Source of the DNA: Myxococcales bacterium
GTDB lineage: Bacteria > Myxococcota_A > UBA796 > GCA-2862545
Direction of reading: 5' to 3'
Assembly: GCA_019634415.1 (NCBI GenBank)
Contig: JAHQVJ010000041.1
Span: 62,001-126,000 of the forward strand
DNA length: 64,000 nt
The translations under genes and the position numbers were made by a program. Shown piece after piece: positions 1-64,000 of this stretch. The notes beneath the pieces are model-generated. The model did not search any database. It saw only the letters and a program-made list of their open reading frames with translations, and was not told the DNA's origin. How positions within the stretch are numbered: position 1 is the stretch's first letter; each line of letters starts with the position of its first letter.

Positions 1-681
1 TCGGTCAGCTCACTGCGGGCAGATCGCGTGGCGCGGCGACCGGAGATCGCGCAGCAGCTGCGGGCCAGCGGCGCCAGGACCCTGACCACCGCCAGCGACG
101 GTGCTTCGGAGCGGCTGCGCAAGTCGATGAAGAAGGGCACCACCGAGACCCACCTGCTCGCGTGCGGTCAGCAAGCCGGCGAGCTCGGCTTCGCCGTCTT
201 CAAGCTCTACATGATGATCGGTGTGCCCGACGAGACCGACGACGACATCGACGAGCTGATTCGCTTCACCCGTGAGCTGGCCCAGGCCTGCCGCCCGTCG
301 CGTCTCGCGTTGGGCGTGGCCCCCTTCGTGGCCAAGCGCAACACGCCGCTGGACGGGCTGCCCTTCGCGGGCATCAAGGCGGTGCAGCGGCGCATGAAGC
401 GGCTCGAACGAGGCCTTCGCGGAGCGGCGGAGGTCCGTCCCGTGTCGGCACGCTGGGCGTGGATCGAGCACGAGCTCGCCCAGGGCGGCCCCGAGTCGGG
501 GCTGGCCATGATGCATGGGCTCGCCGCCGGTGGCACCTTCGGCGACTACAAGCGAGCACTGGCGGCCGTGGCGGCGAGCACTCGTCGTCCGTGGGCCCGG
601 TTCGAGGCACCCATGGTGGACCCCGAGGTCAGACGGGCTGGTTCATCTGGTAGAAGAACAGGAACGAGCCCACCAGGATGA
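1..681 (+). CDS. Radical SAM protein, C-terminal part (5' truncated)
   Basis: The frame is open from base 1, so the gene starts upstream of the window and only about 226 C-terminal residues are present. The first residues (SVSSLRADRV) resemble the strand of radical SAM barrels that follows the SAM-binding half, and residues 60-85 (KLYMMIGVPDETDDDIDEL) match the 'G.P.ET..D' segment conserved in B12-binding/radical SAM enzymes. The N-terminal CxxxCxxC cluster motif and any cobalamin domain would lie outside the window. The 3' end overlaps the convergent gene by about 53 bases, so the last 15-20 residues (low-complexity, Ser/Arg/Gly-rich) are less certain. The substrate cannot be told. Confidence 0.8.
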   Translation, partial: SVSSLRADRVARRPEIAQQLRASGARTLTTASDGASERLRKSMKKGTTETHLLACGQQAGELGFAVFKLYMMIGVPDETDDDIDELIRFTRELAQACRPSRLALGVAPFVAKRNTPLDGLPFAGIKAVQRRMKRLERGLRGAAEVRPVSARWAWIEHELAQGGPESGLAMMHGLAAGGTFGDYKRALAAVAASTRRPWARFEAPMVDPEVRRAGSSGRRTGTSPPG

Positions 682-1597
682 CCACGAGGATCACGACGGC
701 GAGGCCGGCCAGGCTCGACTGGATGGCCATCTCCGCGTCCTTGCTGCGGGATCGCCTGGCTCCGCGCTCCGTGTCGACACTCCCCAGCTCCGTGGGACGC
801 CCGGCGGGAATGTCGACGTGCTGCAGCTGCACCGCCTCGAAGCGGTGGGTCTCCCGATCGGGAGCAGGCACGAACTGCGAGGGGTCGAAGGCCTGAGTGG
901 CCTCGTTGGACAGATCGAGTCCGACGGCCGTGGCCGCATCCGCCGAGGCGCGACTCAGCGCCGATACCACCGGCTGGCCGCGGGCCGGGGTGGATGCCAA
1001 CAGCGGAGCGAGCTCCCTGCTGTCTTCGGGGCCCTTGCTGGCTGGTGGCGCCTTGCTGGCCTTCGGCGCTCTGCCGGAGGCGAGCTCCTCGATCTCGGGA
1101 GGGGCCTCGCCCGGCGCGAGGCCGCGATGCACGACGGGGGGGCCGGGGAGCTCGTCGATCGGCCCCGACAGCGGATCGGGCGACGGTGCCGCCGGTGGGA
1201 CCACGGACGGGCTCCCGCGCGAACCTGTCGCGCCACCGCTGCCGCTCGCCGCTGCTTGCGGGCTCCGCGGTATCGACAGGCTGCTGGACGACAGATCGAG
1301 CACCGCTCGCTGCTGGGTCTCGGAGTCCTCGGTCGGCCGATCCACCGACAGCTCCTTGGGCATCTCCATCTGCACCGTGGACGGATCGGAGACCTCGGGC
1401 ATCGGGGGCAGCTCGTCCTCCTCACCGGCCTCCGTGGGCACCTCGGTGTCGCCTCGGAGCCGCTGGATGATGGCCCGTGTGACGCGACGTGCCGCGGGGA
1501 GCACGCCCGGCGCAGGCAGACGAGTGTCCGTGGGCGCGTCCTCGTCGACGGGATCGCGGCGTTGACGTGTGGGTAGGATGCGCCCCCCAGGCAGCAA
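629..1597 (-). CDS. Hypothetical Pro/Ser/Ala-rich protein with C-terminal membrane anchor
   Basis: About 322 residues, not recognised. Most of the chain is low-complexity and rich in Pro, Ser, Ala and Glu, as in a disordered linker. The last 30 residues hold one hydrophobic helix (LAGLAVVILVVILVGSFLFF) followed by a short tail, so it is probably tail-anchored in the inner membrane with the disordered part in the cytoplasm. The start is uncertain: the first Met gives a basic N-terminus, and a GTG a few codons inside is an alternative. It diverges from the kinase gene at 1771, which makes it a possible partner or substrate of that kinase, but this is inference from position only. Confidence 0.6.
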   Translation of the reverse strand: MLPGGRILPTRQRRDPVDEDAPTDTRLPAPGVLPAARRVTRAIIQRLRGDTEVPTEAGEEDELPPMPEVSDPSTVQMEMPKELSVDRPTEDSETQQRAVLDLSSSSLSIPRSPQAAASGSGGATGSRGSPSVVPPAAPSPDPLSGPIDELPGPPVVHRGLAPGEAPPEIEELASGRAPKASKAPPASKGPEDSRELAPLLASTPARGQPVVSALSRASADAATAVGLDLSNEATQAFDPSQFVPAPDRETHRFEAVQLQHVDIPAGRPTELGSVDTERGARRSRSKDAEMAIQSSLAGLAVVILVVILVGSFLFFYQMNQPV

Positions 1598-1770
1598 GCC
1601 CCGTCGGTCGTATCACGACGAGCCGGATGGCGGCGTCTGGTGCGATCCGGGCGCGCTTTGGAGAATCTGCCCCTGGGCGCTCCGGCACATCCGTCGGAGC
1701 CGGGGTTTCCCCACGGTTTCGGGTATCCGTGCTGTAACCTCCGTGGAGCCTGGGCTCGCTTACGTGATCG

Positions 1771-2622
1771 GTGATGAGTGTTCTCTGCGAGCCACTGGAG
1801 CCACCTTCCACCCTCGGACAAGGGCGGTACCGGGTGTTGGAGTCCATCGGGCACGGTGGGGTGGGCACCGTGTATCGGGCGCAGGATCGGATGCAGGGCA
1901 CCTCCGTGGCCATCAAGGTGCTCCAGCCGCGCCTCGTCGGCAGCAAGGTGGAGCAGCGCTTCCTGCGGGAGGCCGGAGCCATGCGGCGGCTGCGTCACCC
2001 CAACGTGGTTCGCGTGGAGGACGTGGGGCACGACGGCCCCCACAGCTGGCTGGCCATGGAGCTGATGGATCGCGGCACGGCCCACGCCCTCACCAAGGAC
2101 CGAGACGGTCTCCCGGTGTCGTGGGTCCTCCACATCGCCGACTGCGTGTTGGCGGGTCTGCAGGCCGTGCACGCGGCAGGCTGGGTGCACCGCGACATCA
2201 AGCCCGGCAACATCCTGCTCATGCGTTCCGGCATCGTGAAGCTGGGCGACTTCGGGATCGTGCGTGACGAGTCCAGCGATCTGACCTCCCCTGGCGTCAC
2301 CCTCGGGACGTCCGCCTACATGGCGCCCGAGCAGCACCTCGACGCCACCCAGGTCACGCCATGCTCCGATCTGTACGGACTCGGCGCGACCCTGTATGCG
2401 CTGGCCACGGCTCGCACGCCGCGCAAGCTGGCGCTGCACAACCTGAGTCGCAGCCCGAGCAGGGCCGACGACCCGTATCGCCTGCTACCGCGAGTGCTGC
2501 AGCCCATCCTCCGGAAGGCCTGTCGCATCGATCCGGCGGATCGCTTCCAGGATGCAGGCACCATGCGTCGTGCCGTGCGTCAGGTGCTTCGGCAGGGACG
2601 CGCGGTGGGTGCGCACCCCTGA
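1771..2622 (+). CDS. Ser/Thr protein kinase (Hanks type)
   Basis: A complete eukaryotic-like kinase domain fills the 283 residues. The glycine loop is GHGGVG (about 27-32), the ATP lysine is in VAIK (K49), the catalytic loop is HRDIKPGN (140-147), the metal-binding motif is DFG (160-162) and the activation segment ends in APE (185-187). All key residues are present, so it should be active. There is no membrane helix or sensor domain, so it is a short soluble kinase; any input would come from a partner. The start is GTG at 1771 with an in-frame ATG one codon later. It ends 6 bases before the convergent acetyltransferase gene. The substrate is unknown. Confidence 0.93.
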   Translation: MMSVLCEPLEPPSTLGQGRYRVLESIGHGGVGTVYRAQDRMQGTSVAIKVLQPRLVGSKVEQRFLREAGAMRRLRHPNVVRVEDVGHDGPHSWLAMELMDRGTAHALTKDRDGLPVSWVLHIADCVLAGLQAVHAAGWVHRDIKPGNILLMRSGIVKLGDFGIVRDESSDLTSPGVTLGTSAYMAPEQHLDATQVTPCSDLYGLGATLYALATARTPRKLALHNLSRSPSRADDPYRLLPRVLQPILRKACRIDPADRFQDAGTMRRAVRQVLRQGRAVGAHP

Positions 2623-2628
2623 CAGCGC

Positions 2629-3039
2629 TCAGATCTGGCGCTTGAGGAGTCCGTCGCCCGACAGTCCGAAGCCTCGCTTCTCGAGCCAGGCCTGCAGCGT
2701 GCTCGGGGAGGGATGGCCCGTGGGGACCACGTTGTACATGTACCGCAGGCCCTGCTTGCGGGCCTCGTGGACCAGCTTGTCGAGGACGAAGGATCCCACG
2801 CCCTTCCCCACTGCCTTCGGGTGCACGGCCAGCAGCACCTCCGCGTCGCCCCAGGTCACGTCCATCCAGCCATAGCCGACGGTGGCGCCGTCGAGCTCCG
2901 CTCGCCACCAGTGACCGGGGAGCACAGCACCGTCGTGGGCGGCCTGCAGTGCGGGGAACACGCCCGTCCACGCCCCTACGACGTGTCGTTTGTCGGCGTC
3001 CCAGGCAGCAGAGGGCTCTGGTGTCCACGTCAGGTCCAT
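2629..3039 (-). CDS. GNAT family N-acetyltransferase
   Basis: 136 residues with the acetyl-CoA-binding loop of the GNAT fold around residues 72-95: VHPKAVGKGVGSFVLDKL fits the Q/R-x-x-G-x-G/A signature, followed by the helix and the later strand (RYMYNVVPT) and a C-terminal 'LEKRGF' segment typical of the family. The ATG at 3039 is chosen because GGAGGT lies a few bases upstream. The reading frame stays open much further upstream, but that part is arginine-rich and looks like the shadow of the opposite-strand gene. It is transcribed away from the gene at 3139 and converges on the kinase at 1771. The acceptor is unknown. Confidence 0.85.
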   Translation of the reverse strand: MDLTWTPEPSAAWDADKRHVVGAWTGVFPALQAAHDGAVLPGHWWRAELDGATVGYGWMDVTWGDAEVLLAVHPKAVGKGVGSFVLDKLVHEARKQGLRYMYNVVPTGHPSPSTLQAWLEKRGFGLSGDGLLKRQI

Positions 3040-3138
3040 GCGACCTCCGGGCCCGTACATAGCCGGAATCGGAGGGGAATGGAGGATTGCCATCTCGAAC
3101 GGGAGCGGCTGCTCGCTCCCAGGGAACGGGAAGGGATC

Positions 3139-3642
3139 ATGCGACCTCATCTGGCTGTGGCGGCGGGCACCGGCATCGCGTTGGCGCTGGGCGGAGGCAT
3201 CGCCCTGGCGATGGCGCTCGTGCTCACGGGGTGGGCCGTGGGCGGTGCGCTGATCGGGCCGACGCCGACGTCGTTCGAGATCAGCCAGTCGAGTCCTCGC
3301 CACGCGCAGCCGTCCACGCACCGCCCCTCCCGCGCCGCCCGTACCACCGTGAACGGCCGAGCCCTCACGCAGCAGGAGCACGACTTCCTGATGGCGCGCT
3401 ACGGTCAGGTGCTGCCCGGCGACTTCTGGTACGACCCGCGCTCCGGCGCCTTCGGTCCGGTGGGCGGGCCTCCTACGGGCAGGCTGGACCCTGGCCTTCC
3501 GTTCGCCGCGTCCTCGGGTCGGCAGTGGCGAGGCGAGGCGACGCGCGGTGGATGGGATCCCATGACCAGCGGCACTTGGGATCCCAACGGCAACAACCAC
3601 GTGATCTCGGTGGACGGCGAGGTGCTGAACCTGCCCTATTGA
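3139..3642 (+). CDS. Hypothetical protein with N-terminal membrane helix
   Basis: 167 residues from an ATG preceded by GGGAAGGG. An N-terminal glycine/alanine-rich hydrophobic segment (about residues 5-40) would form one or two membrane passes or a long signal anchor, followed by a basic Ser/Pro linker. The C-terminal half contains a compact motif, DFWYDPRSGAFGPVGGPP, with conserved-looking aromatic and glycine residues, and a repeated WDP element near the end. I have seen similar FWYD..SG..G segments in uncharacterised bacterial exported proteins, but no function is assigned to them. It overlaps the end of the convergent ligase gene by 7 bases. Confidence 0.75.
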   Translation: MRPHLAVAAGTGIALALGGGIALAMALVLTGWAVGGALIGPTPTSFEISQSSPRHAQPSTHRPSRAARTTVNGRALTQQEHDFLMARYGQVLPGDFWYDPRSGAFGPVGGPPTGRLDPGLPFAASSGRQWRGEATRGGWDPMTSGTWDPNGNNHVISVDGEVLNLPY

Positions 3643-5210
3643 TCTCGGGAGGTGGGTCGTCCGCCAGCGTTCTTCCGCAGCTTGCCCTGGTGGATGGCGC
3701 GAACGGTCTCGATGGTGTCGGCTTCGCTGGGGGGCTTGTCGGGCCGATAGCCCTTCACCCGTGCGAAACGCAGCGCCACGCCGCCTGGGTAGCGTGGACT
3801 GTCCTGCACGTCGTTGAAGGCGATCTCCACCACCAGCTCGGGCCGAACGTGCACCACGTGGCCGTCACGGCGCACCTCGCGCGCCAGCAGCTGCTCCGTC
3901 TGCCAGGCCAGCAGCTCGTCCGTCAGCCCCTTGAAGGTCTTGCCCAGCATCACGAAGCCGCCCGTGCCGGGATCGAGGGCGCCCAGGTGGAGGTTCGACA
4001 GCCAGCCCTTGCGACGGCCGCTGCCCCACTCCACCGCGAGCACCACCAGCTCCAGCGTCCAGGCGGGCTTGATCTTGAGCCATGCAGCTCCGCGGGTGCC
4101 TGCCTCGTAGGAGGAGGCCTGCGCCTTCGCCATCACCCCCTCGTGGCCCGCGTCGAGGGTGCGCTGCACGAAGTCGTGTGCTTCGTCGGCGTCCTTGGGG
4201 ACCAAGGTTCGCACCCGGGCAGACTCGGGAACCCGCTCCTCCAGCACCTGGGCTCGCTCCGACAGCGGACGATCCAGCAGGGGGGTGCCGTCCAGGTGCA
4301 GCGCGTCGAAGAAGAACACCGACAGGGGAAGCTCGCGACGCATCGCGGCCACGTCGAGCTTGCGGCCGAACCGGCGCATCGTGGTCTGGAACGCGTGGGG
4401 GCGCCCGCTGGGCTCGAGTGCCAGCACCTCCCCGTCCAGCACGATCTCCTCCACGGGGAGCGCCAGCACGGCCTCCACCACCTCGGGAACGGCCCGCGTG
4501 ACGGGACGGAGGTGACGAGACCACACCTCCACACGGTCTCCGCTGCGGTGAACCTGAACCCGCGCACCGTCGAGCTTGGCCTCGAGCCGGACGCCCTGCA
4601 GGCGGGCCATGGCGTCGGCGGCGTCCTCTGCCGTCTGAGCCAGCATCGGCTGGATGGCGCGGCCCACCTCCAGGCGGAAGCCGGCCAGGGCCTCGGCCCC
4701 GCCCGTGAACGCCGCCAAGGCCGGCGCCACCAGATCGCCCGTGAGCATCGCGGCCCGACGCACCTCCGCGGCCGGGACCTTGGCCGCCTCGGCCACCGCC
4801 TCGGCCATCACGCCCGCCAGGGCCCCCTGGCGCAGCTCCCCCGCCAGCAGTGCCATCAGGAACGGCTGTTCGGGTGCCGTGCACAGTCCGAGCAGTTGTA
4901 CCAGCGCATCGTGACGCCGGGCCTTCGAGCCCTTTCCCGCGATGCCCTTCAAGGCCGTCAGCGCGTGATCCACGTCGGTCACCGACAGCGTGGTCTGTTC
5001 CGAGGGCGCAGTGCCGCGCACGGCCGAGAGCGCTGCGTAGCCCACGCCCACGCGCCCCTGGCGCAGCTCGCCAGCGAGCCAGGGAACCAGGATCTGCAGG
5101 GTGTCGTGGCCCCGGTCCTGCAGCAACGCAGCCAGCAGCTGGGTCTTGTCCTTGCGCGAGCGCGTGCTGCCCACGCGCTGGCTCGTCGCCACCACCTCGG
5201 CGAGCTTCAC
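3636..5210 (-). CDS. ATP-dependent DNA ligase, LigB type
   Basis: Seals nicks in duplex DNA through a ligase-AMP intermediate. The 524-residue chain has the order seen in archaeal/mycobacterial LigB-type enzymes: an N-terminal helical DNA-binding domain (1-180, beginning LAEVVATSQRV), the nucleotidyltransferase domain with adenylation motif EAKLDGARVQVH (Lys about 212), downstream motifs such as LDGEVLAL, FFFDALHLDG, EGVMAK and WLKIKP, and a C-terminal OB domain. The start is taken as the GTG at 5210 because it forms a 4-base GTGA overlap with the stop of the upstream phosphoesterase. The frame is open further upstream but runs inside that gene. It is probably an accessory repair ligase alongside the NAD-dependent enzyme. 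Confidence 0.93.
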   Translation of the reverse strand: MKLAEVVATSQRVGSTRSRKDKTQLLAALLQDRGHDTLQILVPWLAGELRQGRVGVGYAALSAVRGTAPSEQTTLSVTDVDHALTALKGIAGKGSKARRHDALVQLLGLCTAPEQPFLMALLAGELRQGALAGVMAEAVAEAAKVPAAEVRRAAMLTGDLVAPALAAFTGGAEALAGFRLEVGRAIQPMLAQTAEDAADAMARLQGVRLEAKLDGARVQVHRSGDRVEVWSRHLRPVTRAVPEVVEAVLALPVEEIVLDGEVLALEPSGRPHAFQTTMRRFGRKLDVAAMRRELPLSVFFFDALHLDGTPLLDRPLSERAQVLEERVPESARVRTLVPKDADEAHDFVQRTLDAGHEGVMAKAQASSYEAGTRGAAWLKIKPAWTLELVVLAVEWGSGRRKGWLSNLHLGALDPGTGGFVMLGKTFKGLTDELLAWQTEQLLAREVRRDGHVVHVRPELVVEIAFNDVQDSPRYPGGVALRFARVKGYRPDKPPSEADTIETVRAIHQGKLRKNAGGRPTSRDQ

Positions 5211-6004
5211 GTCGACGGTTCGACCTCTGGGCTGCGAGACTGATGGCGCAGCGGGTCCCGAGACTCCCACACGAACAGCTCCGGGAGCTCGATCGCCGTG
5301 AGGAATCCGCCCTTGCCGCACCCGGTGTCGATGGCGATCACCTGCTCACCCGCCCAGAGATCCTCCGGATTGCCTCGGTCATAGCAGCTCAGATCGGGGG
5401 GTAGCAAGCTGGTCACGGTGTGACCCACGATGCACGTCTTGCCGCGGTAGGCCTCGAAGAAGTCCATGGTGCGGGTCCACAGCAGGGCGGAGCGGTTCTC
5501 CACCTCGGAGGGATGGGCGAAGCGACGCCCGATCTTCGGCAGTCCCGCGTGCACGTAGATCGCGTGCTCGTCCTCGTACCAGTAGGGCAGATCGCGCATC
5601 CACTGCACCACGTCGTCGGGAAAGAAGGAGCCCGTGAGCAGCTGCTCCCATTCTCGATCCGAGGCGGGGTGCTCGTTGGCGCGGGGCACGCGACCGCCGG
5701 TGAAGCTGCGCAGGCAGGCCAGGCAGCCGTTGGTGGGAGGGAGCACGAATCCGTCCCAGCCCTCGTCCAGCACGCGCAACCACGCGTCTTCGTGGTTGCC
5801 TCGCAGCGTGATGATGCGCATGCCCTGCTTGGGCAGCTCCTCACGAATGAAGGAGACGACCTGCGCGCTCTGGGGTCCTCGGTCGAGGTAGTCGCCGAGA
5901 AAGACCAGCGTGTCGTCGGCATCGAACGGCCCCATGCGGGCCAACAGGTCTCGGAGCTGCGTGAGCTCGCCGTGAATGTCGCCGATGGCGAAGGTTCTGC
6001 CCAT
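5207..6004 (-). CDS. Metallophosphoesterase, PPP-type Ser/Thr phosphatase / diadenosine tetraphosphatase family
   Basis: About 265 residues with the di-metal phosphoesterase motifs in order: GDIHGE near the N-terminus (about 8-13), GDYLDRG, GNHED, and later histidines in YVHAGLP and IVGHT. The motifs are those of PPP phosphatases and symmetric Ap4A hydrolases, so the substrate may be a phosphoprotein or a dinucleotide; with three Hanks kinases in the window a protein phosphatase role is plausible but unproven. The ATG at 6004 places the start right before the first motif; a GTG six codons upstream (6022) is an alternative. Its stop overlaps the GTG start of the DNA ligase (GTGA), so the two are probably translated from one message. 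Confidence 0.9.
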   Translation of the reverse strand: MGRTFAIGDIHGELTQLRDLLARMGPFDADDTLVFLGDYLDRGPQSAQVVSFIREELPKQGMRIITLRGNHEDAWLRVLDEGWDGFVLPPTNGCLACLRSFTGGRVPRANEHPASDREWEQLLTGSFFPDDVVQWMRDLPYWYEDEHAIYVHAGLPKIGRRFAHPSEVENRSALLWTRTMDFFEAYRGKTCIVGHTVTSLLPPDLSCYDRGNPEDLWAGEQVIAIDTGCGKGGFLTAIELPELFVWESRDPLRHQSRSPEVEPST

Positions 6005-6140
6005 GTTCCCAGGTGCTTCCACAGGCCCTATCGGGTCGTCTGGAGCGGGGTTTGAGTTGATGGAGACTCGGTCATCGGGTTACCGCGCCGCGTTGACCCA
6101 TTCGTCACCGTCGGCCATCGCCGAGCGGTAGGGAGCCGCC

Positions 6141-6284
6141 ATGTCCACCCGTCGCCGCAACAAGACCGGGCGCCTGCGCGCCATGCTCAAGCGCAAGAAG
6201 GCCAAGGAGCGCCTGCGCAAGGCAGGGCGCCTGGTGAAGCGTCGCGCCGGAGGCCGTCTGGTCAAGAAGGTCCGCAAGGCCTGA
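6141..6284 (+). CDS. Small, highly basic protein (47 aa)
   Basis: A 47-residue frame from an ATG preceded by GGGAGCC, ending at a TGA. About half of its residues are Arg or Lys, with regularly spaced Leu, Val and Ala, for example AMLKRKKAKERLRKAGRL, which predicts a strongly cationic amphipathic helix. This composition fits a nucleic-acid-binding or ribosome-associated protein. It sits alone between the phosphoesterase (divergent) and the convergent beta-helix lipoprotein. Reasons to believe it is real: good start context, clean stop, coherent composition, and no longer gene on either strand covering the interval. No family was recognised. Confidence 0.6.
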   Translation: MSTRRRNKTGRLRAMLKRKKAKERLRKAGRLVKRRAGGRLVKKVRKA

Positions 6285-6296
6285 TCGCGCGTGCGC

Positions 6297-8153
6297 TCAA
6301 GGCTCGGGGGTGCAGCCTCCGTCGTGGGTGCAGCTGAAGTGGGCGCAGGTGCCGTAGCCCACGATCGCACCCAGGCCTTCCACGAACACGTCGTCAGGGG
6401 CGTTGTCGGAGTCGCCCGATCCCCACTGAGTACAGGTGGAGATCAGCGCGCCGCGGGTCACCCGTGCGCCTCCGCCCGAGATGCTGGTGGCGTTGCCGTT
6501 GTCGGCGAGGGTGCTGTTCACCAGGCTCAGGGTGCTGTCGCCGTTGAGGTACACCCCTGATCCTCGCAGCGTCTGGTTTCCCTCGATGGTCGACGTGGTG
6601 AGCGTGGCCACCGACTCGGTGTTCAGGTACAGGCCGCCTCCGCGCTGCACGGCTCCGTTGTGGACGAAGGCCGTGTTGCGGGCCGTGCCCACGCTGCCCG
6701 TGCTGTAGACGGCCCCTCCCCGGTCCAGCGACGTGTTCTGATCGAGGAGGCAGTCCGTGAGCTGCCAAGGCCCCGACATGTAGGCGCCCCCTCCCGAGAG
6801 CACGGCGGTGTTGTCGTGCACGACGGCGTCCGACAGGGAGCTGCCGCTCGCCGCGAAGGACGAGAAGTACACGCCGCCACCGTTGTCGGCCTCGTTGTGG
6901 GCGATGGTGCCCCCCGACCACACGCTGTCCAGCAGGAACAGCCCCCCGGCCACGTCCGAGGCCGTGTTGTCGTGCACCACGGTGTCGGCATCGGCCGTGA
7001 TCGTGGCGTCCAGCGCGTAGACGCCGCCTCCCGCCTCCGAGGCGGTGTTGCCGTCGACGTCCACGTCCTCGAAGGTCACCACTCCATCTGCCGTGATCCC
7101 CGCGCCGCTCTCGGCCACGTTGCCGGTGACGTGCACGCGGCGTGCGGTGCCCCCTCCGTTCAGATCGAGCCCGCCTCCGATCTCCGTGGCCTCGTTGTCC
7201 GCCACCACGCCGCCCTCCCAGGTGGCCGACGACAGGAAGGCGCCCGCGCCCAGCGTGGCCCGGTTGGCGCGGATCTCGGTGCTCGGATCGGCGCTCATCA
7301 TGGCTCCCTCGAACAGGAACACGCCTCCGCCCGTCTGCGCCAGGTTGGTCGACACCTCGGTCTGGCTGGCCGTGACCTGCACCGCCTCGGCCACCGAGAG
7401 CCCTCCGCCGAAGGAGGCGGCCACGTTGCCCGACAGCACGCTGTTCACCAAGGCGGTGGGCCCCTCCGCATGGACCCCCGCGCCATGGGAGCCAGCCACG
7501 TTGAGCGCCACCGTCGTGCCCTCGAGGCGGCCACCCTCCGGCCCGAAGAGCACGCCTCCGCCGAGCTCTGCCACGTTGTCCTCGATGTGGCAGTCCTCCA
7601 CGAGTAGCGGTCCCGTCGCTCGAAACCCGTTGATGCCACCGCCGTTCGTCAGCAGCGGCCCGTGTGGAGAGCCCGTGCCTCCCGTCAACACGAACCCCCT
7701 CAGGGTGAGGGAGCCCGAGGCGACGTCCACCACCGCACCGGCCTGGCCGGCGTCCACCGTGGGGCGCTCGAGACCCACCAGCACCAGGTCGCGCTGCACC
7801 GTGAGTGGCTCCGTGTAGGAGCCGGGGCACACCCAGATCTCGGCGCCGTCGTCAGCGGACTGGATGGCGCTGGTGATGGTGTCGTGGTTGTCGCCGCCCA
7901 CCACCGTGGCGCGCTGGGTGGGCTCCACCGCGGAGCCGTCGCAGTCGTTGTCGCGCCCGTCGCACCGCTCCTCGGCGCCCGGAAAGGTGTTGGGGTCGCT
8001 GGGATCACAGTCGTCTGCGTCCGCCACGCCGTCGCCATCGGTGTCCACCCCGGAGGGGGCGTCGAGGGAGGTGCCGGTATCGATGTCGGTGTCTGTGTCG
8101 GTGGCCACGGGGCAGGCGGCCCACGACAGGAGCACGAGCGGGTGCCAAGACAT
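6297..8153 (-). CDS. Surface lipoprotein: metal-binding motif plus right-handed beta-helix repeats
   Basis: 618 residues. The N-terminus is a short signal sequence ending in a Cys (SWAAC), then a Thr/Asp-rich linker of the kind that follows lipidated cysteines. Residues about 38-75 carry a MopE-like putative metal-binding motif (DTDGDGVADADDCD, then FPGAEERCDGRDNDCDG). From about residue 80 to the end are imperfect repeats ending in GGG(V/L)-hydrophobic with Asn-Thr-(A/S) turns, typical of Pmp-type/right-handed parallel beta-helix proteins. It is probably displayed on the outer membrane. The gene ends 12 bases from the convergent small basic protein gene and is divergent from the regulator at 8207. 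Confidence 0.85.
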   Translation of the reverse strand: MSWHPLVLLSWAACPVATDTDTDIDTGTSLDAPSGVDTDGDGVADADDCDPSDPNTFPGAEERCDGRDNDCDGSAVEPTQRATVVGGDNHDTITSAIQSADDGAEIWVCPGSYTEPLTVQRDLVLVGLERPTVDAGQAGAVVDVASGSLTLRGFVLTGGTGSPHGPLLTNGGGINGFRATGPLLVEDCHIEDNVAELGGGVLFGPEGGRLEGTTVALNVAGSHGAGVHAEGPTALVNSVLSGNVAASFGGGLSVAEAVQVTASQTEVSTNLAQTGGGVFLFEGAMMSADPSTEIRANRATLGAGAFLSSATWEGGVVADNEATEIGGGLDLNGGGTARRVHVTGNVAESGAGITADGVVTFEDVDVDGNTASEAGGGVYALDATITADADTVVHDNTASDVAGGLFLLDSVWSGGTIAHNEADNGGGVYFSSFAASGSSLSDAVVHDNTAVLSGGGAYMSGPWQLTDCLLDQNTSLDRGGAVYSTGSVGTARNTAFVHNGAVQRGGGLYLNTESVATLTTSTIEGNQTLRGSGVYLNGDSTLSLVNSTLADNGNATSISGGGARVTRGALISTCTQWGSGDSDNAPDDVFVEGLGAIVGYGTCAHFSCTHDGGCTPEP

Positions 8154-8191
8154 GAGCCCTCCTGCGGCCCCTCATCGGTCCAAGGGTGCAG

Positions 8192-8197
8192 TAGACT
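8192..8197 (+). promoter_or_regulatory. -10-like hexamer TAGACT upstream of the FHA/AAA+ regulator
   Basis: TAGACT lies 9 bases before the GTG start at 8207. No convincing -35 element is visible 15-19 bases upstream. If used, the transcript would start within a few bases of the start codon. It is one of a set of TA-N-ACT hexamers in this window. Confidence 0.3.
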
Positions 8198-8206
8198 CCA
8201 GGCATT

Positions 8207-9619
8207 GTGTCCGACGCCGTGACTGCCACCTGGAATCCGCCCGAAGCTGGGCTCGTCCGTCCGCTGGGCGAGCCCGTGCTGGTGCTGGTGGGCTACCCCC
8301 ACGACCCCACACGTGTGGGAGAGGTCGCCTTCCTACCCGGATCTGACCAAGAGCCTGCGGTGGTGGGGCGCCGCGGCAGCGCCTCGTGGATGCAGCATCG
8401 CCCAGGGAGCCGAGCCGCGTGCGGGCCCCTCGATGATCCACAGATGTCAAGGAAGCAGCTGGAGATTCGATACGAGGACGGTCAGCACCTCGCGCAGAAC
8501 CTGGGGCGGCTGCCCCTACGACTGAACGGGCAACCCGCCGAGACCTGCCCGCTCCGGCCCGGTGATCTGCTGCAGCTCGGAGACCGGGTGCTGTTGTTGG
8601 TCAGCGCGCGCTCCGCTCAGCTCGATGGGGAGGTCGAGGCCTCGCACCCCTTTGGAGGCCCCGACTCGCTCGGTTGGGTGGGGGAGGGACCGGTGGCCTG
8701 GTGGCTCCGGGATCGGGTCCGCTTCGTGGGGCGGCGCAACGCCCACGTGCTGGTGTTGGGGGAGAGTGGCAGCGGTAAGGAGCTCGCAGCTCGAGGGCTG
8801 CACGCTTCGTCCTCTCGGCGCAGGCGGCCGCTGGTGAGTCGCAGTGCTGCCACCATCCCCGAGGGGTTGGCGGACGCCGAGCTGTTCGGGAACCTCGCGA
8901 GCTACCCCAACCCTGGCATGCCCGCGCGTCCCGGCTTGGTCGGTGAGGCCGACGGCTCCACCTTGTTCCTCGACGAGTTCGGCGAGCTGCCCCTCGAGGT
9001 GCAGGCCCGCCTGCTGCGCGTGCTCGACGAGGGCGAGTACACCCGGCTGGGGGAGGCCCGCCCGCGGCGCTCGGATCTACGGCTCGTGGCCGCCACCAAT
9101 CGAGACCCAGAGGAGCTCAAGCACGACGTGCTCGCGCGCTTCAAGATCCGCCTGGACGTGCCCGGGCTTCGGGAGCGGGTGGAGGACGTGCCGTTGCTCG
9201 CCGTGCACTTGCTCCGCGGGATCGCCCGGCAGGATCGCGAGCTCGCCAGCCGCTTCTTCGAGGAGGGAGACCCGGAGCGCAGCCCGCGGATGGCGCTGGC
9301 ACTGACGAGCGCGCTCGTGGCGTTCCCCTACACCACTCACGTGCGGCAGCTGGAGGCCATGCTGTGGCAGTCCGTCACTTCGTCGCGCGGAGACACGCTG
9401 CAGCTTCCGCCGGGGGGCCTGTCGGTCGCGCGCGCGGACGGTGTGGAGGATGCCGACGCCGTGGACCCCGCCACCCTGGATGCTGCCACCATCCAGGCGG
9501 CCCTCGATCGACGAGGCGGCCGGCAGGAGCCCACGTGGCGTGACCTCGGCTTGTCCAGCCGCCACGTGCTCGCGCGGCTCGTGAAAAAGCACGGTCTGAA
9601 GGTGCGAGGCAAGGGCTAG
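8207..9619 (+). CDS. FHA domain / sigma-54-type AAA+ regulator lacking a GAFTGA loop
   Basis: 470 residues. An FHA-like domain (about 45-130; GRRGSAS, DDPQMSRKQLEI) should read phosphothreonine signals. The central AAA+ domain is of the enhancer-binding type: Walker A GESGSGKE (185-192), ELFGN (225-229), Walker B TLFLDEFGELP (252-262), and VAATNRD plus an RFKIRLDVPGLRER sensor region. The L1 loop that normally carries GAFTGA and touches sigma-54 is absent; between ELFG and GEADGSTLFL there is only an unrelated Pro/Gly-rich stretch. The C-terminus has a Fis-like helix-turn-helix (TWRDLGLSSRHVLARLVKKH). It may regulate transcription without classic sigma-54 remodelling. The start is GTG. Confidence 0.9.
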   Translation: MSDAVTATWNPPEAGLVRPLGEPVLVLVGYPHDPTRVGEVAFLPGSDQEPAVVGRRGSASWMQHRPGSRAACGPLDDPQMSRKQLEIRYEDGQHLAQNLGRLPLRLNGQPAETCPLRPGDLLQLGDRVLLLVSARSAQLDGEVEASHPFGGPDSLGWVGEGPVAWWLRDRVRFVGRRNAHVLVLGESGSGKELAARGLHASSSRRRRPLVSRSAATIPEGLADAELFGNLASYPNPGMPARPGLVGEADGSTLFLDEFGELPLEVQARLLRVLDEGEYTRLGEARPRRSDLRLVAATNRDPEELKHDVLARFKIRLDVPGLRERVEDVPLLAVHLLRGIARQDRELASRFFEEGDPERSPRMALALTSALVAFPYTTHVRQLEAMLWQSVTSSRGDTLQLPPGGLSVARADGVEDADAVDPATLDAATIQAALDRRGGRQEPTWRDLGLSSRHVLARLVKKHGLKVRGKG

Positions 9620-9710
9620 ACGGGATCGTCTACGCCGCCCGAGAACGCCTGTTGGCCGTGGCTTCTGGGGGCACCACCGCCACAGCCGAGACACACGACA
9701 CCCACACCTG

Positions 9711-9716
9711 TATACT
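9711..9716 (+). promoter_or_regulatory. -10-like TATACT upstream of first MopE-like gene
   Basis: TATACT followed by GCCGTG lies 45 bases before the ATG at 9761. The second paralogue has TACAGT followed by the same GCCGTG at the equivalent place, which supports a promoter role. No clear -35 element is seen. Confidence 0.45.
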
Positions 9717-9760
9717 GCCGTGAAATCTGAGTGAAGACGCACGAGAGCATGGGGGTCCAC

Positions 9761-11707
9761 ATGCGATGGTCGGTGCTGCTCCTGGTGGGGCTAGCTGGTT
9801 GCGAGGGGGTCAGCGAGTCTGACTGCCTCCCTGAACAACAATTCGACATCTTTGTCGACGCAGATGGCGACGGGTTTGGCACCGGTCTGCCCGAGTCCGC
9901 TTGTGAGGTCCCTGCGGGGTACTCCGACAACCGGGTGGACTGTGACGACGACAACGCGGAGGTCTTCCCCGGCGCGGAGGAGGTCTGCAACGCCATCGAC
10001 GACAACTGCGACGGCAAGCGTGACGAGGGCTTCCCCCTCGAGCTGCGCTACCTCGACTCCGACGGTGATGGCTTCGGCAGCTTGTTCCCTGCGCAGCTCT
10101 CTTGCGAGGGAGCGCTGGGTGCCGAGTGGGTGCTGAACCCCGACGACTGCGATGACTCCAACGCCGAGGTCAACCCGCTGGCGCAGGAGATCTGCAACGA
10201 TCGCATCGACGACGACTGCGACGGCGAGGCCGACGACGACGACTCCTCCACCCTCTTCTCATCGAAGACGGCGTACTACGAGGATCGCGACACCGACGGC
10301 TTCGGCGACATCGATCGCGAGATCTTCCGCTGCGAGCCCATCGTCGGCTACGTCGACAACTTCAACGACTGTGCGCCGAACGATCCGGAGGAGACCAACT
10401 CCCCGTTCCCAGCCGACCGCGATCTCGACGGCTACGGTGCGCAGTACGACCAGGTGATGTCCTGCGCGGGCTACCCGGGCACGGCCGACAACACCATCGA
10501 CTGCGACGACAGCAACCCCGACGTCAACATCGACCGGTACTGGTACAACGATGCCGACGGTGATGGCTGGGGGGTCGGCGATCCCGAGTCCTTCGGCTGC
10601 TTCCCACCCAACGGCTTGTCCGTCGGCAGCAACGTGGGCGACTGCGACGACGCGGATCCCGCCATCAACGACGGTGCTGACGAGATCTGCGACGACGGGA
10701 TCGACCAGAACTGCAACGGCAAGATCGACTGCATCGATCCCGAGTGTGGCCCCGACAGCACCTGCCTGCTCGACTGTGTCGACCAGGGGCTGCCCGGCTA
10801 CGAGACGATCACCGACGTGTTCGAGACCACCGTGGGCGCCGGCAACGACATCACCCTGTCGTGCAACTTCGGCAGCGAGCCCGACTACTGGTTCCAGTGG
10901 CGCGCTCCGGCGGACGGCGTGTACCACATCAACACCTTCGGCTCGTACTCCCGCGACATCTCCGACGGTTGGGTCAACCTCAAGACGTTGGGTGTGCTCG
11001 AGGACTGCGAGGCCGAGTCCGAGATCGAGTGTGGTCGTTACTTCAACACGCTGCGCGCGGGCTACTACTACGATCCTCGCGTCACCCTCGAGGCCGAGGA
11101 AGACAAGCTGTACGTCATCGTCGTGGACGGCTACCGTCGCTACGAGGGCAACTTCAAGCTGGGCATCGCGCGCTTCGAGGACGAGGACGGCGACGGGCTG
11201 ACCAACCCCGAGGAGCTGTTCGCCTGGCGCAACCTCTCCGCGGCGGTCCGCGGTGTGGACACCACCGTCGTGAAGACCGATCCGTGGAACGTCGACACCG
11301 ATGGTGACGGCATCCAGGACGGCACCGAGCAGGGCCTCGAGGCCTCGGGTGTCCTCGGGCCGCACGAGACCACCGACCTGAAGATCTTCATCCCCGATGC
11401 GGATCCGACCACTCGCACCGACCCGCGGGAGGCCGACAACGATCAGGACGGTCTGCTCGACGGCGAGGAGGACACCAACTTCGACGGTGCCTTCGACATC
11501 GGCGTGATCGGTGGAAACGGCACGGTGGGCACGGGCGAGACCGACCCGCAGGACCGCGACACCGACGATGACACGCTAAGCGACGGTGACGAGGTGGCCC
11601 TGGGCACGAGCCCGGTGGACACCGACAGCGACGATGGTGGCCGGCCCGACGACCACGAGGTCCGCAACGGCACCGACCCGCTCGATCCGAAGGATGATCT
11701 GCTCTAG
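9761..11707 (+). CDS. MopE-like surface lipoprotein, copy 1
   Basis: 648 residues from the ATG at 9761, which gives a classic lipoprotein signal (MRWSVLLLVGLAGC); a GTG ten codons upstream is also in frame. Residues about 20-330 hold five putative metal-binding motifs of the form D(A/S)DGDG(F/W)G ... DCDD ... E(V/I)CN..DD(N/D)CDG. The middle (about 335-470) looks like a beta-sandwich domain with a WFQWRAP segment, followed by acidic DxDxDG calcium-binding repeats of the thrombospondin-3 type, with one DTDSDDGGRPDDHEV motif at the end. It is probably an outer-membrane, divalent-metal-binding surface protein. The whole layout is repeated in the next gene. Confidence 0.88.
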   Translation: MRWSVLLLVGLAGCEGVSESDCLPEQQFDIFVDADGDGFGTGLPESACEVPAGYSDNRVDCDDDNAEVFPGAEEVCNAIDDNCDGKRDEGFPLELRYLDSDGDGFGSLFPAQLSCEGALGAEWVLNPDDCDDSNAEVNPLAQEICNDRIDDDCDGEADDDDSSTLFSSKTAYYEDRDTDGFGDIDREIFRCEPIVGYVDNFNDCAPNDPEETNSPFPADRDLDGYGAQYDQVMSCAGYPGTADNTIDCDDSNPDVNIDRYWYNDADGDGWGVGDPESFGCFPPNGLSVGSNVGDCDDADPAINDGADEICDDGIDQNCNGKIDCIDPECGPDSTCLLDCVDQGLPGYETITDVFETTVGAGNDITLSCNFGSEPDYWFQWRAPADGVYHINTFGSYSRDISDGWVNLKTLGVLEDCEAESEIECGRYFNTLRAGYYYDPRVTLEAEEDKLYVIVVDGYRRYEGNFKLGIARFEDEDGDGLTNPEELFAWRNLSAAVRGVDTTVVKTDPWNVDTDGDGIQDGTEQGLEASGVLGPHETTDLKIFIPDADPTTRTDPREADNDQDGLLDGEEDTNFDGAFDIGVIGGNGTVGTGETDPQDRDTDDDTLSDGDEVALGTSPVDTDSDDGGRPDDHEVRNGTDPLDPKDDLL

Positions 11708-11734
11708 AGCATCGTTTCTCGGAACGAACCGATC

Positions 11735-11768
11735 AACGCCCGTCCTCGGCTCGCCGAGGGCGGGCGTT
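11735..11768 (+). terminator. Strong hairpin after first MopE-like gene
   Basis: Two 16-base arms (AACGCCCGTCCTCGGC and its near-complement) separated by TC, with a single G-T wobble, 27 bases after the stop at 11707. There is no T-run after the stem, so it may act as a T-less terminator or RNA stabiliser. Confidence 0.6.
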
Positions 11769-11800
11769 CACGTTCCGATCGCGAAACGTTCGCACCTTCT

Positions 11801-11831
11801 TTGCACGAGTGTCGTCGTCAGACTCTACAGT
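11801..11831 (+). promoter_or_regulatory. Possible promoter of second MopE-like gene
   Basis: TTGCAC at 11801-11806 and TACAGT at 11826-11831, spaced 19 bases, followed by GCCGTG as upstream of the first copy. The start codon is at 11872. Confidence 0.4.
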
Positions 11832-11871
11832 GCCGTGCAAACCGCACGGGAGCGTGTTCTTGGGGGTCCGG

Positions 11872-13809
11872 ATGCGATGGTCGACGCTGTTGTTTGTGGG
11901 GTTGGCAGGGTGTCCCACAGCAGATGGGGAGAACTGTCTCCCCGAAGAGGAGCTGGAGTACTTCGCCGACGGTGACGGCGATGGATTCGGCACGGGCTTG
12001 CCACAGATGGCATGCCAGATTCCCGCTGGATTCGCCGACAACCGGTTGGACTGCGACGATGCCGACGCAGCCGTCTTCCCGGGAGCCGAGGAGGTGTGCA
12101 ACGCCGTCGACGACAACTGCGACGGCAGGCGCGACGAGGGCTTCCCCCTCGAGCTGCGCTACCTCGACGGGGATGGCGACGGCTTCGGGGCGATCTACCC
12201 GGCGCAGCTGGCGTGCGAGGGCGCACTCGGGACCGAGTGGGTGCTCAACTCCGACGACTGCGACGACGCCAACGCCGCCGTGAACCCCATGGCGCAAGAG
12301 GTCTGCAACGATCGGGTGGACGACGACTGCGACGGCGAGGCCGACGACGACGACCTGTCCACCCTGCTGTCGTCGAAGACGGCGTACTACCACGACCAGG
12401 ACACCGACGGCTACGGCGACCTGAACCGTGAGATCTTCCGCTGCGAGCCCATCGTCGGCTACGTCGACAACTTCATCGACTGCTTCCCCGACGATCCGGA
12501 GCTCACCTACACCGAGCAGATCGCGGATCGCGACGGTGACGGCTTCGGCGCCGAGGACGACCAGGTGAAGTCGTGTGCGGGCTACCCGGGCACGGCCGAC
12601 AACACCGATGACTGCGACGACACCAACCCCGACGCCACGATCGATCGGTACTGGTACGCCGACGCCGACGGTGATGGCTGGGGCGTGGGTGATCCCGAGT
12701 CCTTCGGCTGCTTCCCGCCCAACGGTCTGTCCATGGGTCCCAACGTGGGGGACTGCGACGAGACGGATCCTGCGATCAACGACGGGGTTCCCGAGATCTG
12801 TGACGACGGGATCGATCAGAACTGCAACGGCAAGATCGACTGCATCGATCCCGGCTGCGGCGCCGAGAGCGCGTGCCTGCTCGCCTGCGTCGACAAGGGT
12901 CTGCCTGGCTACGAGACGATCACGGACGTGTTCGAGACCACCGTGGGCGCCGGCGACGACATCACTCTGTCGTGCAACAGCGGCAGTGAGCCCGACTTCT
13001 GGTTCCAGTGGCGTGCGCCGCGTGCGGGCACCTACCACATCAACACCTTCGGTAGCTGGGATCCCGACGATCGGGACTCCCTGCAGACGAAGAGTCTCGG
13101 TGTGCTCGAGAGCTGCGAGGCCGAGGACGAGATCGGGTGCAACACCTTCGGTGCGCTGCGCGCCGGGTACCGCAACGATCCGCGCCTGACCGTGGATGCT
13201 GCAGAGGACGAGCTGTTCGTGATCGTCGTGGACGCCGGACGGCGCAGCGACGGCACCTTCAAGCTCGGTATCGCGCGCTTCGAGGACGAGGACGGCGACG
13301 GGCTGACCAACCCCGAGGAGCTGTTCGCCTGGCGCAACCTGGATGCCGCGGTGCGCTTCACGAACACCGATCTCGTGAAGACCGATCCGTGGAACGTCGA
13401 CACCGACGGCGATGGGATCCAGGACGGCACGGAGCAAGGTGTGGAGGCCGACGGTGAGCTCGGGCCGCACGAGAGCACCGACCTGAGCATCTTCATCCCC
13501 GACGCAGATCCGGACACGCGGACGGATCCGCGCGAGGCCGACAACGATCAGGACGGCTTGCTCGACGGCGAAGAGGACACCAACTTCGACGGCGCCTTCG
13601 ACATCGGCGTGATCGGCGACAGCAGCAGCGTGGGCACGGGCGAGACCGACCCCAACGACCGCGACACCGACGACGACACGCTAAGCGACGGTGACGAGGT
13701 GGCCCTGGGCACGAGCCCGGTCGATACCGACAGCGACGACGGCGGCCGGCCCGACGACCACGAGGTCCGCAACGGCACCGACCCGCTCGACGGTACCGAC
13801 GACCTGTAG
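11872..13809 (+). CDS. MopE-like surface lipoprotein, copy 2
   Basis: 645 residues, colinear with the preceding protein from signal peptide (MRWSTLLFVGLAGC) to the last motif, and very similar in most stretches by eye. The same five metal-binding motifs, beta-sandwich and C-terminal DxDxDG repeats are present. The clearest differences are right after the signal peptide and in the middle domain (for example GSWDPDDRDS where copy 1 has GSYSRDISDG). The ATG at 11872 matches the ATG of copy 1; an upstream in-frame ATG at 11809 exists but would bury the signal peptide. The pair arose by tandem duplication; each copy has its own promoter-like element and a hairpin lies between them. Confidence 0.88.
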   Translation: MRWSTLLFVGLAGCPTADGENCLPEEELEYFADGDGDGFGTGLPQMACQIPAGFADNRLDCDDADAAVFPGAEEVCNAVDDNCDGRRDEGFPLELRYLDGDGDGFGAIYPAQLACEGALGTEWVLNSDDCDDANAAVNPMAQEVCNDRVDDDCDGEADDDDLSTLLSSKTAYYHDQDTDGYGDLNREIFRCEPIVGYVDNFIDCFPDDPELTYTEQIADRDGDGFGAEDDQVKSCAGYPGTADNTDDCDDTNPDATIDRYWYADADGDGWGVGDPESFGCFPPNGLSMGPNVGDCDETDPAINDGVPEICDDGIDQNCNGKIDCIDPGCGAESACLLACVDKGLPGYETITDVFETTVGAGDDITLSCNSGSEPDFWFQWRAPRAGTYHINTFGSWDPDDRDSLQTKSLGVLESCEAEDEIGCNTFGALRAGYRNDPRLTVDAAEDELFVIVVDAGRRSDGTFKLGIARFEDEDGDGLTNPEELFAWRNLDAAVRFTNTDLVKTDPWNVDTDGDGIQDGTEQGVEADGELGPHESTDLSIFIPDADPDTRTDPREADNDQDGLLDGEEDTNFDGAFDIGVIGDSSSVGTGETDPNDRDTDDDTLSDGDEVALGTSPVDTDSDDGGRPDDHEVRNGTDPLDGTDDL

Positions 13810-13860
13810 CGTTTGGCGTCGGCGTTGGCGTTGGCGCTCAGCAGTCGGCGTTCGGCAATC

Positions 13861-13930
13861 GACCGCTGACGCCTGACGCCTGACCGCTGACCGCCTGACC
13901 GCTGACCGCCTGACCGCCTGACCGCCGACC
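13861..13930. repeat. Tandem GACCGC(C)T minisatellite
   Basis: About nine consecutive imperfect copies of a 7-8 base unit (GACCGCT, GACGCCT, GACCGCCT) in the intergenic gap after the second MopE-like gene. A shorter GGCGTT-type repeat precedes it at about 13816-13838. It lies between convergent genes. Confidence 0.75.
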
Positions 13931-13948
13931 CCCTGAGAGCCCGACTCC

Positions 13949-15124
13949 CTACGTCGGCGAGCCCTCGGTGGACGGCTGCACGCGGGTCGGCGGGCGCTCC
14001 ACCTTGGTGGCGTAGCGGAGCCAGGGAAGCTCGGTGGGATCCTTGCCGAGCGTGCTCAGCCGATCTGCGATCCACTTGCGCACCAGCGGGATGTTCAGCG
14101 GGCTCTCCGACAGCTGCGGCAGCGGATCGAAGGCTGCCGCCAGGAAGTCCTCTGGCTGGGCGCGGAGCTTGGCGCGCGCGTCCTCGAGGTAGCGCTCTCG
14201 ATCGGGCTCGCGGATCGTGTCGATCTTGTTGATCACCGCCAGCACCGGGCGGCCCGTGCGCAGCAGCTCCACGTAGTCGCGCTTCTCACGGGCCTGCACG
14301 CCGCCCTGGGCGTTGATCACGTACAGGTAGACGTCGATGTGGTCGAGGATGGCGCGCGCTTCGTCGTGCACGTCCTTGATGATGTCGCCCATGCCCGGCC
14401 CCACGGCTCTGTACGTGGGGCCGGGCAGTCGCGCGATCTCCACTTCCTTGGTGGAGCCCGCCACTGGGCTGACGTTGCCGGTCTGGATCCCGAACAGGGT
14501 GGCGATGGCAGCGTCCTTGCCCGACGATGGACTGCCCACCACACCGATGGTCACGCGGTGACGAACCGCCTGTCGCAGTCGGCCCACCTCGAGGATGGCC
14601 GGCAGCACGATGTCGAAGCGGGGACGGGCGAGCCAGGCCAGGAACATGCAGCCCGGGAGCGGCACGGAGGGCTCGTTGATCAGCTGCATCACGTGGTAGC
14701 TGAAGCCCCGCGTGTGCTTGGCCTTCAGCTTCTCCAGCGCCTGATCTCCTTGTGCCGGAGCCGGCAGATCTCCGCGTGCCTCCTGCCACCGCTCCGTGCG
14801 CTCGCGATCCGGCAACAGGTGCCACGTGGAGCGGGTGTGCTCCATGGCGATCACGTGCTCGGCCAGCCCTGGCTCGTCGTCGGGGATCGCGACACCGAGG
14901 CGATCGGCCGCGAGCTTCAGTACGGTGTCGTAGGAAGGGCCCTCGCCGCGACGCAGCGCGATGTTGGCCAGATCGTTGGCCGCGTGGCGCCGAAGCCGCG
15001 AGCTGATGGCCTTCGAGAGCACGTCCACCTTCATGCCGTCGGGCTTGATTCGCAGCGCGAGGGCGAGGGGAAGCAGCTCGTCGCGGTGGCAACGGCGCAG
15101 CAACTCGTCGAGTTCGTCGCTCAG
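13949..15124 (-). CDS. GTPase with N-terminal YaaW-like domain (apparent CTG start)
   Basis: About 391 residues. The N-terminal 190 residues resemble the UPF0174/YaaW family: SDELDELLRRCHRDELLPLA at the start and LPAILEVGRLRQAVRH at the end of the domain align by eye with the equivalent YaaW segments. From about 190 follows a TRAFAC-type GTPase: P-loop GSPSSGKD (197-204), GSTKEV, GMGD in place of DxxG, and NKID (299-302). The P-loop has Asp where Ser/Thr is usual. No ATG, GTG or TTG lies in frame near the expected N-terminus; the CTG at 15124 overlaps the upstream stop as CTGA, the same geometry as the GTGA couplings elsewhere. It is probably membrane- or stress-related, but the function is unknown. 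Confidence 0.8.
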   Translation of the reverse strand: MSDELDELLRRCHRDELLPLALALRIKPDGMKVDVLSKAISSRLRRHAANDLANIALRRGEGPSYDTVLKLAADRLGVAIPDDEPGLAEHVIAMEHTRSTWHLLPDRERTERWQEARGDLPAPAQGDQALEKLKAKHTRGFSYHVMQLINEPSVPLPGCMFLAWLARPRFDIVLPAILEVGRLRQAVRHRVTIGVVGSPSSGKDAAIATLFGIQTGNVSPVAGSTKEVEIARLPGPTYRAVGPGMGDIIKDVHDEARAILDHIDVYLYVINAQGGVQAREKRDYVELLRTGRPVLAVINKIDTIREPDRERYLEDARAKLRAQPEDFLAAAFDPLPQLSESPLNIPLVRKWIADRLSTLGKDPTELPWLRYATKVERPPTRVQPSTEGSPT

Positions 15125-16233
15125 TGGGATGGGTGCACCTGCTGCCTGTACTGGTGGGCTTCGGCATCGAACACGTCGCGCAGCTCGGCACCCGTGATCT
15201 TGCCGTCTCGTTGCAAGAACGCCACGGCTGCCTTGCCGATTCCATAGGTGGTGGCGCTCGCCACCGTGGCTCCCAAGGCGCTCGTGGCCAAGGTCATCGC
15301 CTGGCCTCCCGGGATCCAGCCCGCCGTCTTCAGCGCCTTCACCGCCCACCCCACGAAGCCTCGGCTCGATCCTGCCAGCGCCTCTGCGATCACGAACAGG
15401 ATGAGCTCCTGATCCATCTGGCGGTCGAAGATGGTGGCCAGCTCGGTGATCATCGACACCTGGATCGCCATCACCGCCGTGGCGTCCGCGCCAGGAATGG
15501 GAATGGCTCCTGCCACCGCCGCTCGCTGCGCCGCGTCGCGAATCGCTGGCTCGCAGGCCGCGGACTTGTTCCGGAGGTTCTTGGCGAACAGCAGCGCCTT
15601 GCCCGAGTCCGACAGCTTCTTGTGGATCCAGGAGATCACCTTCGGTACGCCGATGGGCGTCTGGGACAGGGCGGGCATCGGATCGAATGCCGTCACGATG
15701 ACCATGTGCTCGGGCACCCCCAGCTGTACGATGGTGGAGCGGATGAAGGTGGGCCGATCCTCGGGACGGATCAGATCGATCTTGTTGAGGCACACCAGCG
15801 TGGGGCGGCCCAGCTGACGGATCCGGTCCAGATCGCGTCGCTCGTCGATGGTCGCCCCGCCATCGCAGTTGACGACGTACACGGCGAGATCGAGGGCGTC
15901 GAGCACTTCCTCTGCGCGCTCGGCCACCTCGGAGCGCAGATCGCCGAAGCCCGGCGCGTTGATCACCAGCAGGTGGTGATCGGGGTCCACCGGGGCCACC
16001 CGCGCCCGGTCGGTGGAGCCGGGGATGGGATCCACCTGCCCGAAGTCGAGGCCGAACAGGGCCTTGATCGCGGCGTCCTTGCCCGACGAGGCCGATCCCA
16101 GGAACGCGACGGCGAGGGTCTTGTCGAGGCTCGCGCGCGCCTCCGAGGCCGCCAGCTCCCACCGCTCGGCCACCTGGGTCATCACTTGGCTCTTCAAATC
16201 CGGCAGCTGTGGCGCGGGCTCGTCGGTGCTCAT
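15121..16233 (-). CDS. GTPase with DUF697-like C-terminal domain
   Basis: 370 residues from an ATG preceded by GAGG. The GTPase domain has a P-loop GSASSGKD (46-53), a GSTDR switch region (72-76), INAPGFGD (91-98) at the place of DTPG, and NKID (150-153). The region after about 230 contains hydrophobic helices with alanine/glycine-rich stretches, similar to the DUF697 domain found behind Era-like GTPases, so it probably associates with the membrane. As in its downstream partner, Asp replaces the Ser/Thr that normally ligates magnesium in the P-loop. The stop overlaps the next gene by 4 bases, so the two GTPases are probably made together and may form a heterodimer. It diverges from the DUF1800 gene. 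Confidence 0.85.
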   Translation of the reverse strand: MSTDEPAPQLPDLKSQVMTQVAERWELAASEARASLDKTLAVAFLGSASSGKDAAIKALFGLDFGQVDPIPGSTDRARVAPVDPDHHLLVINAPGFGDLRSEVAERAEEVLDALDLAVYVVNCDGGATIDERRDLDRIRQLGRPTLVCLNKIDLIRPEDRPTFIRSTIVQLGVPEHMVIVTAFDPMPALSQTPIGVPKVISWIHKKLSDSGKALLFAKNLRNKSAACEPAIRDAAQRAAVAGAIPIPGADATAVMAIQVSMITELATIFDRQMDQELILFVIAEALAGSSRGFVGWAVKALKTAGWIPGGQAMTLATSALGATVASATTYGIGKAAVAFLQRDGKITGAELRDVFDAEAHQYRQQVHPSH

Positions 16234-16390
16234 GTTCGCCTCGGGATGGGGCCAGGGTACTACGTTGCTGGTGGACGGCCACTCCTGGCCGAGGGGGAGG
16301 ATCCGAGCCGTCGCCATCCAATATCGACGGGCCCGATCCGTTCTCCTGAGGAAGCTCGTCGTCTCCACCCTCACGACCGTTGGACATCCC

Positions 16391-17746
16391 ATGTCTCGCA
16401 CCGAAGCGTTCGTCGCCGCCACCCGGTTCGGGCTGGGCCCGAGGCCAGGGGAGCTGCGTGTCATCGCGCGGAAGGGCCCGAGTGCGTGGTTGTTCGCGCA
16501 GCTCGACGGGCCCGATCCGAAGACCACCGCAGCCTTGGGCCAGCTCCCCCCCACCAGCGCTCACGTGGCTCGGCAGGCGGAGGCTCGTGGTGCGAGCCAG
16601 GAGGCGCGGAAGATGGCGCGGCAGGAGGCGCGGGAGGCCTTCAAGCGGGAGCAGGCCGCGCACCTGTCGGCGTCCGCGTCGTCGGACCGGCCGTTTCGAG
16701 AGCGCCTGGTGGCCTTCTGGGCGAACCACTTCACCGTCTCCACGCTTCGCGGTGGGTTGGTGGGGGTGGTGAGCGGGTTCGAGCGGGAGGTGATCCGAGG
16801 GAACCTGGACGGCCGCTTCGCGCAGATGCTCCTGGCCAGTACGCGCCACCCGGCGATGCTCGGCTACCTCGACAACCTGCGCTCCATCGGGCCCACCTCC
16901 AAGGCGGGTCAGCGCTCTGGTCGAGGCCTCAACGAGAACCTCGCTCGCGAGGTCCTGGAGCTGCACACCCTCGGGGTGGGGGGTGGATACGACCAAGGCG
17001 ACGTGGTCGCGCTGGCGGAGCTGCTCACGGGCTGGACCTTGGCGGGGGCGCGCCGCTCCGAGTCGCAGATGCGCATGGATCACGAGGGCGCGACGGGTCA
17101 ATTCGAGTTCGACGAGCGCCGCCACGAGCCTGGGTCGAAGCGGCTGCTGGGCGTGCGCTACGGAGGGCGCGGCTACGACGACGGTGTGGCTGCCCTCGAC
17201 GCCCTCGCCCAGCACCCCGCCACCGCTCGACACGTCGCGCGCAAGCTGGTGAGGCACTTCGTGTCCGACTCACCCAGCACTGCGGACGTGGCTGCGCTCG
17301 CGAAGGCCTTCACCGACAGCGGCGGGCACCTGCCCACGGTACACCGCGCCCTCGCGCAGCTGCCGTCGGCCTACGAGGAGCCGCTGGGGAAGGTGAAGAC
17401 CCCCTGGGATCTGGTCCTGTCCACAGCGCGGGCGCTGGGTCAATCAGCCCAGGGTACCGCGATGCTCGCAGCACTGCGGTTCCTGGGGCAGCTTCCCTTT
17501 CAGGCGCCTTCTCCGCAAGGCTGGCCCGATACCTCGGACGCCTGGCTCGGTCCCGAGGCGATCTTGAGCCGTCTGGACTGGGCCAACCAGGTGGCGCGCA
17601 CCACCGAGGTGGCCGATGCTGGGGGGCTCGCCAAGGATCTGCTCGGTCCTGTGCTCACGGCTGCCAGCGAGCGCGCCATCGCCGCCGAGCGTGGCCGCAA
17701 GGCAGTGGCGATGTTGCTGGCCTGTCCCGAGTTCCAGCGGAGGTGA
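16391..17746 (+). CDS. DUF1800 family protein
   Basis: 451 residues. It shows the signature features of DUF1800: an N-terminal RFGLGPRPGEL, the central RERLVAFWANHFTVS, a NENLAREVLELHTLGV segment with GYDQGDVVALAELLTGWT just after it, and the DALAQHPATARHVARKLVRHFV region. These proteins are exported or periplasmic in other bacteria and are nearly always encoded next to a DUF1501 protein, as here (stop and next ATG are 2 bases apart). The biochemical role is not known. The ATG at 16391 is the first start that fits the family N-terminus. Confidence 0.92.
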   Translation: MSRTEAFVAATRFGLGPRPGELRVIARKGPSAWLFAQLDGPDPKTTAALGQLPPTSAHVARQAEARGASQEARKMARQEAREAFKREQAAHLSASASSDRPFRERLVAFWANHFTVSTLRGGLVGVVSGFEREVIRGNLDGRFAQMLLASTRHPAMLGYLDNLRSIGPTSKAGQRSGRGLNENLAREVLELHTLGVGGGYDQGDVVALAELLTGWTLAGARRSESQMRMDHEGATGQFEFDERRHEPGSKRLLGVRYGGRGYDDGVAALDALAQHPATARHVARKLVRHFVSDSPSTADVAALAKAFTDSGGHLPTVHRALAQLPSAYEEPLGKVKTPWDLVLSTARALGQSAQGTAMLAALRFLGQLPFQAPSPQGWPDTSDAWLGPEAILSRLDWANQVARTTEVADAGGLAKDLLGPVLTAASERAIAAERGRKAVAMLLACPEFQRR

Positions 17747-17748
17747 CC

Positions 17749-18912
17749 ATGCGACGACGAGGGTTTCTACAGGGTCTCGGGGCGGTCGCAGGGCTGGCCG
17801 GCACCTCGGTGGCCTACGCTTCGGCACCCACGGCGTCTCGGCTGGTGGTGGTGGTGCTGCGCGGAGGCCTCGACGGCCTCGCCGCGCTCCCGGCCCACGG
17901 CGACCCGGCCTACGCGTCCGCGCGCGGCACGCTGGCGCTGCCCACCGAGGACGTGCTCGATCTGGACGGTACCTTCGGGATGCATCCCGCGCTGTCGGCG
18001 CTGCAGCCCCTGGTCGCGCGCAAGGAGCTCGTCGCGCTACACGCCGTGAGTCCGCCCTACCAGGAGCGGTCTCACTTCGACGGCCAGGATGTCCTCGAGA
18101 ACGGCACCGAGCGGCCCTTCGGGGCGCGAACGGGCTGGCTCAACCGGGCGCTGCAGACCTTGGACGCGCAGCCACCAGCCATGGCCGTCGGCCGCACCGT
18201 GCCCCTGCTGCTCAGAGGGCCTGCACGCGCGGCGTCCGTGGACCCGCTGCGGCGGCCGCGAGAGCGCGACGGCTGGTGGGAGCGTGTCGAGGCGCTCTAC
18301 GGCGCCGATCCGCTGCTCGGTCCCGCGTTGTCCGAGGGGTTGCAGATCCAGGCGCGCCTCGCCCCACACCAGCCGCAGCGAGCGCGCGGGGAGAAGCGTG
18401 GTGAGCCAGGTGCCGAGGCAGCGCGTGTCGTGGCACGCGTGCTGTCGGCGGAGGATGGGCCGCGGGTGGCGGTGCTCGAGATGGGTGGCTGGGACACCCA
18501 CGCCAATCAGTCGCGCACGCTGCAGCGCCAGCTCGACGCCCTCGGTGGGGCGCTGGCCGCCTTCGGCGAGGCGATGACCCCCGACGTCTGGCGACGCACG
18601 GTGGTGCTCGCCGTCACCGAGTTCGGCCGCACGGTGGCGCCCAATGGCACCAGAGGATCCGATCACGGGGTGGGGGGTGCCGCATTCCTGCTCGGTGGCG
18701 CCGTGAAGGGAGGGCGCGTGCTGGCGGACTGGCCCGGCCTACGAAGCACGGCCTTGCTCGAGGGGCGTGATCTGCGACCCACCACGGATCTTCGGTCCGT
18801 CTTCAAGGGCGTGCTCCACGATCACCTGGAGGTGCCTCAGCAGGCCCTCGACAGCACGGTGTTCCCGGGCAGCGCCAGGACTCCGAGGATGCGCGGTCTG
18901 CTCCGGGGGTAG
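17749..18912 (+). CDS. DUF1501 family protein, Tat-exported
   Basis: 387 residues. The N-terminus MRRRGFLQGLGAVAGLAG is a twin-arginine signal, so it is folded before export. The body has the DUF1501 hallmarks, which belong to the alkaline-phosphatase/sulfatase fold: VVVLRGGLDGLAALP near the N-terminus, GMHPALSAL, SHFDGQDVLENG, EMGGWDTHANQ, TEFGRTVAPNGTRGSDHG and the C-terminal DLRSVFKGVL. It forms an operon with the DUF1800 gene just upstream. The pair is common in Myxococcota and Planctomycetota; the substrate is unknown. Confidence 0.92.
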   Translation: MRRRGFLQGLGAVAGLAGTSVAYASAPTASRLVVVVLRGGLDGLAALPAHGDPAYASARGTLALPTEDVLDLDGTFGMHPALSALQPLVARKELVALHAVSPPYQERSHFDGQDVLENGTERPFGARTGWLNRALQTLDAQPPAMAVGRTVPLLLRGPARAASVDPLRRPRERDGWWERVEALYGADPLLGPALSEGLQIQARLAPHQPQRARGEKRGEPGAEAARVVARVLSAEDGPRVAVLEMGGWDTHANQSRTLQRQLDALGGALAAFGEAMTPDVWRRTVVLAVTEFGRTVAPNGTRGSDHGVGGAAFLLGGAVKGGRVLADWPGLRSTALLEGRDLRPTTDLRSVFKGVLHDHLEVPQQALDSTVFPGSARTPRMRGLLRG

Positions 18913-18915
18913 ACT
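18910..18915 (+). promoter_or_regulatory. -10-like TAGACT at the DUF1501 stop codon
   Basis: TAGACT includes the TAG stop of the DUF1501 gene and sits 5 bases before the ATG at 18921. If it is a -10 element, the transcript would begin at about the A of the start codon. No -35 element is evident. Confidence 0.3.
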
Positions 18916-18920
18916 GGGCC

Positions 18921-19391
18921 ATGCAGTTGGAGATCGACGGACTCCTCGCGCGGGTGGGTCGCTACGGCGGCCACGGAATCAACCACGAGGAGGAGCCGTT
19001 CCACGGAGAGCTCGTCTTGCAGCCCCTTCCTGGTGACCGCGGTGTGTCCCTGGAGTTTCGGGCTGTGGGGATCGACGGCACGACCTACCACCACGAGTGT
19101 GCGTGGATCGCTCCCAACGCACAAGGCGAGACCGTGCTCTACGCCATCCACGCCAACGGGGGTGGGGTGATGCAGTACGAGCGTCGGCACGGCACGCCTC
19201 CCGAGGGCTGCGATCAGACCGTGGTGTTCGGCGTGGGACAGCCTGCGGAGGCAGACGAGCTGCGGCTCGAGGTGGCCATCGATCTGTGGCCCGACGGCGA
19301 CCTCAGCTATCGGCACGCCTGGGGCCTGCCGGGGGGCGACTACAAGCCGCGCTCCGATGTGCGCATGTCTGTGGAGCGGGGTGAGGAGTAG
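18921..19391 (+). CDS. Hypothetical soluble protein
   Basis: 156 residues, no signal peptide and no membrane helix. The sequence alternates polar and hydrophobic residues with many His, Tyr and Trp (for example GTTYHHECAWIAPN and LSYRHAWGLPGG), which suggests a small beta-barrel such as the lipocalin-like or DUF1579-type folds, but the identity is too weak to name. It starts 8 bases after the DUF1501 stop and may be read from the same transcript or from its own TAGACT element. Function unknown. Confidence 0.7.
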   Translation: MQLEIDGLLARVGRYGGHGINHEEEPFHGELVLQPLPGDRGVSLEFRAVGIDGTTYHHECAWIAPNAQGETVLYAIHANGGGVMQYERRHGTPPEGCDQTVVFGVGQPAEADELRLEVAIDLWPDGDLSYRHAWGLPGGDYKPRSDVRMSVERGEE

Positions 19392-19603
19392 GCGGACGGC
19401 GGGTCGCATTGTATGCGTACGCCGGCGTTGACGATGTTGTGGATTGTTTCGCTGGCGGCGTGTGCTGCTCGGCGGGGCTGTCCCGGCTTTTCGGCGTCCA
19501 GCCGTGGGATTTGGGTGTGTCGCCGTCGCCAGCGCACCAGGCGTCGCGGCTGTGGACGACCGAGTGGTGATCGGCTCCGTTGCGACCCCTCGATCGCGTT
19601 CGA

Positions 19604-19627
19604 GAATGTGAGGCGTCGTGCACATTC
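19604..19627 (+). promoter_or_regulatory. Inverted repeat GAATGTG-N10-CACATTC
   Basis: A perfect 7-base inverted repeat with a 10-base spacer, about 40 bases before the ATG at 19667. It could be a regulator site or a small hairpin. Confidence 0.4.
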
Positions 19628-19648
19628 GAGGTGTGAGCCCACGCTGCG

Positions 19649-19663
19649 CGATCCGAGGGATCG
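19649..19663 (+). promoter_or_regulatory. Hairpin around the ribosome binding site of the 19667 gene
   Basis: CGATCC-GAG-GGATCG is a perfect 6-base stem with a 3-base loop, 3 bases before the ATG. The purine run GAGGGA that would serve as ribosome binding site is in the loop and 3' arm. Confidence 0.4.
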
Positions 19664-19666
19664 TAC

Positions 19667-20479
19667 ATGCTCACACTCCTCACCTCCCTCGCCCTCGCCG
19701 CTCCCCGACCCGTGGTGGCCGACTTCAACGCCCAGGCCCTCCGGTGGGGGGAGCTGATGGTCGGTACTTCTGGGGTCCATGTCGGCCTGCTGCCTCGGCT
19801 ACAGGTCGGCACGAGGCCCCTCGCCATGGCCGCCGGGTTCCCCAACGCCGGGGGCCGCTTCCAGCTGTTCGACACGCCCTACTTCGATCTCGCCTTCGAC
19901 GGATCGATCACCGTGTCGAACCTACAGGGGCTGTCCATGACGGGCGTGGGCACCGGCGGCATGGCCTCGGTGCACGTGGGCCGGTTGTCCGTGCACGGTG
20001 GGGTGCGGAGCTACTCCCTGGCAGCTCGAGGCATGCCCGAGGCGCTCCCGGAGTGGATCGTGAACCTGGTGGGCTCCGATCCGCTCGCCGAGGCCACCAC
20101 CGCCATCGCCGACTACGGCAGCTTCGTGCCTGCGGCGCACGTGGGGGCGGCCACGCTGCGCGCAGCCGTGGAGCTGCGCGTGATCAAGACCGGAGGACTG
20201 GTGCTGCAGGGGAGCACCGCCGTGGGGGGGCGTGCCGACGTGGAAGCCGTAGCCACGGTGGACAGCTACGCCATCGACGTGGGGCCCGGGCTGCCCGGTG
20301 TCTCCATGCTCGACGCCGCCACGGGACCCGACGGCTCTTGGGTGCTGAGCGTGGCGTGGCAGCAGCAGCTCGGCCCGCTCCACCTGCGCCTCGGATGGGG
20401 CGTCTCCGCCGTGCCCTACGCCTGGGTTCCGCAGGTCGGCGCCGCTCACTTCCGTGGGGGCGGCTTCAAGCGCCCGTAG
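19667..20479 (+). CDS. Hypothetical exported protein, probable outer-membrane beta-barrel
   Basis: 270 residues. The first 12 residues (MLTLLTSLALAA) form a short signal peptide. The rest alternates Gly/Val/Ala-rich strands (for example HVGAATLRAAVELRVIKTGG) and ends in short amphipathic strands, as expected for a beta-barrel or for the autotransporter-like repeats common in this phylum. No catalytic motif is visible. It ends exactly where the convergent lipoprotein gene ends. Confidence 0.65.
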   Translation: MLTLLTSLALAAPRPVVADFNAQALRWGELMVGTSGVHVGLLPRLQVGTRPLAMAAGFPNAGGRFQLFDTPYFDLAFDGSITVSNLQGLSMTGVGTGGMASVHVGRLSVHGGVRSYSLAARGMPEALPEWIVNLVGSDPLAEATTAIADYGSFVPAAHVGAATLRAAVELRVIKTGGLVLQGSTAVGGRADVEAVATVDSYAIDVGPGLPGVSMLDAATGPDGSWVLSVAWQQQLGPLHLRLGWGVSAVPYAWVPQVGAAHFRGGGFKRP

Positions 20480-21187
20480 TCACTCCGCCTCGTCGCCGCG
20501 CGTCAGCTGGAAGGTGAGCCCCGCTCCCAGGTTGATGGGCACCGGAATGCCGTTGTCGCCCTCGGCGAGGTAGGGGATCGCGAGGCCGGCGAACAACTCG
20601 AAGGCCACCTGGCGAGCCCCCGCACGAATCACCAGGTTGGGCTCCACCAGGCCGATGATGCCCGTCCCCTCGCCATCCGACTGGGCGTTGTGCTGGACCA
20701 CCGTGTAGACGTTGGCGACGGACAGGTTGATCCCGAAGCCGTTGACCTCGACGCCGAAGTAGGGCAGCACTCGTCCGTTGAACACCGTGCCGGAGAATCG
20801 CAGATCCGCGCTGCCGGTGCCCTGGGAGTTGCTGATCGTGATGTCGGAGATCCCCACCGAGGGCCCCGAGGAGCCCTCCAGTGCCAGCCCGTAGCGCAGG
20901 CTCTGGCTCGCGCCGTACACATCGGCGCCCACGCCCGCGATGGCGTAGCTTCCGGTCTGCCCTCCGGCCAGCTGTGCGCTGCCTCGTACCGCCAGGGCGT
21001 TGGTCAGGGCGTAGCCGAAGTTGGCCTGTCCGCCTCCGGTGCCCAGGTACACGCTCAGCTGCGAGTCTCCCTGGGCCTCGTGCATGGGCACGAAGGGGGC
21101 CGGGGGGCGGTAGGTGGGGGCGCAGGCGGCGCAGAGCGCGACCCAGCTGCACAGCGCGACTGCGCTACTCGAACCACGTGATGGCAT
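20480..21187 (-). CDS. Hypothetical lipoprotein / outer-membrane barrel
   Basis: 235 residues from the ATG at 21187, giving a lipoprotein-like signal (SWVALCAAC, then APTYRPPAPF). The mature part is rich in short Gly-containing beta strands (TGGGQANFGYALTNALAVRG, VGADVYGASQ), a pattern seen in outer-membrane 8-10-strand barrels. The frame is open upstream to 21265 but that part overlaps the preceding gene. The start overlaps the end of the upstream lipoprotein gene by 23 bases, so they probably share an mRNA with the BtpA-like gene. Confidence 0.7.
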   Translation of the reverse strand: MPSRGSSSAVALCSWVALCAACAPTYRPPAPFVPMHEAQGDSQLSVYLGTGGGQANFGYALTNALAVRGSAQLAGGQTGSYAIAGVGADVYGASQSLRYGLALEGSSGPSVGISDITISNSQGTGSADLRFSGTVFNGRVLPYFGVEVNGFGINLSVANVYTVVQHNAQSDGEGTGIIGLVEPNLVIRAGARQVAFELFAGLAIPYLAEGDNGIPVPINLGAGLTFQLTRGDEAE

Positions 21188-21587
21188 CGCACACTCCCAG
21201 CGCCGGATCCGCCCCGTCGAACGTCGGCTCGTGTTCGCAGACGGGGCTGCAATCCAGGACCTCACCGTACCACTCGTCCGTCAGCATCTCGCCGCAGATC
21301 TCGACGGGGCCGTCGTGGAGGCGCACCGACGCGATGCGAAGACCCGTCTGCACGTCGTAGAAGCGCGTGTCGTAGGCAGGCACGTTGGCGGAGCGGCGCG
21401 TGACGGCGTCGAAGGAGCGCTCGGTGTCGGTGCAGCCCCACACGCGGGTGCGGCCGTCGTCGTCGTCGCGATCGGCGGTGAAGGTGCAGGCAGGGCAGGT
21501 GAGCTCGTAGGGCTGGCACTCCTCGAAGGGAGGCTGCTCGTGGAATTCCCGACATCCCGCTGCGATCACAACCATCCACATGCTCAC
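21165..21587 (-). CDS. Small Cys-rich lipoprotein, hypothetical
   Basis: 140 residues. GTG at 21587 overlaps the upstream stop (GTGA); an ATG two codons later is also possible. A very short hydrophobic N-terminus ends in a lipobox-like VIAAGC. The mature chain contains nine cysteines after the lipidated one, including CQPYELTCPAC and pairs near the C-terminus, suggesting several disulphides. Aspartate-rich RDDDDGRTRVWG in the middle may bind metal. No family was recognised. It is co-translated with the BtpA-like protein, although there is no obvious functional link. Confidence 0.7.
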   Translation of the reverse strand: MSMWMVVIAAGCREFHEQPPFEECQPYELTCPACTFTADRDDDDGRTRVWGCTDTERSFDAVTRRSANVPAYDTRFYDVQTGLRIASVRLHDGPVEICGEMLTDEWYGEVLDCSPVCEHEPTFDGADPALGVCDAITWFE

Positions 21588-22345
21588 CCGCACGTCGCCC
21601 CCGTCATCGCGCCTCGTACCGCGCGGACCCGCTCCACGTCGACGGGGCGTCGCCAGTCGCCGTCGTGCTTGAGCCAGCTGCCCACGATCAGGCCCTGAGC
21701 CACGGTCGACAGGAGACCTGCGTCGGAGGGCGTCACCCCCGAGCCCACCAGCACGGGTGCGCCCGCCTGGGCTGCCTGCTCCAACTGCCGCACGTCGGCG
21801 GGTCGGCCCGTGGCCACGCCCGTCACCACCAAAGCGTCCGCGCCGCAGAACACGGTGCCCTTGGCGATCTCCTCGAGCCCCAGGTCGGCGGTGACGGCAT
21901 GGGCAGCGTGCTTCTTCTGCACGTCCGCCCAGATCGCCACGCGGGCGCCCAAGGCGGCGCGGTCGCGCAGCAGCGGGCCGGCGCAGGCGTCGATCCAGCC
22001 CTCGTCGGCCACGTGGGCGTAGGCGAAGCCCTCCACACGCACGAAGGCCGCGCCGGTGGCTGCCGCGATGCCCAGGGCCTGGTGGTTCGCGCCCGCCAGC
22101 ACCTGCACCCCGACGGGCACCCCGTGAGCCGCCACGCGCTCGACCACGCAGGCCATCAGGGCTGCCGCAGCGTCGTGGATGCGGTGCCGCACGTAGGGCA
22201 CGTCGCCCATGTTCTCCACCAGCAGGGCGTCGCAGCCTCCCTGCAGCAGCGCCTCGGCGTCCGCCGTGGCGGCGGCCATCACTGCGTCGGCGTCGCCGGA
22301 CCAGCTCGGGCTGCCCGGGAGCGGTCGCAGGTGCACCATGCCCAC
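21584..22345 (-). CDS. btpA: BtpA family protein
   Basis: 253 residues with the phosphate-binding barrel fold of BtpA: GMVHLRPLPGSP at the N-terminus, DALLVENMGDVPY, GVQVLAGAN, FVRVEGFAYAHVADEGW, IWADVQKKHA, DALVVTGVATGRP, and VGSGVTPSDAG before a C-terminal IVGSWLKHDGDW. In cyanobacteria BtpA is needed for photosystem I assembly; homologues in non-photosynthetic bacteria have unknown substrates. GTG at 22345 is the only usual start codon close to the family N-terminus. It diverges from the TtcA gene 62 bases away. Confidence 0.9.
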   Translation of the reverse strand: MGMVHLRPLPGSPSWSGDADAVMAAATADAEALLQGGCDALLVENMGDVPYVRHRIHDAAAALMACVVERVAAHGVPVGVQVLAGANHQALGIAAATGAAFVRVEGFAYAHVADEGWIDACAGPLLRDRAALGARVAIWADVQKKHAAHAVTADLGLEEIAKGTVFCGADALVVTGVATGRPADVRQLEQAAQAGAPVLVGSGVTPSDAGLLSTVAQGLIVGSWLKHDGDWRRPVDVERVRAVRGAMTGATCG

Positions 22346-22407
22346 GAGGGCGCAGCGTTGCAGTTCCGGCAGCAGCGTGGTGATGTCCCAGGCTATCAGG
22401 ATGCCGG

Positions 22408-23277
22408 GTGCGGCATCTCAGCGTATCTACAGAAGCGAACGGCCACCTCCGAGGGCACGTGATCGAGCCGACCCAACGCGACGTCCGCACCGGCGTACGC
22501 CTCACCAAGCGTCTCGTCGACCAGGTGGGGCGCGCCAGCAAGGTGTTCCGCTTGCTCGAGCCAGGCGATCGCATCCTGTGCGGTCTGTCCGGGGGCAAGG
22601 ACAGCTACGCCATGATCTGGCTGCTGCGCGAGGTGCTGCGCAAGGCGCCCTTCGACTTCGAGCTCATTGCGGTCAACCTCGACCAGGGGCACCCCGGCTT
22701 CCCCCAGCACGTGATCCGGCAGTGGTGCGAGGAGGAGGGCTTCGAGCACCACATGCTCCACCGCGACACCTTCAGCGTGGTGAAGGAGAAGATCCCCGAG
22801 GGCAAGACCTACTGCTCGCTGTGCTCTCGGCTCCGTCGCGGGATCCTCTACAACGTGGCGGAGCAGCTCGGCTGCACCAAGATCGCCCTGGGCCACCACC
22901 GTGACGACGTCATCGAGACGCTGATGCTGAACCTGATGTTCAGCGGGCAGCTCAAGGCCATGCCGCCTCGCCTCACCAGCGACGACGGTCGGAACGTGGT
23001 GATCCGGCCCCTCGTGTACTGCGACGAGGCCGAGATCGCCCAGTTCGCCCAGGAGCGTGCCTTCCCCATCGTGCCCTGTGATCTGTGTGGCTCCCAGGAC
23101 AACCTGCAGCGTCAGCAGATCAAGCGGATGCTGGCGGAGTGGAGTGCGAGGAACCCCAAGGTGAAGGGCAGCCTCTTCGCGGCCCTGGGCAACGTGCGCG
23201 TGAGCCACCTGCTCGATCAAGAGCTGCAGCAGCAGGTGGGGATGCTCGCCGCGGAACGCGATCCCAGCGTTCCGTGA
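22408..23277 (+). CDS. ttcA: tRNA 2-thiocytidine biosynthesis protein TtcA
   Basis: ATP-dependent thiolation of cytidine 32 in certain tRNAs, using a [4Fe-4S] cluster. The PP-loop motif SGGKDSY is at about 62-68 of the 289 residues, followed by the TtcA-specific cysteine pairs CSLC (about 132-135) and CDLCGSQ (about 222-228), and GHHRDDVIETL. Two starts are possible: GTG at 22408 with AGGA 6 bases upstream, or GTG at 22459 after GAGGG, which would give a length closer to the conserved domain. The enzyme usually acts in the cytoplasm as a dimer. Confidence 0.93.
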   Translation: MRHLSVSTEANGHLRGHVIEPTQRDVRTGVRLTKRLVDQVGRASKVFRLLEPGDRILCGLSGGKDSYAMIWLLREVLRKAPFDFELIAVNLDQGHPGFPQHVIRQWCEEEGFEHHMLHRDTFSVVKEKIPEGKTYCSLCSRLRRGILYNVAEQLGCTKIALGHHRDDVIETLMLNLMFSGQLKAMPPRLTSDDGRNVVIRPLVYCDEAEIAQFAQERAFPIVPCDLCGSQDNLQRQQIKRMLAEWSARNPKVKGSLFAALGNVRVSHLLDQELQQQVGMLAAERDPSVP

Positions 23278-23280
23278 CGC

Positions 23281-23286
23281 TACACT
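23281..23286 (+). promoter_or_regulatory. -10-like TACACT upstream of thiolase gene
   Basis: TACACT directly follows the TtcA stop; a GGAGGGAGG ribosome binding site lies between it and the GTG start at 23311. No -35 element is obvious. Confidence 0.3.
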
Positions 23287-23310
23287 GACAGCGATCGGAG
23301 GGAGGTCCGA

Positions 23311-24558
23311 GTGGATCGAGTGGTGGTGGTGGCCGGTCGTCGGACGCCCTTCGTCAAGGCGCTCACGCACTTCAAGCACGTCAAGGCGGTGGATCTCGCT
23401 GCCCACGCCGTGGATGGGGTGATCGAGGCCACGGGTGTCGACCCCGCCGGCGTGCCCGAGCTTCAGCTCGGCCTCGTGGTGGTGGATCCTCGGATCCCGC
23501 ACATGGCCCGCGAGGTGGTGTTCCGCTCCGAGCGGCTGACGCCAGCGACTCGGGCCGTGACCGTGACCGACAACTGCATCACTGGCACCTCCGCGATGCT
23601 CGCGCTGCACGATGCCATCGCCCTCGGGCGAGTGGATCACGGGATCGCGGCAGGTGTGGAGTCCATGTCCAACACCGCCATCCTCGTGGCCCCGCGCCTG
23701 GCCGAGACGCTGCGCGACAGCTCCGCCACCCGGTCCACCCGCGCCAAGCTGCTCACCCTCGCCCGCCTGCGGCCCACGGACTTGCTGCCCAGCCTGCCCG
23801 GCATCGAGGAGCCCAGCACCGGGCTGTCCATGGGCGAGCACACCGAGCTGATGGTCAAGGAGTGGGAGATCGATCGTGAGACGCAGGATCGCATCGCCTA
23901 CAACAGCCACATGCGCGCCCACGCCGCTACCGAGGACGGTCGGCTCACCTCCGAGATCACGCCCCTGCAGGGGGTCTCCGCCGACACCATCGTGCGGGCC
24001 GACACGTCACTCGAGAAGCTCGCTCGTCTGAAGCCCGTCTTCGACGCGGAGGCCGGAACGCTCACGGCCGGCAACAGCTCGCCGCTCACCGACGGTGCCG
24101 CCGCGATGCTGTTGATGTCGGAGGCCCGCGCCGAAGCGGACGGTCTCGAGCCCCTGGCGTTCATCAAGGACGTGCAAAACGCAGCCATCGATCCGGCCGA
24201 CGGATTGCTGATGGCGCCCGGGGTAGCCGTGCCGCAGCTGCTGGCCCGCAACGGGCTCACCCTCGACGACATCGAGGTCATCGAGCTGCACGAGGCCTTC
24301 GGTGGTCAGGTGGCCTGCAACCTGGCGGCCTGGGAGCGAGGTTGGAAGGAGCCCGCCATCGGGCGCGTCCCCGAGGAGCGCCTCAACGTGACCGGCGGCT
24401 CCATCGCCATCGGTCACCCCTTCGCGGCCACGGGCATTCGCATCGTCACCACGGTGGCTGGTCAGATGCGAAGAAGTAAGGCGAGGTATGGGTTGGTGAG
24501 CATCTGTGCGGCCGGAGCGCAGGGGGCGGCAGTGCTGCTGGAAGGGGTTGGCAGTTGA
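23311..24558 (+). CDS. Thiolase family acetyl-CoA acyltransferase
   Basis: Forms or cleaves 3-ketoacyl-CoA, as in fatty-acid beta-oxidation. 415 residues with all thiolase landmarks: N-terminal RRTPFVKALTHFK, acylation cysteine in TDNCITGTSAM (about 91), ELHEAFGGQVACN, NVTGGSIAIGHPFAATG with the catalytic His, and a C-terminal SICAAGAQGAA carrying the second Cys. The length and the long loop after residue 130 fit FadI-like beta-oxidation thiolases. GTG start with a strong GGAGGGAGG site. No partner dehydrogenase/hydratase gene is adjacent. Confidence 0.92.
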   Translation: MDRVVVVAGRRTPFVKALTHFKHVKAVDLAAHAVDGVIEATGVDPAGVPELQLGLVVVDPRIPHMAREVVFRSERLTPATRAVTVTDNCITGTSAMLALHDAIALGRVDHGIAAGVESMSNTAILVAPRLAETLRDSSATRSTRAKLLTLARLRPTDLLPSLPGIEEPSTGLSMGEHTELMVKEWEIDRETQDRIAYNSHMRAHAATEDGRLTSEITPLQGVSADTIVRADTSLEKLARLKPVFDAEAGTLTAGNSSPLTDGAAAMLLMSEARAEADGLEPLAFIKDVQNAAIDPADGLLMAPGVAVPQLLARNGLTLDDIEVIELHEAFGGQVACNLAAWERGWKEPAIGRVPEERLNVTGGSIAIGHPFAATGIRIVTTVAGQMRRSKARYGLVSICAAGAQGAAVLLEGVGS

Positions 24559-24581
24559 CGAAAGGCGGCCTCGTTCGTCAA
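24555..24581 (+). terminator. Hairpin at the end of the thiolase gene
   Basis: TTGACGAA and TTCGTCAA form a perfect 8-base inverted repeat around an 11-base loop and overlap the TGA stop of the thiolase gene. There is no T-run. Confidence 0.5.
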
Positions 24582-24637
24582 GGGAACGCTGCTTTCGCAC
24601 CCGGTGTCGCCCGACCTGCGAGGTAAGGCGCGTCCGG

Positions 24638-24643
24638 TATAGT
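24638..24643 (+). promoter_or_regulatory. -10-like TATAGT upstream of the 24663 lipoprotein
   Basis: TATAGT lies 19 bases before the ATG at 24663. No convincing -35 element is visible. Confidence 0.35.
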
Positions 24644-24662
24644 CGCCCTTCACTGCACCTGG

Positions 24663-25967
24663 ATGACAACGACCATGAGAGCTTTGCCGATCGCCCTTGC
24701 CCTGTGTGTGGCGGGCTGTTCCGGAGACGAGACCACGGACAAGCCCACCGACACAGCCACCGAGACCGACACCACCGAGACCACCGAGGATTCCGGCACC
24801 CGTCCGCCGCCCGACCTCACGGGCCAGCTCGGCGCCATCACCTTCGCTGACTTCGGGGAGTCCGCCCTCGGGCCGTCGGGGCGGATCGCGCTTGGTCACT
24901 TCGCCAACGTCGACGGGGGCTATCTCAACCCCATCGCGTGCCTCGTCCTCGGCACCACCTGCATCGAGGCCTATCCGAAGGTGGGCAAGTCCGTGTCGCC
25001 CACCCAGGACACCAACTGGCTCAACGGCGCCACCTTCGTGAACCTCGGCTCCGACTTCGAGGCCAACGACGTGTTCCTGCTCGACGCGTCGGCTCAGTTC
25101 GGCGCCCAGATCTACCTGGGTACGCCCCTGGGCCTGCAGGGCTCCGGAAACGTCACCCTGGCTGGTGATCTGATGCCCTACATGGGCACCGGCGTCATCG
25201 ACAACGCCGACGACATGACGGTGGTGAGCCCCGATCCCATGCAGACCCTGCGAGTGGGCCCGAAGGACACCGTGGACTTCACCTGGAAGAAGGCCACCAA
25301 CGGCGATCCCTACCTGGAGATCAACGGTACCGTCTTCGGCCTCGACGACTCCACGGGAACCTTCGCCCTCGACATCGACTCCCTCGGGCTGACGCCGCCC
25401 GCCGACGTGGCGGTGGCCACCCTGAGCCGGATCCGACACACCACCATCGACGCCAGCGGCAACAACCTCGAGGTGCAGTCGCGCTCCGATCAGTCGTTCC
25501 TGGTGGAGTACGTGGAGCTGCTCAAGGGCTGGTCCGAGCTCACCGACAAGGTGGACATCGCGGGTACCTGCAAGGACGCCCAGGCCCTCACGGCGCTGCC
25601 CGAGGGCAAGTACGTGGGCACGCTGACGGGCTACGCCAACGACATCAATCTGGCCTACGGCAACGACCTGACGGGGTTCGACACCGCCGGTCTCGATGCG
25701 GTGGTCAAGATCGATCTCTCTGCGGGTGAGATCCTCACCATGAACTACAACCAGCCCGGCGCCGACGCGGCCATGTTCTTGCTGGCCGACGACTGCGATC
25801 CCGCCAACGGCCTCGTGGGGCAGGACGCGCCGGTGAACAACGGCGTGGGCCTCGAAGAGAGCATGAACTTCACGGCTACCAAGGGCGGTAGCTACTTCCT
25901 GGTGCTCGACAACTGGATGCCCGAGGACTCGGGCGGCCTGTTCACGCTGACGTTGACGATCCTGTAG
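24663..25967 (+). CDS. Hypothetical lipoprotein with C-terminal pre-peptidase-like domain
   Basis: 434 residues. The signal ends in a lipobox (ALCVAGC), followed by a long Thr/Asp/Glu linker (residues about 20-45) of the type seen on several surface lipoproteins in this window. The middle is a beta-rich domain without recognised motifs. The last 100 residues (from VDIAGTCKDAQ; GGSYFLVLDNW, FTLTLTIL at the end) look like a PPC-type beta-sandwich often found at the C-terminus of secreted enzymes. Two ATGs, 24663 and 24675, are possible starts. It is probably on the outer membrane. It overlaps the convergent permease gene by 26 bases. Confidence 0.75.
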   Translation: MTTTMRALPIALALCVAGCSGDETTDKPTDTATETDTTETTEDSGTRPPPDLTGQLGAITFADFGESALGPSGRIALGHFANVDGGYLNPIACLVLGTTCIEAYPKVGKSVSPTQDTNWLNGATFVNLGSDFEANDVFLLDASAQFGAQIYLGTPLGLQGSGNVTLAGDLMPYMGTGVIDNADDMTVVSPDPMQTLRVGPKDTVDFTWKKATNGDPYLEINGTVFGLDDSTGTFALDIDSLGLTPPADVAVATLSRIRHTTIDASGNNLEVQSRSDQSFLVEYVELLKGWSELTDKVDIAGTCKDAQALTALPEGKYVGTLTGYANDINLAYGNDLTGFDTAGLDAVVKIDLSAGEILTMNYNQPGADAAMFLLADDCDPANGLVGQDAPVNNGVGLEESMNFTATKGGSYFLVLDNWMPEDSGGLFTLTLTIL

Positions 25968-27216
25968 ACCGCCAGGTCCACAGCGCGTAGATCGGCACGC
26001 CCGACAGGATCGCCGCCCCGCCGGCCAGCAGCCGCGGGGTGGGCGCCTGGGCGAGCAAGGCCAGGCAGAGCGCGGCGGTGAGCAAGGGGATCACGGGGCC
26101 ACCGGGCACCCGGAACCCTGGCGACGCCGCTCCCGCCAGGCGGTCCCGACGGCGGAACACCAGGATCGCGAAGCAGGTGGGGATGAACTGCGCGAAGCGG
26201 GCCACCACGCTGATCAGGGCCAGCTGGGCGAAGGTGCCGCTCACGGCGATGGCCACGCTGATCGTCGTCGTGAGCACGATGGCGGGCACGGGCGTGCCGT
26301 AGCGCGCGTGTAGCTGCGACAGCCACGGTGGGAGCTGGCCTCGCTCCGACAGCGCGAACACCATGCGCGGTGCGATGAGCGCCGTCCCCGACGTGGTGCC
26401 GAACACCGACACCGCGATGCCGACGGCGATCAGCAGGGCCCCAGCGGAGCCTAGGAAGGTGGTGGCGGCCTCGGCGATGGGGGCGTCGGAGCCCGCCATG
26501 CCCGGGTAGGTGCCCTGCGCCACGGCGAAGGTGCCCAGGTAGATCAGGAGCACCACGCCCATCACCGACAGCAGCGCCAGGGGCACCGTGCGCTGCGGAT
26601 CTCGCGTCTCGCCGGCCACCACTGCCGTCTGCTCGAAGCCCGCGTAGGCCCACAGCACGAGCAGCGTGGTCTCCCCGAGCCGATCCCAACCCTGGGGCGC
26701 GAAGGGCACGAAGGCGTCGGCGCCCGCGTACAGCACGCCCACTCCCAGGAAGATGGCCAGCGGCAGGAGCTTGGCCACCGTGAACAGCTTGATGACCCCC
26801 GCGCCCACCCGTGCCCCCAGCACGTTGGCGAACGCCAACGCCACCAAGGCCGATGCGGCGATGGTGGGCACCAGCGCCGGCGACTGCTCGGTGTCCAGGC
26901 CCACCGCCGTCAGCAGGGCCAGCGCGAACCCGTTCGCCAGCGCGGCCCAGGAGATCAGCCGCACCACCCACGAGATCCAGCCCACCTGGAATCCCACGAA
27001 TGGGCCGAAGGCCGACTCGGCGTAGATGTAGGCGGCTCCCGTGCCGCTGAAGCGCGCGCCCGCCTCGGCGAAGCACAGCGCCAGCAGCAGGCTGAACACG
27101 CCCGCGATGAGCAGTGCCACGATGGCGGCGGGCCCGAGCAGCTCTGCCGCCTTGCCGGGGAGCAGGAAGATCCCCGAGCCGATCACGGCGTTCACGCCGA
27201 TGGCCGTGATGTCCAC
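25942..27216 (-). CDS. APC family amino acid permease
   Basis: About 424 residues with 11-12 hydrophobic helices. The first helix has the APC signature AVIGSGIFLLPG, followed by FAEAGARFSGTGAAYIY, and helix 6 carries LWAYAGFEQTAVVAGETRDP, all typical of proton-coupled amino acid permeases. The substrate cannot be read. The start is uncertain: GTG at 27216 is the first usual start codon, but the family normally has 10-20 more residues before the first helix, and the in-frame sequence upstream (GSLIRSLTF) looks like that extension with no ATG/GTG/TTG available. The true start may be a rare codon. The TerB-like gene lies immediately upstream on the same strand. Confidence 0.88.
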   Translation of the reverse strand: MDITAIGVNAVIGSGIFLLPGKAAELLGPAAIVALLIAGVFSLLLALCFAEAGARFSGTGAAYIYAESAFGPFVGFQVGWISWVVRLISWAALANGFALALLTAVGLDTEQSPALVPTIAASALVALAFANVLGARVGAGVIKLFTVAKLLPLAIFLGVGVLYAGADAFVPFAPQGWDRLGETTLLVLWAYAGFEQTAVVAGETRDPQRTVPLALLSVMGVVLLIYLGTFAVAQGTYPGMAGSDAPIAEAATTFLGSAGALLIAVGIAVSVFGTTSGTALIAPRMVFALSERGQLPPWLSQLHARYGTPVPAIVLTTTISVAIAVSGTFAQLALISVVARFAQFIPTCFAILVFRRRDRLAGAASPGFRVPGGPVIPLLTAALCLALLAQAPTPRLLAGGAAILSGVPIYALWTWRSTGSSTSA

Positions 27217-27274
27217 GAAGGTGAGGGACCGGATCAGCGACCCCTTGGCTCCTCCTGCGTCGGTGCTGGCGATG

Positions 27275-27622
27275 TCAGTCCTCGTGCGGGTCGGGCTGCA
27301 GCAGCTGCTCGAAGAGCGACAGCGTCTCCATCTCCTTGCTGTCCACCCGGTTGTCGGCGCCCACCACCTGCAGCATCGTGTTCAGGAAGATCTGCCGGTG
27401 CTCGCCCGGGATGTCGGTGGGATCCACGTCGTCGATGGGTGGGGGGAGCTTGAGCCATCGCTCCACCTGGGCGCGCTCCTGGTCGTCCAGATCGAGCTGG
27501 TCGAACAAGCGCCGGGCGAACGTCTTCTCGGCGTCTTGCACCTCGAGATCGGCCCACGCGAAGGAACAGACGAATCGCATGAGCCTGAGGCGGTCCTCCT
27601 TGTCCAGATCGGCGAATTCCAT
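27275..27622 (-). CDS. TerB-like (tellurite-resistance TerB family) protein
   Basis: 115 residues, all-helical and acidic. The pattern RLRLMRFVCSFAWADLEVQDAE followed near the end by VVGADNRVDSKEMETL is the duplicated helix pair with acidic metal-ligand-like residues of the TerB/DjlA-N family. Such small proteins are often accessory to membrane stress systems. No other ter gene is nearby. It lies between the LOG-like gene and the permease gene, all on the minus strand, with short gaps that suggest one transcript. Confidence 0.75.
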   Translation of the reverse strand: MEFADLDKEDRLRLMRFVCSFAWADLEVQDAEKTFARRLFDQLDLDDQERAQVERWLKLPPPIDDVDPTDIPGEHRQIFLNTMLQVVGADNRVDSKEMETLSLFEQLLQPDPHED

Positions 27623-27647
27623 GTCCGAGTCCCCCTTCCAAGTCCCG

Positions 27648-28184
27648 TCAGGGCGGGCGCAGCAGACCGCCGAGCAGCACGATCACCTCGGCGGCGGTCT
27701 CCACACCGTACACCCGATCGTCGACAAGATCGGGGAAACGAACCCTCGCATCTAGCTTTGTGTCGGCGACTGTTCCGCTCCAACCTTCGGTACGATAGGC
27801 GAGCACCGGGCGGTCCAGCACCCAGGCCAGCGCCAGCTCGGACAGCGTCCCGGCGCCTCCACCAATTCCCACCACGGCGTCGGCGTGGGCCACCAGCCCG
27901 TTGCGGAGGGGGCCCATGGACGTGGGCAGCACGATGTCCACGTGGGGGTTGGCCGACCCGGCATCGGAGGTGGGCAGGATCCCGATCACGTCGCTGCCCG
28001 AGGCGGCGGCGGAGCTTCGTGCACCCCGAGCGGCGGCCGCCATCACGCCCCCGCGGCCGCCACACGCCACGCGGTACCCGGCGTCCACCAAGGCTCGGCC
28101 GAGGTCCATGGCGAGGGTCTCGCGTGGATCCCCGGTTGGCAAGGAGCCGCTGCCCACCACCGCCACCACGCGGCGGCGGGTCAC
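27648..28184 (-). CDS. TIGR00725/LOG-like Rossmann protein
   Basis: 178 residues. The sequence runs VVAVVGSGSLP, then GYRVACGGRGGVMAAAARGA, GILPTSDAGSANPHVDIVLP, RNGLVAHADAVVGIGGGAGTLSEL, the order found in the LOG/TIGR00725 group. LOG enzymes release cytokinin bases from riboside monophosphates, using a PGGxGTxxE motif; here the corresponding segment is GGGAGTLSE, so nucleotide binding is likely but the reaction is uncertain. GTG at 28184 overlaps the stop of the FAD oxidoreductase (GTGA), so the two are co-translated. Confidence 0.85.
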   Translation of the reverse strand: MTRRRVVAVVGSGSLPTGDPRETLAMDLGRALVDAGYRVACGGRGGVMAAAARGARSSAAASGSDVIGILPTSDAGSANPHVDIVLPTSMGPLRNGLVAHADAVVGIGGGAGTLSELALAWVLDRPVLAYRTEGWSGTVADTKLDARVRFPDLVDDRVYGVETAAEVIVLLGGLLRPP

Positions 28185-29305
28185 AGGAACCTCGTGGCGG
28201 CCAGGCGCCAAGGCGCCACCGAGACGTCGCTGCCCATCAGGCCGTCGGCGACGGAGCGGGCCAGGGCCGGCCCGAGCCCCCAGTCGTTGCCGCAGGTGCC
28301 CACGGCGGCGACGCGTCGCGGGTTGCCTGGCAGCGGCCCGACGATGGGAAGGTTGTCGCAGGTGTGGGCCTCGATCCAGGCGCGATGCCCGATCTGAAGG
28401 GCGTCGGGCGCTAGGCGGTGCGCGAAGGCAGCCAGCCGATCCTGCACTGCCGCCACCACGACGGGATCGGTCTCTCCGACCTCCAGGTGGGGGGTGGCCC
28501 AGCGGCAGCCGCCCACCGACAGGCCCTCGGGCTCGGAGCGCCACCAGGTGTAGCCGTAGCCAGCCCGCAGGGCGGCGCCCGCTGGGGTGGCGACCTGGTG
28601 CAGGCTGCTCCAGGCCTGCTCTCGAACGGGCACCACCTTCTCCACGAAGAAGTCGTCGATGGCGCACACGCCGGAGCCTGCGGCGTACACCGCCACCTCG
28701 CAGTGCACGCCTCCGTGTGGACCGCGCACCACGAGGCCGTCCGAGGTGTCGTGCACGTGGGTCACGGGCCAGTGCTCGCGCAGCTCGGCGCCCGCTCCCC
28801 GGGCGCCGTCGCACAGGGTGCCGAGGGCGGACAGGGGCTGCACCGTCCCCTCGCTGGGCACGTGCAGCGCTGGGCCGCTGCGCGACAGGCCCAGGGTGGC
28901 TCGGACCCCCTCGGCGTCGACGACGGAGGCCTGCCGTCCCAGCTGTTGCAGGGCGGTCGCCGAGCGCGTCACCTGATCGGGCTCGCGGTCGTCCAGGGCC
29001 ACCCACCAGCCGCCGCCTCGCTGAAGCAGCCCCCACCGGTCCAGCAGGGCCGCTCCCTGTGCCGCCGCCTCGTACAGCTCGGCAGCATCCGCCTCGCCGA
29101 GGGCGTGCACCACGCGGTAGGGGTGCTCGACGAGGGCTGCGAGCACCTGGCCGGGTCCACGTCCAGAGGCGCCGTCACCCACGGTGTGGGCCTCGAGCAC
29201 CGTCACCTCGGCGCCCGCCTCGGCCAGCAGCCGTGCCGTGCACAGCCCCACCACGCCAGCGCCGATCACCACCACGTCGCTGCGCCCCTCGGGCGATGCT
29301 GTCAC
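28181..29305 (-). CDS. FAD-dependent oxidoreductase, DAO family
   Basis: 374 residues. N-terminal Rossmann motif VVVIGAGVVGLCTARLLAEAG followed by an acidic residue (E38) places FAD binding, and the body has the glycine/D-amino-acid-oxidase layout, ending with the second FAD contact TCDNLPIVGPLPG ... VGTCGNDWGLGPALA. It likely oxidises an amine or amino acid; the substrate is unknown. GTG at 29305 overlaps the stop of the preceding gene (GTGA) and its own stop overlaps the LOG-like gene, so three genes are chained on the minus strand. Confidence 0.9.
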   Translation of the reverse strand: MTASPEGRSDVVVIGAGVVGLCTARLLAEAGAEVTVLEAHTVGDGASGRGPGQVLAALVEHPYRVVHALGEADAAELYEAAAQGAALLDRWGLLQRGGGWWVALDDREPDQVTRSATALQQLGRQASVVDAEGVRATLGLSRSGPALHVPSEGTVQPLSALGTLCDGARGAGAELREHWPVTHVHDTSDGLVVRGPHGGVHCEVAVYAAGSGVCAIDDFFVEKVVPVREQAWSSLHQVATPAGAALRAGYGYTWWRSEPEGLSVGGCRWATPHLEVGETDPVVVAAVQDRLAAFAHRLAPDALQIGHRAWIEAHTCDNLPIVGPLPGNPRRVAAVGTCGNDWGLGPALARSVADGLMGSDVSVAPWRLAATRFL

Positions 29306-30306
29306 CAGGTCTCCACTCCCACGGTGTAGGACAGGCTACCGCGCCACGCGTCGATGGCGCCCGTGATCCGCAAGGCGGTCCCGTTGGGTGCTTGCAGCAC
29401 CTCTGCGGCGGCACCCACCGAGCCGCCGATCCGGGTGCGCTGTGCGCCACGCCCGGGCAGGGTGAAGGCGCCAAGGCGGAGGCGCACGTCGTGCTGCAGC
29501 GCCCACAGCTCCGCTCCCAGGTGGGCCGACACCGTGGCTGGCGAGGTGTACAGCGCCTCGTGCGCCGTCCACGCCGTCGGGTCCACCGCGTCGGCGGAGG
29601 GGCCGGTCCACACCAGATCTGCAGCGAGCAGCGCCCAGGGGGCGCCCCAGGTGTGCTGTGCTCGAGCGGGTCCGTAGGAGCCGGGTCGGTTGGTGGCTCC
29701 GATCGTGGTGCTGGCCCCCACTGCGATCTGCGCGGGGGTGCGCACCGCACTGGTGCGTGTGGGGGTACGCACCCGGGCACCCAGGCGGAGCGGAAGACCC
29801 GCTGGCGCCACCAATGCACCCGCAGAGGCGCCCGCCGCCAGATCGCGTTTCCCCGCGCTGTGCTGGACCACGAGGTGCGGCAGGATCCCGACCGCCACCG
29901 TGCCCGTGGCCCAGGCCGTTCCCAGCGACCACTGGGAGGTGCCCAGTCGCTGTGGCCCCAGCCTCCACTCGTGCTCCGTCAGGTGGAGACCCAGTGCGGC
30001 GCTGCGATGCCGCACGGTCCCACACACCTGCCAGCGGGCTCGCACCCCCGAGTGCTCGGGCTCGCCGTGCAGAAAGGGGTGCGCGCGCGCCTGCAGGCAC
30101 CCGTCCACCTCGGACCGTGCGTGCTCGACCATCGAACGACGCATCACCAGGGCGGCGGGATTCAACAGCTGTGCGCTCGGGCTCTCTGCCACGGCAGTAA
30201 ATGCGCCACCCATTGCGCGCATTCGAGCGCTTCCGAGCGTGCCCGGCTCGGAAAATTCCAAGGGGTTCGCCGACGCCAAGACGACACCCAATGCGGCCCA
30301 CCACAT
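29302..30306 (-). CDS. Hypothetical exported outer-membrane-like protein
   Basis: 334 residues from the ATG at 30306. The start (MWWAALGVVLASANPLEFSE) is a short signal peptide. RMRAMGGAFTAVAESPSAQLLNPAAL matches the beginning of FadL-like/PorV-type outer-membrane barrels, where an 'MG.A..A...D....NPA.L' segment is conserved. The rest is strand-rich with His and Arg. It is therefore probably a barrel involved in hydrophobic-molecule or surface-protein transport, but the exact type is unclear. It is the first gene of a chain with the FAD oxidoreductase (GTGA overlap) and LOG-like genes. Confidence 0.72.
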   Translation of the reverse strand: MWWAALGVVLASANPLEFSEPGTLGSARMRAMGGAFTAVAESPSAQLLNPAALVMRRSMVEHARSEVDGCLQARAHPFLHGEPEHSGVRARWQVCGTVRHRSAALGLHLTEHEWRLGPQRLGTSQWSLGTAWATGTVAVGILPHLVVQHSAGKRDLAAGASAGALVAPAGLPLRLGARVRTPTRTSAVRTPAQIAVGASTTIGATNRPGSYGPARAQHTWGAPWALLAADLVWTGPSADAVDPTAWTAHEALYTSPATVSAHLGAELWALQHDVRLRLGAFTLPGRGAQRTRIGGSVGAAAEVLQAPNGTALRITGAIDAWRGSLSYTVGVETW

Positions 30307-30372
30307 TAGTGGTCCGCCCTGGTATTGAACAGCATCTTGTGGCCGCGCTCGATTTTGGGGTACGGAGAACGC

Positions 30373-30987
30373 ATGGCGAACACCATCAGCACCCACCAAC
30401 CCGGTCCACTCCAATCCGCGGCAGCGGGTGTCACCACCATCACCACCGTGGTGGTGGGGCTCTGGTTCATCCACGCGGTGAACGTGGCTGTGGGGCTCAA
30501 CGGGTATGGCATCGTGCCGCGCACGGTGGATGGGCTGTCGGGGATCATCGCAGCGCCGTTCTTACATGGTTCCGTGAGCCACATCGCGCTGAATACCGTG
30601 TCGCTGGCCATCCTGGGTTCCATCACCATGGTGCGCAGACGCGCGGACTTCTTCCTGGTCTCGGCGGTCAGCGCCTTCACGTCGGGGCTCGGGGTGTGGT
30701 TGATCGGCGCGGCGGGCACCACCACCATCGGCGCCAGCGGTGTGATCTTTGGCTACCTCGGATTTCTCATGGCCCGGGGATTCTTCGAGCGCAGCCTGTC
30801 CGCCATCGCGTTGTCGGCCATCGTGATCTGGTTCTTCGGTGGCATGGTGTGGGGCGTGCTGCCCACGGTGGGCCCGATGATCAGCTGGGAGGCCCACTTG
30901 TTTGGCTTCCTGGGGGGCGTGGGCACGGCCCGCGTGCTCGGCAAGGGCATTCGCCGCGAGCGGCGTCGTCAGCTCGCCTCGGCGTGA
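30373..30987 (+). CDS. Rhomboid family intramembrane serine protease
   Basis: 204 residues with six membrane helices. The catalytic dyad is visible: Ser in GASGVIFGYLG (S122) and His in EAHLFGFLGG (H175). SHIALNTVSLAILG (about 69-82) is the rhomboid helix-2 signature with its conserved His and Asn. It should cleave transmembrane segments within the inner membrane. The ATG at 30373 follows GGAGAA; an in-frame ATG at 30325 would add 16 residues. It overlaps the convergent HEAT-repeat gene by 19 bases and is divergent from the barrel protein gene. Confidence 0.93.
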   Translation: MANTISTHQPGPLQSAAAGVTTITTVVVGLWFIHAVNVAVGLNGYGIVPRTVDGLSGIIAAPFLHGSVSHIALNTVSLAILGSITMVRRRADFFLVSAVSAFTSGLGVWLIGAAGTTTIGASGVIFGYLGFLMARGFFERSLSAIALSAIVIWFFGGMVWGVLPTVGPMISWEAHLFGFLGGVGTARVLGKGIRRERRRQLASA

Positions 30988-31523
30988 CGTCGCAGGAACT
31001 CCACCGCTAGCTGCAGGACCACGCGCACCCGCGCGTCCGGCTCGTGCTCGGTACGCGCCGTGAGGGATGGGAGCAGATCGGGCCACGCCACCGCTCCGGC
31101 GGTCTGAGCGGCCGCCTTTCGCACGCGCCAGCTCGAGTCCGACAGCGCGCGGGCCACGGCTGGCTGGCCCACGTGTGCGGGCGTGTTGGCCGCCGCCGAC
31201 ACCGCGAAGAGCCGTACCGACTCGTCGGGGTCTGACGTCAGCTCGTCGAGCAAGTCGACGGCTTGGGCGAAGTAGTGGGTGAGCACCGTGAGCCTCGTGA
31301 TGGCCACGCCGCGGACATACTCGGAGGGGTGTCGGGCTCCCGCCGCCAGGGACTCCAGGTCGTCGTCCGTGACGGTCTTCGTCTCGGCGATCTCGATGAA
31401 GGCATCGATGACGGCGGACAACGCATCGCGATCACCCGGATCCGTGACCACCTCGTCGAAGTTCGCCAGCTCCACGTCGCGGGAGAAGGAGAAGAGCCGG
31501 GGCTTTCTCCGTCGCTTCGACAT
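30969..31523 (-). CDS. HEAT-repeat-like protein
   Basis: 184 residues from the ATG at 31523. After a basic N-terminus (MSKRRRKPRLFSF) come helix pairs with HEAT/Armadillo character: YVRGVAITRLTVLTHY, PDESVRLFAVSAAANTPAHVG, DSSWRVRKAAAQTAGAVAW, ARVRVVLQLAVEFLRRH. It is probably a protein-interaction scaffold in the cytoplasm. An upstream GTG at 31574 would add 17 residues. It has a 19-base tail-to-tail overlap with the rhomboid gene. Function not assigned. Confidence 0.78.
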   Translation of the reverse strand: MSKRRRKPRLFSFSRDVELANFDEVVTDPGDRDALSAVIDAFIEIAETKTVTDDDLESLAAGARHPSEYVRGVAITRLTVLTHYFAQAVDLLDELTSDPDESVRLFAVSAAANTPAHVGQPAVARALSDSSWRVRKAAAQTAGAVAWPDLLPSLTARTEHEPDARVRVVLQLAVEFLRRHAEAS

Positions 31524-31602
31524 CGCGTCTGCGTCTCCTCGACTCCGCATCCCCCGCGGAGCTCTCACCGTCACGGCCGTATCCCAGGAGCTGCCGTCGT
31601 GC

Positions 31603-33105
31603 TCAGGTCGGGAACGCCCATGGCGCCAGCCCGAGGGCCACCAGGCTGGCCACCAGGGCCAGGCTCAGGTTGAGCACCAGGCCCGCCGATGCCATGTCTC
31701 CAGGGCTCACGTCACCCCCCTGAGCAGCGATGGCGTTGGGCGGGGTGGCCACGGGCATCATGAAGGCGCAGCTCGCGCTGATGGTGGCCGGCACCATCCA
31801 CACCATCGGGTCCATGCCCGCCGAGGCAGCCCCTGCGGCCAGCAGCGGCAGCAGGATCTGGGTGGTGGCGGTGTTGCTGGTGAGCTCCGTGAGGAAGGTG
31901 ACCCCCAAGCAGATCACCAACACGTCCACGCCACTCGGCAGGGCCGTGAGCCACTGCGTGCCCTGCGCCAGCCACTCCGTCAGTCCCGAGGCGCCGATGG
32001 TGGTGGCTAGGGAGAACCCGCCCCCCAGCAAGAAGATCACGCTCCATGGCAGGTGTCGCTCTGCGTCGCGGAAGTCCATCACGAAGCCGGCCGGTGCGTC
32101 GGCCGTGGGCCCCTTCGGCAGCAGGAACAAGACGATGGCAGCCCCCACGGCGACCCATGCGTCGTCCACCAGTCCGGCCAGACCCGTCGCCTCGGACCAT
32201 CCGGGCAGCTGCACGATGCCCAGATCCACCGGCCGGCGGGTGAGCCAGAGGCCCATCGCCCCCGCCACCACCGCGAGCACCGAGCGCTCCCCGGGCCGCC
32301 ACTGGGGCAGGGGGGGAGCCGGAACGGCGCGCCCTTCGTCGGTCACCAGCATGCGGGTGATCACGAACCACGCCACCGGGATGGCCAGCACCGTGAAGGG
32401 GATCCCCACCAGCATCCACTGGGCGAAGCTGACGTCGCGCCCCACCTGGTCCACCGTGACCTGGGCGAACACCGCGTTGGGGAACGTGCCGATGAGGGTG
32501 GCCACGCCGCCGATGCTCGCCGCGTAGGCCAGGGCCAGGGCGTAGGCGCTGCGGGCGCGGCCACGCGCCCCGGCCTGATCGGCCATCAGCAGGGCGAGGG
32601 GCAGCATCATCACGGTGGTGGCGGTGTTGGACACCAGGCCCGAGAGCAAGGCGGAGGCCACCATGAGGCCGAGCACGGTGCGACGTGGGCTCGCCCGCAG
32701 CGCTGCCGGACGGAGCAGCACCGCCACGAGCCGCTCGTGCAGCCCCACCACCTCCATGGCGCGACCTAGCAGGAAGCCGCCCAGCATCAAGAAGATCAGC
32801 GGGTGGGCATAGGGAGCGGAGGCCTCCTTGATCGACACGATGCCGAGCGCTGGGAACGCCACCAGGGGCACCAGGGCCGTGATGGTGATCGGGAGCACGC
32901 CGCCGAGCCACCACAGGGCCATCAGGATCGTGACGCCCAGCGTGCGCCAGCCCTGGACCGTCAGCCCGTCGGGAGGATCGCTGGCGGCGATGGTGGCGCA
33001 GCAGAGCAGTCCCAGCAGCACGCCCGTCAGCCGGTAGGCTGGCTTGGTCTGTAGCTGCTCCCAGACGGCCACGGCTTGCCCCAGGGCAGCCAGCGCAGTC
33101 TTCAT
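31603..33105 (-). CDS. SLC13/DASS-type anion-sodium symporter
   Basis: 500 residues, 11 or more hydrophobic helices in two inverted halves. Each half carries the SNT signature of the divalent-anion/sodium symporters: SNTATTVMMLP (first half) and SNTATTQILLP (second half), and the C-terminal ISASCAFMMPVATPPNAI is the other family hallmark. Likely substrates are dicarboxylates, sulphate or phosphate, imported with sodium. The ATG overlaps the stop of the phospholipase C gene (ATGA), so the two are co-translated; uptake of a phosphate-related product released by the enzyme is an attractive but unproven link. Confidence 0.92.
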   Translation of the reverse strand: MKTALAALGQAVAVWEQLQTKPAYRLTGVLLGLLCCATIAASDPPDGLTVQGWRTLGVTILMALWWLGGVLPITITALVPLVAFPALGIVSIKEASAPYAHPLIFLMLGGFLLGRAMEVVGLHERLVAVLLRPAALRASPRRTVLGLMVASALLSGLVSNTATTVMMLPLALLMADQAGARGRARSAYALALAYAASIGGVATLIGTFPNAVFAQVTVDQVGRDVSFAQWMLVGIPFTVLAIPVAWFVITRMLVTDEGRAVPAPPLPQWRPGERSVLAVVAGAMGLWLTRRPVDLGIVQLPGWSEATGLAGLVDDAWVAVGAAIVLFLLPKGPTADAPAGFVMDFRDAERHLPWSVIFLLGGGFSLATTIGASGLTEWLAQGTQWLTALPSGVDVLVICLGVTFLTELTSNTATTQILLPLLAAGAASAGMDPMVWMVPATISASCAFMMPVATPPNAIAAQGGDVSPGDMASAGLVLNLSLALVASLVALGLAPWAFPT

Positions 33106-34484
33106 CGAGGAACCCAGAGGCCCTGCTCACCGAAGCGGGTCCACAGCCCCCACGCCGTCTCCTTCATCTGGTCGGTGTGGTCGAGGTGCGGTGCGAGGCG
33201 CGCCAGCACGTCGCGCAGCTCCGGCTGTCCCGAGCGCTCCCCCGCCTTGTCGCACTCCGCCGCGATCTCCTCCTCGGAGCGCTCGATGGTGGGGAGCACG
33301 ATGGGGGCCTTCGGCGTGCCCATGGCCAGTGCCTCGGTGTCGAGCAGCTCGCCCAGGTCGTTGCTCGCTGCGTTGCGTGCGGTCAGCGGGGGCAGATCGT
33401 ACTGGCTCTGGATGAAGCGGATGGCGGCGGTGTGGTCGAACTGCACGTTGCTGACCACGTTCCGCACATAGGGGCCCGCCACGAAGGCCGGCACGCGAAA
33501 GCCCAGCTGGTCGAACCCCAGGTCGGCGTGGTCGTCGTCGGTCAGGGGTGGGGGCACGTGGTCGTAGAAGCCGCCTGCTTCGTCGTAGGTCACGATGAAC
33601 AGGCAGCGGTCCCAGTAGCGGGAGCGCGCCAGCGCCTCGTAGATGCTCGCGATGAACAGCTGTCCCAGCAGCGGATGGTGAGGCGGGTGGTCGTCGTTGA
33701 AGGAGGCTGCGGCGTCCACGCAGACCACCGGGGGCAGGATCCCCGCCTCCACCTCGGCGTAGAAGTTGTCGATCCGCTTCAGCCGGCCCTGCCAGTTCGC
33801 CGTGTTCCACAGCCCCAGCGTGGGCAGATCCGTGAAGTAGTAGCTCCAGTCGACTCCCGCCTCCTGCAGCTGGTCCCAGATCGTGGTGGCCGAGTAGGGG
33901 CGACCCTTGGGCAGGTCGTTGGTCCGGATCCCCTGGGACGTGCCCGCGTGCCAGTAGATCCGGTTCGGCCATGTGCTCGACAGCACGCTCGAGAACCAGC
34001 GCTCGCACAGGGCGTAGGCGTCTGCCAGGGCATAGGAGATGGGCTGCATGGACCGGGTCTGGTAGGCCATCACCTGCGACAGATCGAAGTCCTCTCCCTT
34101 GTTGTCGTTCTGATAGGCGCGCACGAATCCGCCGCAGCTGCCGCCGTCGAGCTGCTCTCGGGAGGTGTTCCAGCCGTGGGGCGGATCGGGCTCCGTGCAG
34201 GGGTCCACGAGCTGTGTGGGGTACACCGGGGTGCCGTCGATGGCGGCGTTGAACAGGTCGGGCCGAAGGCCGTCCACGTCGGTGCGGCCCTCCACCAGCG
34301 ACAAGCTGCCGAACACGTGATCGAAGCTGCGATTCTCCATCATCAGCATCACGATGGTGTCGATGCTGCCCGGCTCCACCACCGAGGTCGTCGTGGAGGA
34401 GGAGGACGGCCCGTCCCCGCACGCCGCCAGGCCCGCCGTGGCACCGATTCCCTGCAAGATCCTGCGTCGTGGCAGCTTGTTCAT
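33102..34484 (-). CDS. Phospholipase C / phosphoesterase family protein, secreted
   Basis: 460 residues. The N-terminus RRRILQGIGATAGLAAC has a Tat-like RRR motif with a cysteine at the cleavage region, so it may be an exported lipoprotein. The enzyme domain is the bacterial phosphoesterase (non-specific PLC/acid phosphatase AcpA) type: IVMLMMENRSFDHVFGS at residues about 43-60, SQVMAYQTRSMQPISYA, and the metal/phosphate-binding IVTYDEAGGFYDHVPPP with PAFVAGPYVRNVVSN. It hydrolyses phosphoesters outside the cytoplasm. ATGA overlap with the SLC13 transporter gene downstream. Confidence 0.93.
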   Translation of the reverse strand: MNKLPRRRILQGIGATAGLAACGDGPSSSSTTTSVVEPGSIDTIVMLMMENRSFDHVFGSLSLVEGRTDVDGLRPDLFNAAIDGTPVYPTQLVDPCTEPDPPHGWNTSREQLDGGSCGGFVRAYQNDNKGEDFDLSQVMAYQTRSMQPISYALADAYALCERWFSSVLSSTWPNRIYWHAGTSQGIRTNDLPKGRPYSATTIWDQLQEAGVDWSYYFTDLPTLGLWNTANWQGRLKRIDNFYAEVEAGILPPVVCVDAAASFNDDHPPHHPLLGQLFIASIYEALARSRYWDRCLFIVTYDEAGGFYDHVPPPLTDDDHADLGFDQLGFRVPAFVAGPYVRNVVSNVQFDHTAAIRFIQSQYDLPPLTARNAASNDLGELLDTEALAMGTPKAPIVLPTIERSEEEIAAECDKAGERSGQPELRDVLARLAPHLDHTDQMKETAWGLWTRFGEQGLWVPR

Positions 34485-34706
34485 CGTCGTCCTCCCCCCG
34501 CACACCCGGGATACCTGTGGTGGGTGCAAGGGGTCAAGGGGGGGGACCGTTCGCCAGGCCGTCCAATGCCTGGTGGTGGTGGATCGCGGCGACGAACGAA
34601 ATGCGAGCGGATTGTGGAAGCCAGCGTGCAGTCCCGACCGGTGTTTCGGAGGAACGTGCCCGCGTTGGCGCTCGATGCGTAGGTGCTGGGCGGATAGACC
34701 GCCTGC
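34485..34706. other. Divergent intergenic region
   Basis: No gene is seen. It contains an inverted repeat CCAGGC-N8-GCCTGG at 34554-34573 and a TAGACC hexamer at 34695-34700, 6 bases before the GTG of the kinase gene. Confidence 0.45.
34554..34573. promoter_or_regulatory. Inverted repeat between phospholipase C and kinase genes
   Basis: CCAGGC and GCCTGG with an 8-base spacer lie 70 bases upstream of the phospholipase start and 133 bases upstream of the kinase start. It is a possible operator. Confidence 0.3.
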
Positions 34707-35711
34707 GTGGTTGGTCCGGTTGACGACAACGACCCTTGGTTGAACGTCATGCTGGCCGGCGGGAGGTATCGCCTCACGTCTCGGTTGGCCCGCGGAGCCA
34801 TGGGAGCCGTGTTTCGCGGTGTGGATCAATCCACCGGTGCCGATGTGGCCATCAAGATCCTCGATCTGGTGCATCAGCAACCCGACAAGCGCACCCGTTC
34901 GCAGGCGCGCTTCTTCCGAGAGGCGTCGCTGCTGTCTCGGCTGCATCATCCGCACACCGTCCGCATCTACGACTACGGCGCCGAGCGCGGGTATCCGTGG
35001 CTCGCCATGGAGCTCATCGGCGGGCAGCCGCTGGAACGGATCATGGGGGACCGTCCCATGCCCGCGCTGCGGGTGGTGCGCATCGTGCAGCAGATCTGTG
35101 CGTCGTTGTCGGAGGCCCACTCGATGGGGCTCGTGCACCGCGATCTGAAGCCGGCCAACGTGTTGGTGCAGACCCACGAGGGCGGTGACTTCGTGAAGGT
35201 GGTGGACTTCGGGCTGGTGAAGCCCGTGCGCACCACCGAGGAGCTCACCGTGAAGGGGCTGCTGGTGGGCACCCCCATGTACATGTCGCCCGAGCAGATC
35301 CGGGGTGAGCAGGATCTCGATCAGCGCTCCGATCTGTATGGGCTGGGCGTGCTCATGTATCGGTGCCTGATGGGGCATCATCCCTTCCCTCACGAAGCCA
35401 CGGCCGCCGTGCTGGTGGCCCACATCAACGAAGCTCCGGCACCCATCCCCGCGAGCCTCGGCCTGCCCGAGTCCCTGTGCCGTGTGGTGATGCTGTGCCT
35501 CGAGAAGGACCGGCGCCGCCGCGTCCAGACGGTGGATCTGCTCGCCGAGGAGCTGCACCACATCGAGGCCGAGCTGGCTGCGAGGCACGCTCCGCGGTCG
35601 TCGCGCTTGCTCATGACCACCCTGTTCGCGCTGGGGGTCGGCGTGATGGTCTGTGGTGGGCTGGCAGCGCTCGTGGGATTCGCCGTGGCCCAGGTGATGC
35701 TGGGCCAGTGA
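34707..35711 (+). CDS. Ser/Thr protein kinase with C-terminal membrane helix
   Basis: 334 residues. Hanks-type kinase domain with ARGAMGAVF (28-36), VAIK (K50), HRDLKPANVL (144-153), DFG (167-169) and MSPEQIRGEQDLDQRSDLYGLGVLMY. All catalytic residues are present. Residues about 305-330 form one hydrophobic helix, so the kinase is tail-anchored in the inner membrane with almost nothing outside, unlike PknB kinases with large sensor domains. The GTG start is 6 bases after a TAGACC hexamer, giving a very short leader if that is the -10. It ends next to the convergent DUF2301 gene. Confidence 0.92.
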   Translation: MVGPVDDNDPWLNVMLAGGRYRLTSRLARGAMGAVFRGVDQSTGADVAIKILDLVHQQPDKRTRSQARFFREASLLSRLHHPHTVRIYDYGAERGYPWLAMELIGGQPLERIMGDRPMPALRVVRIVQQICASLSEAHSMGLVHRDLKPANVLVQTHEGGDFVKVVDFGLVKPVRTTEELTVKGLLVGTPMYMSPEQIRGEQDLDQRSDLYGLGVLMYRCLMGHHPFPHEATAAVLVAHINEAPAPIPASLGLPESLCRVVMLCLEKDRRRRVQTVDLLAEELHHIEAELAARHAPRSSRLLMTTLFALGVGVMVCGGLAALVGFAVAQVMLGQ

Positions 35712-35715
35712 GCGG

Positions 35716-36285
35716 TCAGATCTGGTAGGCCGCCTTGTTTCCGATGTCGAAGTGCAGCGGCATGCGCCACTTGGCCACCGCCAGGGCCCCGACGATCAGG
35801 CCCGCGACCCCCAACAGGATCGCCGCCACGGCCGGGTAGCCCGCCAGCATGGGAGCCAGCGACGTGGCGAGCAGGGCCGGAACACCTCGTAGGCCCCAGA
35901 TCTTGAAGCAGAACTGCTCCTTGAGGGCCAAGGCCGACAGCGCCACGAACAGGAAGCCCAGCCCTGCGGTGGCGACCCAGTGCCCCACTGTGCCAGCCAG
36001 CGCGATGCCCAGGAACGACATCGCCGCGCCCGTCCAGGCCGCGACGCCCACCACCCACCGGATCCGCTTGTCGTACAGGTGCAGGTCCGCCACCGCCAGC
36101 GCGGTCGTGACGAGCACGGCTGCATGGGGCAGCCAGGTCGGAAGGGACAGGTCCGCCGCCGACAGCCCCTCGACGGCAGGGAACAGCAGCAATGCGACGG
36201 CAGCGCCCGAGATGCCAAGGCGGTAGAGGGTGACCGTGAGACGGTCGAAGCCATCTAGCTCAGGGACGTGATTGGGATCGGCCAT
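35716..36285 (-). CDS. DUF2301 family integral membrane protein
   Basis: 189 residues, 5-6 hydrophobic helices. The motif KEQFCFKIWGLRGVPALLA is the distinctive DUF2301 stretch seen in cyanobacterial and proteobacterial membrane proteins of unknown role. The ATG at 36285 is chosen because the open frame upstream lies inside the DUF2254 gene. It follows the DUF2254 gene by 7 bases on the same strand. The function of the family is unknown. Confidence 0.85.
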   Translation of the reverse strand: MADPNHVPELDGFDRLTVTLYRLGISGAAVALLLFPAVEGLSAADLSLPTWLPHAAVLVTTALAVADLHLYDKRIRWVVGVAAWTGAAMSFLGIALAGTVGHWVATAGLGFLFVALSALALKEQFCFKIWGLRGVPALLATSLAPMLAGYPAVAAILLGVAGLIVGALAVAKWRMPLHFDIGNKAAYQI

Positions 36286-36292
36286 GGGCCCC

Positions 36293-37834
36293 TCATGCGT
36301 CGAACCAGCCGAAGAACGTATCCAGGTACTGACGGCGCGCTGGCTCCAACCAGTCGAAGTTGATCCCGCGGTCCGACACTTCCCAGTACTCTGCTCGCTC
36401 CACCCGCTCGAGCTCCTCGCGGATGGAGGTGAGCCGATCCGCTCGCTCCGTCGACATGTCGTCGAAGATCTGGCGTGCCGCGTCGGTGGCGTGGGCATTC
36501 AGGTAGTAGGTGGCCAGCTTGATCTGCGCCTTTCGCACGCCCCGTAGGCTCTGCTCCTGGGAGCGACCGCCCTCGGGTTCGCGATCCACCTCGAGGAACA
36601 GGCCGAGCAGCTGGTCGTGCCCCTCGGCCTGGGTGCCGTGGGCGTGCTCCAGCAGCGCGCACAGATCGAAGGCCGCGGTCTCCAACAGGAAGGGGAGGTG
36701 TCGCTGGAAGGCGAGCTGCCCGTAGAAGGTGATGTAGCCCGCCACCTCGAGGACCTCGTCGGTCTCTCCCGCGTTCAGCAGCGCTTCCGCCAGCAGTCGG
36801 TACTCGTTGAGCAGGTTGTAGGCCGTGCGCACGTCGCCCGCGTTGATGCCGCTGCGCAGGTAGGTGTTGAGGAAGCGCACGCACAGACGGACCGTGTGGC
36901 CGTCGTTCGCTGTCAGCGCTGCATCCGCCAGCCGACGGGTGTGGATCCCGATCAGGTGGTTGACGTCGTGGACCTCGTTGACGGCCTCCCCGAAGACCGC
37001 CTGGTACTGGCGCAGCACCTTCATCTCGAGCCACGTGCGGCGGCTGCTCAGGGCGCGGACCATGTCGGGATGAAGCGCGATGAAGTCCTGATCCACCTGC
37101 ACCAAGGGAGCGCTGTCGAACCACTCCATCGGGAGGTGGCGCTTGTCGCTCACGTGTCGCATGGCCAGCGTCGACAGGGCATGCAGCGCCGACAGTGTCA
37201 AGGGCTTGTCGTTCTTCTCCACACTGTTCAGTGCGATGTCGCCCAGCTGCTCCACCGCCTGCACGATCCCTTGCCGTGCGGGTCCCACGGCGAAGGGCGT
37301 GCGCTGGGCCGTCAGGAGCTGTGCGATCCCCGTGTTCTGGATGCGCTGCACCACCCGTGACGGAGAGAGGAAGTCGAAGACGTAGGCGAAGTACGGCAGG
37401 ATCGCGAGCAGGCTGGCCGTCATGAGCAGGTTGGCCACCAGCGCCATGCCCGAGGGGTAGTGGGGTCCGTTCAGCGACAGATCGATCCAGATGATCAGCA
37501 CGCTCGTGACCACGAACGCCGACATCACGAGGCGGTTCACCGGATCGCGCACGAACAGCTCCGTGATCCGGGGGGTGTAGCGGTTGGCGGCGAGCTCCAC
37601 GATGATCGCGACCACCGTGATGGTGATGCCGAGCACGCCCACCACCACCTCGGTGAAGCTCGTCAGCGCCTCCTTGGCCCCCGACGAGGTCCACAGCGCC
37701 AGCGGGCTCGGACCATCCGGCCCGTAGTCCATGAACCACAGCACGCCGTACAGCACAGCGCTGGCCAAGTAGAGCAGCGCGAAGGGCAGGAGCGCCTGCG
37801 GCACACCGAAGGGCGGAGGTGTAGGGCGTTGCAT
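36293..37834 (-). CDS. DUF2254-like predicted membrane protein
   Basis: 513 residues. Four N-terminal hydrophobic helices (residues about 10-190), with the typical EVVVGVLGITITVVAIIVELAANRYTPR just before a region that likely faces the cytoplasm, then a long C-terminal domain (about 200-513) of predicted helices including TPR-like LLNEYRLLAEALLNAG. The N-terminal part matches DUF2254; the large helical C-terminus is longer than I expect for that family. The start at 37834 avoids an improbable Pro-rich extension. Divergent from a lipoprotein gene 33 bases away, with TATAGG between them. Function unknown. Confidence 0.78.
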   Translation of the reverse strand: MQRPTPPPFGVPQALLPFALLYLASAVLYGVLWFMDYGPDGPSPLALWTSSGAKEALTSFTEVVVGVLGITITVVAIIVELAANRYTPRITELFVRDPVNRLVMSAFVVTSVLIIWIDLSLNGPHYPSGMALVANLLMTASLLAILPYFAYVFDFLSPSRVVQRIQNTGIAQLLTAQRTPFAVGPARQGIVQAVEQLGDIALNSVEKNDKPLTLSALHALSTLAMRHVSDKRHLPMEWFDSAPLVQVDQDFIALHPDMVRALSSRRTWLEMKVLRQYQAVFGEAVNEVHDVNHLIGIHTRRLADAALTANDGHTVRLCVRFLNTYLRSGINAGDVRTAYNLLNEYRLLAEALLNAGETDEVLEVAGYITFYGQLAFQRHLPFLLETAAFDLCALLEHAHGTQAEGHDQLLGLFLEVDREPEGGRSQEQSLRGVRKAQIKLATYYLNAHATDAARQIFDDMSTERADRLTSIREELERVERAEYWEVSDRGINFDWLEPARRQYLDTFFGWFDA

Positions 37835-37867
37835 GCGCGGAGTATAGGTCTGCTGTCGGGAGAGCCC

Positions 37868-38296
37868 ATGCGGTGGTGCTGGTGTGTGTGGTGGATCGGG
37901 TGTGGTGGCTCCCAGCCCTTGCAGCCCGACCTCGACGGAACCTGGGACATCACCTTTGCCGTGCAAAGCCTCGACACGTCTCGTGTCGGGTCTGCGGACT
38001 TGTCGTGGAACGAGGAGCTGGCCGAGCTTGCCGGCGAGGTCACCATGGTGGAGCCCGACGGTCCTCGCCTGTACGACGTCATCGAGGCCGAGGACATCGC
38101 CTCGCTGGGGGTGGCGCTACAGCTCGCCGAGCGCACCGGGATCCGCTTGCTCTTCGCAGAGGTGGCGCCCCCCGAGCAAGGCGCCACGTTCGGAAGCTGG
38201 CGTACCCGCTGGGCCAGCACCGAGTGCATCCCGGATGGATGTGGCGAGGATGGCACCATGACGCTGCAGCGATCAGGCGGCGCGTCGGCCCCGTAG
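37868..38296 (+). CDS. Small hypothetical lipoprotein
   Basis: 142 residues from an ATG preceded by GGGAGAG. The N-terminus (MRWCWCVWWIGCGG) is short and Trp/Cys-rich, ending in a lipobox-like IGC. The mature part starts LQPDLDGTWDITF, a pattern common to small beta-barrel lipoproteins (lipocalin-like), and ends with a cysteine pair (ECIPDGCG). Its end overlaps the convergent HAD-like gene by 24 bases. No function assigned. Confidence 0.65.
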   Translation: MRWCWCVWWIGCGGSQPLQPDLDGTWDITFAVQSLDTSRVGSADLSWNEELAELAGEVTMVEPDGPRLYDVIEAEDIASLGVALQLAERTGIRLLFAEVAPPEQGATFGSWRTRWASTECIPDGCGEDGTMTLQRSGGASAP

Positions 38297-38761
38297 CTGG
38301 GCCACGGTGGCGGGCCAGTCGGCGACGTGGATCGTCCACTGGGGAGGTGCCTCGGTCTGCTCGCCGAAGAGGTACAGCCGCGGCACGAGCCCGCGCATGT
38401 GCACCAGTACGTCCCGTCGGTCGTCCACGAAGTCCGTGAGACCGAGCTCCATGGCGATGGGAGCCTTCTCGTGCCGCTTCAGGCAGAATCGCAGGTGCCC
38501 CGAAGGGACGCCCGTGGTGCGGTAGAAGTCGTGGTGATCGAGCCAGGCGCGCGTCTTGCGCTGCACGCTCGGACCGCACTTCGAGACGAGCCAGACCTCG
38601 TCGAAGCGGTCCACCAACGTGCGGATCGCCGAGAACGCTCCGGGTGCGGGTGGCGTGGACATCGCGTCGTCGAGCTGCGTGCCCAGGAAGCTCGTGTCTG
38701 CCCGTCCATCCACGATGGGGCCGATGATCACCTTGCCGATGTCGAGTCCGAGTCGTGCCAT
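38273..38761 (-). CDS. HAD-like hydrolase, hypothetical
   Basis: 162 residues. It begins ARLGLDIGKVIIGPI, an LDIGKVI strand with Asp in the position of the HAD nucleophile, then LVSKCG (possible motif II) and later LTDFVDDRRDVL (motif IV-like acidic pair) and VADWPATV. The second Asp of the classic DxD is replaced by Gly, so catalysis is doubtful; it may be a non-phosphatase relative such as the 5'(3')-nucleotidase group. It is divergent from the LysR gene and shares its intergenic operator region. Confidence 0.65.
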   Translation of the reverse strand: MARLGLDIGKVIIGPIVDGRADTSFLGTQLDDAMSTPPAPGAFSAIRTLVDRFDEVWLVSKCGPSVQRKTRAWLDHHDFYRTTGVPSGHLRFCLKRHEKAPIAMELGLTDFVDDRRDVLVHMRGLVPRLYLFGEQTEAPPQWTIHVADWPATVAQLRGRRAA

Positions 38762-38804
38762 GTGCAACCTCCTCTTCCTCTGGACTAGGTCGCGGCATGT
38801 TCGG

Positions 38805-38826
38805 AATCGACTATTAGAATTCGATT
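38805..38826. promoter_or_regulatory. Palindromic LysR-type operator AATCGA-N10-TCGATT
   Basis: A perfect 6-base inverted repeat with a 10-base AT-rich centre in the gap between the HAD-like and LysR genes, in the position where LysR regulators bind to control themselves and the divergent gene. A second dyad (CTAT at 38811, ATAG at 38831) overlaps it. The stretch is clearly more AT-rich than its surroundings. Confidence 0.6.
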
Positions 38827-38835
38827 GTCTATAGT
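38807..38835 (+). promoter_or_regulatory. Promoter of the LysR gene
   Basis: TCGACT (-35-like, 38807-38812) and TATAGT (-10-like, 38830-38835) are spaced exactly 17 bases. The -35 lies inside the operator, which suggests autorepression. Transcription would begin around 38842, at the start codon. Confidence 0.55.
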
Positions 38836-38843
38836 GAATATTG

Positions 38844-39716
38844 ATGATTCGACTGGACCGTCTACGCGCCTTCCTCGCCTTCGCCGACACGTTGTCCTTC
38901 ACCCGGGCCGCCGAGGTGCTGCACCTGTCCCAGCCAGCGCTGCACGTGCAGATCGGCAAGCTGGGGGAGGAGCTGGGTGTGGACCTGTACCGCCGGGTCG
39001 GGCGCCGGCTGGAGCTGACCGTGGAGGGAGAGCGGCTGGCTGCCTTCGCGCGGGAGCTCCAGGAGCGGACCGAGGGGTTCATGGCGCGTCTGCACGGGCG
39101 GGCCGACACCACCCCCGTGTCGCTGTGCGCCGGGGAGGGCAGCCTGCGGTACCTCCTGGCCGACGCCCTGCAGGCGTGGCTCGCGGAGTCCGAGGGGGTG
39201 CGGCTGCGCGTCTTCGTGGGGGATGCGGCGCACACGGCCACCTGGGTGGCCTCGGGCCGTGCTCAGCTCGGCGTCACCGTACCGGGTACCGTTGGCGACG
39301 ATCTACGCGCCGAGCCCCTGGTCGACGTTCGGCCCATGCTGGTGTGTCCCGCTTCCGATCCGCTCGCAGAGCGTTCGCGCGTTCGAGCGGCGGATCTGGC
39401 GGGCCGGCGGCTCGTGGTGCCGCCGCCGGGGCGCCCACACCGCCAGCGGCTCGATCGCTTCCTGTCGGGCGTGTCGTGGCAGGTGGCTGCCGAGGTGCAG
39501 GGGTGGGATCTGCTGGTCCAACTGGTCCGACTGGGGCTCGGGGTGGCCGTGGTCAACGAGTTCGTGGAGACTCCAGCACCACTGGCAGCGGTCCCGGTGG
39601 AGGGGCTGCAGGCCGTCGGCTACGCGCTCCTCACCCGTCGCCACGCGCCCCTGTCGAGCGCTGCTCGTCGCCTCGCCGACGAGATCCGACGCGCGTGTGC
39701 CGGTGAAACCGCGTAG
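38844..39716 (+). CDS. LysR family transcriptional regulator
   Basis: 290 residues. Winged helix-turn-helix at the N-terminus (LRAFLAFADTLSFTRAAEVLHLSQPALHVQI), then a periplasmic-binding-protein-like effector domain from about residue 90. The effector is unknown. A TTG codon at 38841 directly precedes the ATG. The promoter just upstream overlaps a palindrome and would give a nearly leaderless transcript. The natural target is the divergent HAD-like gene, by analogy with other LysR pairs. Confidence 0.92.
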   Translation: MIRLDRLRAFLAFADTLSFTRAAEVLHLSQPALHVQIGKLGEELGVDLYRRVGRRLELTVEGERLAAFARELQERTEGFMARLHGRADTTPVSLCAGEGSLRYLLADALQAWLAESEGVRLRVFVGDAAHTATWVASGRAQLGVTVPGTVGDDLRAEPLVDVRPMLVCPASDPLAERSRVRAADLAGRRLVVPPPGRPHRQRLDRFLSGVSWQVAAEVQGWDLLVQLVRLGLGVAVVNEFVETPAPLAAVPVEGLQAVGYALLTRRHAPLSSAARRLADEIRRACAGETA

Positions 39717-39718
39717 CG

Positions 39719-40036
39719 TCAGCTGCGTCGGCGGATTCGCCTCAGGAGGGCCTGGAGGCGGCGCCTGCGGACTTCGTCGTCGGACACGTGCTGCAGCTCT
39801 GCATCGATGGACCGACTGAGGACGAGGAGCTGCTCGATTTCCTGGTCGGTGGGCGGCCGATCGTCGTCGTCGTGGGCCCATCCCGGTGCGGGTCTCGTGC
39901 GGCACAAGCGGGTGACCAGCCTCGCGAAGCGCTGCTGGCTCCGATGGGAGGCGTCCAGGAGCTGCTCCAGGTCGTCGAGGGTGGGCTCAGGGTCGTGAGA
40001 CCCTCCCGCGGAGGGGGTGTGCTTCTCCGTGCTCAC
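39719..40036 (-). CDS. Hypothetical 105-aa protein with two copies of a PT-x-x-E-x-E-x-L motif
   Basis: 105 residues, charged and helical, Arg-rich C-terminus. Residues about 18-50 (PTLDDLEQLLDASHR...) and 62-104 (PTDQEIEQLLVLSRS...) look like two copies of one helical unit: PT, an acidic helix with E-x-L-L, a Ser, then an Arg-rich second helix. The same unit can be seen in the 63-aa protein at 41236 and, more weakly, at the start of the kinase at 42467. It may therefore belong to the same signalling locus although it is on the other strand. GTG start at 40036, next to the palindrome TCGAGGCCTCGA. Function unknown. Confidence 0.6.
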   Translation of the reverse strand: MSTEKHTPSAGGSHDPEPTLDDLEQLLDASHRSQQRFARLVTRLCRTRPAPGWAHDDDDRPPTDQEIEQLLVLSRSIDAELQHVSDDEVRRRRLQALLRRIRRRS

Positions 40037-40375
40037 AGCTCGAGGCCTCGACTTTGTGTGCCTGTCATGGCGGGACTCCCGATGGGGCAGCCCTTACCAC
40101 GAACGGTACCCCAGGTTGCGTCGCGCGGTGTGGGTGTTTTGCGAAATTCTCAAACTGCGACGCGAGGAATGGGCTGCGAACCTAGCGGCGGAACCGGTGC
40201 AGCCGAGATGGCGCTCATCGGGTACGCACGCGCAGGTGTGCACCGTCGCGGTGTCGAGGCGCACGGATTTGATATCCCTGAAAGCCGATCGACTCGTTGC
40301 ACGCGAGGGGGGCGCGGCCTGGAGCCCGCACACCACGACGTGTACGGGTCGGTTCGTGCTCTGGGAAGGAAGGTC
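40037..40375. other. Intergenic region, 339 bases
   Basis: No convincing gene on either strand. It holds a 12-base palindrome (40040-40051), an AT-rich patch at about 40135-40160, and the strong GGAAGGAAGG ribosome binding site of the next gene at its end. The next gene's frame is open back through this region, but the translation there lacks the character of the downstream domain. Confidence 0.5.
40040..40051. promoter_or_regulatory. 12-base palindrome TCGAGGCCTCGA
   Basis: A perfect palindrome 4 bases upstream of the GTG start of the minus-strand gene (40036). It may be an operator or chance. Confidence 0.3.
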
Positions 40376-41239
40376 ATGGCTGACATAGGAAGGGGTGATG
40401 CGTGGGATCGGTACAAAGAGCTCGCGCTCGTACGAGCGTGGGTCACCGACCCATCACACCCCGATGTCGGCCGGCAACTGTACGACGAATACGCCCAGGT
40501 GGTGGAGCTGGCGCTGATTCGCCTGGCTCGAGCCTCTGGAGCTCAGGTGTTCGACCATGGTCTGCGGCTGTTGACCGACGACGCGTTCGAGCAGGCCCTC
40601 ACGAACGGGGAAGTGCCGGAGGCGCTGGGCCCGCGTCCGTTCCTGTCCACCTGGCTACGTGTCGCCCTGCGGCTCGCTCGAGGGGCGACCTCGCTTCGAC
40701 TGAATGCCGTCGATCGACTGCGGCTGCGAGCCATGGCGCCTCACGTGCGACCCTACGTGGCGGAGCACTTCTTTCCCAGCGACGTCACGGCCGTGGAGAG
40801 CCTCCTTCTCGGCGAGCCGGGTGCCGAGCCGATTTTTACCGGCATGCAAGTTGCGGGCTTTGCTGCTGATCTGAGCGTCGCTGATGCTGTGATTATCAAG
40901 GGTAAAGATGACAAGTCGATGGATGGGCGGCTATGGAATCGCATTGGTAAAGTGATGTCTGTATCCTCCGAGATCGAACTTCTTGCAACGGGTCGTGGAC
41001 CCGAAGGCGATCATGCCCTGCTCTCTGCATGGCTCGACGATCTCGTCGTCTCGCTCGACAGGGAGGGGCTTCACGGAGGTCGTCGGGTGCACACTGCGAT
41101 CCGTGAGGCGTCCGTCCCTGCGATGGTGGGCTTTCGCGTCGTCGGGCCGTTCTCGTGGTCCCTCGACGGCGTGCTTCGGCGGGCCCAACAGATCGTCGAC
41201 GATCTCGTGGCCCGGTTCGCGCAGGTGGGTGGTCCATGA
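40376..41239 (+). CDS. Sigma-factor-like protein A, hypothetical regulator
   Basis: 287 residues from an ATG with an excellent ribosome binding site (GGAAGGAAGG). By eye it is a full-length paralogue of the protein at 41511: both have an N-terminal helical part, a DDAF/DVAF helix followed by PFL-x-x-W-L-x-x-A-x-R-L-A, a middle helix pair, and a C-terminal FRVV...W..D...RR.QQI.DDL.ARFA block. The DDAF...PFLSTWL portion resembles region 2 of ECF sigma factors (the place of 'D..Q..F...W..F..WL..IA.N...D..R'), but the match is weaker than in the downstream copy and I see no region-4 helix-turn-helix of the usual form. The stop overlaps the next ATG (ATGA). Confidence 0.7.
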   Translation: MADIGRGDAWDRYKELALVRAWVTDPSHPDVGRQLYDEYAQVVELALIRLARASGAQVFDHGLRLLTDDAFEQALTNGEVPEALGPRPFLSTWLRVALRLARGATSLRLNAVDRLRLRAMAPHVRPYVAEHFFPSDVTAVESLLLGEPGAEPIFTGMQVAGFAADLSVADAVIIKGKDDKSMDGRLWNRIGKVMSVSSEIELLATGRGPEGDHALLSAWLDDLVVSLDREGLHGGRRVHTAIREASVPAMVGFRVVGPFSWSLDGVLRRAQQIVDDLVARFAQVGGP

Positions 41240-41427
41240 CGAGGATGCCGGATTGGTTCGTCGACGCGTCCGTGCGCCTGCCCACGGACGCCGAGGTGGA
41301 GTGGCTGATGGCGCGCTCGACCCGACGGCCCCCCTCATCGCGGCGAGTGCGCGCCGTGGTGGCTCGGTGCCGTGATCTCGAACCTGGATTCGGGATCGTT
41401 GGCTGCAGAATGATGGCTGAAGCCTGA
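41236..41427 (+). CDS. Small protein resembling the N-terminus of the downstream kinase (possible truncated kinase)
   Basis: 63 residues starting by ATGA overlap with protein A. The segment VEWLMARSTRRPPSSRRVRA and the following VVARCRD can be lined up with residues 5-35 of the kinase at 42467 (WGLLRALAHRARPVP ... RLRRVVHALSR). The kinase gene is joined to protein B in the same way (GTGA). The simplest reading is that A plus this small gene is a duplicate of B plus kinase, with the kinase domain lost. After residue 48 the similarity ends and the frame stops in a relatively AT-rich stretch. A functional small protein is also possible. Confidence 0.55.
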   Translation: MTRMPDWFVDASVRLPTDAEVEWLMARSTRRPPSSRRVRAVVARCRDLEPGFGIVGCRMMAEA

Positions 41428-41475
41428 TAATCCAAAAAATGGCCGCAATTCGTTCGGCACGTGGTCCGTCACACC

Positions 41476-41488
41476 AACACTTAGTGTT
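41476..41488. promoter_or_regulatory. Palindrome AACAC-TTA-GTGTT
   Basis: A perfect 5-base inverted repeat with a 3-base centre, 22 bases before the ATG at 41511, in a locally AT-richer gap. Possible operator for the B/kinase unit. Confidence 0.35.
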
Positions 41489-41510
41489 TCCACGTTGCGC
41501 GGGCAGACCT

Positions 41511-42470
41511 ATGTCACCTTTTCCCCCCGGTGTTCCACCTCTCTCGTCGTCCGGGGGCCCCGACCCCAATGCCTTGGACGAGGGGGATAGCGAGGTGCTT
41601 GGAACGGAGCGATGTCCGTCCGCCGAGGAGGAGCTCGCGCGAAGAGCCCAGCAGGGCGACGCGCAGGCCATCGAGGCGATCTACTGTGACTTCGTCGACT
41701 TGGTCGTCCTCGCCCTGAGTGCGCGCATGGGGGAGCGTTCGCTGCCACAGCAGCCGGAGGACCTCGCAGACGTCGCGTTCCTCACCGCGGTCCGCACCTT
41801 CGACGGGTCGCGGACCACGGCCGCGCATCCGTTCCTGGCCTGGTGGCTACTTCTGGCCAAGCGGCTCGCGCTCGATCAGGAGCGAGTCGAGGCGAACCGC
41901 GCTCGTCTCGCGCGCGCCAACGGGGAGCTGCTGCAGGCGCAGGTGCCCACCCCTCCCGATCGGCGCGCGGAGCTGCAGCAGGTCCTGCGCGTCGCGCGGG
42001 GACTGATCCGTGAGCACTGCACCGTGTTGGACGGTCCACTCTTCGACAGGTGGCTGGCCCGCGGGGGTGATCGACGCTGGAAGGACCTGGCCGCCGAGAT
42101 GCCGGCCATCTCGGTGGACCACGTGCTCGATGTGGGCTCGGCGCCCTGTGCGTCGGCGCTCGAGGACGTGCAGCGTGTGCTCAATGCGTTCCACAGGGCG
42201 CGTCTGCAGCTCGTGGTCTTCGCGCCGAATACCCAGGCGGTCCGGCGCTGGGCACGGCTCGTCCTGGAGCAGATCCACCACGGCTTGCGGCCGCGTACGG
42301 TGGAAGGGCAGCCTCGCATCACCCTGCGCCACGTGGCGGAGTCGGGATTGCGGCGTGCGGAGTTCCACGTCGTGGCCGGGGGCGACTGGACCGCTGATCA
42401 GGCCCGCATCCGGGTGCAGTCGATCCTCGATCTGTTGTGGGCGAGGGTCGCTATCGAGAGGCCCTCGTGA
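41511..42470 (+). CDS. Sigma-factor-like protein B, ECF region-2-like
   Basis: 319 residues. After a Pro/Ser-rich start, residues about 40-135 resemble ECF sigma region 2: ELARRAQQGDAQAIEAIYCD, then LADVAFLTAVRTFDGSR and HPFLAWWLLLAKRLALDQER. The C-terminal two thirds does not look like an ordinary region 4; a DRRWKDLAAEMPAISVDHVL helix pair could be a helix-turn-helix, and the final 60 residues (RRAEFHVVAGGDWTADQARI...) match the end of protein A. The stop overlaps the GTG of the kinase gene, so sigma-like protein and kinase are co-translated, a strong hint that they work together. Confidence 0.72.
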   Translation: MSPFPPGVPPLSSSGGPDPNALDEGDSEVLGTERCPSAEEELARRAQQGDAQAIEAIYCDFVDLVVLALSARMGERSLPQQPEDLADVAFLTAVRTFDGSRTTAAHPFLAWWLLLAKRLALDQERVEANRARLARANGELLQAQVPTPPDRRAELQQVLRVARGLIREHCTVLDGPLFDRWLARGGDRRWKDLAAEMPAISVDHVLDVGSAPCASALEDVQRVLNAFHRARLQLVVFAPNTQAVRRWARLVLEQIHHGLRPRTVEGQPRITLRHVAESGLRRAEFHVVAGGDWTADQARIRVQSILDLLWARVAIERPS

Positions 42471-43435
42471 CGGCTGACGCGTGGGGGCTACTCCGTGCCT
42501 TGGCTCACCGAGCTCGCCCGGTGCCGAGCGCAGCAGATCGGCTTCGGCGCGTCGTCCATGCGCTGTCGCGCCCCGAGGCCCCGACCTGGACGGGAGCGGG
42601 TGGGAGGGGCGCGTCGGGCCACGTGGCGGGTCGCCGGATCGGCTCTGTGGTGTTGCTCAGGCGAATCGGAGCGGGTGCCACGGGCGAGGTGTGGCGGGCG
42701 TGGCACCTCGTGCTGCGACGCGCCGTGGCGGCCAAGCTGCCCCTGCTCGCCGCTGGGGACGCGACGCGACTGGTTCGCGAGGGTCGCCTGCTGGGGCAGC
42801 TGGATCATCCGAACGTGGTGCGACGGGTGGAGGCGGCCGACGCCGAGGAGCCCCTCCTGGTCATGGAGCTGGTGGATGGCTGGTCGCTCGGAGAGCTGGT
42901 GCGTGTGCACGGCGCTTTCCCCGTGGCGTGGGTCTTGCCGCTGCTGTCTGGCGCGGCCCGAGGTGTGGCCGCGATGCACCGTGCGGGCATCGTCCACCAA
43001 GACCTGAAGCCCTCGAACCTCATGGTCGACCGCTGCGGGAGGGTGAAGGTGGTGGATCTGGGGATCTCGGCGCGCACGGACGAGCCTCGGGGTGAGCGGT
43101 CCGTCGGCACACCGTCGTTCATGTCGCCCGAGCGCCTCGACGGTGCAGCGGGCACGCCCTCGAGCGACGTGTGGGGTCTCGGGCTCACCCTCTTCACCCT
43201 GCTCGCAGGCCGGATCCCGCTCGAGGCGTCGGGTGTGGCTCCGTGTCTGCTGGCTGCACGCCCCGACTGCCCACCCCAGGTGGTGGACCTGTACCAGCGG
43301 TGCACCACCGACCGGGACGGTCGAGGGGCGGGCTCCCTCGTAGAGTGGATCGATGCGTTGGTGCCGAGGTTCGGAGGCGATCTCGCCGGGTTGCTGTGTG
43401 CGTCGGAGGCCAAGGCGGGCAATCTGTGGGGGTGA
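42467..43435 (+). CDS. Ser/Thr kinase with HQD in place of HRD
   Basis: 322 residues. Residues 1-50 are an N-terminal helical extension shared with the 63-aa protein upstream. The kinase domain has IGAGATGEVW (67-76), the ATP lysine in AAKLP (K90), a catalytic loop VHQDLKPSNL (176-185), DLG (197-199) in place of DFG, and MSPERLDG. The Arg before the catalytic Asp is Gln, so it is an 'RD-minus' kinase that would not need activation-loop phosphorylation; Asp, Lys and Asn are present and catalysis is likely. No membrane helix. GTG start overlapping the stop of sigma-like protein B (GTGA). Probable role: control of, or control by, protein B. Confidence 0.88.
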   Translation: MTADAWGLLRALAHRARPVPSAADRLRRVVHALSRPEAPTWTGAGGRGASGHVAGRRIGSVVLLRRIGAGATGEVWRAWHLVLRRAVAAKLPLLAAGDATRLVREGRLLGQLDHPNVVRRVEAADAEEPLLVMELVDGWSLGELVRVHGAFPVAWVLPLLSGAARGVAAMHRAGIVHQDLKPSNLMVDRCGRVKVVDLGISARTDEPRGERSVGTPSFMSPERLDGAAGTPSSDVWGLGLTLFTLLAGRIPLEASGVAPCLLAARPDCPPQVVDLYQRCTTDRDGRGAGSLVEWIDALVPRFGGDLAGLLCASEAKAGNLWG

Positions 43436-43466
43436 TGGCGCGTAAGGGGGAGCGAATCGCCCGGGA

Positions 43467-44345
43467 GTGATCGTGTTCTTCACCGTCAAGCAGCAGACCG
43501 TCGCCATCGTCCAGCGCTTTGGCAAGCACAAGGCCATCGCCCACGCGGGGCTCAACCTCATGACCCCGATCATCGACAGCGTGGTGGCCCGGCTGGACCT
43601 GCGCATCCAGGAGCTGGTGGTCCGCTGCGAGACCAAGACGAAGGACAACGTGTTCGTGCAGATGACCGTGGCCGTGCAGTTCCAGATCCAGAATCCGTTC
43701 GATGCCTACTACAAGCTCGCCAATCCTCGGGCGCAGATCGAGAGCTACGTGTATGACGTGGTGCGTGCGCGGGTGCCGTCCCTCACCCTCGACCAAGCCT
43801 TCGAGGCCAAGGACGACGTGGCGCACGCGGTCAAGGAGCAGCTGGCCGACATCATGGACGACTTCGGCTACCTCATCGTGAAGGCACTGGTCACCGACAT
43901 CGATCCCGACATCGCGGTGAAGGAGTCGATGAACCGGATCAACGCAGCGGAGCGCCTCAAGGTGGCCGCCGAGATGGAGGCAGAGGCCGACAAGATCCGG
44001 CAGGTGAAGGCGGCGGAAGCAGAGGCGGAGTCCAAGCACCTGCAGGGGATCGGGATCGCCAAGCAACGCAAGGCGATCGCCGATGGGTTGTCCGAGTCCG
44101 CTGAGCTGGTGCGCGAGAACCTCTCCACCATGTCCGCCGAGACGATCATGTCGCTGCTGCTGATGACGCAGTACTTCGACACGCTGCAGACCATGGCCGA
44201 CAAGTCCGGCACCCGCACGATCTTCATGCCGCACTCGCCTTCGGGCATGGACGAGATCTACAACCAGGTGCAGAAAGCAGTGACCGTCGGCGAGTCGCTG
44301 CAGGCCAGCGGTGTGACGTCGGTGAGAACTCCGACGCCTCGCTGA
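43467..44345 (+). CDS. SPFH/Band 7 protein, HIR (hypersensitive-induced-response) type
   Basis: 292 residues. Beyond the general Band 7 fold the sequence follows plant HIR proteins block by block: ERFGK-like QRFGKHK, RCETKTKDNVFVQ, AYYKLANPRAQIESYVYDVV, IDPDIAVKESMNRINAAERL, EAESKHLQGIGIAKQRKAI, and MTQYFDTL ... IFMPHSPSG near the end. SPFH proteins form membrane-associated rings. There is only a short hydrophobic N-terminus (VFFTV), again as in HIR proteins, which are acylated or peripheral. GTG at 43467; the GTG two codons on has the better-placed GGGAG. It lies 31 bases after the kinase gene, same strand. Confidence 0.92.
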   Translation: MIVFFTVKQQTVAIVQRFGKHKAIAHAGLNLMTPIIDSVVARLDLRIQELVVRCETKTKDNVFVQMTVAVQFQIQNPFDAYYKLANPRAQIESYVYDVVRARVPSLTLDQAFEAKDDVAHAVKEQLADIMDDFGYLIVKALVTDIDPDIAVKESMNRINAAERLKVAAEMEAEADKIRQVKAAEAEAESKHLQGIGIAKQRKAIADGLSESAELVRENLSTMSAETIMSLLLMTQYFDTLQTMADKSGTRTIFMPHSPSGMDEIYNQVQKAVTVGESLQASGVTSVRTPTPR

Positions 44346-44349
44346 CAGA

Positions 44350-44366
44350 TTCAGCTTGGTGCTGAA
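44350..44366 (+). promoter_or_regulatory. Hairpin TTCAGC-N5-GCTGAA after the SPFH gene
   Basis: A perfect 6-base inverted repeat beginning 5 bases after the SPFH stop. Could be part of a termination signal. Confidence 0.4.
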
Positions 44367-44382
44367 CAACCGATGTGGCAAA

Positions 44383-44406
44383 CTCAACACGAAGACTCGT
44401 GTTGAG
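44383..44406 (+). promoter_or_regulatory. Perfect 10-bp hairpin overlapping a ribosome binding site
   Basis: CTCAACACGA-AGAC-TCGTGTTGAG. The 3' arm ends in GAG of the GAGGTGG ribosome binding site for the ATG at 44415, so the folded RNA would partly hide it. Alternatively it is a DNA operator or a terminator. Confidence 0.6.
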
Positions 44407-44414
44407 GTGGGTAC

Positions 44415-44882
44415 ATGTGGATCGCGGCATTATGGTCGATGACAGCAGTGGCGGGGCCCTGGAAACCCTGGTCGGAGATGACGAGAGAGGAATCTCTCTT
44501 GTTGGTGGAGAGGCAAGATGAGCGGTTGCGTCTTCGGATCCGGCAGGACAAGCGGGCCGACATCGTGGTCTGCGCCGAGGTGACGGCTCCAGCGCGCTCT
44601 GCCTGGGCCCGGTATCTCGAGGTGGCCGTGGCTCGGCACGGGTCGGGTGACATGGTGCTCATCGAGCCTCCTCCCTCTCTGCTCGGGCCTTCCGCGGCTG
44701 GCAGCTGTGGGGTGGGGCTCGCCGTGCGGGACGGAGCAGTGGCGCTGACGGTGGTGCCGCTCGGGGATGCCGGTGCCGAGGTCACGGTCACGCTCACACC
44801 CCAGCGCGCGTCGTCGCTGGCGAGCTGGCTGGCGGCTCCGCGCGCCGTGGCCATGCCTCGTGGCACACCAGCGCCCCAGTAG
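44415..44882 (+). CDS. Hypothetical exported protein
   Basis: 155 residues. The N-terminus (MWIAALWSMTAVAG) is a short signal peptide, followed by PWKPWSEMTREESLLLVERQDE. The middle (RADIVVCAEVTAPARSAWARYLEVAVARHG) and the C-terminal VVPLGDAGAEVTVTLTPQ suggest a small beta-sandwich. No recognised family. It is separated from the SPFH gene by two hairpins, one of which may control its translation. Confidence 0.68.
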   Translation: MWIAALWSMTAVAGPWKPWSEMTREESLLLVERQDERLRLRIRQDKRADIVVCAEVTAPARSAWARYLEVAVARHGSGDMVLIEPPPSLLGPSAAGSCGVGLAVRDGAVALTVVPLGDAGAEVTVTLTPQRASSLASWLAAPRAVAMPRGTPAPQ

Positions 44883-44954
44883 CGCGAGGTCAGCAGTGTG
44901 GGTGGCCTCGCTTGCTGCACATTGGAACATCTTCGCGGCGGCGTCAGGTGGGTG

Positions 44955-44979
44955 TCCAGCTTCGAGGCCCCGAGCTGGA
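44955..44979. promoter_or_regulatory. Inverted repeat TCCAGCT-N11-AGCTGGA
   Basis: A perfect 7-base inverted repeat in the 203-base gap between two exported-protein genes; the rest of the gap shows nothing recognisable. May be a terminator for the upstream gene or an operator for the downstream one. Confidence 0.35.
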
Positions 44980-45085
44980 ATCGCTCAATTGCAACGCCTG
45001 GTACAGCGTGCCGACCCCCTGATCGAGGGCGTTAGCCTCGCGCTTGGCTGCTCGTGCGACGGGCAGTCAGGCCCGGGAGGTCGAC

Positions 45086-47506
45086 GTGGTCCTTGTTCGG
45101 CGGATGCTGGTCCCGTTGCTGGTCGTGTGGATGTCTGGATGCAACGCGTCGGAGTTGCGAGACGGGGACGTGGTGCAGGGCGCGCGCGTCGACCTCGCCG
45201 GCAAGAGGTTCGGACAGTGGAACCTGGGAGGGGCCACCTCCGAGGGCAGCATCGTGGAGGACGTGCTGGCGTTGATGCGGGGCCATCGGGACTTCTTCGA
45301 TCCGCACACCTCCGACCCGGCACGATTCGTTCGGCCCCACGACGGCACCGGCACGGACACGTTGTTGCCCGCGCCCGCACGCCCCTACGACCTGTCCGCT
45401 GTCGGCCTGCAGGAGATGGGTCCATTGGTGGCCGAGATCGCCTCGTTCGGCCAGCGCTCCTCTGGCGATCGGACCGTCGAGATGACGTTGACGGCGGGAC
45501 GACCCATGCCGCTCGGTTGGGCGCCCTCTGCTCGGAACGGAGAGGTCGTGTCGGAGCACGTCTGGACCATCACGACCACCCACGATGGCGTCCAGGTGGG
45601 TGATCCGGAGGTGTTCTACCTGTATTGGTTCCGGGCGCCGACCACGCCGGGAGGTGTGGTGAACACGGGCTTGCAGAGCCAGCTCGGAATCCTCTCGAGG
45701 CAGCGGGGGGACTACCTCACCAGCGTTCGCGGCACCCACACGCCCCCCGGCCGAGAGTCCAGCGCCCTCGATCCCCGTGGCCGGCGTCCCGCCTACCTCC
45801 TGACGGTGGACGAGGACTCGAATGGGCTGGTCGACTACATCCTCGGGACGTTTCATGCCTCGGCTGGGGAGCATGCCGACTCCGACGTCCACCACCTCCT
45901 GCCGCAGGTGGCCGACGAGCTGTACGAGCATCGTGCGTACCTCGGCTTCGATCGGGACGACAAGGCGGACTTCCTCAGGGGTCTACCTCCGTTCGTGCTG
46001 TTCGTGGACGCCGATCAGAGCCTCCTGCGTGATTCGCAGTTCGGCCGCGTCGGCTTGCAGCTGGGTGCCTACGAGGAGCGGTCGAGGCAGGGGGCCGCTC
46101 GTGGGATCGTCGCAGATCTCTGCAACCCGGGCGCGGACGCGACCCGTCCCAGCTCGGGTAGCCAGCAGGACTGGGCGTTCTTCGTCGATCCGGGAACCGA
46201 CTTCCTGGCACGGACCGTGGCGCTGGATCCGAGCGTCCCCGTGTCGGCGCATCGACCTGTGATCCACCTTCCCCAGGCGCTCACGCAGCAGGCGGTGGAC
46301 GATCAGCAGCGGCTTCGGGAGGCGTTCGACGGCGACGCGTCGCGCCCAGGCATCCAGGCCCCCGACGTGGTGAACGAAGCCCATTGCGATGCCGAGCACT
46401 CCGATTCGACCTATGCCTCGTTCGCCGACGGCCAGGTGGGCCTCGGCCTCGACCCGCTGGAGTCCCCCGCGGCGCAGGTGGCCGCGCTCTGTGGGTTCGC
46501 CGTGAGGCGTCAGGGGTTGTCGCGGCTCGACCGCTCGTGGGCGGCCGGGGCGTGTGTGTTCGAGGCGGGGATCTCGTCACCGGAGTGGTTCCGTGATCCA
46601 CAGCTGTCCGAGGCGTCGACTCGCACCCAGAGGCTGAACCGCGTCGATTGTGCGCCCGCGTCCACGGTGGACGATCGGCACCAAGGGCATCGGAGCTTGC
46701 TCCAGCAGGATCTGCTCGCGGCGACCTCCGTCGATGCGTCGGTGCTGCAGTCCCACGGGCTGCAGCGGCTCGCGCTCCAGGATGGACGCGGCTTCGTGTG
46801 GACGGATCCCACCGGGGAGCGCGCCTTCGAGCTGTGGGAGCGCTTCGAGGATGCCGGCGTTGCGCTGGTGAGCGTGCAGGTGCCGAGCCATCGCGTGGCT
46901 GAGATCCCGTCGTTTCCTGGACTTTTTGTGGACCTGTGGTTCACCGTGGATGCTGGACGCATCGACGACTGGTCCGACGAGATCGGCGCACCCTTGCCGA
47001 CCTGGTGGATCCGAGCGCAGGTCGCGATGGCCCAGGGGGTCCTCGACGATGCCACGAACAGGCTCCCCTTCGTCGAGGCCACGCAGGTGTCCGACTGGGA
47101 CGACGTTGGGGTCGCGTCCAAGGCCATCGACGGGAATCGAGATGCAGACTGGAGAAACGGAAGCGTCACCCACACGGGCACCAACCAGGACGCCTGGTGG
47201 CAGGGCGCGCTCGAGCGCCCGTCCCGGATCGAGACGCTGACCGTCTACAACCGAACGGACTGCTGCTCGGATCGCATCGACGGTACCTGGGTCTTCCTGT
47301 TCGATCGGGACATCACCGCCGGGCCCTACCAACCGGTGGACTGGCTCGACGCACTCGGGGCGTCCACCAGCGCGTGGACCCTCGAGGGAGACGGCCCCTC
47401 GTTCACCTTCACCGACGTCGACGCGGTGGCCCAATACGTGATGCTGTACAACCAGTCTCGCTACCTGCACTTCGCCGAGATGGAGGTGTTCGGCGCTCCA
47501 CAGTGA
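45086..47506 (+). CDS. Large lipoprotein with C-terminal fucolectin/F5-8C-like domain
   Basis: 806 residues. GTG at 45086 is preferred: GGGAGG lies 5 bases upstream and it gives a good lipoprotein signal (VLVRRMLVPLLVVWMSGC). The bulk (residues about 30-640) is not recognised; it has a few Cys and an SDVHHLLPQVADELYEH segment. From about residue 660 the C-terminus matches the eel-fucolectin/pentraxin (FTP) type of F5/8C carbohydrate-binding domain: VASKAIDGNRDADWRNGSVTH, DAWWQGALERPSRIETLTVYN, and RTDCCSDRIDGTWVFLFD. It is probably an outer-surface protein that binds sugars. Confidence 0.78.
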   Translation: MVLVRRMLVPLLVVWMSGCNASELRDGDVVQGARVDLAGKRFGQWNLGGATSEGSIVEDVLALMRGHRDFFDPHTSDPARFVRPHDGTGTDTLLPAPARPYDLSAVGLQEMGPLVAEIASFGQRSSGDRTVEMTLTAGRPMPLGWAPSARNGEVVSEHVWTITTTHDGVQVGDPEVFYLYWFRAPTTPGGVVNTGLQSQLGILSRQRGDYLTSVRGTHTPPGRESSALDPRGRRPAYLLTVDEDSNGLVDYILGTFHASAGEHADSDVHHLLPQVADELYEHRAYLGFDRDDKADFLRGLPPFVLFVDADQSLLRDSQFGRVGLQLGAYEERSRQGAARGIVADLCNPGADATRPSSGSQQDWAFFVDPGTDFLARTVALDPSVPVSAHRPVIHLPQALTQQAVDDQQRLREAFDGDASRPGIQAPDVVNEAHCDAEHSDSTYASFADGQVGLGLDPLESPAAQVAALCGFAVRRQGLSRLDRSWAAGACVFEAGISSPEWFRDPQLSEASTRTQRLNRVDCAPASTVDDRHQGHRSLLQQDLLAATSVDASVLQSHGLQRLALQDGRGFVWTDPTGERAFELWERFEDAGVALVSVQVPSHRVAEIPSFPGLFVDLWFTVDAGRIDDWSDEIGAPLPTWWIRAQVAMAQGVLDDATNRLPFVEATQVSDWDDVGVASKAIDGNRDADWRNGSVTHTGTNQDAWWQGALERPSRIETLTVYNRTDCCSDRIDGTWVFLFDRDITAGPYQPVDWLDALGASTSAWTLEGDGPSFTFTDVDAVAQYVMLYNQSRYLHFAEMEVFGAPQ

Positions 47507-47561
47507 GTCCGTCGGAGCGCGGGTGAGCCGTCGGGTGCTATGCCTGTGAGCCGAGGTCGGG

Positions 47562-48419
47562 ATGTCTTGGGAGCGGCGGGTCAACCGCGTCATCGATCAC
47601 GTGCGCACGCACCTTCGCGCAGAGCTGTCCATCGCCACGTTGGCGCGCGTGGCCCATGCCTCTCCCTTCCACTTCGCCCGCACCTTCAAGGCCGTGACGG
47701 GACAGACCGTGGTGCACTTCGTGCAGCGCGCGCGCCTCGAGCGCGCGGCCACGCTGATGCGGGCTCGCCCCGAGCGGCAGCTGACCGAGGTGGCCCACCT
47801 GGCGGGGTTCTCCAGCCTGTCCGACTTCTCGCGGGTGTTTCGCGCCCACTACGGGACTTCGCCCAGCCAGTGGGACCGCCGCAGCCGCCTCACGGCGGGG
47901 CTCGCGGAGTACGCCGATGTGCTCGCGGAGGCACGCGAGCGCTGCCCTCCCCATCGGATCCGGTTCACGGAGCACGTCGCCTGCCGCATCGGCTACGTGC
48001 GGCTTCCCACACCGTTCCTCGACAACGACGTCCTGCGGCAGGGCTACGAGGTGCTTACGGGCTGGTTCACGGCCCATGGCGTCGACTGGCGGCGGCAGCC
48101 TCTGGTGGGGCTGTCGTGGGACAACCCGGATGCCACCCCGCTCGATCAGGTGCGGTTCGATCTGGGCTTCGTGCTGCCCGAGGGGTTGTCGGGGCGGCAG
48201 GGCGTGGCCGAGCAGTCGCTGCCCGCCACCGAGACCATCCAGGTGCGCGTGCAAGGGCCGCGGCCGTGCATCGCGCTGGCCTGGGAGCAGCTGTACGAGG
48301 CCCTGGCCCGATCGAGTCGGGAGCCGCGGGATCTGCCTGGCCTGAAGCGCTTTCGACGGCGGCCCGACGAGCTGGGTTGGGACACCTTCGATCTCGACTG
48401 CGTCATTGCGGTTCGCTGA
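47562..48419 (+). CDS. AraC family regulator with GyrI-like C-terminal domain
   Basis: 285 residues. The AraC helix-turn-helix pair is at the N-terminus (LSIATLARVAHASPFHFARTF and LTEVAHLAGFSSLSDFSRVF), followed from about residue 125 by a GyrI-like/Bacterial transcription activator effector-binding domain. This order (AraC first, GyrI second) is the same as in Rob/GyrI-type regulators that respond to drug-like molecules. Target genes cannot be identified; the convergent SRPBCC gene next door may or may not be one. Confidence 0.92.
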   Translation: MSWERRVNRVIDHVRTHLRAELSIATLARVAHASPFHFARTFKAVTGQTVVHFVQRARLERAATLMRARPERQLTEVAHLAGFSSLSDFSRVFRAHYGTSPSQWDRRSRLTAGLAEYADVLAEARERCPPHRIRFTEHVACRIGYVRLPTPFLDNDVLRQGYEVLTGWFTAHGVDWRRQPLVGLSWDNPDATPLDQVRFDLGFVLPEGLSGRQGVAEQSLPATETIQVRVQGPRPCIALAWEQLYEALARSSREPRDLPGLKRFRRRPDELGWDTFDLDCVIAVR

Positions 48420-48422
48420 TCA

Positions 48423-48443
48423 GCTGCGAGCGAAGCTCGCAGC
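48423..48443. terminator. Bidirectional hairpin between convergent genes
   Basis: GCTGCGAGC-GAA-GCTCGCAGC, a perfect 9-base stem with a 3-base loop, 3 bases after the AraC stop and before the convergent SRPBCC stop. Confidence 0.65.
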
Positions 48444-48480
48444 CATCAGTACAGTGGCGGCGGAGCCGGCACGAGTCTGA

Positions 48481-48924
48481 TCAGCTCTCCAGTCTCGCCT
48501 TGAGGGTGTGCAGGTGGTCGCGGATCCCCTTGCGGAACAGGGGGGCCATCACCCGGTTCATCATGCGGCGGAACCAGGTGCTGCCGCGCGCGTCCATTCG
48601 GATCGTGAGGTGGCTGCCCTCGGGGCGCTCCTCCACGGACATGGTCGTGTCCCAGATGGTGCCGTGGGTGTCGGCCACCATGCGGACGGTGCGCTGGTCC
48701 GCGTCGTACTCCACGACCTCGAGCTCGGTGACCAAGGTCTTTCCCTTGCCCATGTCGCGGGTCTCGCGGAAGCGCGTACCCACGCCCTCGAAGCCCTCGC
48801 CACCGATGAACTCGATGGAGGTCACCGCGGGCGTGGTCTCGGGAAAGCGCTCCACCTCGGTGATGGTGCGGAACACGTCGGGCGCGGGTGCAGCGATGGT
48901 GAGGCTCTCGGTCACGACGGGCAT
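48481..48924 (-). CDS. SRPBCC (START/Bet v1-like) family protein
   Basis: 147 residues. The chain has the SRPBCC plan: an N-terminal strand ESLTIAAPAPDVFRTITEVERFPETTP, strands in the middle (VGTRFRETRDMGKGKTLVTELEV), and the long C-terminal helix (MNRVMAPLFRKGIRDHLHTLKARLES). Such proteins bind or transform hydrophobic ligands. ATG at 48924 follows GGAGGA; a second ATG five codons upstream is possible. Convergent with the AraC gene. Confidence 0.85.
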   Translation of the reverse strand: MPVVTESLTIAAPAPDVFRTITEVERFPETTPAVTSIEFIGGEGFEGVGTRFRETRDMGKGKTLVTELEVVEYDADQRTVRMVADTHGTIWDTTMSVEERPEGSHLTIRMDARGSTWFRRMMNRVMAPLFRKGIRDHLHTLKARLES

Positions 48925-49050
48925 GGCGTCCTCCGGCATCGAGCCTATGGGTGCGGTGTGTGCTGCGTTCGACGAATCGTGCGATCCTCGTCCGCGGTTG
49001 GTACGACGGAGGCCGTCGACCGTCGATCCTGCAACCAGGGGGACCCCAAG

Positions 49051-49875
49051 ATGCGAAGTGCGACGTGGATGCTGTTGTTGGGTGCGTGCTCCGGAACCAC
49101 CACCGATCCCGACACGACGGACACGGACGAGCCCGATGTCGTGGAGACGGGGACGCCGTCGGAGACGGGCTGTGAGGAGCGGGTGCCCAGCCGCGCCTGC
49201 GAGGCGGCGGATCCGCTGACGGGCACGGTGACGAACGCAGCTGGCGAGCCCCTCCCCGGCGCGTGGATCCGCTTCTGCAAAGGGGAGACCTGCTTCTTCG
49301 GGACCGCCGACGACGCAGGAGACTTCTGCATCGAGGCCGCCCCTGCTGGATGGCACGCCTTCGCCGTCAGCCCGCCGATCTGCTCCGACGGGTACACGGC
49401 AGCCGTGACGCCCGTGGAGTTCGAGGACGGACAGACGCGCACACTGGACATGACGCTGCAGGAGGTGGGTCCGGCCACCCCGCTGCCCGCCACGCCCGAG
49501 GAGATCGAGGTGGCAGACGGGCTGTTCCTCACCGTGGGAGCGGGCCAGCTGACCGCCGACTTCGAAGACCCCGCCACCGAGATCACGGGCGCGCGGGTGC
49601 CCGAGGCCGAGTGGCCCACCCTCGACATCGAGGGACAGGTGGTGGACGTCTGGTACGTTTCGCCCTTCGAGTTCAAGGCCGAGCCGAAGATGCCGGTGCG
49701 CTTCGCCAACGATCGCAGCCTGCCCGATGGCACGGTGCTGCACGTCCTCAACGGCTCCTACAAGGCGCAGGCCTGGATCGATGCGGGCACCGTGACGGCG
49801 AAGGGCGACTGGCTCGAGGGCGGCGAGGACCTCGGTGTGACATCGACGGTGGTGCTGGTGGATCGCTCGAAGTAG
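49051..49875 (+). CDS. Lipoprotein with carboxypeptidase-regulatory-like domain
   Basis: 274 residues from the ATG at 49051, preceded by GGGGGA. Signal MRSATWMLLLGAC with lipobox LGAC, then a Thr/Asp linker. Residues about 55-135 look like a CarboxypepD_reg-type beta-sandwich (LTGTVTNAAGEPLPGAWIRF), followed by a second strand-rich part. Probably a surface-exposed lipoprotein that binds or displays other proteins. Not recognised further. Confidence 0.75.
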   Translation: MRSATWMLLLGACSGTTTDPDTTDTDEPDVVETGTPSETGCEERVPSRACEAADPLTGTVTNAAGEPLPGAWIRFCKGETCFFGTADDAGDFCIEAAPAGWHAFAVSPPICSDGYTAAVTPVEFEDGQTRTLDMTLQEVGPATPLPATPEEIEVADGLFLTVGAGQLTADFEDPATEITGARVPEAEWPTLDIEGQVVDVWYVSPFEFKAEPKMPVRFANDRSLPDGTVLHVLNGSYKAQAWIDAGTVTAKGDWLEGGEDLGVTSTVVLVDRSK

Positions 49876-49904
49876 GCTTGGCCCCTCACGGAAGGGGGCC
49901 GCCG

Positions 49905-50666
49905 ATGATCGGGACCACGACCCTGGGTGCGGGAACGCACCCAGTGGTGTTGCTCAACGACTGGATGGGGGACCACCGCAACTACGATGCGGTCCTGCCC
50001 CTGCTGGATCTCGACGCGAACACCTATGTCTTCGCGGATCTGCGGGGCTACGGGCTGTCGCGCACGGTGGCGGGGCACCACACCCTCGAGGAGGCCGCGA
50101 GCGACGTGATCGCCGTGCTCGAGGGTCTCGACGGGCCCGTCACCCTGGTGGGGCACTCCATGTCCAGCCTGGTGGTGCAGCAGGTGGCCGTGCGCGCACG
50201 CACCCTGCTGCGAGGGCTGGTGTTGGTGGCGCCCATCGCTTCCAGCGGCATGCAGGTTCCGCCGGAGGTGGTCCAGTGGCTGCAGGCGGTGGGGCGCGAC
50301 GAGGCGATGCGCGCCGAGCAGCTGGGGCCTCGGTTCGCGGAGCGTCACGGGCCGGGGTGGGCTCGGTTCAAGCTTCAGCGATTCGCACAGTCGGCCGAGC
50401 CGGAGGCCGCTGCCGCCTACGTGCACATGTACGGCACGGAGGCGGTGGTCGGTCCGCTGCCTGCAGATCTGCCCGTGTTGGCGGTGGTGGGGGCAGAGGA
50501 CGACGAGCCGTTCACCCCACAGACGGTGGGCGGATGGTTGCCGGAGCAGTGGCCTGGGTCCACCCTCGTGGTGTGCGCGGCATCGGGCCACTACCCCATG
50601 CAGGAGGAGCCCGTGGCCTTTGCGGCGGCCCTCGACAGCTTCGTGGCGGAGCGCCGGGAGACTTAG
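49905..50666 (+). CDS. Alpha/beta hydrolase
   Basis: 253 residues. Hydrolase fold with the oxyanion/HG-like N-terminal strand (HPVVLLNDWMGDH), nucleophile elbow GHSMSS (Ser about 86), an acidic residue in VVGAEDDEPF and the catalytic His in ASGHYPMQEEP. All triad residues are in place. Substrate unknown; the sequence is closest in feel to esterase/non-haem haloperoxidase types. It is preceded by GAAGGGGG and ends with a 4-base tail-to-tail overlap with the PARG-like gene. Confidence 0.9.
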   Translation: MIGTTTLGAGTHPVVLLNDWMGDHRNYDAVLPLLDLDANTYVFADLRGYGLSRTVAGHHTLEEAASDVIAVLEGLDGPVTLVGHSMSSLVVQQVAVRARTLLRGLVLVAPIASSGMQVPPEVVQWLQAVGRDEAMRAEQLGPRFAERHGPGWARFKLQRFAQSAEPEAAAAYVHMYGTEAVVGPLPADLPVLAVVGAEDDEPFTPQTVGGWLPEQWPGSTLVVCAASGHYPMQEEPVAFAAALDSFVAERRET

Positions 50667-51628
50667 TTTCCGTCGGAGACGCCCCAGGTGAGTCCCAGGC
50701 CGTCCACCGCCGTCACCCAGCGAGACGGCTCGTCGCTCAGCGTGGCGGCCAGCTGGTCCAGGTGCCGGCGGGCCGTGCGCAGATCGTGCTCGCCATCTGC
50801 GTCGAAGGGGTGGAACACCACCTCGCTCACCCCCGCTGCAGCAGCCGCCACCAGCTGCAGCAGGGCCATCAGCACACGGTTGCCGCCGAAGGCGCCGCAG
50901 CCCCAGAACCCCGTGTGCAGGCGAGTGGGGGAGCCGTCCGAGCAGCACACCGCAGCCGCGAAGGCCGTGTGGGCGGCCGTCAGGATCCAATGGATCTGCA
51001 GGGTGGTGTAGCGGCCGTGGCCGCCCACGGGGGCCGTCAGCGCCACCAGGTTCACGCGAGGGGCCGGCTCCAGGCGCGTGGTGGCCGCGCGCACGGTGTC
51101 CACGTCCGCCCGGGCGAAGCGGTTGCCGTACAGCCCCCACGGGCGATCCGGTGCTGGAGCCACGTCGATCGCCACGCGGCGGCGCGCGCCCTGCACCGTG
51201 AACGGCGTGGGGCGACCATCGGTGTCCAGGGTGGCGGTGGACAGTCCCTCGGCGAGCAGCTGCTGGCGGACCGCGGCAAGCGCGGGGTGCTCGGCCACCT
51301 GCAGCTCGTCCTGGGCCAGCAGAGGCCCGTCCCAGTACCCGAAGAGATCCGGGTCCGCGAAGTTCGGGTAGAAGACGGAGACGTGGGGCTCGTCGACGTC
51401 GTCGTAGGTGAACGCACCGGGCTGGGCCACCACTCGGAGGGTGCGGGGATCCTCGATGGCGCGCGGGGCGGTGGGCCGGTAGCGGCACACCCGGATCACG
51501 TCCGTCGGATCGGGATCACGGGCCCCAATGTCGAACACGGTCGACTTGTTCGGATGATCCCACTGCAGGGGGTGGCGGCCCAACAGATCCGCCGTGGACC
51601 ACGTTCGCTCGAACAGAGGCGTCATCAT
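50663..51628 (-). CDS. PARG-like (poly(ADP-ribose) glycohydrolase) protein with altered catalytic loop
   Basis: 321 residues. The C-terminal signature TGFWGCGAFGGN (239-250) followed by LMALLQLVAAAAAGVSEVVF is the hallmark of PARG macrodomains, which use a GG-x(6-8)-QEE loop to cut ADP-ribose polymers. Here the loop is LFGYWDGPLLAQDELQ (about 95-110): the paired glycines are not adjacent and the Glu pair is Asp-Glu. The second Glu, the catalytic one in the family, is retained as E108, so activity is possible but specificity is probably changed. Upstream lies a palindrome (51644-51671). Two ATGs, 51628 and 51625, are possible. Confidence 0.82.
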   Translation of the reverse strand: MMTPLFERTWSTADLLGRHPLQWDHPNKSTVFDIGARDPDPTDVIRVCRYRPTAPRAIEDPRTLRVVAQPGAFTYDDVDEPHVSVFYPNFADPDLFGYWDGPLLAQDELQVAEHPALAAVRQQLLAEGLSTATLDTDGRPTPFTVQGARRRVAIDVAPAPDRPWGLYGNRFARADVDTVRAATTRLEPAPRVNLVALTAPVGGHGRYTTLQIHWILTAAHTAFAAAVCCSDGSPTRLHTGFWGCGAFGGNRVLMALLQLVAAAAAGVSEVVFHPFDADGEHDLRTARRHLDQLAATLSDEPSRWVTAVDGLGLTWGVSDGN

Positions 51629-51643
51629 GCTCTCCCAGGATAG

Positions 51644-51671
51644 ATGCTCGACGCATAAATGTATCGAGCAT
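51644..51671. promoter_or_regulatory. Palindromic operator ATGCTCGA-N12-TCGAGCAT
   Basis: A perfect 8-base inverted repeat around an AT-rich 12-base spacer, between the PARG-like gene (start 51628) and the divergent cytochrome gene (start 51716). A TATAAC hexamer overlaps its right end. Confidence 0.6.
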
Positions 51672-51701
51672 ATAACTAGGGCCGTCCCGGGCGGGCCCTG
51701 G

Positions 51702-51707
51702 TAGGAT
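51702..51707 (+). promoter_or_regulatory. -10-like TAGGAT upstream of the cytochrome operon
   Basis: TAGGAT lies 8 bases before the ATG of the first cytochrome gene. The TATAAC at 51671-51676 is an alternative -10. Neither has a clear -35 element. Confidence 0.3.
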
Positions 51708-51715
51708 GCCCAGCG

Positions 51716-52801
51716 ATGATGTTCCGTGCCTTCGTCGCAATCGCCTGCATGCTCGGATTGGGCTGCGTGGAGACCACGGCTCCCGCAGGGCCCGGCTGTG
51801 CCGGCTGTCATGGCTCCGAGGCCAATGCTGCGCCTCCGTCCGGCCTCGGTGGGATCGACGATCGCAGTACGCGCTCGGTGGGGGCGCACCAAGAGCACCT
51901 CGCTCCACAACGGGCCGTGCCGGTCGAGTGTGATGCGTGCCACCTCGTGCCCGAGGCCCTGAACGACGAGGGGCACATCGACGATGGGTGGCCGGCCGAG
52001 GTGAAGTGGGCCGACCTCTCGGTGACGGGCGGGGCGAGCACTCCCTTCGACGTGGAGGGGCAGACCTGTACCGTGTACTGCCACGGAACCACCACCACGG
52101 GCGGCGAGGATCCCCGCCCCACCTGGACGGCGGGGCCCGAGGCTGCCCGCTGCAGCAGCTGTCACGGCAACCCGCCGCCCGCGCCGCATCCTGCCGACGA
52201 CCAATGCCTGATGTGTCACACCCGCGATGCGGCCACGGAGCACGTGGATGGGGTGGTGCAGCTGCGAAACCCCGAGGGCGGCGAGCCCTGTGGGGGATGC
52301 CACGGCGAAGGGCCCGACGATCTCTGGCCGCCGCCCGACGTGTCGGGGAACACCGAGACCACCACCAACGGGGTGGGGGCCCACGAGGCCCACCGCACCG
52401 GAAATGGTCGCGCGGCGCCCACGGCCTGCTCGAACTGCCACCTGATCCCGCTGACGGTCAACGACAAGGGGCACCGCGATCCGGCGCCTGCGGAGGTGGT
52501 GTTCGCGGGCGTGGCCACCATGGAGAGCGCGACGCCGGTGTGGAACGGTGGCACCTGCTCCGAGACCTACTGCCACACCGCGGGTGACGCGGTCGTGGCG
52601 GGTGGAGCGGTGCCGGAGCCCCTGTGGCGAGCGGTGGACGGCACGCAGGTGGGCTGTGCCGCCTGTCACGGCAACCCGCCGCCGCTGCCACACCCTGCGG
52701 TGGCCGCCTGTGGTCAGTGCCACCCCAACGCCACCGCCGACGGCTCTGGCTTCACCCTTCCCCTTCAGCACGTGGACGGCACCGTGGACGTCGTTCAGTG
52801 A
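51716..52801 (+). CDS. Deca-haem c-type cytochrome lipoprotein (CxxCH plus CX3CH and CX4CH)
   Basis: 361 residues. The N-terminus is a lipoprotein signal (AIACMLGLGC), then ten putative haem-binding motifs: eight CxxCH, one CX3CH (CTVYCH) and one CX4CH (CSETYCH). The pattern of two CxxCH plus a wider motif within each repeat resembles the Geobacter 'CxxxxCH...CxxCH' domain found in outer-membrane cytochromes. It is therefore probably an outer-membrane, surface-facing electron carrier. Two ATGs at 51716/51719. The stop overlaps the GTG of the beta-barrel gene (GTGA), and that barrel gene overlaps a third gene the same way, so the three are one translational unit. Confidence 0.9.
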   Translation: MMFRAFVAIACMLGLGCVETTAPAGPGCAGCHGSEANAAPPSGLGGIDDRSTRSVGAHQEHLAPQRAVPVECDACHLVPEALNDEGHIDDGWPAEVKWADLSVTGGASTPFDVEGQTCTVYCHGTTTTGGEDPRPTWTAGPEAARCSSCHGNPPPAPHPADDQCLMCHTRDAATEHVDGVVQLRNPEGGEPCGGCHGEGPDDLWPPPDVSGNTETTTNGVGAHEAHRTGNGRAAPTACSNCHLIPLTVNDKGHRDPAPAEVVFAGVATMESATPVWNGGTCSETYCHTAGDAVVAGGAVPEPLWRAVDGTQVGCAACHGNPPPLPHPAVAACGQCHPNATADGSGFTLPLQHVDGTVDVVQ

Positions 52802-54159
52802 GCCTGCTCTGTTGGTCCACGCTCGCGCTCGCGGGCAGCCTCGACGCTCAGGTGGCCGCGGACGTGCTCGCAGCGGGCTCTCGGTCGGTGTCTCCGGCTG
52901 CAGGTCAGCCCGAAGGCATGGGAGCGGCGGACGTGGGCGTGCGGATCCGCGGGGAGCTGCTCGAGGTCGACGACGCGCTGCGGATCAACGTGGACTACCG
53001 CGGACGTCAGCCCGTCGCCGGGGCCTTCGACAACGAAGCGCTCCACCTGGTCTATCGGGCCGAGGTCGCCTACCACCTGCCGAAGACCGAGCTCGCCGTG
53101 GGCCGGTTCCTGGCGCCCTCCGTGCTCTGGCTGCCGATGGACGGGGTGCGTGGCACCTACCGAGACGCCGGATCCTGGGTCACCGCCTATGCGGGGCGTC
53201 GTGCGATCACGCTGTCGCGTCGAAACGTAGCACCTGCCACCTGGCTGCCGGCGTTCGGGGCCGAGGTGGGGCGCACCACCGAGGCCTACAGTGCGCAGAT
53301 CCAGGGCACGCTGGCGGGCGATCAGGTCCTGCTGGGGAACGCAGACGACGAGGTGGTGCAAGACGTCACCGGTGGGGCTGGGCTGGTGCGCGTCGCCGTG
53401 ACGGCCCCTCGCACGGTGTCGCTGGGGGCGCAGGCGAGCGTGGCCAACCAGGTCACCTACGCTCTGGGTGCTCAGGTGGGCGAGCTGCAGGCCACGGTCG
53501 ACGTGCTGTCGCTGTACAACACCATGGGTTGGGTCGCGTGGCGTCCGAGCAAGGGCGCTCGAGTGGATCTGGATGCCGTACATCAGCGTGCCGCACTGTC
53601 GGCGGACGCGGCCTCCCTTGGTCTGGATCTGGTGGACCCCTCGTTCTCGGACGTGCGGCTGCGCGGTGCCTTCGGGCGCGGGGATCGTGGGTTCGTGCGT
53701 CCGGACCTGAGGCTGCGGCTGCGCGCATCGCGCACCGAGGTCCGCTACGGGGGCGGGTTCGAGCTGCACGACGCGAGGCTTGTCGGCCCGTATCTGCGGG
53801 GGCGGCTGTGGCTGGAGCACGTGATGGCCGAGAACCGACCGGCCGCCCTGGATCGCGTGCTGTGGCAGGCGGGGGCGGGCTGGGAGCGAGGGATCGGCAT
53901 GGTGGAGCTGGGAGCCCATGCCGTGGATCGCGCCCTGGGGCCGGTCTCGGCGCGGTCGGCCGATCCCGGCAACCCGACGCAGCCCTTGAGCAGCGAGGAC
54001 CTGGCGCCCTTCGTGCTGGAGGCGCAGAACGTGGCCTACGCTCGGGCACTGCTGGCCGGCACCGTGTGGTTCGCAGGCACCGACGTGGAGGTGAACGTGG
54101 AGGACCGAGAGGTGCGTGCGTTCGTGCAGGTGGGCCTGCGGGGAGCGTCCCGTTGGTGA
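52798..54159 (+). CDS. Outer-membrane beta-barrel protein (putative porin of a cytochrome conduit)
   Basis: 453 residues. GTG start overlaps the upstream cytochrome stop. A short signal (LLCWSTLALAG) leads into strand-rich sequence with alternating hydrophobic residues, and the protein ends in an aromatic residue (RGASRW) as outer-membrane barrels usually do. There are no CxxCH motifs. In known porin-cytochrome systems a barrel of this kind holds a periplasmic and an extracellular cytochrome in contact; its place between two multihaem cytochromes suggests the same here. No sequence similarity to MtrB or OmbB was tested. Confidence 0.78.
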   Translation: MSLLCWSTLALAGSLDAQVAADVLAAGSRSVSPAAGQPEGMGAADVGVRIRGELLEVDDALRINVDYRGRQPVAGAFDNEALHLVYRAEVAYHLPKTELAVGRFLAPSVLWLPMDGVRGTYRDAGSWVTAYAGRRAITLSRRNVAPATWLPAFGAEVGRTTEAYSAQIQGTLAGDQVLLGNADDEVVQDVTGGAGLVRVAVTAPRTVSLGAQASVANQVTYALGAQVGELQATVDVLSLYNTMGWVAWRPSKGARVDLDAVHQRAALSADAASLGLDLVDPSFSDVRLRGAFGRGDRGFVRPDLRLRLRASRTEVRYGGGFELHDARLVGPYLRGRLWLEHVMAENRPAALDRVLWQAGAGWERGIGMVELGAHAVDRALGPVSARSADPGNPTQPLSSEDLAPFVLEAQNVAYARALLAGTVWFAGTDVEVNVEDREVRAFVQVGLRGASRW

Positions 54160-55160
54160 GACTCTGGCTCGCCGCGATGCTTGCATGGTGCCTGGCAGCG
54201 CCTGCTTCGGCGCAAGAGGTGCACCGGGCGCTCACCGACGTGGCCTGCACCCACTGCCACGAGGATCCGCACCCGGTGGAGGGCAAGCCGTGCGTGGAGT
54301 GCCATGCGCTCGAGGCCTGGGTTCCCTCCGCCTTCACCCTGGCTGATCATCGCTCCACCTCGTTCCCGTTGGAGGGTCGCCACACCGACGCCGCGTGCAG
54401 TGGCTGTCACATCGGCGCCCGCCTCACGGGTCTCCCCACGGAGTGCGCGGGATGCCACGTCGACCGGCATCGAGGCAAGCTGGGCGACGACTGCACCGCC
54501 TGCCACTCCGTGCAGGGCTTTCGGCCCGTGCCGGAGTTCGATCACGATCTGCGCACGAGCTTCTCCCTGACGGGTCATCACAAGGGGGTCTCCTGCACGG
54601 CGTGTCACGAGGGCAGCAACGGCATGTCGATGCGCATGGTGATGGAGCCCACCTGCGTCACCTGCCACCAGCGCGGTCACGGCGCCTTCGGCTCCCCCTG
54701 CGAGACGTGCCACGAGTCCGAGGACGCCACGTTCCCGGTTGCGCGCAAGGGGTTCGATCACCGCCCCACGTCGTTCCCCTTGGAGCGGCGCCACAAGAAC
54801 CTTCCCTGCAAGTCGTGCCACAGCGTGGGGCAGACGCGACCGCCCCAGCCGCAGTGCCGCAGCTGCCACACCGACCAGCACGCGGGCCAGCTGGGCACCA
54901 CGTGCAGCGACTGCCACCGTCCCGATCGGTGGAACCTGGTGCGCTTCGATCACGATCAGTCGGGGTGGGCGCTGCGGGGCCGCCACTTCGTGACGCCCTG
55001 CGGCCAGTGCCACACGGCCAACCGCTGGATCGGGCTGCGGACGGAGTGCTACACCTGCCATCAGCCGGATCTGGTTCGGGCGCCCATCATGGTCCCCGCC
55101 CACGCCAACCCGCTGTCGAGCTGCGACGACTGTCACGGGCTGTGGTCCTGGGGCCTGTAG
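54156..55160 (+). CDS. 14-haem periplasmic cytochrome c
   Basis: 334 residues. GTG start overlaps the barrel gene's stop. Signal peptide MLAWCLAAPASA with an AxA cleavage site, then 14 CxxCH motifs (CTHCH first, CDDCH last) with intervening DH.STSFPLEGRH-type repeats, as in NrfB/c7-like multihaem proteins. The repeat 'F.L.G.H....C..CH' places a distal His in each unit, suggesting bis-His haems. It has no lipobox, so it is probably soluble in the periplasm, which fits an inner-side partner of the barrel. Ends 4 bases before the convergent oxidoreductase gene. Confidence 0.92.
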   Translation: MRLWLAAMLAWCLAAPASAQEVHRALTDVACTHCHEDPHPVEGKPCVECHALEAWVPSAFTLADHRSTSFPLEGRHTDAACSGCHIGARLTGLPTECAGCHVDRHRGKLGDDCTACHSVQGFRPVPEFDHDLRTSFSLTGHHKGVSCTACHEGSNGMSMRMVMEPTCVTCHQRGHGAFGSPCETCHESEDATFPVARKGFDHRPTSFPLERRHKNLPCKSCHSVGQTRPPQPQCRSCHTDQHAGQLGTTCSDCHRPDRWNLVRFDHDQSGWALRGRHFVTPCGQCHTANRWIGLRTECYTCHQPDLVRAPIMVPAHANPLSSCDDCHGLWSWGL

Positions 55161-55164
55161 TCGC

Positions 55165-56493
55165 CTAGGTGTTGGCGGGAGCGTAGAGCTCGCCCTTGAA
55201 GGTGGCGATCTCGATGCCAGCGTCCTGCAGGAACTTGGTGGGAAGCACCCCGCCGATGAGCACGATCACGCGGTCGTTGTCCAGCGTCATCGGCTGTCCC
55301 TCGACCGTCAGCAGCACGGTGCGCTCGTCGATCTCCGAGACCTTGGCTTCGAGCAGCAAGCGCACGCGCCCAGCCTCCACGGCCTCGTCGAGCCGCTTCT
55401 GGTTCTTGGCCTTGATGCGGTCGAAGACCCGCTTGCGGTGGGCCAGGTGGACGTGGGCGCCGGCTTCTCCCAAGGAGATGGCCGCCTCCACGCCCGCATC
55501 GCCACCTCCCACCACCAGCGTGCTCTTGCCTGCGTAGTCCTCGGCATCGATGAGTCGGTAGACGACCTTCCCTCGCCCCTCTCCGGGGACCCCCAGCTTG
55601 CGGGGCGTGCCGCGCCGCCCCAAGGCCAGCACCACCCGCTGCGCCCGGAACGCACCCACCGAGGTGCGCAGGGTGAACACCTCGTCGGCGCCGCGCTCCA
55701 CCTGATCCACTCGAACGCCCGTACGCACCGACAGGCCCGTCTTGTCGATGATCTGGTGCCAGTGGTCCAGCAGGGCTTCCTTGCGCACCTCCGTGACGTG
55801 GAGCCGGCCATACAGGGGCAGGTCCACCGGGCGCGTCATCACGATCTTGTGGCGCGGGTACTGCAGCACCGTGCCGCCGATGGTCTCCTGGTCCACGACG
55901 ACGAAGTCCAGCCCTGCCTCCATGGCCGACAGGGCCGCGGCGATCCCGGCAGGGCCCGCTCCCACGATGATCAGCTGGTGCACGCCCTTGGTGGGGGGGG
56001 GAGGGGCAGCGCGGATCGAGTCGAGGCACTGCATCGCCTGCGTCATGGCGTTGTAGACCAGGCCCATGCCGCCCAGCTCGCCGACGACGTACAGGCCTGG
56101 CACGCTCGTCTGGAAGTCCGACGCCACCATGGGGATGTCCACACCGCGCTTGGCCGTGCCCAAGACCAACTCGATGGCGTCCACCGGACAGGCGCGCATG
56201 CACTCTCCGTGACCGATGCACGAGGTGGGGTTGACCACCGTGGCCTTGCCGTCGAGCACCGCGAGCACGTCTCCCTCGGGACAAACGCGCACGCACGAGC
56301 CCGAGCCGATGCAGCGATCCAGGTGGATCCGCGGATGCAGGCTCGCGGGTTGCGCACCCTTGGCCAGCGCGTCGGCGTGATCGCGCTGACCCTTCGACTC
56401 CAGTCGCTGGCTGCGCACGAAGCTCGCGATGGTCAGGACTCCGATCCCCACGAGACCGCCGAACAACACGCATCCCAGCGCTTCGATCACCAT
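55165..56493 (-). CDS. Membrane-anchored Fe-S/flavin oxidoreductase (YpdA/thioredoxin-reductase-like)
   Basis: 442 residues. One N-terminal hydrophobic helix (about 5-26), then a ferredoxin-like domain with two cluster motifs that lack the usual second Cys (CIGSGSCVRVCP, 61-72; CIGHGECMRACP, 92-103), a linker, and from about 172 a two-Rossmann flavoprotein: FAD site IIVGAGPAGIAAAL, NAD(P) site LVVGGGDAGVEAAIS. It has no redox CxxC of true thioredoxin reductase; YpdA-like enzymes share this. It could take electrons from NAD(P)H and pass them to membrane partners; the divergent cytochrome-b-like gene 56 bases away is the natural candidate. The ATG at 56493 gives the best anchor. Confidence 0.85.
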   Translation of the reverse strand: MVIEALGCVLFGGLVGIGVLTIASFVRSQRLESKGQRDHADALAKGAQPASLHPRIHLDRCIGSGSCVRVCPEGDVLAVLDGKATVVNPTSCIGHGECMRACPVDAIELVLGTAKRGVDIPMVASDFQTSVPGLYVVGELGGMGLVYNAMTQAMQCLDSIRAAPPPPTKGVHQLIIVGAGPAGIAAALSAMEAGLDFVVVDQETIGGTVLQYPRHKIVMTRPVDLPLYGRLHVTEVRKEALLDHWHQIIDKTGLSVRTGVRVDQVERGADEVFTLRTSVGAFRAQRVVLALGRRGTPRKLGVPGEGRGKVVYRLIDAEDYAGKSTLVVGGGDAGVEAAISLGEAGAHVHLAHRKRVFDRIKAKNQKRLDEAVEAGRVRLLLEAKVSEIDERTVLLTVEGQPMTLDNDRVIVLIGGVLPTKFLQDAGIEIATFKGELYAPANT

Positions 56494-56549
56494 GTCGCTT
56501 CCACCTGCTCCGACCGCCGCGCCCAAGGTACCGCACCCAGCCGACGGCG

Positions 56550-57344
56550 ATGCGCTATCTTCTCGGTGACGTGCGATGGGCCTTGCCGGCGTTGTATCTG
56601 TCCCTGTTGGGCATCGAGGCCGCCGTGCTGGTGCCCACCTACCTGGTGGTCCGACCTGCCTCCGGCTCGGTGTTCAATGCGGCCGTGGGCACCTTTGCGA
56701 TCCTGTGCATGATCGGCATGCTGGTGTACTCGCTGGCGCGCCGCAGCCGTCGGCTGCGCCGGATCATGCGCCTGTCGCTGTGGCTCCACCTGCACATCTT
56801 CCTGGGTCTACAGGGGATCCTGTTGGCCTACGTGCACTGCCTGCCCCTGTTCTGGCGCCCCGGGCCACCCACGCTGCTCAACCCGGGCATGCTCAATCTG
56901 TATGCGATGACCATCGTGTTCCTGTCGGGGCTGTTCGGTCGCTACCTGTTCGCCCAGGTGCCCACCACGGTGGGCGGCCAGCACCTCACGATCGAGGCCC
57001 TGGATGCCGAGCTCGCCGAGCTGAACCAGCCCGTTCCCGCCGAGGTGAGCGCCTTGTGGGCCGATCCGCCGGGGGCCTCGGGGTTCTCGGGGGTGGTCAC
57101 CGCGGGCCGTCATCGGCGTCGAGCGCTGCGACAGCTGGCCGCCCTCGAGCTGTCGCCCGACGTGTATGCGCTGGCCGAGCGACGGCTCGGGCTGATGCAC
57201 AAGAAGGCGGCCCTGACCAGCGCGCGCCGCCTGTTCAGCACCTGGATCTTCCTGCACCGTCCCATCGCCGGTGCCATGTACCTGATCACGGCCGTGCACG
57301 TCGTGTTGAGCTTGTTGTTCACTCCTTCCTTGGGGCTGATCTGA
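56550..57344 (+). CDS. Cytochrome-b-like integral membrane protein
   Basis: 264 residues with about five hydrophobic helices. Histidines sit inside or at the edges of helices (LSLWLHLHIFLGLQ, AYVHCLPLF, FLHRPIAGAMYLI, AVHVVLSLLF), as in haem-b-binding proteins of the NrfD/cytochrome b561/ferric-reductase classes. Between helices 3 and 4 there is a soluble loop of about 100 residues. The stop and the ATG of the next gene overlap by one base (TGATG). It is probably the inner-membrane electron carrier of the cluster, linking the oxidoreductase to the periplasmic cytochromes. Confidence 0.78.
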   Translation: MRYLLGDVRWALPALYLSLLGIEAAVLVPTYLVVRPASGSVFNAAVGTFAILCMIGMLVYSLARRSRRLRRIMRLSLWLHLHIFLGLQGILLAYVHCLPLFWRPGPPTLLNPGMLNLYAMTIVFLSGLFGRYLFAQVPTTVGGQHLTIEALDAELAELNQPVPAEVSALWADPPGASGFSGVVTAGRHRRRALRQLAALELSPDVYALAERRLGLMHKKAALTSARRLFSTWIFLHRPIAGAMYLITAVHVVLSLLFTPSLGLI

Positions 57345-58522
57345 TGCATCGAGGCCGTCTGGCGCTGCTCGCGCTCCTCCTCGTGGGGCTGATGGCGGGG
57401 AGCTGGCGCACCATGATGGCGCCTGGTCACACCAACCGAGCCCACGCCTCGTTCGCGGGCAGCTGCGACAACTGCCACCTCGTCTTCGACGGCGTGCCCG
57501 ACGAGCGCTGTCTGAACTGCCACCTCGCCATCGCGAACCGAGAGTTCGACGGGCGCGGCTTTCACGCCACGGTGGCCGACCAGGCCTGCATCGACTGCCA
57601 CACCGATCATGGGGGCCCGGACGGCCCCCTCACGCGCAAGAGCGCGTTGGCCGACTTCGATCACGGGCTGTCGGGGTTCGGCCTCGAGGGTCGCCACAGC
57701 ACGCTGCGCTGTGAGTCGTGCCACCGGGCGCCGCTGGAGGCGATGCAGCCGGAGTGTGGCGAGTGTCACGAGGATGCGCACACCAGCGCGCTGGGACCCG
57801 ACTGTGTGGCCTGCCACGTGGCCCAGGGATGGCGACGCCAGCTCAAGACGCTCGAGGCCCACGTCATCGAGACCACCGGCGGGCACGAGGGACTGGCCTG
57901 CGAGGACTGCCATCTGCACGGTGAGAACCTGGATGCGTCGGTGGTCTGTGCGAACTGCCACGATCAGTCCCATGGCGGCACACAGTCCGATTGTGCGCTG
58001 TGCCACCAGGTCTCGGGCTTCGCGCCTGCCGAGTTCAACCACGGCCCGTGCACCTGCTCCTTTCCTGGCAAGCACCAGACGGTGGAGTGCCTCGCCTGCC
58101 ACGAGAACTTCTCCTTCACCGACACGCCCACGCTGTGCTCGGGCTGCCACACCAAGGACCGCCCCCACGAGCCGCTAGGGGAGTGCAGCCGCTGCCACAC
58201 CGCCTTGTCGTGGTCCGATGGGCGGTTCGATCACGACTCGATCCGCTTCAAGATCCGAGGCGCTCACCTGTCGGTGAGCTGCGATGCGTGCCACGAGACC
58301 CAGTTCCGCGGTGTGCCGAAGGCCTGTGCCGGGTGTCACCAGGAGATGGGCGACGAGGCGCACGGCGATTTCGGGCGCTGCGAGCCGTGCCACACCACGG
58401 CCGGGTTCTCTCCCTCCCGCTTCGACCACGGCAGCGTGGGCTTCCCCCTCACCGGGCGCCACGCCAATGCCCCCTGTCAGTCGTGCCATGCGGAGAAGGT
58501 GGAGGGCTACGAGGGGCGCTGA
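57344..58522 (+). CDS. 16-haem cytochrome c
   Basis: 392 residues. An N-terminal hydrophobic helix (ALLALLLVGLMAG) acts as signal or anchor, then 16 CxxCH motifs, from CDNCH to CQSCH. The repeat style (F..GRH....C..CH) is that of the 14-haem protein upstream, so the two are related by expansion of the same unit. The start overlaps the membrane protein's stop, so the protein is made together with its presumed electron donor. Role: shuttle across the periplasm. Confidence 0.92.
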   Translation: MHRGRLALLALLLVGLMAGSWRTMMAPGHTNRAHASFAGSCDNCHLVFDGVPDERCLNCHLAIANREFDGRGFHATVADQACIDCHTDHGGPDGPLTRKSALADFDHGLSGFGLEGRHSTLRCESCHRAPLEAMQPECGECHEDAHTSALGPDCVACHVAQGWRRQLKTLEAHVIETTGGHEGLACEDCHLHGENLDASVVCANCHDQSHGGTQSDCALCHQVSGFAPAEFNHGPCTCSFPGKHQTVECLACHENFSFTDTPTLCSGCHTKDRPHEPLGECSRCHTALSWSDGRFDHDSIRFKIRGAHLSVSCDACHETQFRGVPKACAGCHQEMGDEAHGDFGRCEPCHTTAGFSPSRFDHGSVGFPLTGRHANAPCQSCHAEKVEGYEGR

Positions 58523-58593
58523 CGTGACTTCCCTCGGGCTCGCATCGTGACATTCGGAGACAACGTGAGGGGTTCGCCAGATCCGTGAAGTGC

Positions 58594-58615
58594 CCTGGGC
58601 TCAACGACGCCCAGG
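58594..58615 (+). promoter_or_regulatory. Inverted repeat CCTGGGC-N8-GCCCAGG at the ribosome binding site
   Basis: A perfect 7-base inverted repeat whose 3' arm overlaps the AGGAGAG binding site for the ATG at 58625. May be a hairpin at the end of the cytochrome operon or a translation control element. Confidence 0.4.
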
Positions 58616-58624
58616 AGAGCCACC

Positions 58625-59113
58625 ATGCGCCTTGTCCTTTCGCTCACCCTGTTCACGGGGTGTGCGGCCGAGGGAGTGCACCCTCCCTTCGATCCGCCGC
58701 GGTCCGCCACGCAGAGCCCCACCACCGTCGAGTCGACCGACACGACCTCCGAGGCCGAGGTGCCCGAGAGTGCCTGCGGTTCGGTGCACTACGTGGACAT
58801 GACGCTGATGGGCGTGGTGCTGGACGTCGATCACGAGCCCGCAGTAGACGTCGACGTGTGGCTGGAGGAGCGGAACTGGTCGCCTCACACCGTGCACGGT
58901 GAGGGGACCACCGACGACGAGGGGCGCTTCTACTTCGACATCGAACAGGTCCCCATCGTGGAGGAATGTTGGGGAATTGGGCCCCAGTTCTTCCTCGCAG
59001 CCGACGATGGATCCTCTGGCGGGGAGATCCCCGCGAACATGCACATCGTGTGGGCCTGGCTCGACGGCACCTACGAGGCAGACATCAGCGGTCTGCCCTG
59101 CGTCCTCGAATAG
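58625..59113 (+). CDS. Small hypothetical lipoprotein
   Basis: 162 residues from the ATG at 58625, preceded by GGAGAG. Signal RLVLSLTLFTGC with lipobox FTGC, a Thr/Ser/Glu linker, then a domain starting VHYVDMTLMGVVLDVDHEPAVDVDVWLEE, which looks like the CarboxypepD_reg type (new segment after a peptidase-regulatory fold). Four cysteines remain after the lipidated one. Probably on the outer membrane. Function unknown. Confidence 0.72.
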   Translation: MRLVLSLTLFTGCAAEGVHPPFDPPRSATQSPTTVESTDTTSEAEVPESACGSVHYVDMTLMGVVLDVDHEPAVDVDVWLEERNWSPHTVHGEGTTDDEGRFYFDIEQVPIVEECWGIGPQFFLAADDGSSGGEIPANMHIVWAWLDGTYEADISGLPCVLE

Positions 59114-59201
59114 GCGGATACCAAAGGCGAGCTGTCGTTTTTCGCGGACTCAGCTACGGATATGCGTCGCGACCGGGGACAGGCCGGTCCAAGAGGTGCG
59201 C

Positions 59202-60467
59202 ATGAATGCTGTGTCCCATCCAGAAGATGCAACGTTTCTCCGAGACTATCGAGACACGCCAGCGGCTCGCGTCTGGGCGATCGGCATCGCGTCGGTCCTG
59301 GGTCTACTCTTCGTCGTCTGGGCGTTGGCACTGTGGAGACCGATCGTAGCGATGTTCGCTCCGTTGCCCGAGCTCACCAAGCTGACGGCGGTGGTGGGAT
59401 TCGGGGCCATGGGGGTGGTGGCCGTGGTGCAGTCGAGCCTCGTGCTCCGCCGTCACTACGCCGTGGCGGACCGGCTGCGGCGCTGTGAGACGGCGTTGGC
59501 CGAGCTACTGGCCACGAACCGCGAGCTCCAGGACACGCTGAAGGGCCAGGAAGAGGAGGTGGTCCGCGTCAGCGAGATCGATGGTGGCTTGTGGGCTCAG
59601 GGGTGTGTGGCCCCCGTTCCCTTCGTGGAGCGCTCCGAGCGGCGCACCCGCCTGCTGTCGGTGTTCAATCTGAAGGGAGGGGTGGGCAAGACGACGATCA
59701 CCGCGAACCTCGGTCGGGCGATGTGCGAGCTCGACAGTCACACGCGGGTGCTCGTCGTGGACCTCGACTTCCAGGGCACGCTGTCTGGCGCCACCACGGC
59801 GGAGTCGGAGCGGAGCAAGCGGGATCAGCTGTACACCGCGGCGCGGCTGCTGGAGTCGCACGCCCCCGACGACATCGAGCTCGAGCAGATCCTGACGCCG
59901 TCGACGGAGAACGAGCGTCTGGTGGTGATCACCGCCAACGATCTGCTGGAGCATGCGGACTTCCGTGAGCAAGCGCGGTTCCTGCTCGACCGAGGCCAAG
60001 ATCCGCGTCATCGCTTTCGAAGCTTGTTCCATCACCGGCTGATGCTGAAGTCCTTCGACGTGGTGCTGTTCGACTGTCCGCCGCGCCTCACCACGTCGTC
60101 GGTGAACGCGTTGTGCGCCAGCGACTTCGTGCTGATCCCGGTGCAGCTCACGGACAGCGCCTGGGAGGCCGTGCCACGCACCGTCCAGTGGCTGAGGCGA
60201 CTGGGCAAGGCCTCGCGTGCGGAGCCCATGGGGGTGGTCGCCAACCAGGTGCGGTTGAACGGGGAGCGGCTGATCGGACCGCACCAGCAGGTGCTCGGCA
60301 TGCTGCGCTCCCTCATGAAGGCCGAGGGCTATGACTTCGGGGTGCTCAACCAGATGGTCTCCGACGATCGGAGCCTGGCGTCGCGGATGCTGGGGGAGGG
60401 CTCGGGTCCGAGCAGCCGGCTGTTCCATCCCCTGGCCAGAGAGATCCTGCGGAGGATGGGCCCATGA
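59202..60467 (+). CDS. Membrane-anchored ParA/MinD-like ATPase
   Basis: 421 residues. Residues about 25-47 and 62-82 are two membrane helices, followed by a predicted coiled coil (RRCETALAELLATNRELQDT...). The C-terminal part from 152 is a ParA-type ATPase with the deviant Walker A KGGVGKTT (158-165), a DLDFQGTLS strand, FDCPPRLTTSSVNAL (Walker B region) and the PVQLTDSAWEAVP motif. ParA proteins are normally soluble; an N-terminal membrane hairpin is unusual. It is followed by a small partner gene (ATGA overlap), analogous in layout to ParA-partner pairs. Role: positioning of protein or DNA cargo at the membrane is a guess. Confidence 0.87.
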   Translation: MNAVSHPEDATFLRDYRDTPAARVWAIGIASVLGLLFVVWALALWRPIVAMFAPLPELTKLTAVVGFGAMGVVAVVQSSLVLRRHYAVADRLRRCETALAELLATNRELQDTLKGQEEEVVRVSEIDGGLWAQGCVAPVPFVERSERRTRLLSVFNLKGGVGKTTITANLGRAMCELDSHTRVLVVDLDFQGTLSGATTAESERSKRDQLYTAARLLESHAPDDIELEQILTPSTENERLVVITANDLLEHADFREQARFLLDRGQDPRHRFRSLFHHRLMLKSFDVVLFDCPPRLTTSSVNALCASDFVLIPVQLTDSAWEAVPRTVQWLRRLGKASRAEPMGVVANQVRLNGERLIGPHQQVLGMLRSLMKAEGYDFGVLNQMVSDDRSLASRMLGEGSGPSSRLFHPLAREILRRMGP

Positions 60468-60748
60468 GCCGACCAGAGAGCCCACAGGCGACGCCGAGGG
60501 TCGAAGACAACGGCATCGCCGCTGGCGTGGCGCACTTCGAGACCCTGCGCGACACCCTGCGGGGCGTCGAGTACGACGAGATCGAGCGCCAGGTGGCGCA
60601 CCTCGGCTCGCTGGACCCTGCGTCGTTGACGCGGGTGGTGGAGATCCTGGGATTCGTGCCGGAGCTCACCCACAAGCGCAACGTGCGCCTGCTGTGCCGG
60701 GTGCTGCAGGGCATCAAGAGCCGCCAGCGCCGCCTGGACTTGATCTGA
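60464..60748 (+). CDS. Small helical protein, partner of the ParA-like ATPase
   Basis: 94 residues. ATGA overlap with the ATPase gene. All-helical and charged, beginning with a Pro/Gln-rich tail and ending TPELTH-like VPELTHKRNVRLLCRVLQG. No helix-turn-helix typical of ParB or Spo0J was recognised. In ParA-like positioning systems such small genes often encode the activator or the cargo adaptor; that assignment here rests only on gene order. Confidence 0.65.
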   Translation: MSRPESPQATPRVEDNGIAAGVAHFETLRDTLRGVEYDEIERQVAHLGSLDPASLTRVVEILGFVPELTHKRNVRLLCRVLQGIKSRQRRLDLI

Positions 60749-60755
60749 GGATCGA

Positions 60756-60761
60756 TACACT
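60756..60761 (+). promoter_or_regulatory. -10-like TACACT upstream of the hydroxylase gene
   Basis: TACACT is 6 bases before the ATG at 60768, so transcription would start at about the start codon. TGGACT lies 15 bases upstream as a weak -35 candidate. Confidence 0.35.
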
Positions 60762-60767
60762 GCGGCC

Positions 60768-61625
60768 ATGACCTACTGGATGTGGCTGGCCGTGCTCTCG
60801 GCCGTGTTCGTCGGGGTGGAGCGCCTGCGCCCGCGCGACCGTCGGGGCTGGTGGCGGCCGGGCCTCGGGCTCGACTTGTTCTATCTGGTGTTCAACGGCC
60901 ACTTCCTGGGAGTGCTGCTCGCCAAGGCCTCGACTCCGCTCGCGGCGTCGCTGGATGCATGGCTCGTCTCCCAGGGGCTGTGGGGCACCTTCCACCTGGC
61001 GGTGATGGCGGACTGGCCTGCGTGGGCGCAGCTCGTACTGGCCCTGCTGGCGGTGGATCTGTTCCACTGGGGCGTGCACAACCTGCTGCATCGCGTGCCC
61101 GCCCTGTGGACGTTCCACAAGGTCCATCACAGCATCGTGCACATGGACTGGATCGGCAGCTTGCGCTTCCACTGGGCCGAGGTGGTGATCTACAAGTCGC
61201 TGACCTACCCACTGCTGGCGTTGCTCGGCGCGTCGGGAGAGGTGCTGTTCGGACTGGCAGTGTTCAACACGGCCGTCGGCCACTTCAACCACGCCAACCT
61301 CGACGTGGGCCTGGGACCGCTGGGCTACGTGCTCAACAACCCCCGCATGCACATCTGGCACCACGTGCACGCCGATGCAGGGCCTCCGCTGCACAACTTC
61401 GGCATCACCTTGAGCCTGTGGGACTACCTGTTCGGCACCGCCCACGTTCCCGATCACCCGCCCGAGCGACTGGCCTTCGACGGCATCGATGGGTTCCCGT
61501 CGACGGTGCCCGGTCAGCTGCTGCACCCGCTGTCGGGGTGGGTGCGACCCGCTAGCGCCGGAACCGATTCTGGCGGATCCAGCGCGCCCGATCCCGTCGG
61601 ATCTGGTGGCGCTGCCCGGCCGTGA
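60768..61625 (+). CDS. Sterol desaturase / fatty acid hydroxylase family protein
   Basis: 285 residues. The eight-histidine di-iron pattern is visible: HWGVHNLLH (about 102-110), HKVHH (117-121), HFNHAN (171-176) and HIWHHVHADAG (197-207), in and between four to five membrane helices. Members of this family insert or remove a hydroxyl/double bond in lipid-like substrates with O2. The last 20 or so residues are Gly/Ser/Pro-rich and overlap the convergent sulfatase gene by 74 bases, so the real end may be a later feature of this genome. Substrate unknown. Confidence 0.92.
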   Translation: MTYWMWLAVLSAVFVGVERLRPRDRRGWWRPGLGLDLFYLVFNGHFLGVLLAKASTPLAASLDAWLVSQGLWGTFHLAVMADWPAWAQLVLALLAVDLFHWGVHNLLHRVPALWTFHKVHHSIVHMDWIGSLRFHWAEVVIYKSLTYPLLALLGASGEVLFGLAVFNTAVGHFNHANLDVGLGPLGYVLNNPRMHIWHHVHADAGPPLHNFGITLSLWDYLFGTAHVPDHPPERLAFDGIDGFPSTVPGQLLHPLSGWVRPASAGTDSGGSSAPDPVGSGGAARP

Positions 61626-63666
61626 TCGAGTTTCGCGCGAGCTGGAACAGCTCTTGGATCTCGGGATCGTCGGGGGCGTTCTTCGCCAGCGGTCCGATCA
61701 CGCGCACCGCCTCGTAGGCGCGCCACATGTCCACCAAGGCCGTGGTGAGACGCATGCGCACGGGCGCCTGCCAGGGGTCGCGGCGCAGGGCCTCCTTCAT
61801 CTCTTCGATGGCGTCGTCGGGACGCCCGAGCTCCCAGAACACCTCTCCGAGGGTCATGTGGGCCCACGGAGACCACGGGGCACCCTTGAGGCCGAACAGT
61901 GCCTCGTCCAGCGCGGCCTCGAGCTGTCGGTCCTCGAGGAGTAGCTCGGCGCGCACCAGGGCGAGCTCGGGGTGGTCGGGGTAGCGCACCAGGAACTCGG
62001 CGGCGCGATCCTCGGCGAGCTGGATGTCTCCGCGCAGCCGTGCCACCCGTGCTTGGCCGGCCATCGCCTCGGGGCTCGGCTGCTGTGCGAAGGCCTCGTC
62101 GTACCAGTAGCCCGCGTCGACCCAGTCACCGCGTGCGATCCCGATGCCCGCCAGCTGAAGTGCCAGCGTGCTCGAGGGCGCGCGTTGGTACAGCTCGAAG
62201 AAGCCGGTGCGCGCGTCCTCGAGCCGCCCGGAGCGGTGATCGATCTGAGCGTGGATGAGCTTCACGCCGAAGGCGTCGGGCAGGCTGCGATCGAGCTCGT
62301 TGGCCAGCCCCTGGGCATGCAACAGCAAGCCGGCGCCGATGCGCTCTCTCGCCCGCCAGGTGAGGGGAATCGCGTCGATCACCGAGCGCGGATCGACGGT
62401 CCCGGCCTTGGCTGCCGGATCGCCCGCGCCGAGGTAGCCCATGGCCGAGAGCATGGCGAGGGCTTGCGGATCGAGGCTGACCTCGGGTGCCAGCTGCTCG
62501 CCCAACGATCGCTGGTAGCGGTGCAGCCGACGGTCCTTGCGGTGGCCGTCCTGAAGCTTCTCCGTGCGGCGGATCTCGTGTCCGACCATGGCGCCGTAGG
62601 AGCCCCAGGCCCCCTCGACGTAGCGCCCCTCGTCGTTGGTGTAGGCGTAGATGGGAGCGAGCCCGAGGCTGTACTGCCCCGCCAGCGACTCGCTGTAGGC
62701 GAATCCCGATCCCCCGTACCTCAGGTCGCTTCCGTCCATCCCGCGATGTGCGCCGATGCCCGCCAGCTCGAGGAGGGTGGGGGCGATGTCCACGTGGGAG
62801 ACGACGTCGGACAGCTGCTGCCCTGCGGCGAATCCCGGCCCCCGGATGATGAGGGGCACGCGGATGCTGCCGTCGTGGAGCAGGAAGCCGTGCGTGGCCT
62901 CGCCACCCTGGCCCAGGGACTCACCCTGGGGGGCCGTGACCACGACGTAGGAGGCGTCGGCCCAGTAGCGCTCGTCCCAGGCGTCGATGAGGCGCGCCAG
63001 CTGCGCGTCGGCGAAGGCGATCTCGCCATCGTAGGGGTCGTCCAGCTCCGATGCGTAGGGCTCGGGTGGATCGTAGGGCCAGTGTGGATCGAACAGGTGC
63101 ACCCAGGCGAACACCGGTGCGTCGTCGGGTAGTGCGTCGAGGGTTCCCAGGACGTCGTCGATGACCTCGTCCGCCGGACGCTGCTCGCGCCACTGCAGCT
63201 GGCTCGGATTCCCCTCCACGATGGGGTCGTGGTACAGGTCGAACCCCTGATCGAGACCCCAGCGGCGCTGAGTCGTGAAGGAGCTGGTGAACGCCATGGT
63301 GCGGTAGCCGGCTTGGCCGAAGCGCTCGGCCAGGGTGATGGCGTCGGCCGACAGGCGGAAGTCTCCCTCGTTGCGAACCCCGTGGGTGGGCGGCGCCTGT
63401 CCGGTGAAGAGGGTGGCTTGGCTAGGGATCGTCAGCGGGGTGCTGGCGTAGGCCCGCATCCAGGTGGTGCCCGTGGCGGCGAGGCGATCGAGGGTCTTCG
63501 TCTGCCCCTTGTCGTAGCCGTACGCGCCGACCCGATCCGCTCGCGTGGTGTCGATGGTGACGAGCAGGATGGCTGGCTTGGAGCGGGAGACGCCCAACAG
63601 CGCCGTCTCCGGAAAGCAGCAGCCGCCGACCAGCACCAGGATGGCTACCAGCAAGGGTCTCAGCAT
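61552..63666 (-). CDS. Sulfatase-like lipoprotein with TPR domain
   Basis: 704 residues from the ATG at 63666. Lipoprotein signal (LVAILVLVGGC). The alkaline-phosphatase-fold sulfatase domain starts LLVTIDTTRADRVGAYGY (34-51), with metal ligands there and in PVFAWVHLFDPHWPY. The position of the sulfatase formylglycine motif (C/S-x-P-S-R) reads TIPSQ (T79), so a Thr replaces the Cys/Ser, and the enzyme may be a phosphotransferase or phosphatase rather than a sulfatase. The C-terminal third (about 480-690) has TPR repeats such as ALVRAELLLEDRQLEAALDEA. Probably bound to the outer membrane facing the periplasm or surface. Confidence 0.87.
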   Translation of the reverse strand: MLRPLLVAILVLVGGCCFPETALLGVSRSKPAILLVTIDTTRADRVGAYGYDKGQTKTLDRLAATGTTWMRAYASTPLTIPSQATLFTGQAPPTHGVRNEGDFRLSADAITLAERFGQAGYRTMAFTSSFTTQRRWGLDQGFDLYHDPIVEGNPSQLQWREQRPADEVIDDVLGTLDALPDDAPVFAWVHLFDPHWPYDPPEPYASELDDPYDGEIAFADAQLARLIDAWDERYWADASYVVVTAPQGESLGQGGEATHGFLLHDGSIRVPLIIRGPGFAAGQQLSDVVSHVDIAPTLLELAGIGAHRGMDGSDLRYGGSGFAYSESLAGQYSLGLAPIYAYTNDEGRYVEGAWGSYGAMVGHEIRRTEKLQDGHRKDRRLHRYQRSLGEQLAPEVSLDPQALAMLSAMGYLGAGDPAAKAGTVDPRSVIDAIPLTWRARERIGAGLLLHAQGLANELDRSLPDAFGVKLIHAQIDHRSGRLEDARTGFFELYQRAPSSTLALQLAGIGIARGDWVDAGYWYDEAFAQQPSPEAMAGQARVARLRGDIQLAEDRAAEFLVRYPDHPELALVRAELLLEDRQLEAALDEALFGLKGAPWSPWAHMTLGEVFWELGRPDDAIEEMKEALRRDPWQAPVRMRLTTALVDMWRAYEAVRVIGPLAKNAPDDPEIQELFQLARNSITAGQRHQIRRDRARWIRQNRFRR

Positions 63667-63705
63667 GGGCAACGCCTCTGCTCCGCGGCACCGTGGGATA
63701 TGTTG

Positions 63706-63729
63706 AGGCCCGCCTTCGGCTGCGGGCCT
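63706..63729. promoter_or_regulatory. Inverted repeat AGGCCCGC-N8-GCGGGCCT
   Basis: A perfect 8-base GC-rich inverted repeat with an 8-base loop in the divergent gap between the sulfatase-like and cyclic-nucleotide-binding genes. Confidence 0.45.
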
Positions 63730-63742
63730 TCCGGAGTGTGCC

Positions 63743-64000
63743 ATGTCCGAAGAGCTGCACGCCCTGCTCCGCGCAACGGACCTCTTCTCCGCCCTCGATC
63801 CGCCCGCCGTGGCGCGAGTGGCGGAGGTGGGCCGGGTGGAGCACTGGACGAAGGGTGCCGTGGTGCTGGAGGAGGGGGCATTCGGTCCGCGGATGATGGT
63901 GATCCTGCAGGGGAGCGTGGAGATCCTGCGTCGCGATGGCGCTGGGGTCCAGCGGGCCATCACCACTCTATCGTCGGGCGATGTGCTGGGGGAGCTTAGC
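63743..64000 (+). CDS. Cyclic-nucleotide-binding (cNMP/CRP-like) protein, 3' truncated
   Basis: The first 86 residues are present; the gene runs off the end of the window. The cNMP-binding fold is clear: LLRATDLFSALDPPAVARVA, VVLEEGAFGPRMMVILQGSVEILRR, and the start of the phosphate-binding cassette (GDVLGELS). Whether a DNA-binding domain follows cannot be seen. Confidence 0.82.
   Translation, partial: MSEELHALLRATDLFSALDPPAVARVAEVGRVEHWTKGAVVLEEGAFGPRMMVILQGSVEILRRDGAGVQRAITTLSSGDVLGELS

Follow-up and report, generated by a model that had tools for sequence, protein, structure and literature searches.

The two proteins described here, A and B, resemble the TRAFAC GTPases of the Era, Der and EngB type (PF01926) in predicted fold, in the P-loop Lys, in the Thr of G2 and in the NKxD motif. 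They differ from these GTPases in having Asp instead of Ser/Thr at the position after the P-loop Lys (K+1), Asn instead of Asp at the Walker B position, and other accessory domains. An Asp after the P-loop Lys, as in A and B, is present in the phage dNMP kinases, which have a GKD Walker A motif and are kinases, not GTPases. In a survey of 3136 catalytic sites, the K+1 Ser/Thr is a Mg2+ ligand that forms a short hydrogen bond with the Walker B Asp (Kozlova et al. 2022; PMC9599734). The survey calls both residues strictly conserved and states that activity is lost when either is replaced.

JukA/YaaW (UPF0174), the jumbo phage killer sensor, is homologous to the N-terminal domain of B. According to a review (PMC13282480), JukA is a sensor of early phage proteins, and its effectors are diverse and include phospholipases and transcriptional regulators. 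B differs from JukA/YaaW in that its domain is fused to a GTPase, is not accompanied by a JukB match and occurs widely across a single order. DUF697 GTPases, including a pair found at a second locus in the same phylum (L065), are like A and B in combining a GTPase with DUF697 and in forming two adjacent genes. The immunity-related GTPases (Irga6, Irgb6), most of which have a canonical GKS, align structurally with the model of A over the whole chain, and a LeoA profile links A to the bacterial dynamins (LeoA/LeoBC), but the sequence identity is low (about 12%) and the superposition is loose.

Layout of the two genes

The window, the 64,000-nucleotide stretch that was analyzed, comes from a 9.8 Mb draft genome in 254 contigs. 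The orthologue rows cited below are 43 extracted frames for A and 45 for B, and the B rows include one from outside the order (locus L064). The features are as follows.

15121..16233, minus strand: gene A, GTPase domain plus DUF697 helical domain, 370 aa, ATG start (PF05128 and PF01926 profiles)
16075..16098, minus strand: A G1/P-loop GSASSGKD (in GSASSGKDAAI), Asp at K+1 (from the translation; Asp in 43/43 A rows)
15949..15960, minus strand: A G3 position NAPG (in NAPGFGD), Asn in place of the Walker B Asp (Asn in 43/43 A rows)
15775..15786, minus strand: A G4 NKID (NKID in 42 and NKVD in 1 of 43 A rows)
15193..15549, minus strand: A DUF697 domain, hydrophobic helices (Pfam; helices in the predicted model)
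13949..15124, minus strand: gene B, JukA/YaaW-like N-terminal domain plus GTPase domain, 391 aa when counted from CTG (frame open to the stop at 13949; JukA/YaaW profile matches)
14570..15124, minus strand: B divergent JukA/YaaW-like N-terminal domain (PADLOC JukA and hhalign against YaaW; all-helical in the predicted model)
14513..14536, minus strand: B G1/P-loop GSPSSGKD (in GSPSSGKDAAI), Asp at K+1 (Asp in 45/45 B rows)
14393..14404, minus strand: B G3 position VGPG (in VGPGMGD), NTPG in relatives (alignment with relatives)
14219..14230, minus strand: B G4 NKID (NKID in 28, NKVD in 16 and NKLD in 1 of 45 B rows)
15121..15124, minus strand: CTGA stop/start overlap of A and B, 4 bases (the TGA of A overlaps CTG in the B frame)

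Gene A scored above the curated cut-offs of both Pfam families, with 33.1 bits for PF05128 (cut-off 27.7) and 29.3 bits for PF01926 (cut-off 21.9), and the PF01926 match of B was over the cut-off as well. The best PDB sequence matches of A were Der and Era, and its structure model had a mean pLDDT of 86.3. The predicted models of A and B both aligned to EngB, Der and Era, with Z-scores of about 15-17 over 150-170 residues. Measured against the P-loop GTPase motifs, A and B keep GxxxxGK and NKxD and have neither GK[S/T] nor DxxG. The GKD P-loop that the preliminary description reported in both proteins was confirmed, and so was the intact NKID in both; NKxD is found in all 88 rows.

The same description presented the two genes as overlapping. 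They do share 4 bases, but only if B starts with CTG, and no ATG or GTG was found at the A/B junction in the window. In-frame alternatives for B lie downstream of the A stop, with the next TTG at 20 bases and the first ATG at 89 bases. In many relatives this exact junction point reads GTGA or ATGA, so CTG is probably the start of B in the window.

The B of the window is the least typical B of the family. Compared to its nearest relative, it has a two-codon deletion and several altered residues at G3, and its VGPG is the sole departure from Asn at G3 among the 88 A and B rows. It also has no hydrophobic segment above the threshold used. The combination of a CTG start, a lost G3 and no such segment suggests that B may be decaying in this species.

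Conservation of the K+1 and Walker B residues

The K+1 residue is Asp in every row of both proteins (88/88). Asn occupies the Walker B/G3 position in all 43 A rows (NAPG 38, NTPG 4, NSPG 1) and in 44 of the 45 B rows (NTPG 42, NAPG 1, NYPG 1), which is 87 of 88 for A and B together. The G2 Thr is kept throughout. The preliminary description stated that DxxG was missing from both proteins, and this is the case in the window; across the family, however, the pattern is an exchange of Asp for Asn rather than a simple loss. It also named GKS or GKT in close relatives as the sign of sequence error or drift, and neither was found, with GKD in 43/43 A and 45/45 B rows.

The window's genome has 25 MMR_HSR1 matches, 22 of them with a readable P-loop (12 GKS, 8 GKT and 2 GKD); in a second family genome, G029, P-loops were readable in 26 of 29 matches (16 GKS, 8 GKT and 2 GKD), leaving three unread in each. 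The only GKD P-loops in either genome are those of A and B, and this background rules out GKD by chance. Elsewhere in the window's genome there are two further, closely spaced GTPase-domain genes (G000:C237:5631-9045), with the P-loops GRVAAGKS and GCFSSGKS.

DUF697 GTPases with a conventional P-loop differ from A and B at G3. Among the ORFs from the DUF697 search of the phylum, those listed with GKS or GKT had Asp at G3 in 14 of 14 cases, a count that includes the L065 pair and omits L066 (GKT, no clear G3) and L256 (GRT). That survey covered 40 regions plus L064-L066 and L162, and for most of its ORFs no in-frame P-loop could be read. Set against the two-genome background and these DUF697 ORFs, the 88 A and B rows firmly support a paired exchange in this subfamily, in which Ser/Thr (K+1) and Asp (Walker B) were swapped for Asp (K+1) and Asn (Walker B). 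A literature search that had most subscription papers outside its reach, and whose broader part was judged by title and abstract, turned up no GKD GTPase and nothing joining DUF697 with a GTPase and a P-loop.

Origin and distribution

When 377 genomes of the phylum were searched with A, 45 of the 63 belonging to the same order were hit, and in nearly all of these B appeared as a second match. Both genes are missing from the other 18 of 63, several of which are more than 95% complete. A tree built from 94 GTPase domains, in which the program flagged several long branches, places all GKD rows on one side of one branch (support 95/90), as expected for the distinct subfamily that was proposed earlier. 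A, joined by a protein from an Acidobacteria MAG (L162), and B, joined by L064, are sister groups (support 97/83 and 93/69). The tree thus points to a single origin of the Asp/Asn exchange that predates the split of A and B. As a single event, it gives the coupling of G1 and G3 one instance without independent replication.

Scanning 84,980 species genomes yielded 52 loci, and these provided 44 GKD frames of the A type and 44 of the B type. The frames appear to come mostly from the same order genomes as the phylum search, plus L162. The scan relied on near-exact peptide patterns that, judging from the patterns themselves, would miss the JukA-GKD fusion L064; with patterns this narrow, the 52 loci may understate the extent of the family. 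Alignments were made from 34 of the 44 A frames plus the window (A2) and from 36 of the 44 B frames plus the window (A3). Six loci (L115, L135, L149, L151, L152 and L160) have genes of this order in records whose titles, Bifidobacterium breve or Klebsiella pneumoniae, look wrong.

No match to A was found in plasmids or phages, and the A1 profile gave no confirmed relative in viral contigs. Querying plasmids with the JukA fusion returned JukA-type genes only, in 17 records, and in each of them the match fell short of 80% of the query. On the basis of these searches, a mobile or viral origin was rejected.

Outside the order, the fusion at L064 (genome G071, from another class of the phylum) combines a clear JukA domain (E 1e-46) with a GKD/NYPG GTPase and, at the level searched, is the only such case among the 192 genomes of its class. 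It lies directly beside, and convergent with, the DISARM genes drmA, drmB and drmC (L064:1-5624). At L162, the gene of the A-type GKD protein comes 1.2 kb downstream from one for a LeoBC-like dynamin, and two small ORFs separate them. The pair at L065:3828-6016, in the same phylum, consists of adjacent, overlapping canonical GTPase genes (GKS/DTPG) with DUF697, and neither protein has a JukA match, in contrast to B. This canonical pair is a possible representative of the ancestral arrangement.

Pairing of A and B

Among the 45 genomes of the order in which at least one of the two genes is present, 43 carry both; G302 has A only and G274 has B only. The proposal that the proteins work as a pair agrees with this to the extent that the genes travel together. 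It was also asked whether GKD proteins always come as neighboring pairs. This is true of most, with A and B adjacent on one strand in 36 of the 42 genomes with extracted rows, but not of all. Of the six exceptions, one is split at contig ends, and in the remaining five the genes are unlinked, inside different contigs, and both are retained. Four of these belong to genus g20, and the fifth is G283.

The pairwise identity matrices of A and B correlate (Spearman 0.81, a raw value in which phylogeny is not factored out). From these genome comparisons, the view of A and B as co-inherited partners is well supported. Their inheritance inside the order looks vertical, unlike that of a typical mobile defense system. 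No conserved third partner was seen near A and B within the order when neighbor clusters were judged by eye. The other large clusters, also by eye, looked like out-of-frame shadows of A and B or unrelated repeats.

Accessory domains and predicted structures

By their predicted domains, A and B are non-equivalent GTPases, since B has a JukA/YaaW-like domain fused to its GTPase and A has DUF697. At a threshold of E<=0.01, the PADLOC JukA model recognized 19 of the 37 B members, with a best value of 1.2e-10 and 0.0018 for the B of the window. An hhalign comparison of a profile of 44 B N-termini, with L064 kept out, against E. coli YaaW as the sole target gave a probability of 95.2% and an E-value of 2.9e-8 over 110 columns. 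In the window's own genome, no hit reached E <= 0.1 for the JukA model PDLC04111, suggesting that the JukA-like domain is highly diverged in this species. PADLOC JukB matched neither A nor B. The PDB fold search of the B model had no JukA-like chain among the matches listed and is uninformative on the N-terminal domain.

For A, the PADLOC model of LeoA, a dynamin-like family, matched 34 of 35 members. The predicted A model aligned to the immunity-related GTPases Irga6, Irgb6 and GM4951 over 259-290 residues with Z-scores of 14-17 and a loose rmsd of about 8. For GM4951, the values were Z 16.8 and rmsd 8.5 over 259 residues, and EngB reached an equal Z on the G domain alone.

Proposed function and alternatives

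A and B most likely still bind GTP, judging from the P-loop Lys, switch-I Thr and NKxD that remain in both. We see the chances as evenly balanced that they are paralogous TRAFAC-type GTPases of one subfamily that bind GTP with a reconfigured Mg2+ site and work at a membrane as a hetero-pair with a possible role against phage. Under this model, the carboxylate of the P-loop Asp would occupy the Mg2+ ligand site and the amide of the Walker B Asn would hold that Asp, so the bridge would be kept with donor and acceptor reversed. B would sense through its JukA/YaaW-like domain, and A would act on the membrane through GTP-dependent assembly, possibly against phage. The JukA-like sensor on B together with the body on A that resembles immunity-related GTPases and dynamins suggests such a division into sensing and membrane action.

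The JukA/YaaW-like domain of B is a lead to phage defense, and the largely vertical, order-wide inheritance counts against a defense role. If the JukA link is true, GTPases would join the partners of a widespread anti-phage sensor. The fuller claim, that A and B form a catalytically competent GTPase class with Asp (K+1) and Asn (Walker B) that serves as a two-protein membrane immunity switch with a JukA sensor and an IRG-like arm, seems to us improbable at present.

A housekeeping role is possible, if on balance doubtful: A and B could be a membrane or cell-envelope GTPase pair of this myxococcotal order that is unrelated to phage defense. Their presence in 45 of 63 order genomes, the similarity of the A and B trees and the lack of common neighbors among the order genomes are all consistent with such a role. 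It sits less well with the JukA homology of B, with the DISARM genes beside the fused relative L064, and with the joint absence of A and B from 18 order genomes, including several nearly complete ones.

Rather unlikely is the explanation that A and B are pseudo-GTPases that bind nucleotide and do not hydrolyze it, the Asp/Asn change having abolished Mg2+-dependent hydrolysis; the pair would then form a GTP- or GDP-locked scaffold while the work is done by DUF697 and the JukA-like domain. The activity loss that PMC9599734 ties to replacement of the K+1 Ser/Thr or the Walker B Asp would fit this, and the B of the window lacks even the G3 Asn. However, both paralogues show tighter conservation of G1, the G2 Thr, N-x-P-G and NKxD than a plain scaffold would call for, and pure loss leaves the fixation of Asn at G3 (87/88) unexplained. 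With both residues changed and the other motifs kept, the A/B family allows a direct test of the proposal of Kozlova et al. (2022): one outcome is GTP hydrolysis that dispenses with the Ser/Thr-Asp relay, the other a role as dedicated non-hydrolyzing switches.

Sequence error or drift in one genome has next to no probability as the source of GKD and is refuted by its fixation in all 88 rows, which come from many assemblies; the VGPG and the CTG-only junction of the window's B are unusual, but only its G3 could be an error.

Flanking sequences

In the window, a short GC-rich tandem array of about 10 copies of the GACCGCCT type (13861-13936) lies just downstream of B. Further downstream of B, the plus strand encodes two large proteins that are adjacent and alike, and each has three MopE metal-binding motifs (9731-11707 and 11809-13809). 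Divergent from A, a DUF1800 gene (16013-17746, plus strand) is followed by a DUF1501 frame that ends at 18912 on the same strand.

Follow-up and report, generated by a model that had tools for sequence, protein, structure and literature searches.

A predicted PCC3-type porin-cytochrome cluster with a split haem wire and a flavoprotein partner in a probable member of the Myxococcota

The six-gene locus at 51,716–58,522 of the window, the 64-kb stretch of DNA analysed here, can be assigned from its sequence to the PCC3-type porin-cytochrome clusters, and is not a one-off. It probably encodes an electron conduit of the PCC3 type, which would span the cell envelope from a flavoprotein to a surface lipoprotein and whose cofactors, complex and topology are predicted. 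Two features are new with respect to the earlier descriptions of PCC3: the haem wire is split, and a flavoprotein is a conserved partner of the cluster.

PCC3 is a widespread candidate system for extracellular electron transfer, with a predicted function. Its periplasmic multihaem cytochromes (MHCs) have a median of 21 haems and about 22–39 residues per haem. The class was predicted in 2017 from iron oxidisers, with a predicted role in extracellular electron transfer (He et al., PMC5566968). Four components were described, among them an inner-membrane protein (IMP) of ~300 aa with five transmembrane helices, two WX3HX13H motifs and an SGXXG motif, for which a linkage to quinone was proposed (PMC5566968). 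The PCC3 genes of S. lithotrophicus showed no induction by Fe(II) (PMC8788666). The descriptions of PCC3 concern Alpha-, Beta- and Gammaproteobacteria, whereas the present locus probably belongs to the Myxococcota, and we found no openly accessible literature that combines "PCC3" with "Myxococcota".

Gene content and assignment to PCC3

All six genes named in an earlier, sequence-only reading of this DNA were recovered as open reading frames, with small coordinate corrections only, and its haem counts of ten, 14 and 16 were borne out by motif counting. On the plus strand, a lipoprotein cytochrome c (P0001, 51,716–52,801) is followed by an outer-membrane beta-barrel or porin (P0002, 52,798–54,159) and a 14-haem periplasmic cytochrome (P0003, 54,156–55,160), the latter two with GTG starts. 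These three genes are chained by GTGA stop/start overlaps at 52,798–52,801 and 54,156–54,159. A second plus-strand group encodes a five-helix inner-membrane cytochrome b of the PCC3 IMP family (P0005, 56,550–57,344) and a 16-haem cytochrome (P0006, 57,344–58,522), joined by a TGATG overlap at 57,342–57,346; both kinds of overlap had been claimed and are confirmed in the sequence, from which the fixed ratio of products claimed along with them does not follow. Between the two groups, on the minus strand, lies the flavoprotein gene (P0004, 55,165–56,493), for which the ATG at 56,493 is the most plausible start. The window has 39 matches to the haem-motif pattern TGY-N6-TGYCAY, where 4.6 would be expected and 100 shuffles gave nine at most; all but one of these matches fall within the three cytochrome genes.

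The DNA comes from a fragmented draft assembly in 254 contigs, with a completeness of 82% and a contamination of 5%. Its closest named relatives in a flavoprotein-family scan of named genomes are Myxococcota MAGs. Outside the cluster, a minus-strand gene at 50,666–51,643 matches the poly(ADP-ribose) glycohydrolase catalytic domain (PF05028, E 2e-10) and appears to be an unrelated neighbour, and a second one at 61,555–63,966 encodes a sulfatase domain fused to TPR repeats.

The IMP, with 264 aa and five helices, carries both WX3HX13H motifs (W78-H82-H96 and W232-H236-H250) and the SGXXG motif (S126-G-x-x-G-R131), and these residues are invariant or nearly so in two alignments of 73 and 42 members. 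Its AF2 model (pLDDT 90.6) consists of five long helices with two HX13H pairs. The conservation of these signatures and their agreement with the PCC3 description support the reading of the locus as a conduit. A Foldseek search with the model returned no significant match (SpNOX, prob 0.38, E 1.4), and searches of PDB sequences with the IMP and with an IMP profile gave nothing meaningful. The large periplasmic MHC of the class is represented jointly by the 16- and 14-haem proteins. Furthermore, Amphritea atlantica, given as a PCC3 example with 63- and 21-haem MHCs (PMC5566968), was recovered with the same two cytochromes (locus L093) by the flavoprotein-family scan of named genomes, which supports the assignment.

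The barrel was modelled with AF2 together with four homologues (pLDDT 68, pTM 0.60; moderate confidence). The model is almost all beta, with about 22 strands and a C-terminal Trp, and its best Foldseek matches are the outer-membrane barrels FimD, AlgE, PfeA and maltoporin (E down to 3e-8). The homologues, 31–35% identical, occupy the same position in the four closest relatives of the locus (L057–L060). Searches for Pfam and NCBIfam families gave no match and those of PDB sequences no meaningful one, and a sequence search of 63 genomes of the order returned its own copy and one marginal match only, which we ascribe to barrels diverging too fast. Neither of the outcomes that the sequence-only reading had named as fatal was found: structure prediction gives an outer-membrane beta-barrel, and the neighbouring genes are co-conserved in relatives, so that the gene order is not unique to this genome. 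In outline, the trans-envelope reading holds. The lipoprotein has a lipobox (PS51257, VAIACMLGLGC) and ten haem motifs (eight CX2CH, one CX3CH and one CX4CH) in cytochrome domains of the GSu_C4xC__C2xCH type (CxxxxCH/CxxCH; TIGR01904, E 5e-24); it is a candidate for the extracellular MHC of PCC3, with a predicted location at the cell surface.

The locus shares with PCC3 (PMC5566968; Gallionellaceae survey, PMC10734462) the porin, a putative extracellular MHC, the IMP with its motifs, and a large periplasmic MHC with a low residue-per-haem ratio, here about 24. It differs in that the periplasmic wire is split into 16 and 14 haems, the ten-haem lipoprotein has CX3CH and CX4CH motifs, and the barrel is about 450 aa long, with fewer strands than most PCC3 porins, which have up to 42. 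The flavoprotein is likewise not listed in the descriptions of either PMC5566968 or PMC10734462. MtrCAB and MtoAB follow the same logic of barrel, periplasmic wire and surface cytochrome, but differ in haem numbers, and the present cluster has no CymA-type quinol dehydrogenase. We rejected membership of Mtr/Mto on the lack of an MtrB/PioB family match of the barrel in Pfam and NCBIfam; a search of the genome for MtrC/MtrF domains gave one sub-threshold match only. Compared by description, Pcc (OmbB-OmaB-OmcB) also joins a porin to a periplasmic cytochrome of 12–14 haems and is known in a myxobacterium, but the pcc of Anaeromyxobacter (PMC4245776) is a two-gene cluster that lacks a surface cytochrome, an IMP and a flavoprotein.

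The sequence-only reading had taken Mtr and Pcc as its reference systems; the relevant known class is PCC3 (PMC5566968). Seen against this class, the oxidoreductase and the 16-haem protein are not the novel arm that they had been taken for, as PCC3 clusters of several phyla have the oxidoreductase beside them and the 16-haem protein corresponds to the N-terminal half of a PCC3 periplasmic cytochrome. Nor is extracellular electron transfer as little described in myxobacteria as had been stated, porin-cytochrome genes of the myxobacterium Anaeromyxobacter having been reported in 2014 (PMC4245776).

A 30-haem cytochrome in two pieces

Alignment shows that the 16- and 14-haem cytochromes each correspond to one half of a 30-haem periplasmic cytochrome. 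The four closest relatives (L057–L060; flavoprotein identity 60–65%) have this cytochrome as a single protein, to which the 16-haem protein aligns over haems 1–16 (46–52% identity) and the 14-haem protein over haems 17–30 (46–48%). The spacings between haem motifs correspond one for one between the window and L057 (window/L057 where they differ), both in the first half (15,26,41,15,16,32,16,15,32,16,16,(32/34),(15/17),18,32) and in the second ((15/16),35,16,16,(34/33),(20/21),(15/16),(36/38),(16/15),16,32,16,(25/24)). Both proteins are multihaem cytochromes of the c7/c3 type, with 24.5 residues per haem in the 16-haem and 23.9 in the 14-haem protein.

The N-terminal half has a hydrophobic N-terminus that would anchor it, and its gene overlaps that of the cytochrome b, whereas the C-terminal half has its own signal peptide and is encoded by a gene overlapping the barrel gene. 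This gene coupling and the N-terminal signals would place the former at the inner membrane and the latter at the barrel, and suggest that the wire is oriented with the end of haems 1–16 facing the inner membrane and that of haems 17–30 facing the barrel. A naturally split wire may in this way indicate which end of a giant cytochrome faces which membrane. The same features make it unlikely that the split is an artefact of assembly. In L058–L060 the region between haems 16 and 17 includes a hydrophobic stretch that looks like the remnant of a signal peptide, and hence the fused 30-haem form may be derived from two genes.

The flavoprotein and its linkage to the IMP

The flavoprotein has an N-terminal transmembrane helix, two [4Fe-4S] motifs and FAD/NAD(P) domains. 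Its nearest PDB sequences are YpdA/Bdr and thioredoxin reductases, with which it shares the two-domain FAD/NAD(P) fold and from which it differs by the added helix and Fe-S motifs and by lacking the redox CxxC. Its cysteines are confined to positions 8, 61, 67, 71, 92, 98, 102 and 156, leaving no CxxC in the FAD/NAD part, and among 135 members of the family such a motif was found in one. It is therefore not a disulfide reductase, and identity as a thioredoxin or bacillithiol disulfide reductase was rejected. Six Fe-S cysteines are invariant across the 133 alignable relatives. The second-ligand position, Ser64 in motif I and His95 in motif II, is variable in the former (Cys in 80, Ser in 44, Thr in seven) and His in 131 of the 133 in the latter, and this near-invariant His suggests a His-ligated second cluster. 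Arg353 is conserved in 133 of the 135 members and Arg359 in 131; both presumably lie at about the position of the NADPH-phosphate arginines of thioredoxin reductases.

In PCC3 clusters the flavoprotein recurs widely as a fifth component. Among 80 flavoprotein-ascertained loci of named genomes, 66 contain an IMP, in 58 within 2 kb. Conversely, all 34 gammaproteobacterial loci ascertained by the IMP have a multihaem gene and 27 a flavoprotein; among the other seven, several loci are truncated at the end of a contig. In the Myxococcota, 27 of 40 IMP loci have the flavoprotein (one, L190, doubtful). The two proteins are also fused, in 11 loci of the Myxococcota, ten in the order IMP-flavoprotein and one (L177) in the reverse order; both linkage and fusion are computed from the sequences. 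The neighbourhood of IMP, flavoprotein and multihaem cytochrome is thus found also in the Myxococcota, the Bacteroidota/Ignavibacteriota and other phyla. We found no mention of the flavoprotein in the openly accessible PCC3 papers.

At least eight IMPs of the Myxococcota without a flavoprotein are instead fused to an Fe-S domain, identified by inspection. In L038, L053, L175, L178 and L186 the IMP carries an N-terminal domain like those binding cNMP and a poly-Fe-S domain; cytochromes of 18–30 haems adjoin these fused IMPs in all but L038. As an Fe-S domain is fused where the flavoprotein is missing, the position beside the IMP seems to take a cytoplasmic Fe-S partner.

A gene of 640–730 aa lies 3' of the flavoprotein gene and on the same strand in L093 (11,178–13,235), and similar-sized genes do so in about 22 loci; it is a possible further accessory component. 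An identity of the ~650–700 aa gene following the proteobacterial flavoprotein as the porin was rejected for the one copy inspected, that of Amphritea, which looks like a Sel1/ankyrin-type repeat protein.

Electron route and its direction

The best reading of the locus is a flavocytochrome b, linked to NAD(P)H or to Fe-S, that supplies a predicted trans-envelope haem wire. We infer its cofactors, complex formation, topology and direction as follows. NAD(P)H or a ferredoxin would exchange electrons with the membrane-anchored, cytoplasmic flavoprotein, which would conduct them by way of FAD and two Fe-S clusters to two b haems of the five-helix IMP. These would reduce the 16-haem half of the wire, anchored in the inner membrane, from which electrons would reach the 14-haem half, located beside the outer-membrane barrel or within it, and finally the ten-haem lipoprotein at the surface.

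Such a route resembles that of NADPH oxidases and ferric reductases (FRD), in which a cytoplasmic pyridine-nucleotide flavoprotein feeds a membrane domain that holds two haems and has HX13H pairs, and electrons leave outwards. Both defining parts, a membrane domain bearing two HX13H pairs and a pyridine-nucleotide flavin domain, are present here, the latter from another flavin fold family. The present system differs by a thioredoxin reductase-like flavin domain with Fe-S clusters, by a haem wire as acceptor, and by an IMP below the FRD cut-off (PF01794, E 0.058; four of 42 relatives at E<0.01).

The membrane potential would assist outward flow from NAD(P)H, as in NADPH oxidases, and would act against flow inwards to NAD(P)+. 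RuBisCO, the one enzyme looked for, was not found in the 82%-complete genome. For these two reasons we favour outward flow, to an external acceptor as sink, which would serve redox balancing or the reduction of that acceptor and not direct energy conservation. A more tentative proposal, possible though bolder, is that PCC3 in general is a five-component, NAD(P)H-driven flavocytochrome similar to NADPH oxidases and not linked to quinone. With the wire made of two proteins, as here, charge might then be gated at the junction of its inner- and outer-membrane halves. A flavoprotein partner would also link the inner-membrane protein, so far without an assigned function, to a defined enzyme activity that can be assayed.

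The same conduit could instead be linked to quinone and possibly run inwards, in Fe(II) or Mn(II) oxidation, with the flavoprotein acting on the side, for instance in maturation or as a redox sensor. This agrees with the quinone-pool model for PCC3 (PMC5566968), with the many relatives in lineages of iron oxidisers, e.g. Gallionella and Ferrovum, and with the flavoprotein missing from seven of 34 gammaproteobacterial IMP loci, yet we consider it unlikely: flavoprotein and IMP are fused in both orders, another Fe-S domain substitutes where the flavoprotein is missing, and inward flow is further opposed by the RuBisCO result. A multihaem reductase or store of electrons confined to the periplasm or inner membrane, to which the barrel gene would be a chance neighbour, would accord with a surface exposure of the lipoprotein that is a prediction, but is very improbable given a barrel gene that shares four bases with the cytochrome gene on either side and stands beside the multihaem gene in all four of the closest relatives.

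Besides the flavocytochrome-fed conduit proposed above, a second cluster, PCC3-like but diverged, seems to be present in the genome (L035; G000:C121, 3,357–14,467); it is located on a short contig whose GC content is similar, and is possibly a contamination. It encodes cytochromes with 27 and eight haems, a protein of ~480 aa, a flavoprotein, an IMP and a ten-haem protein.
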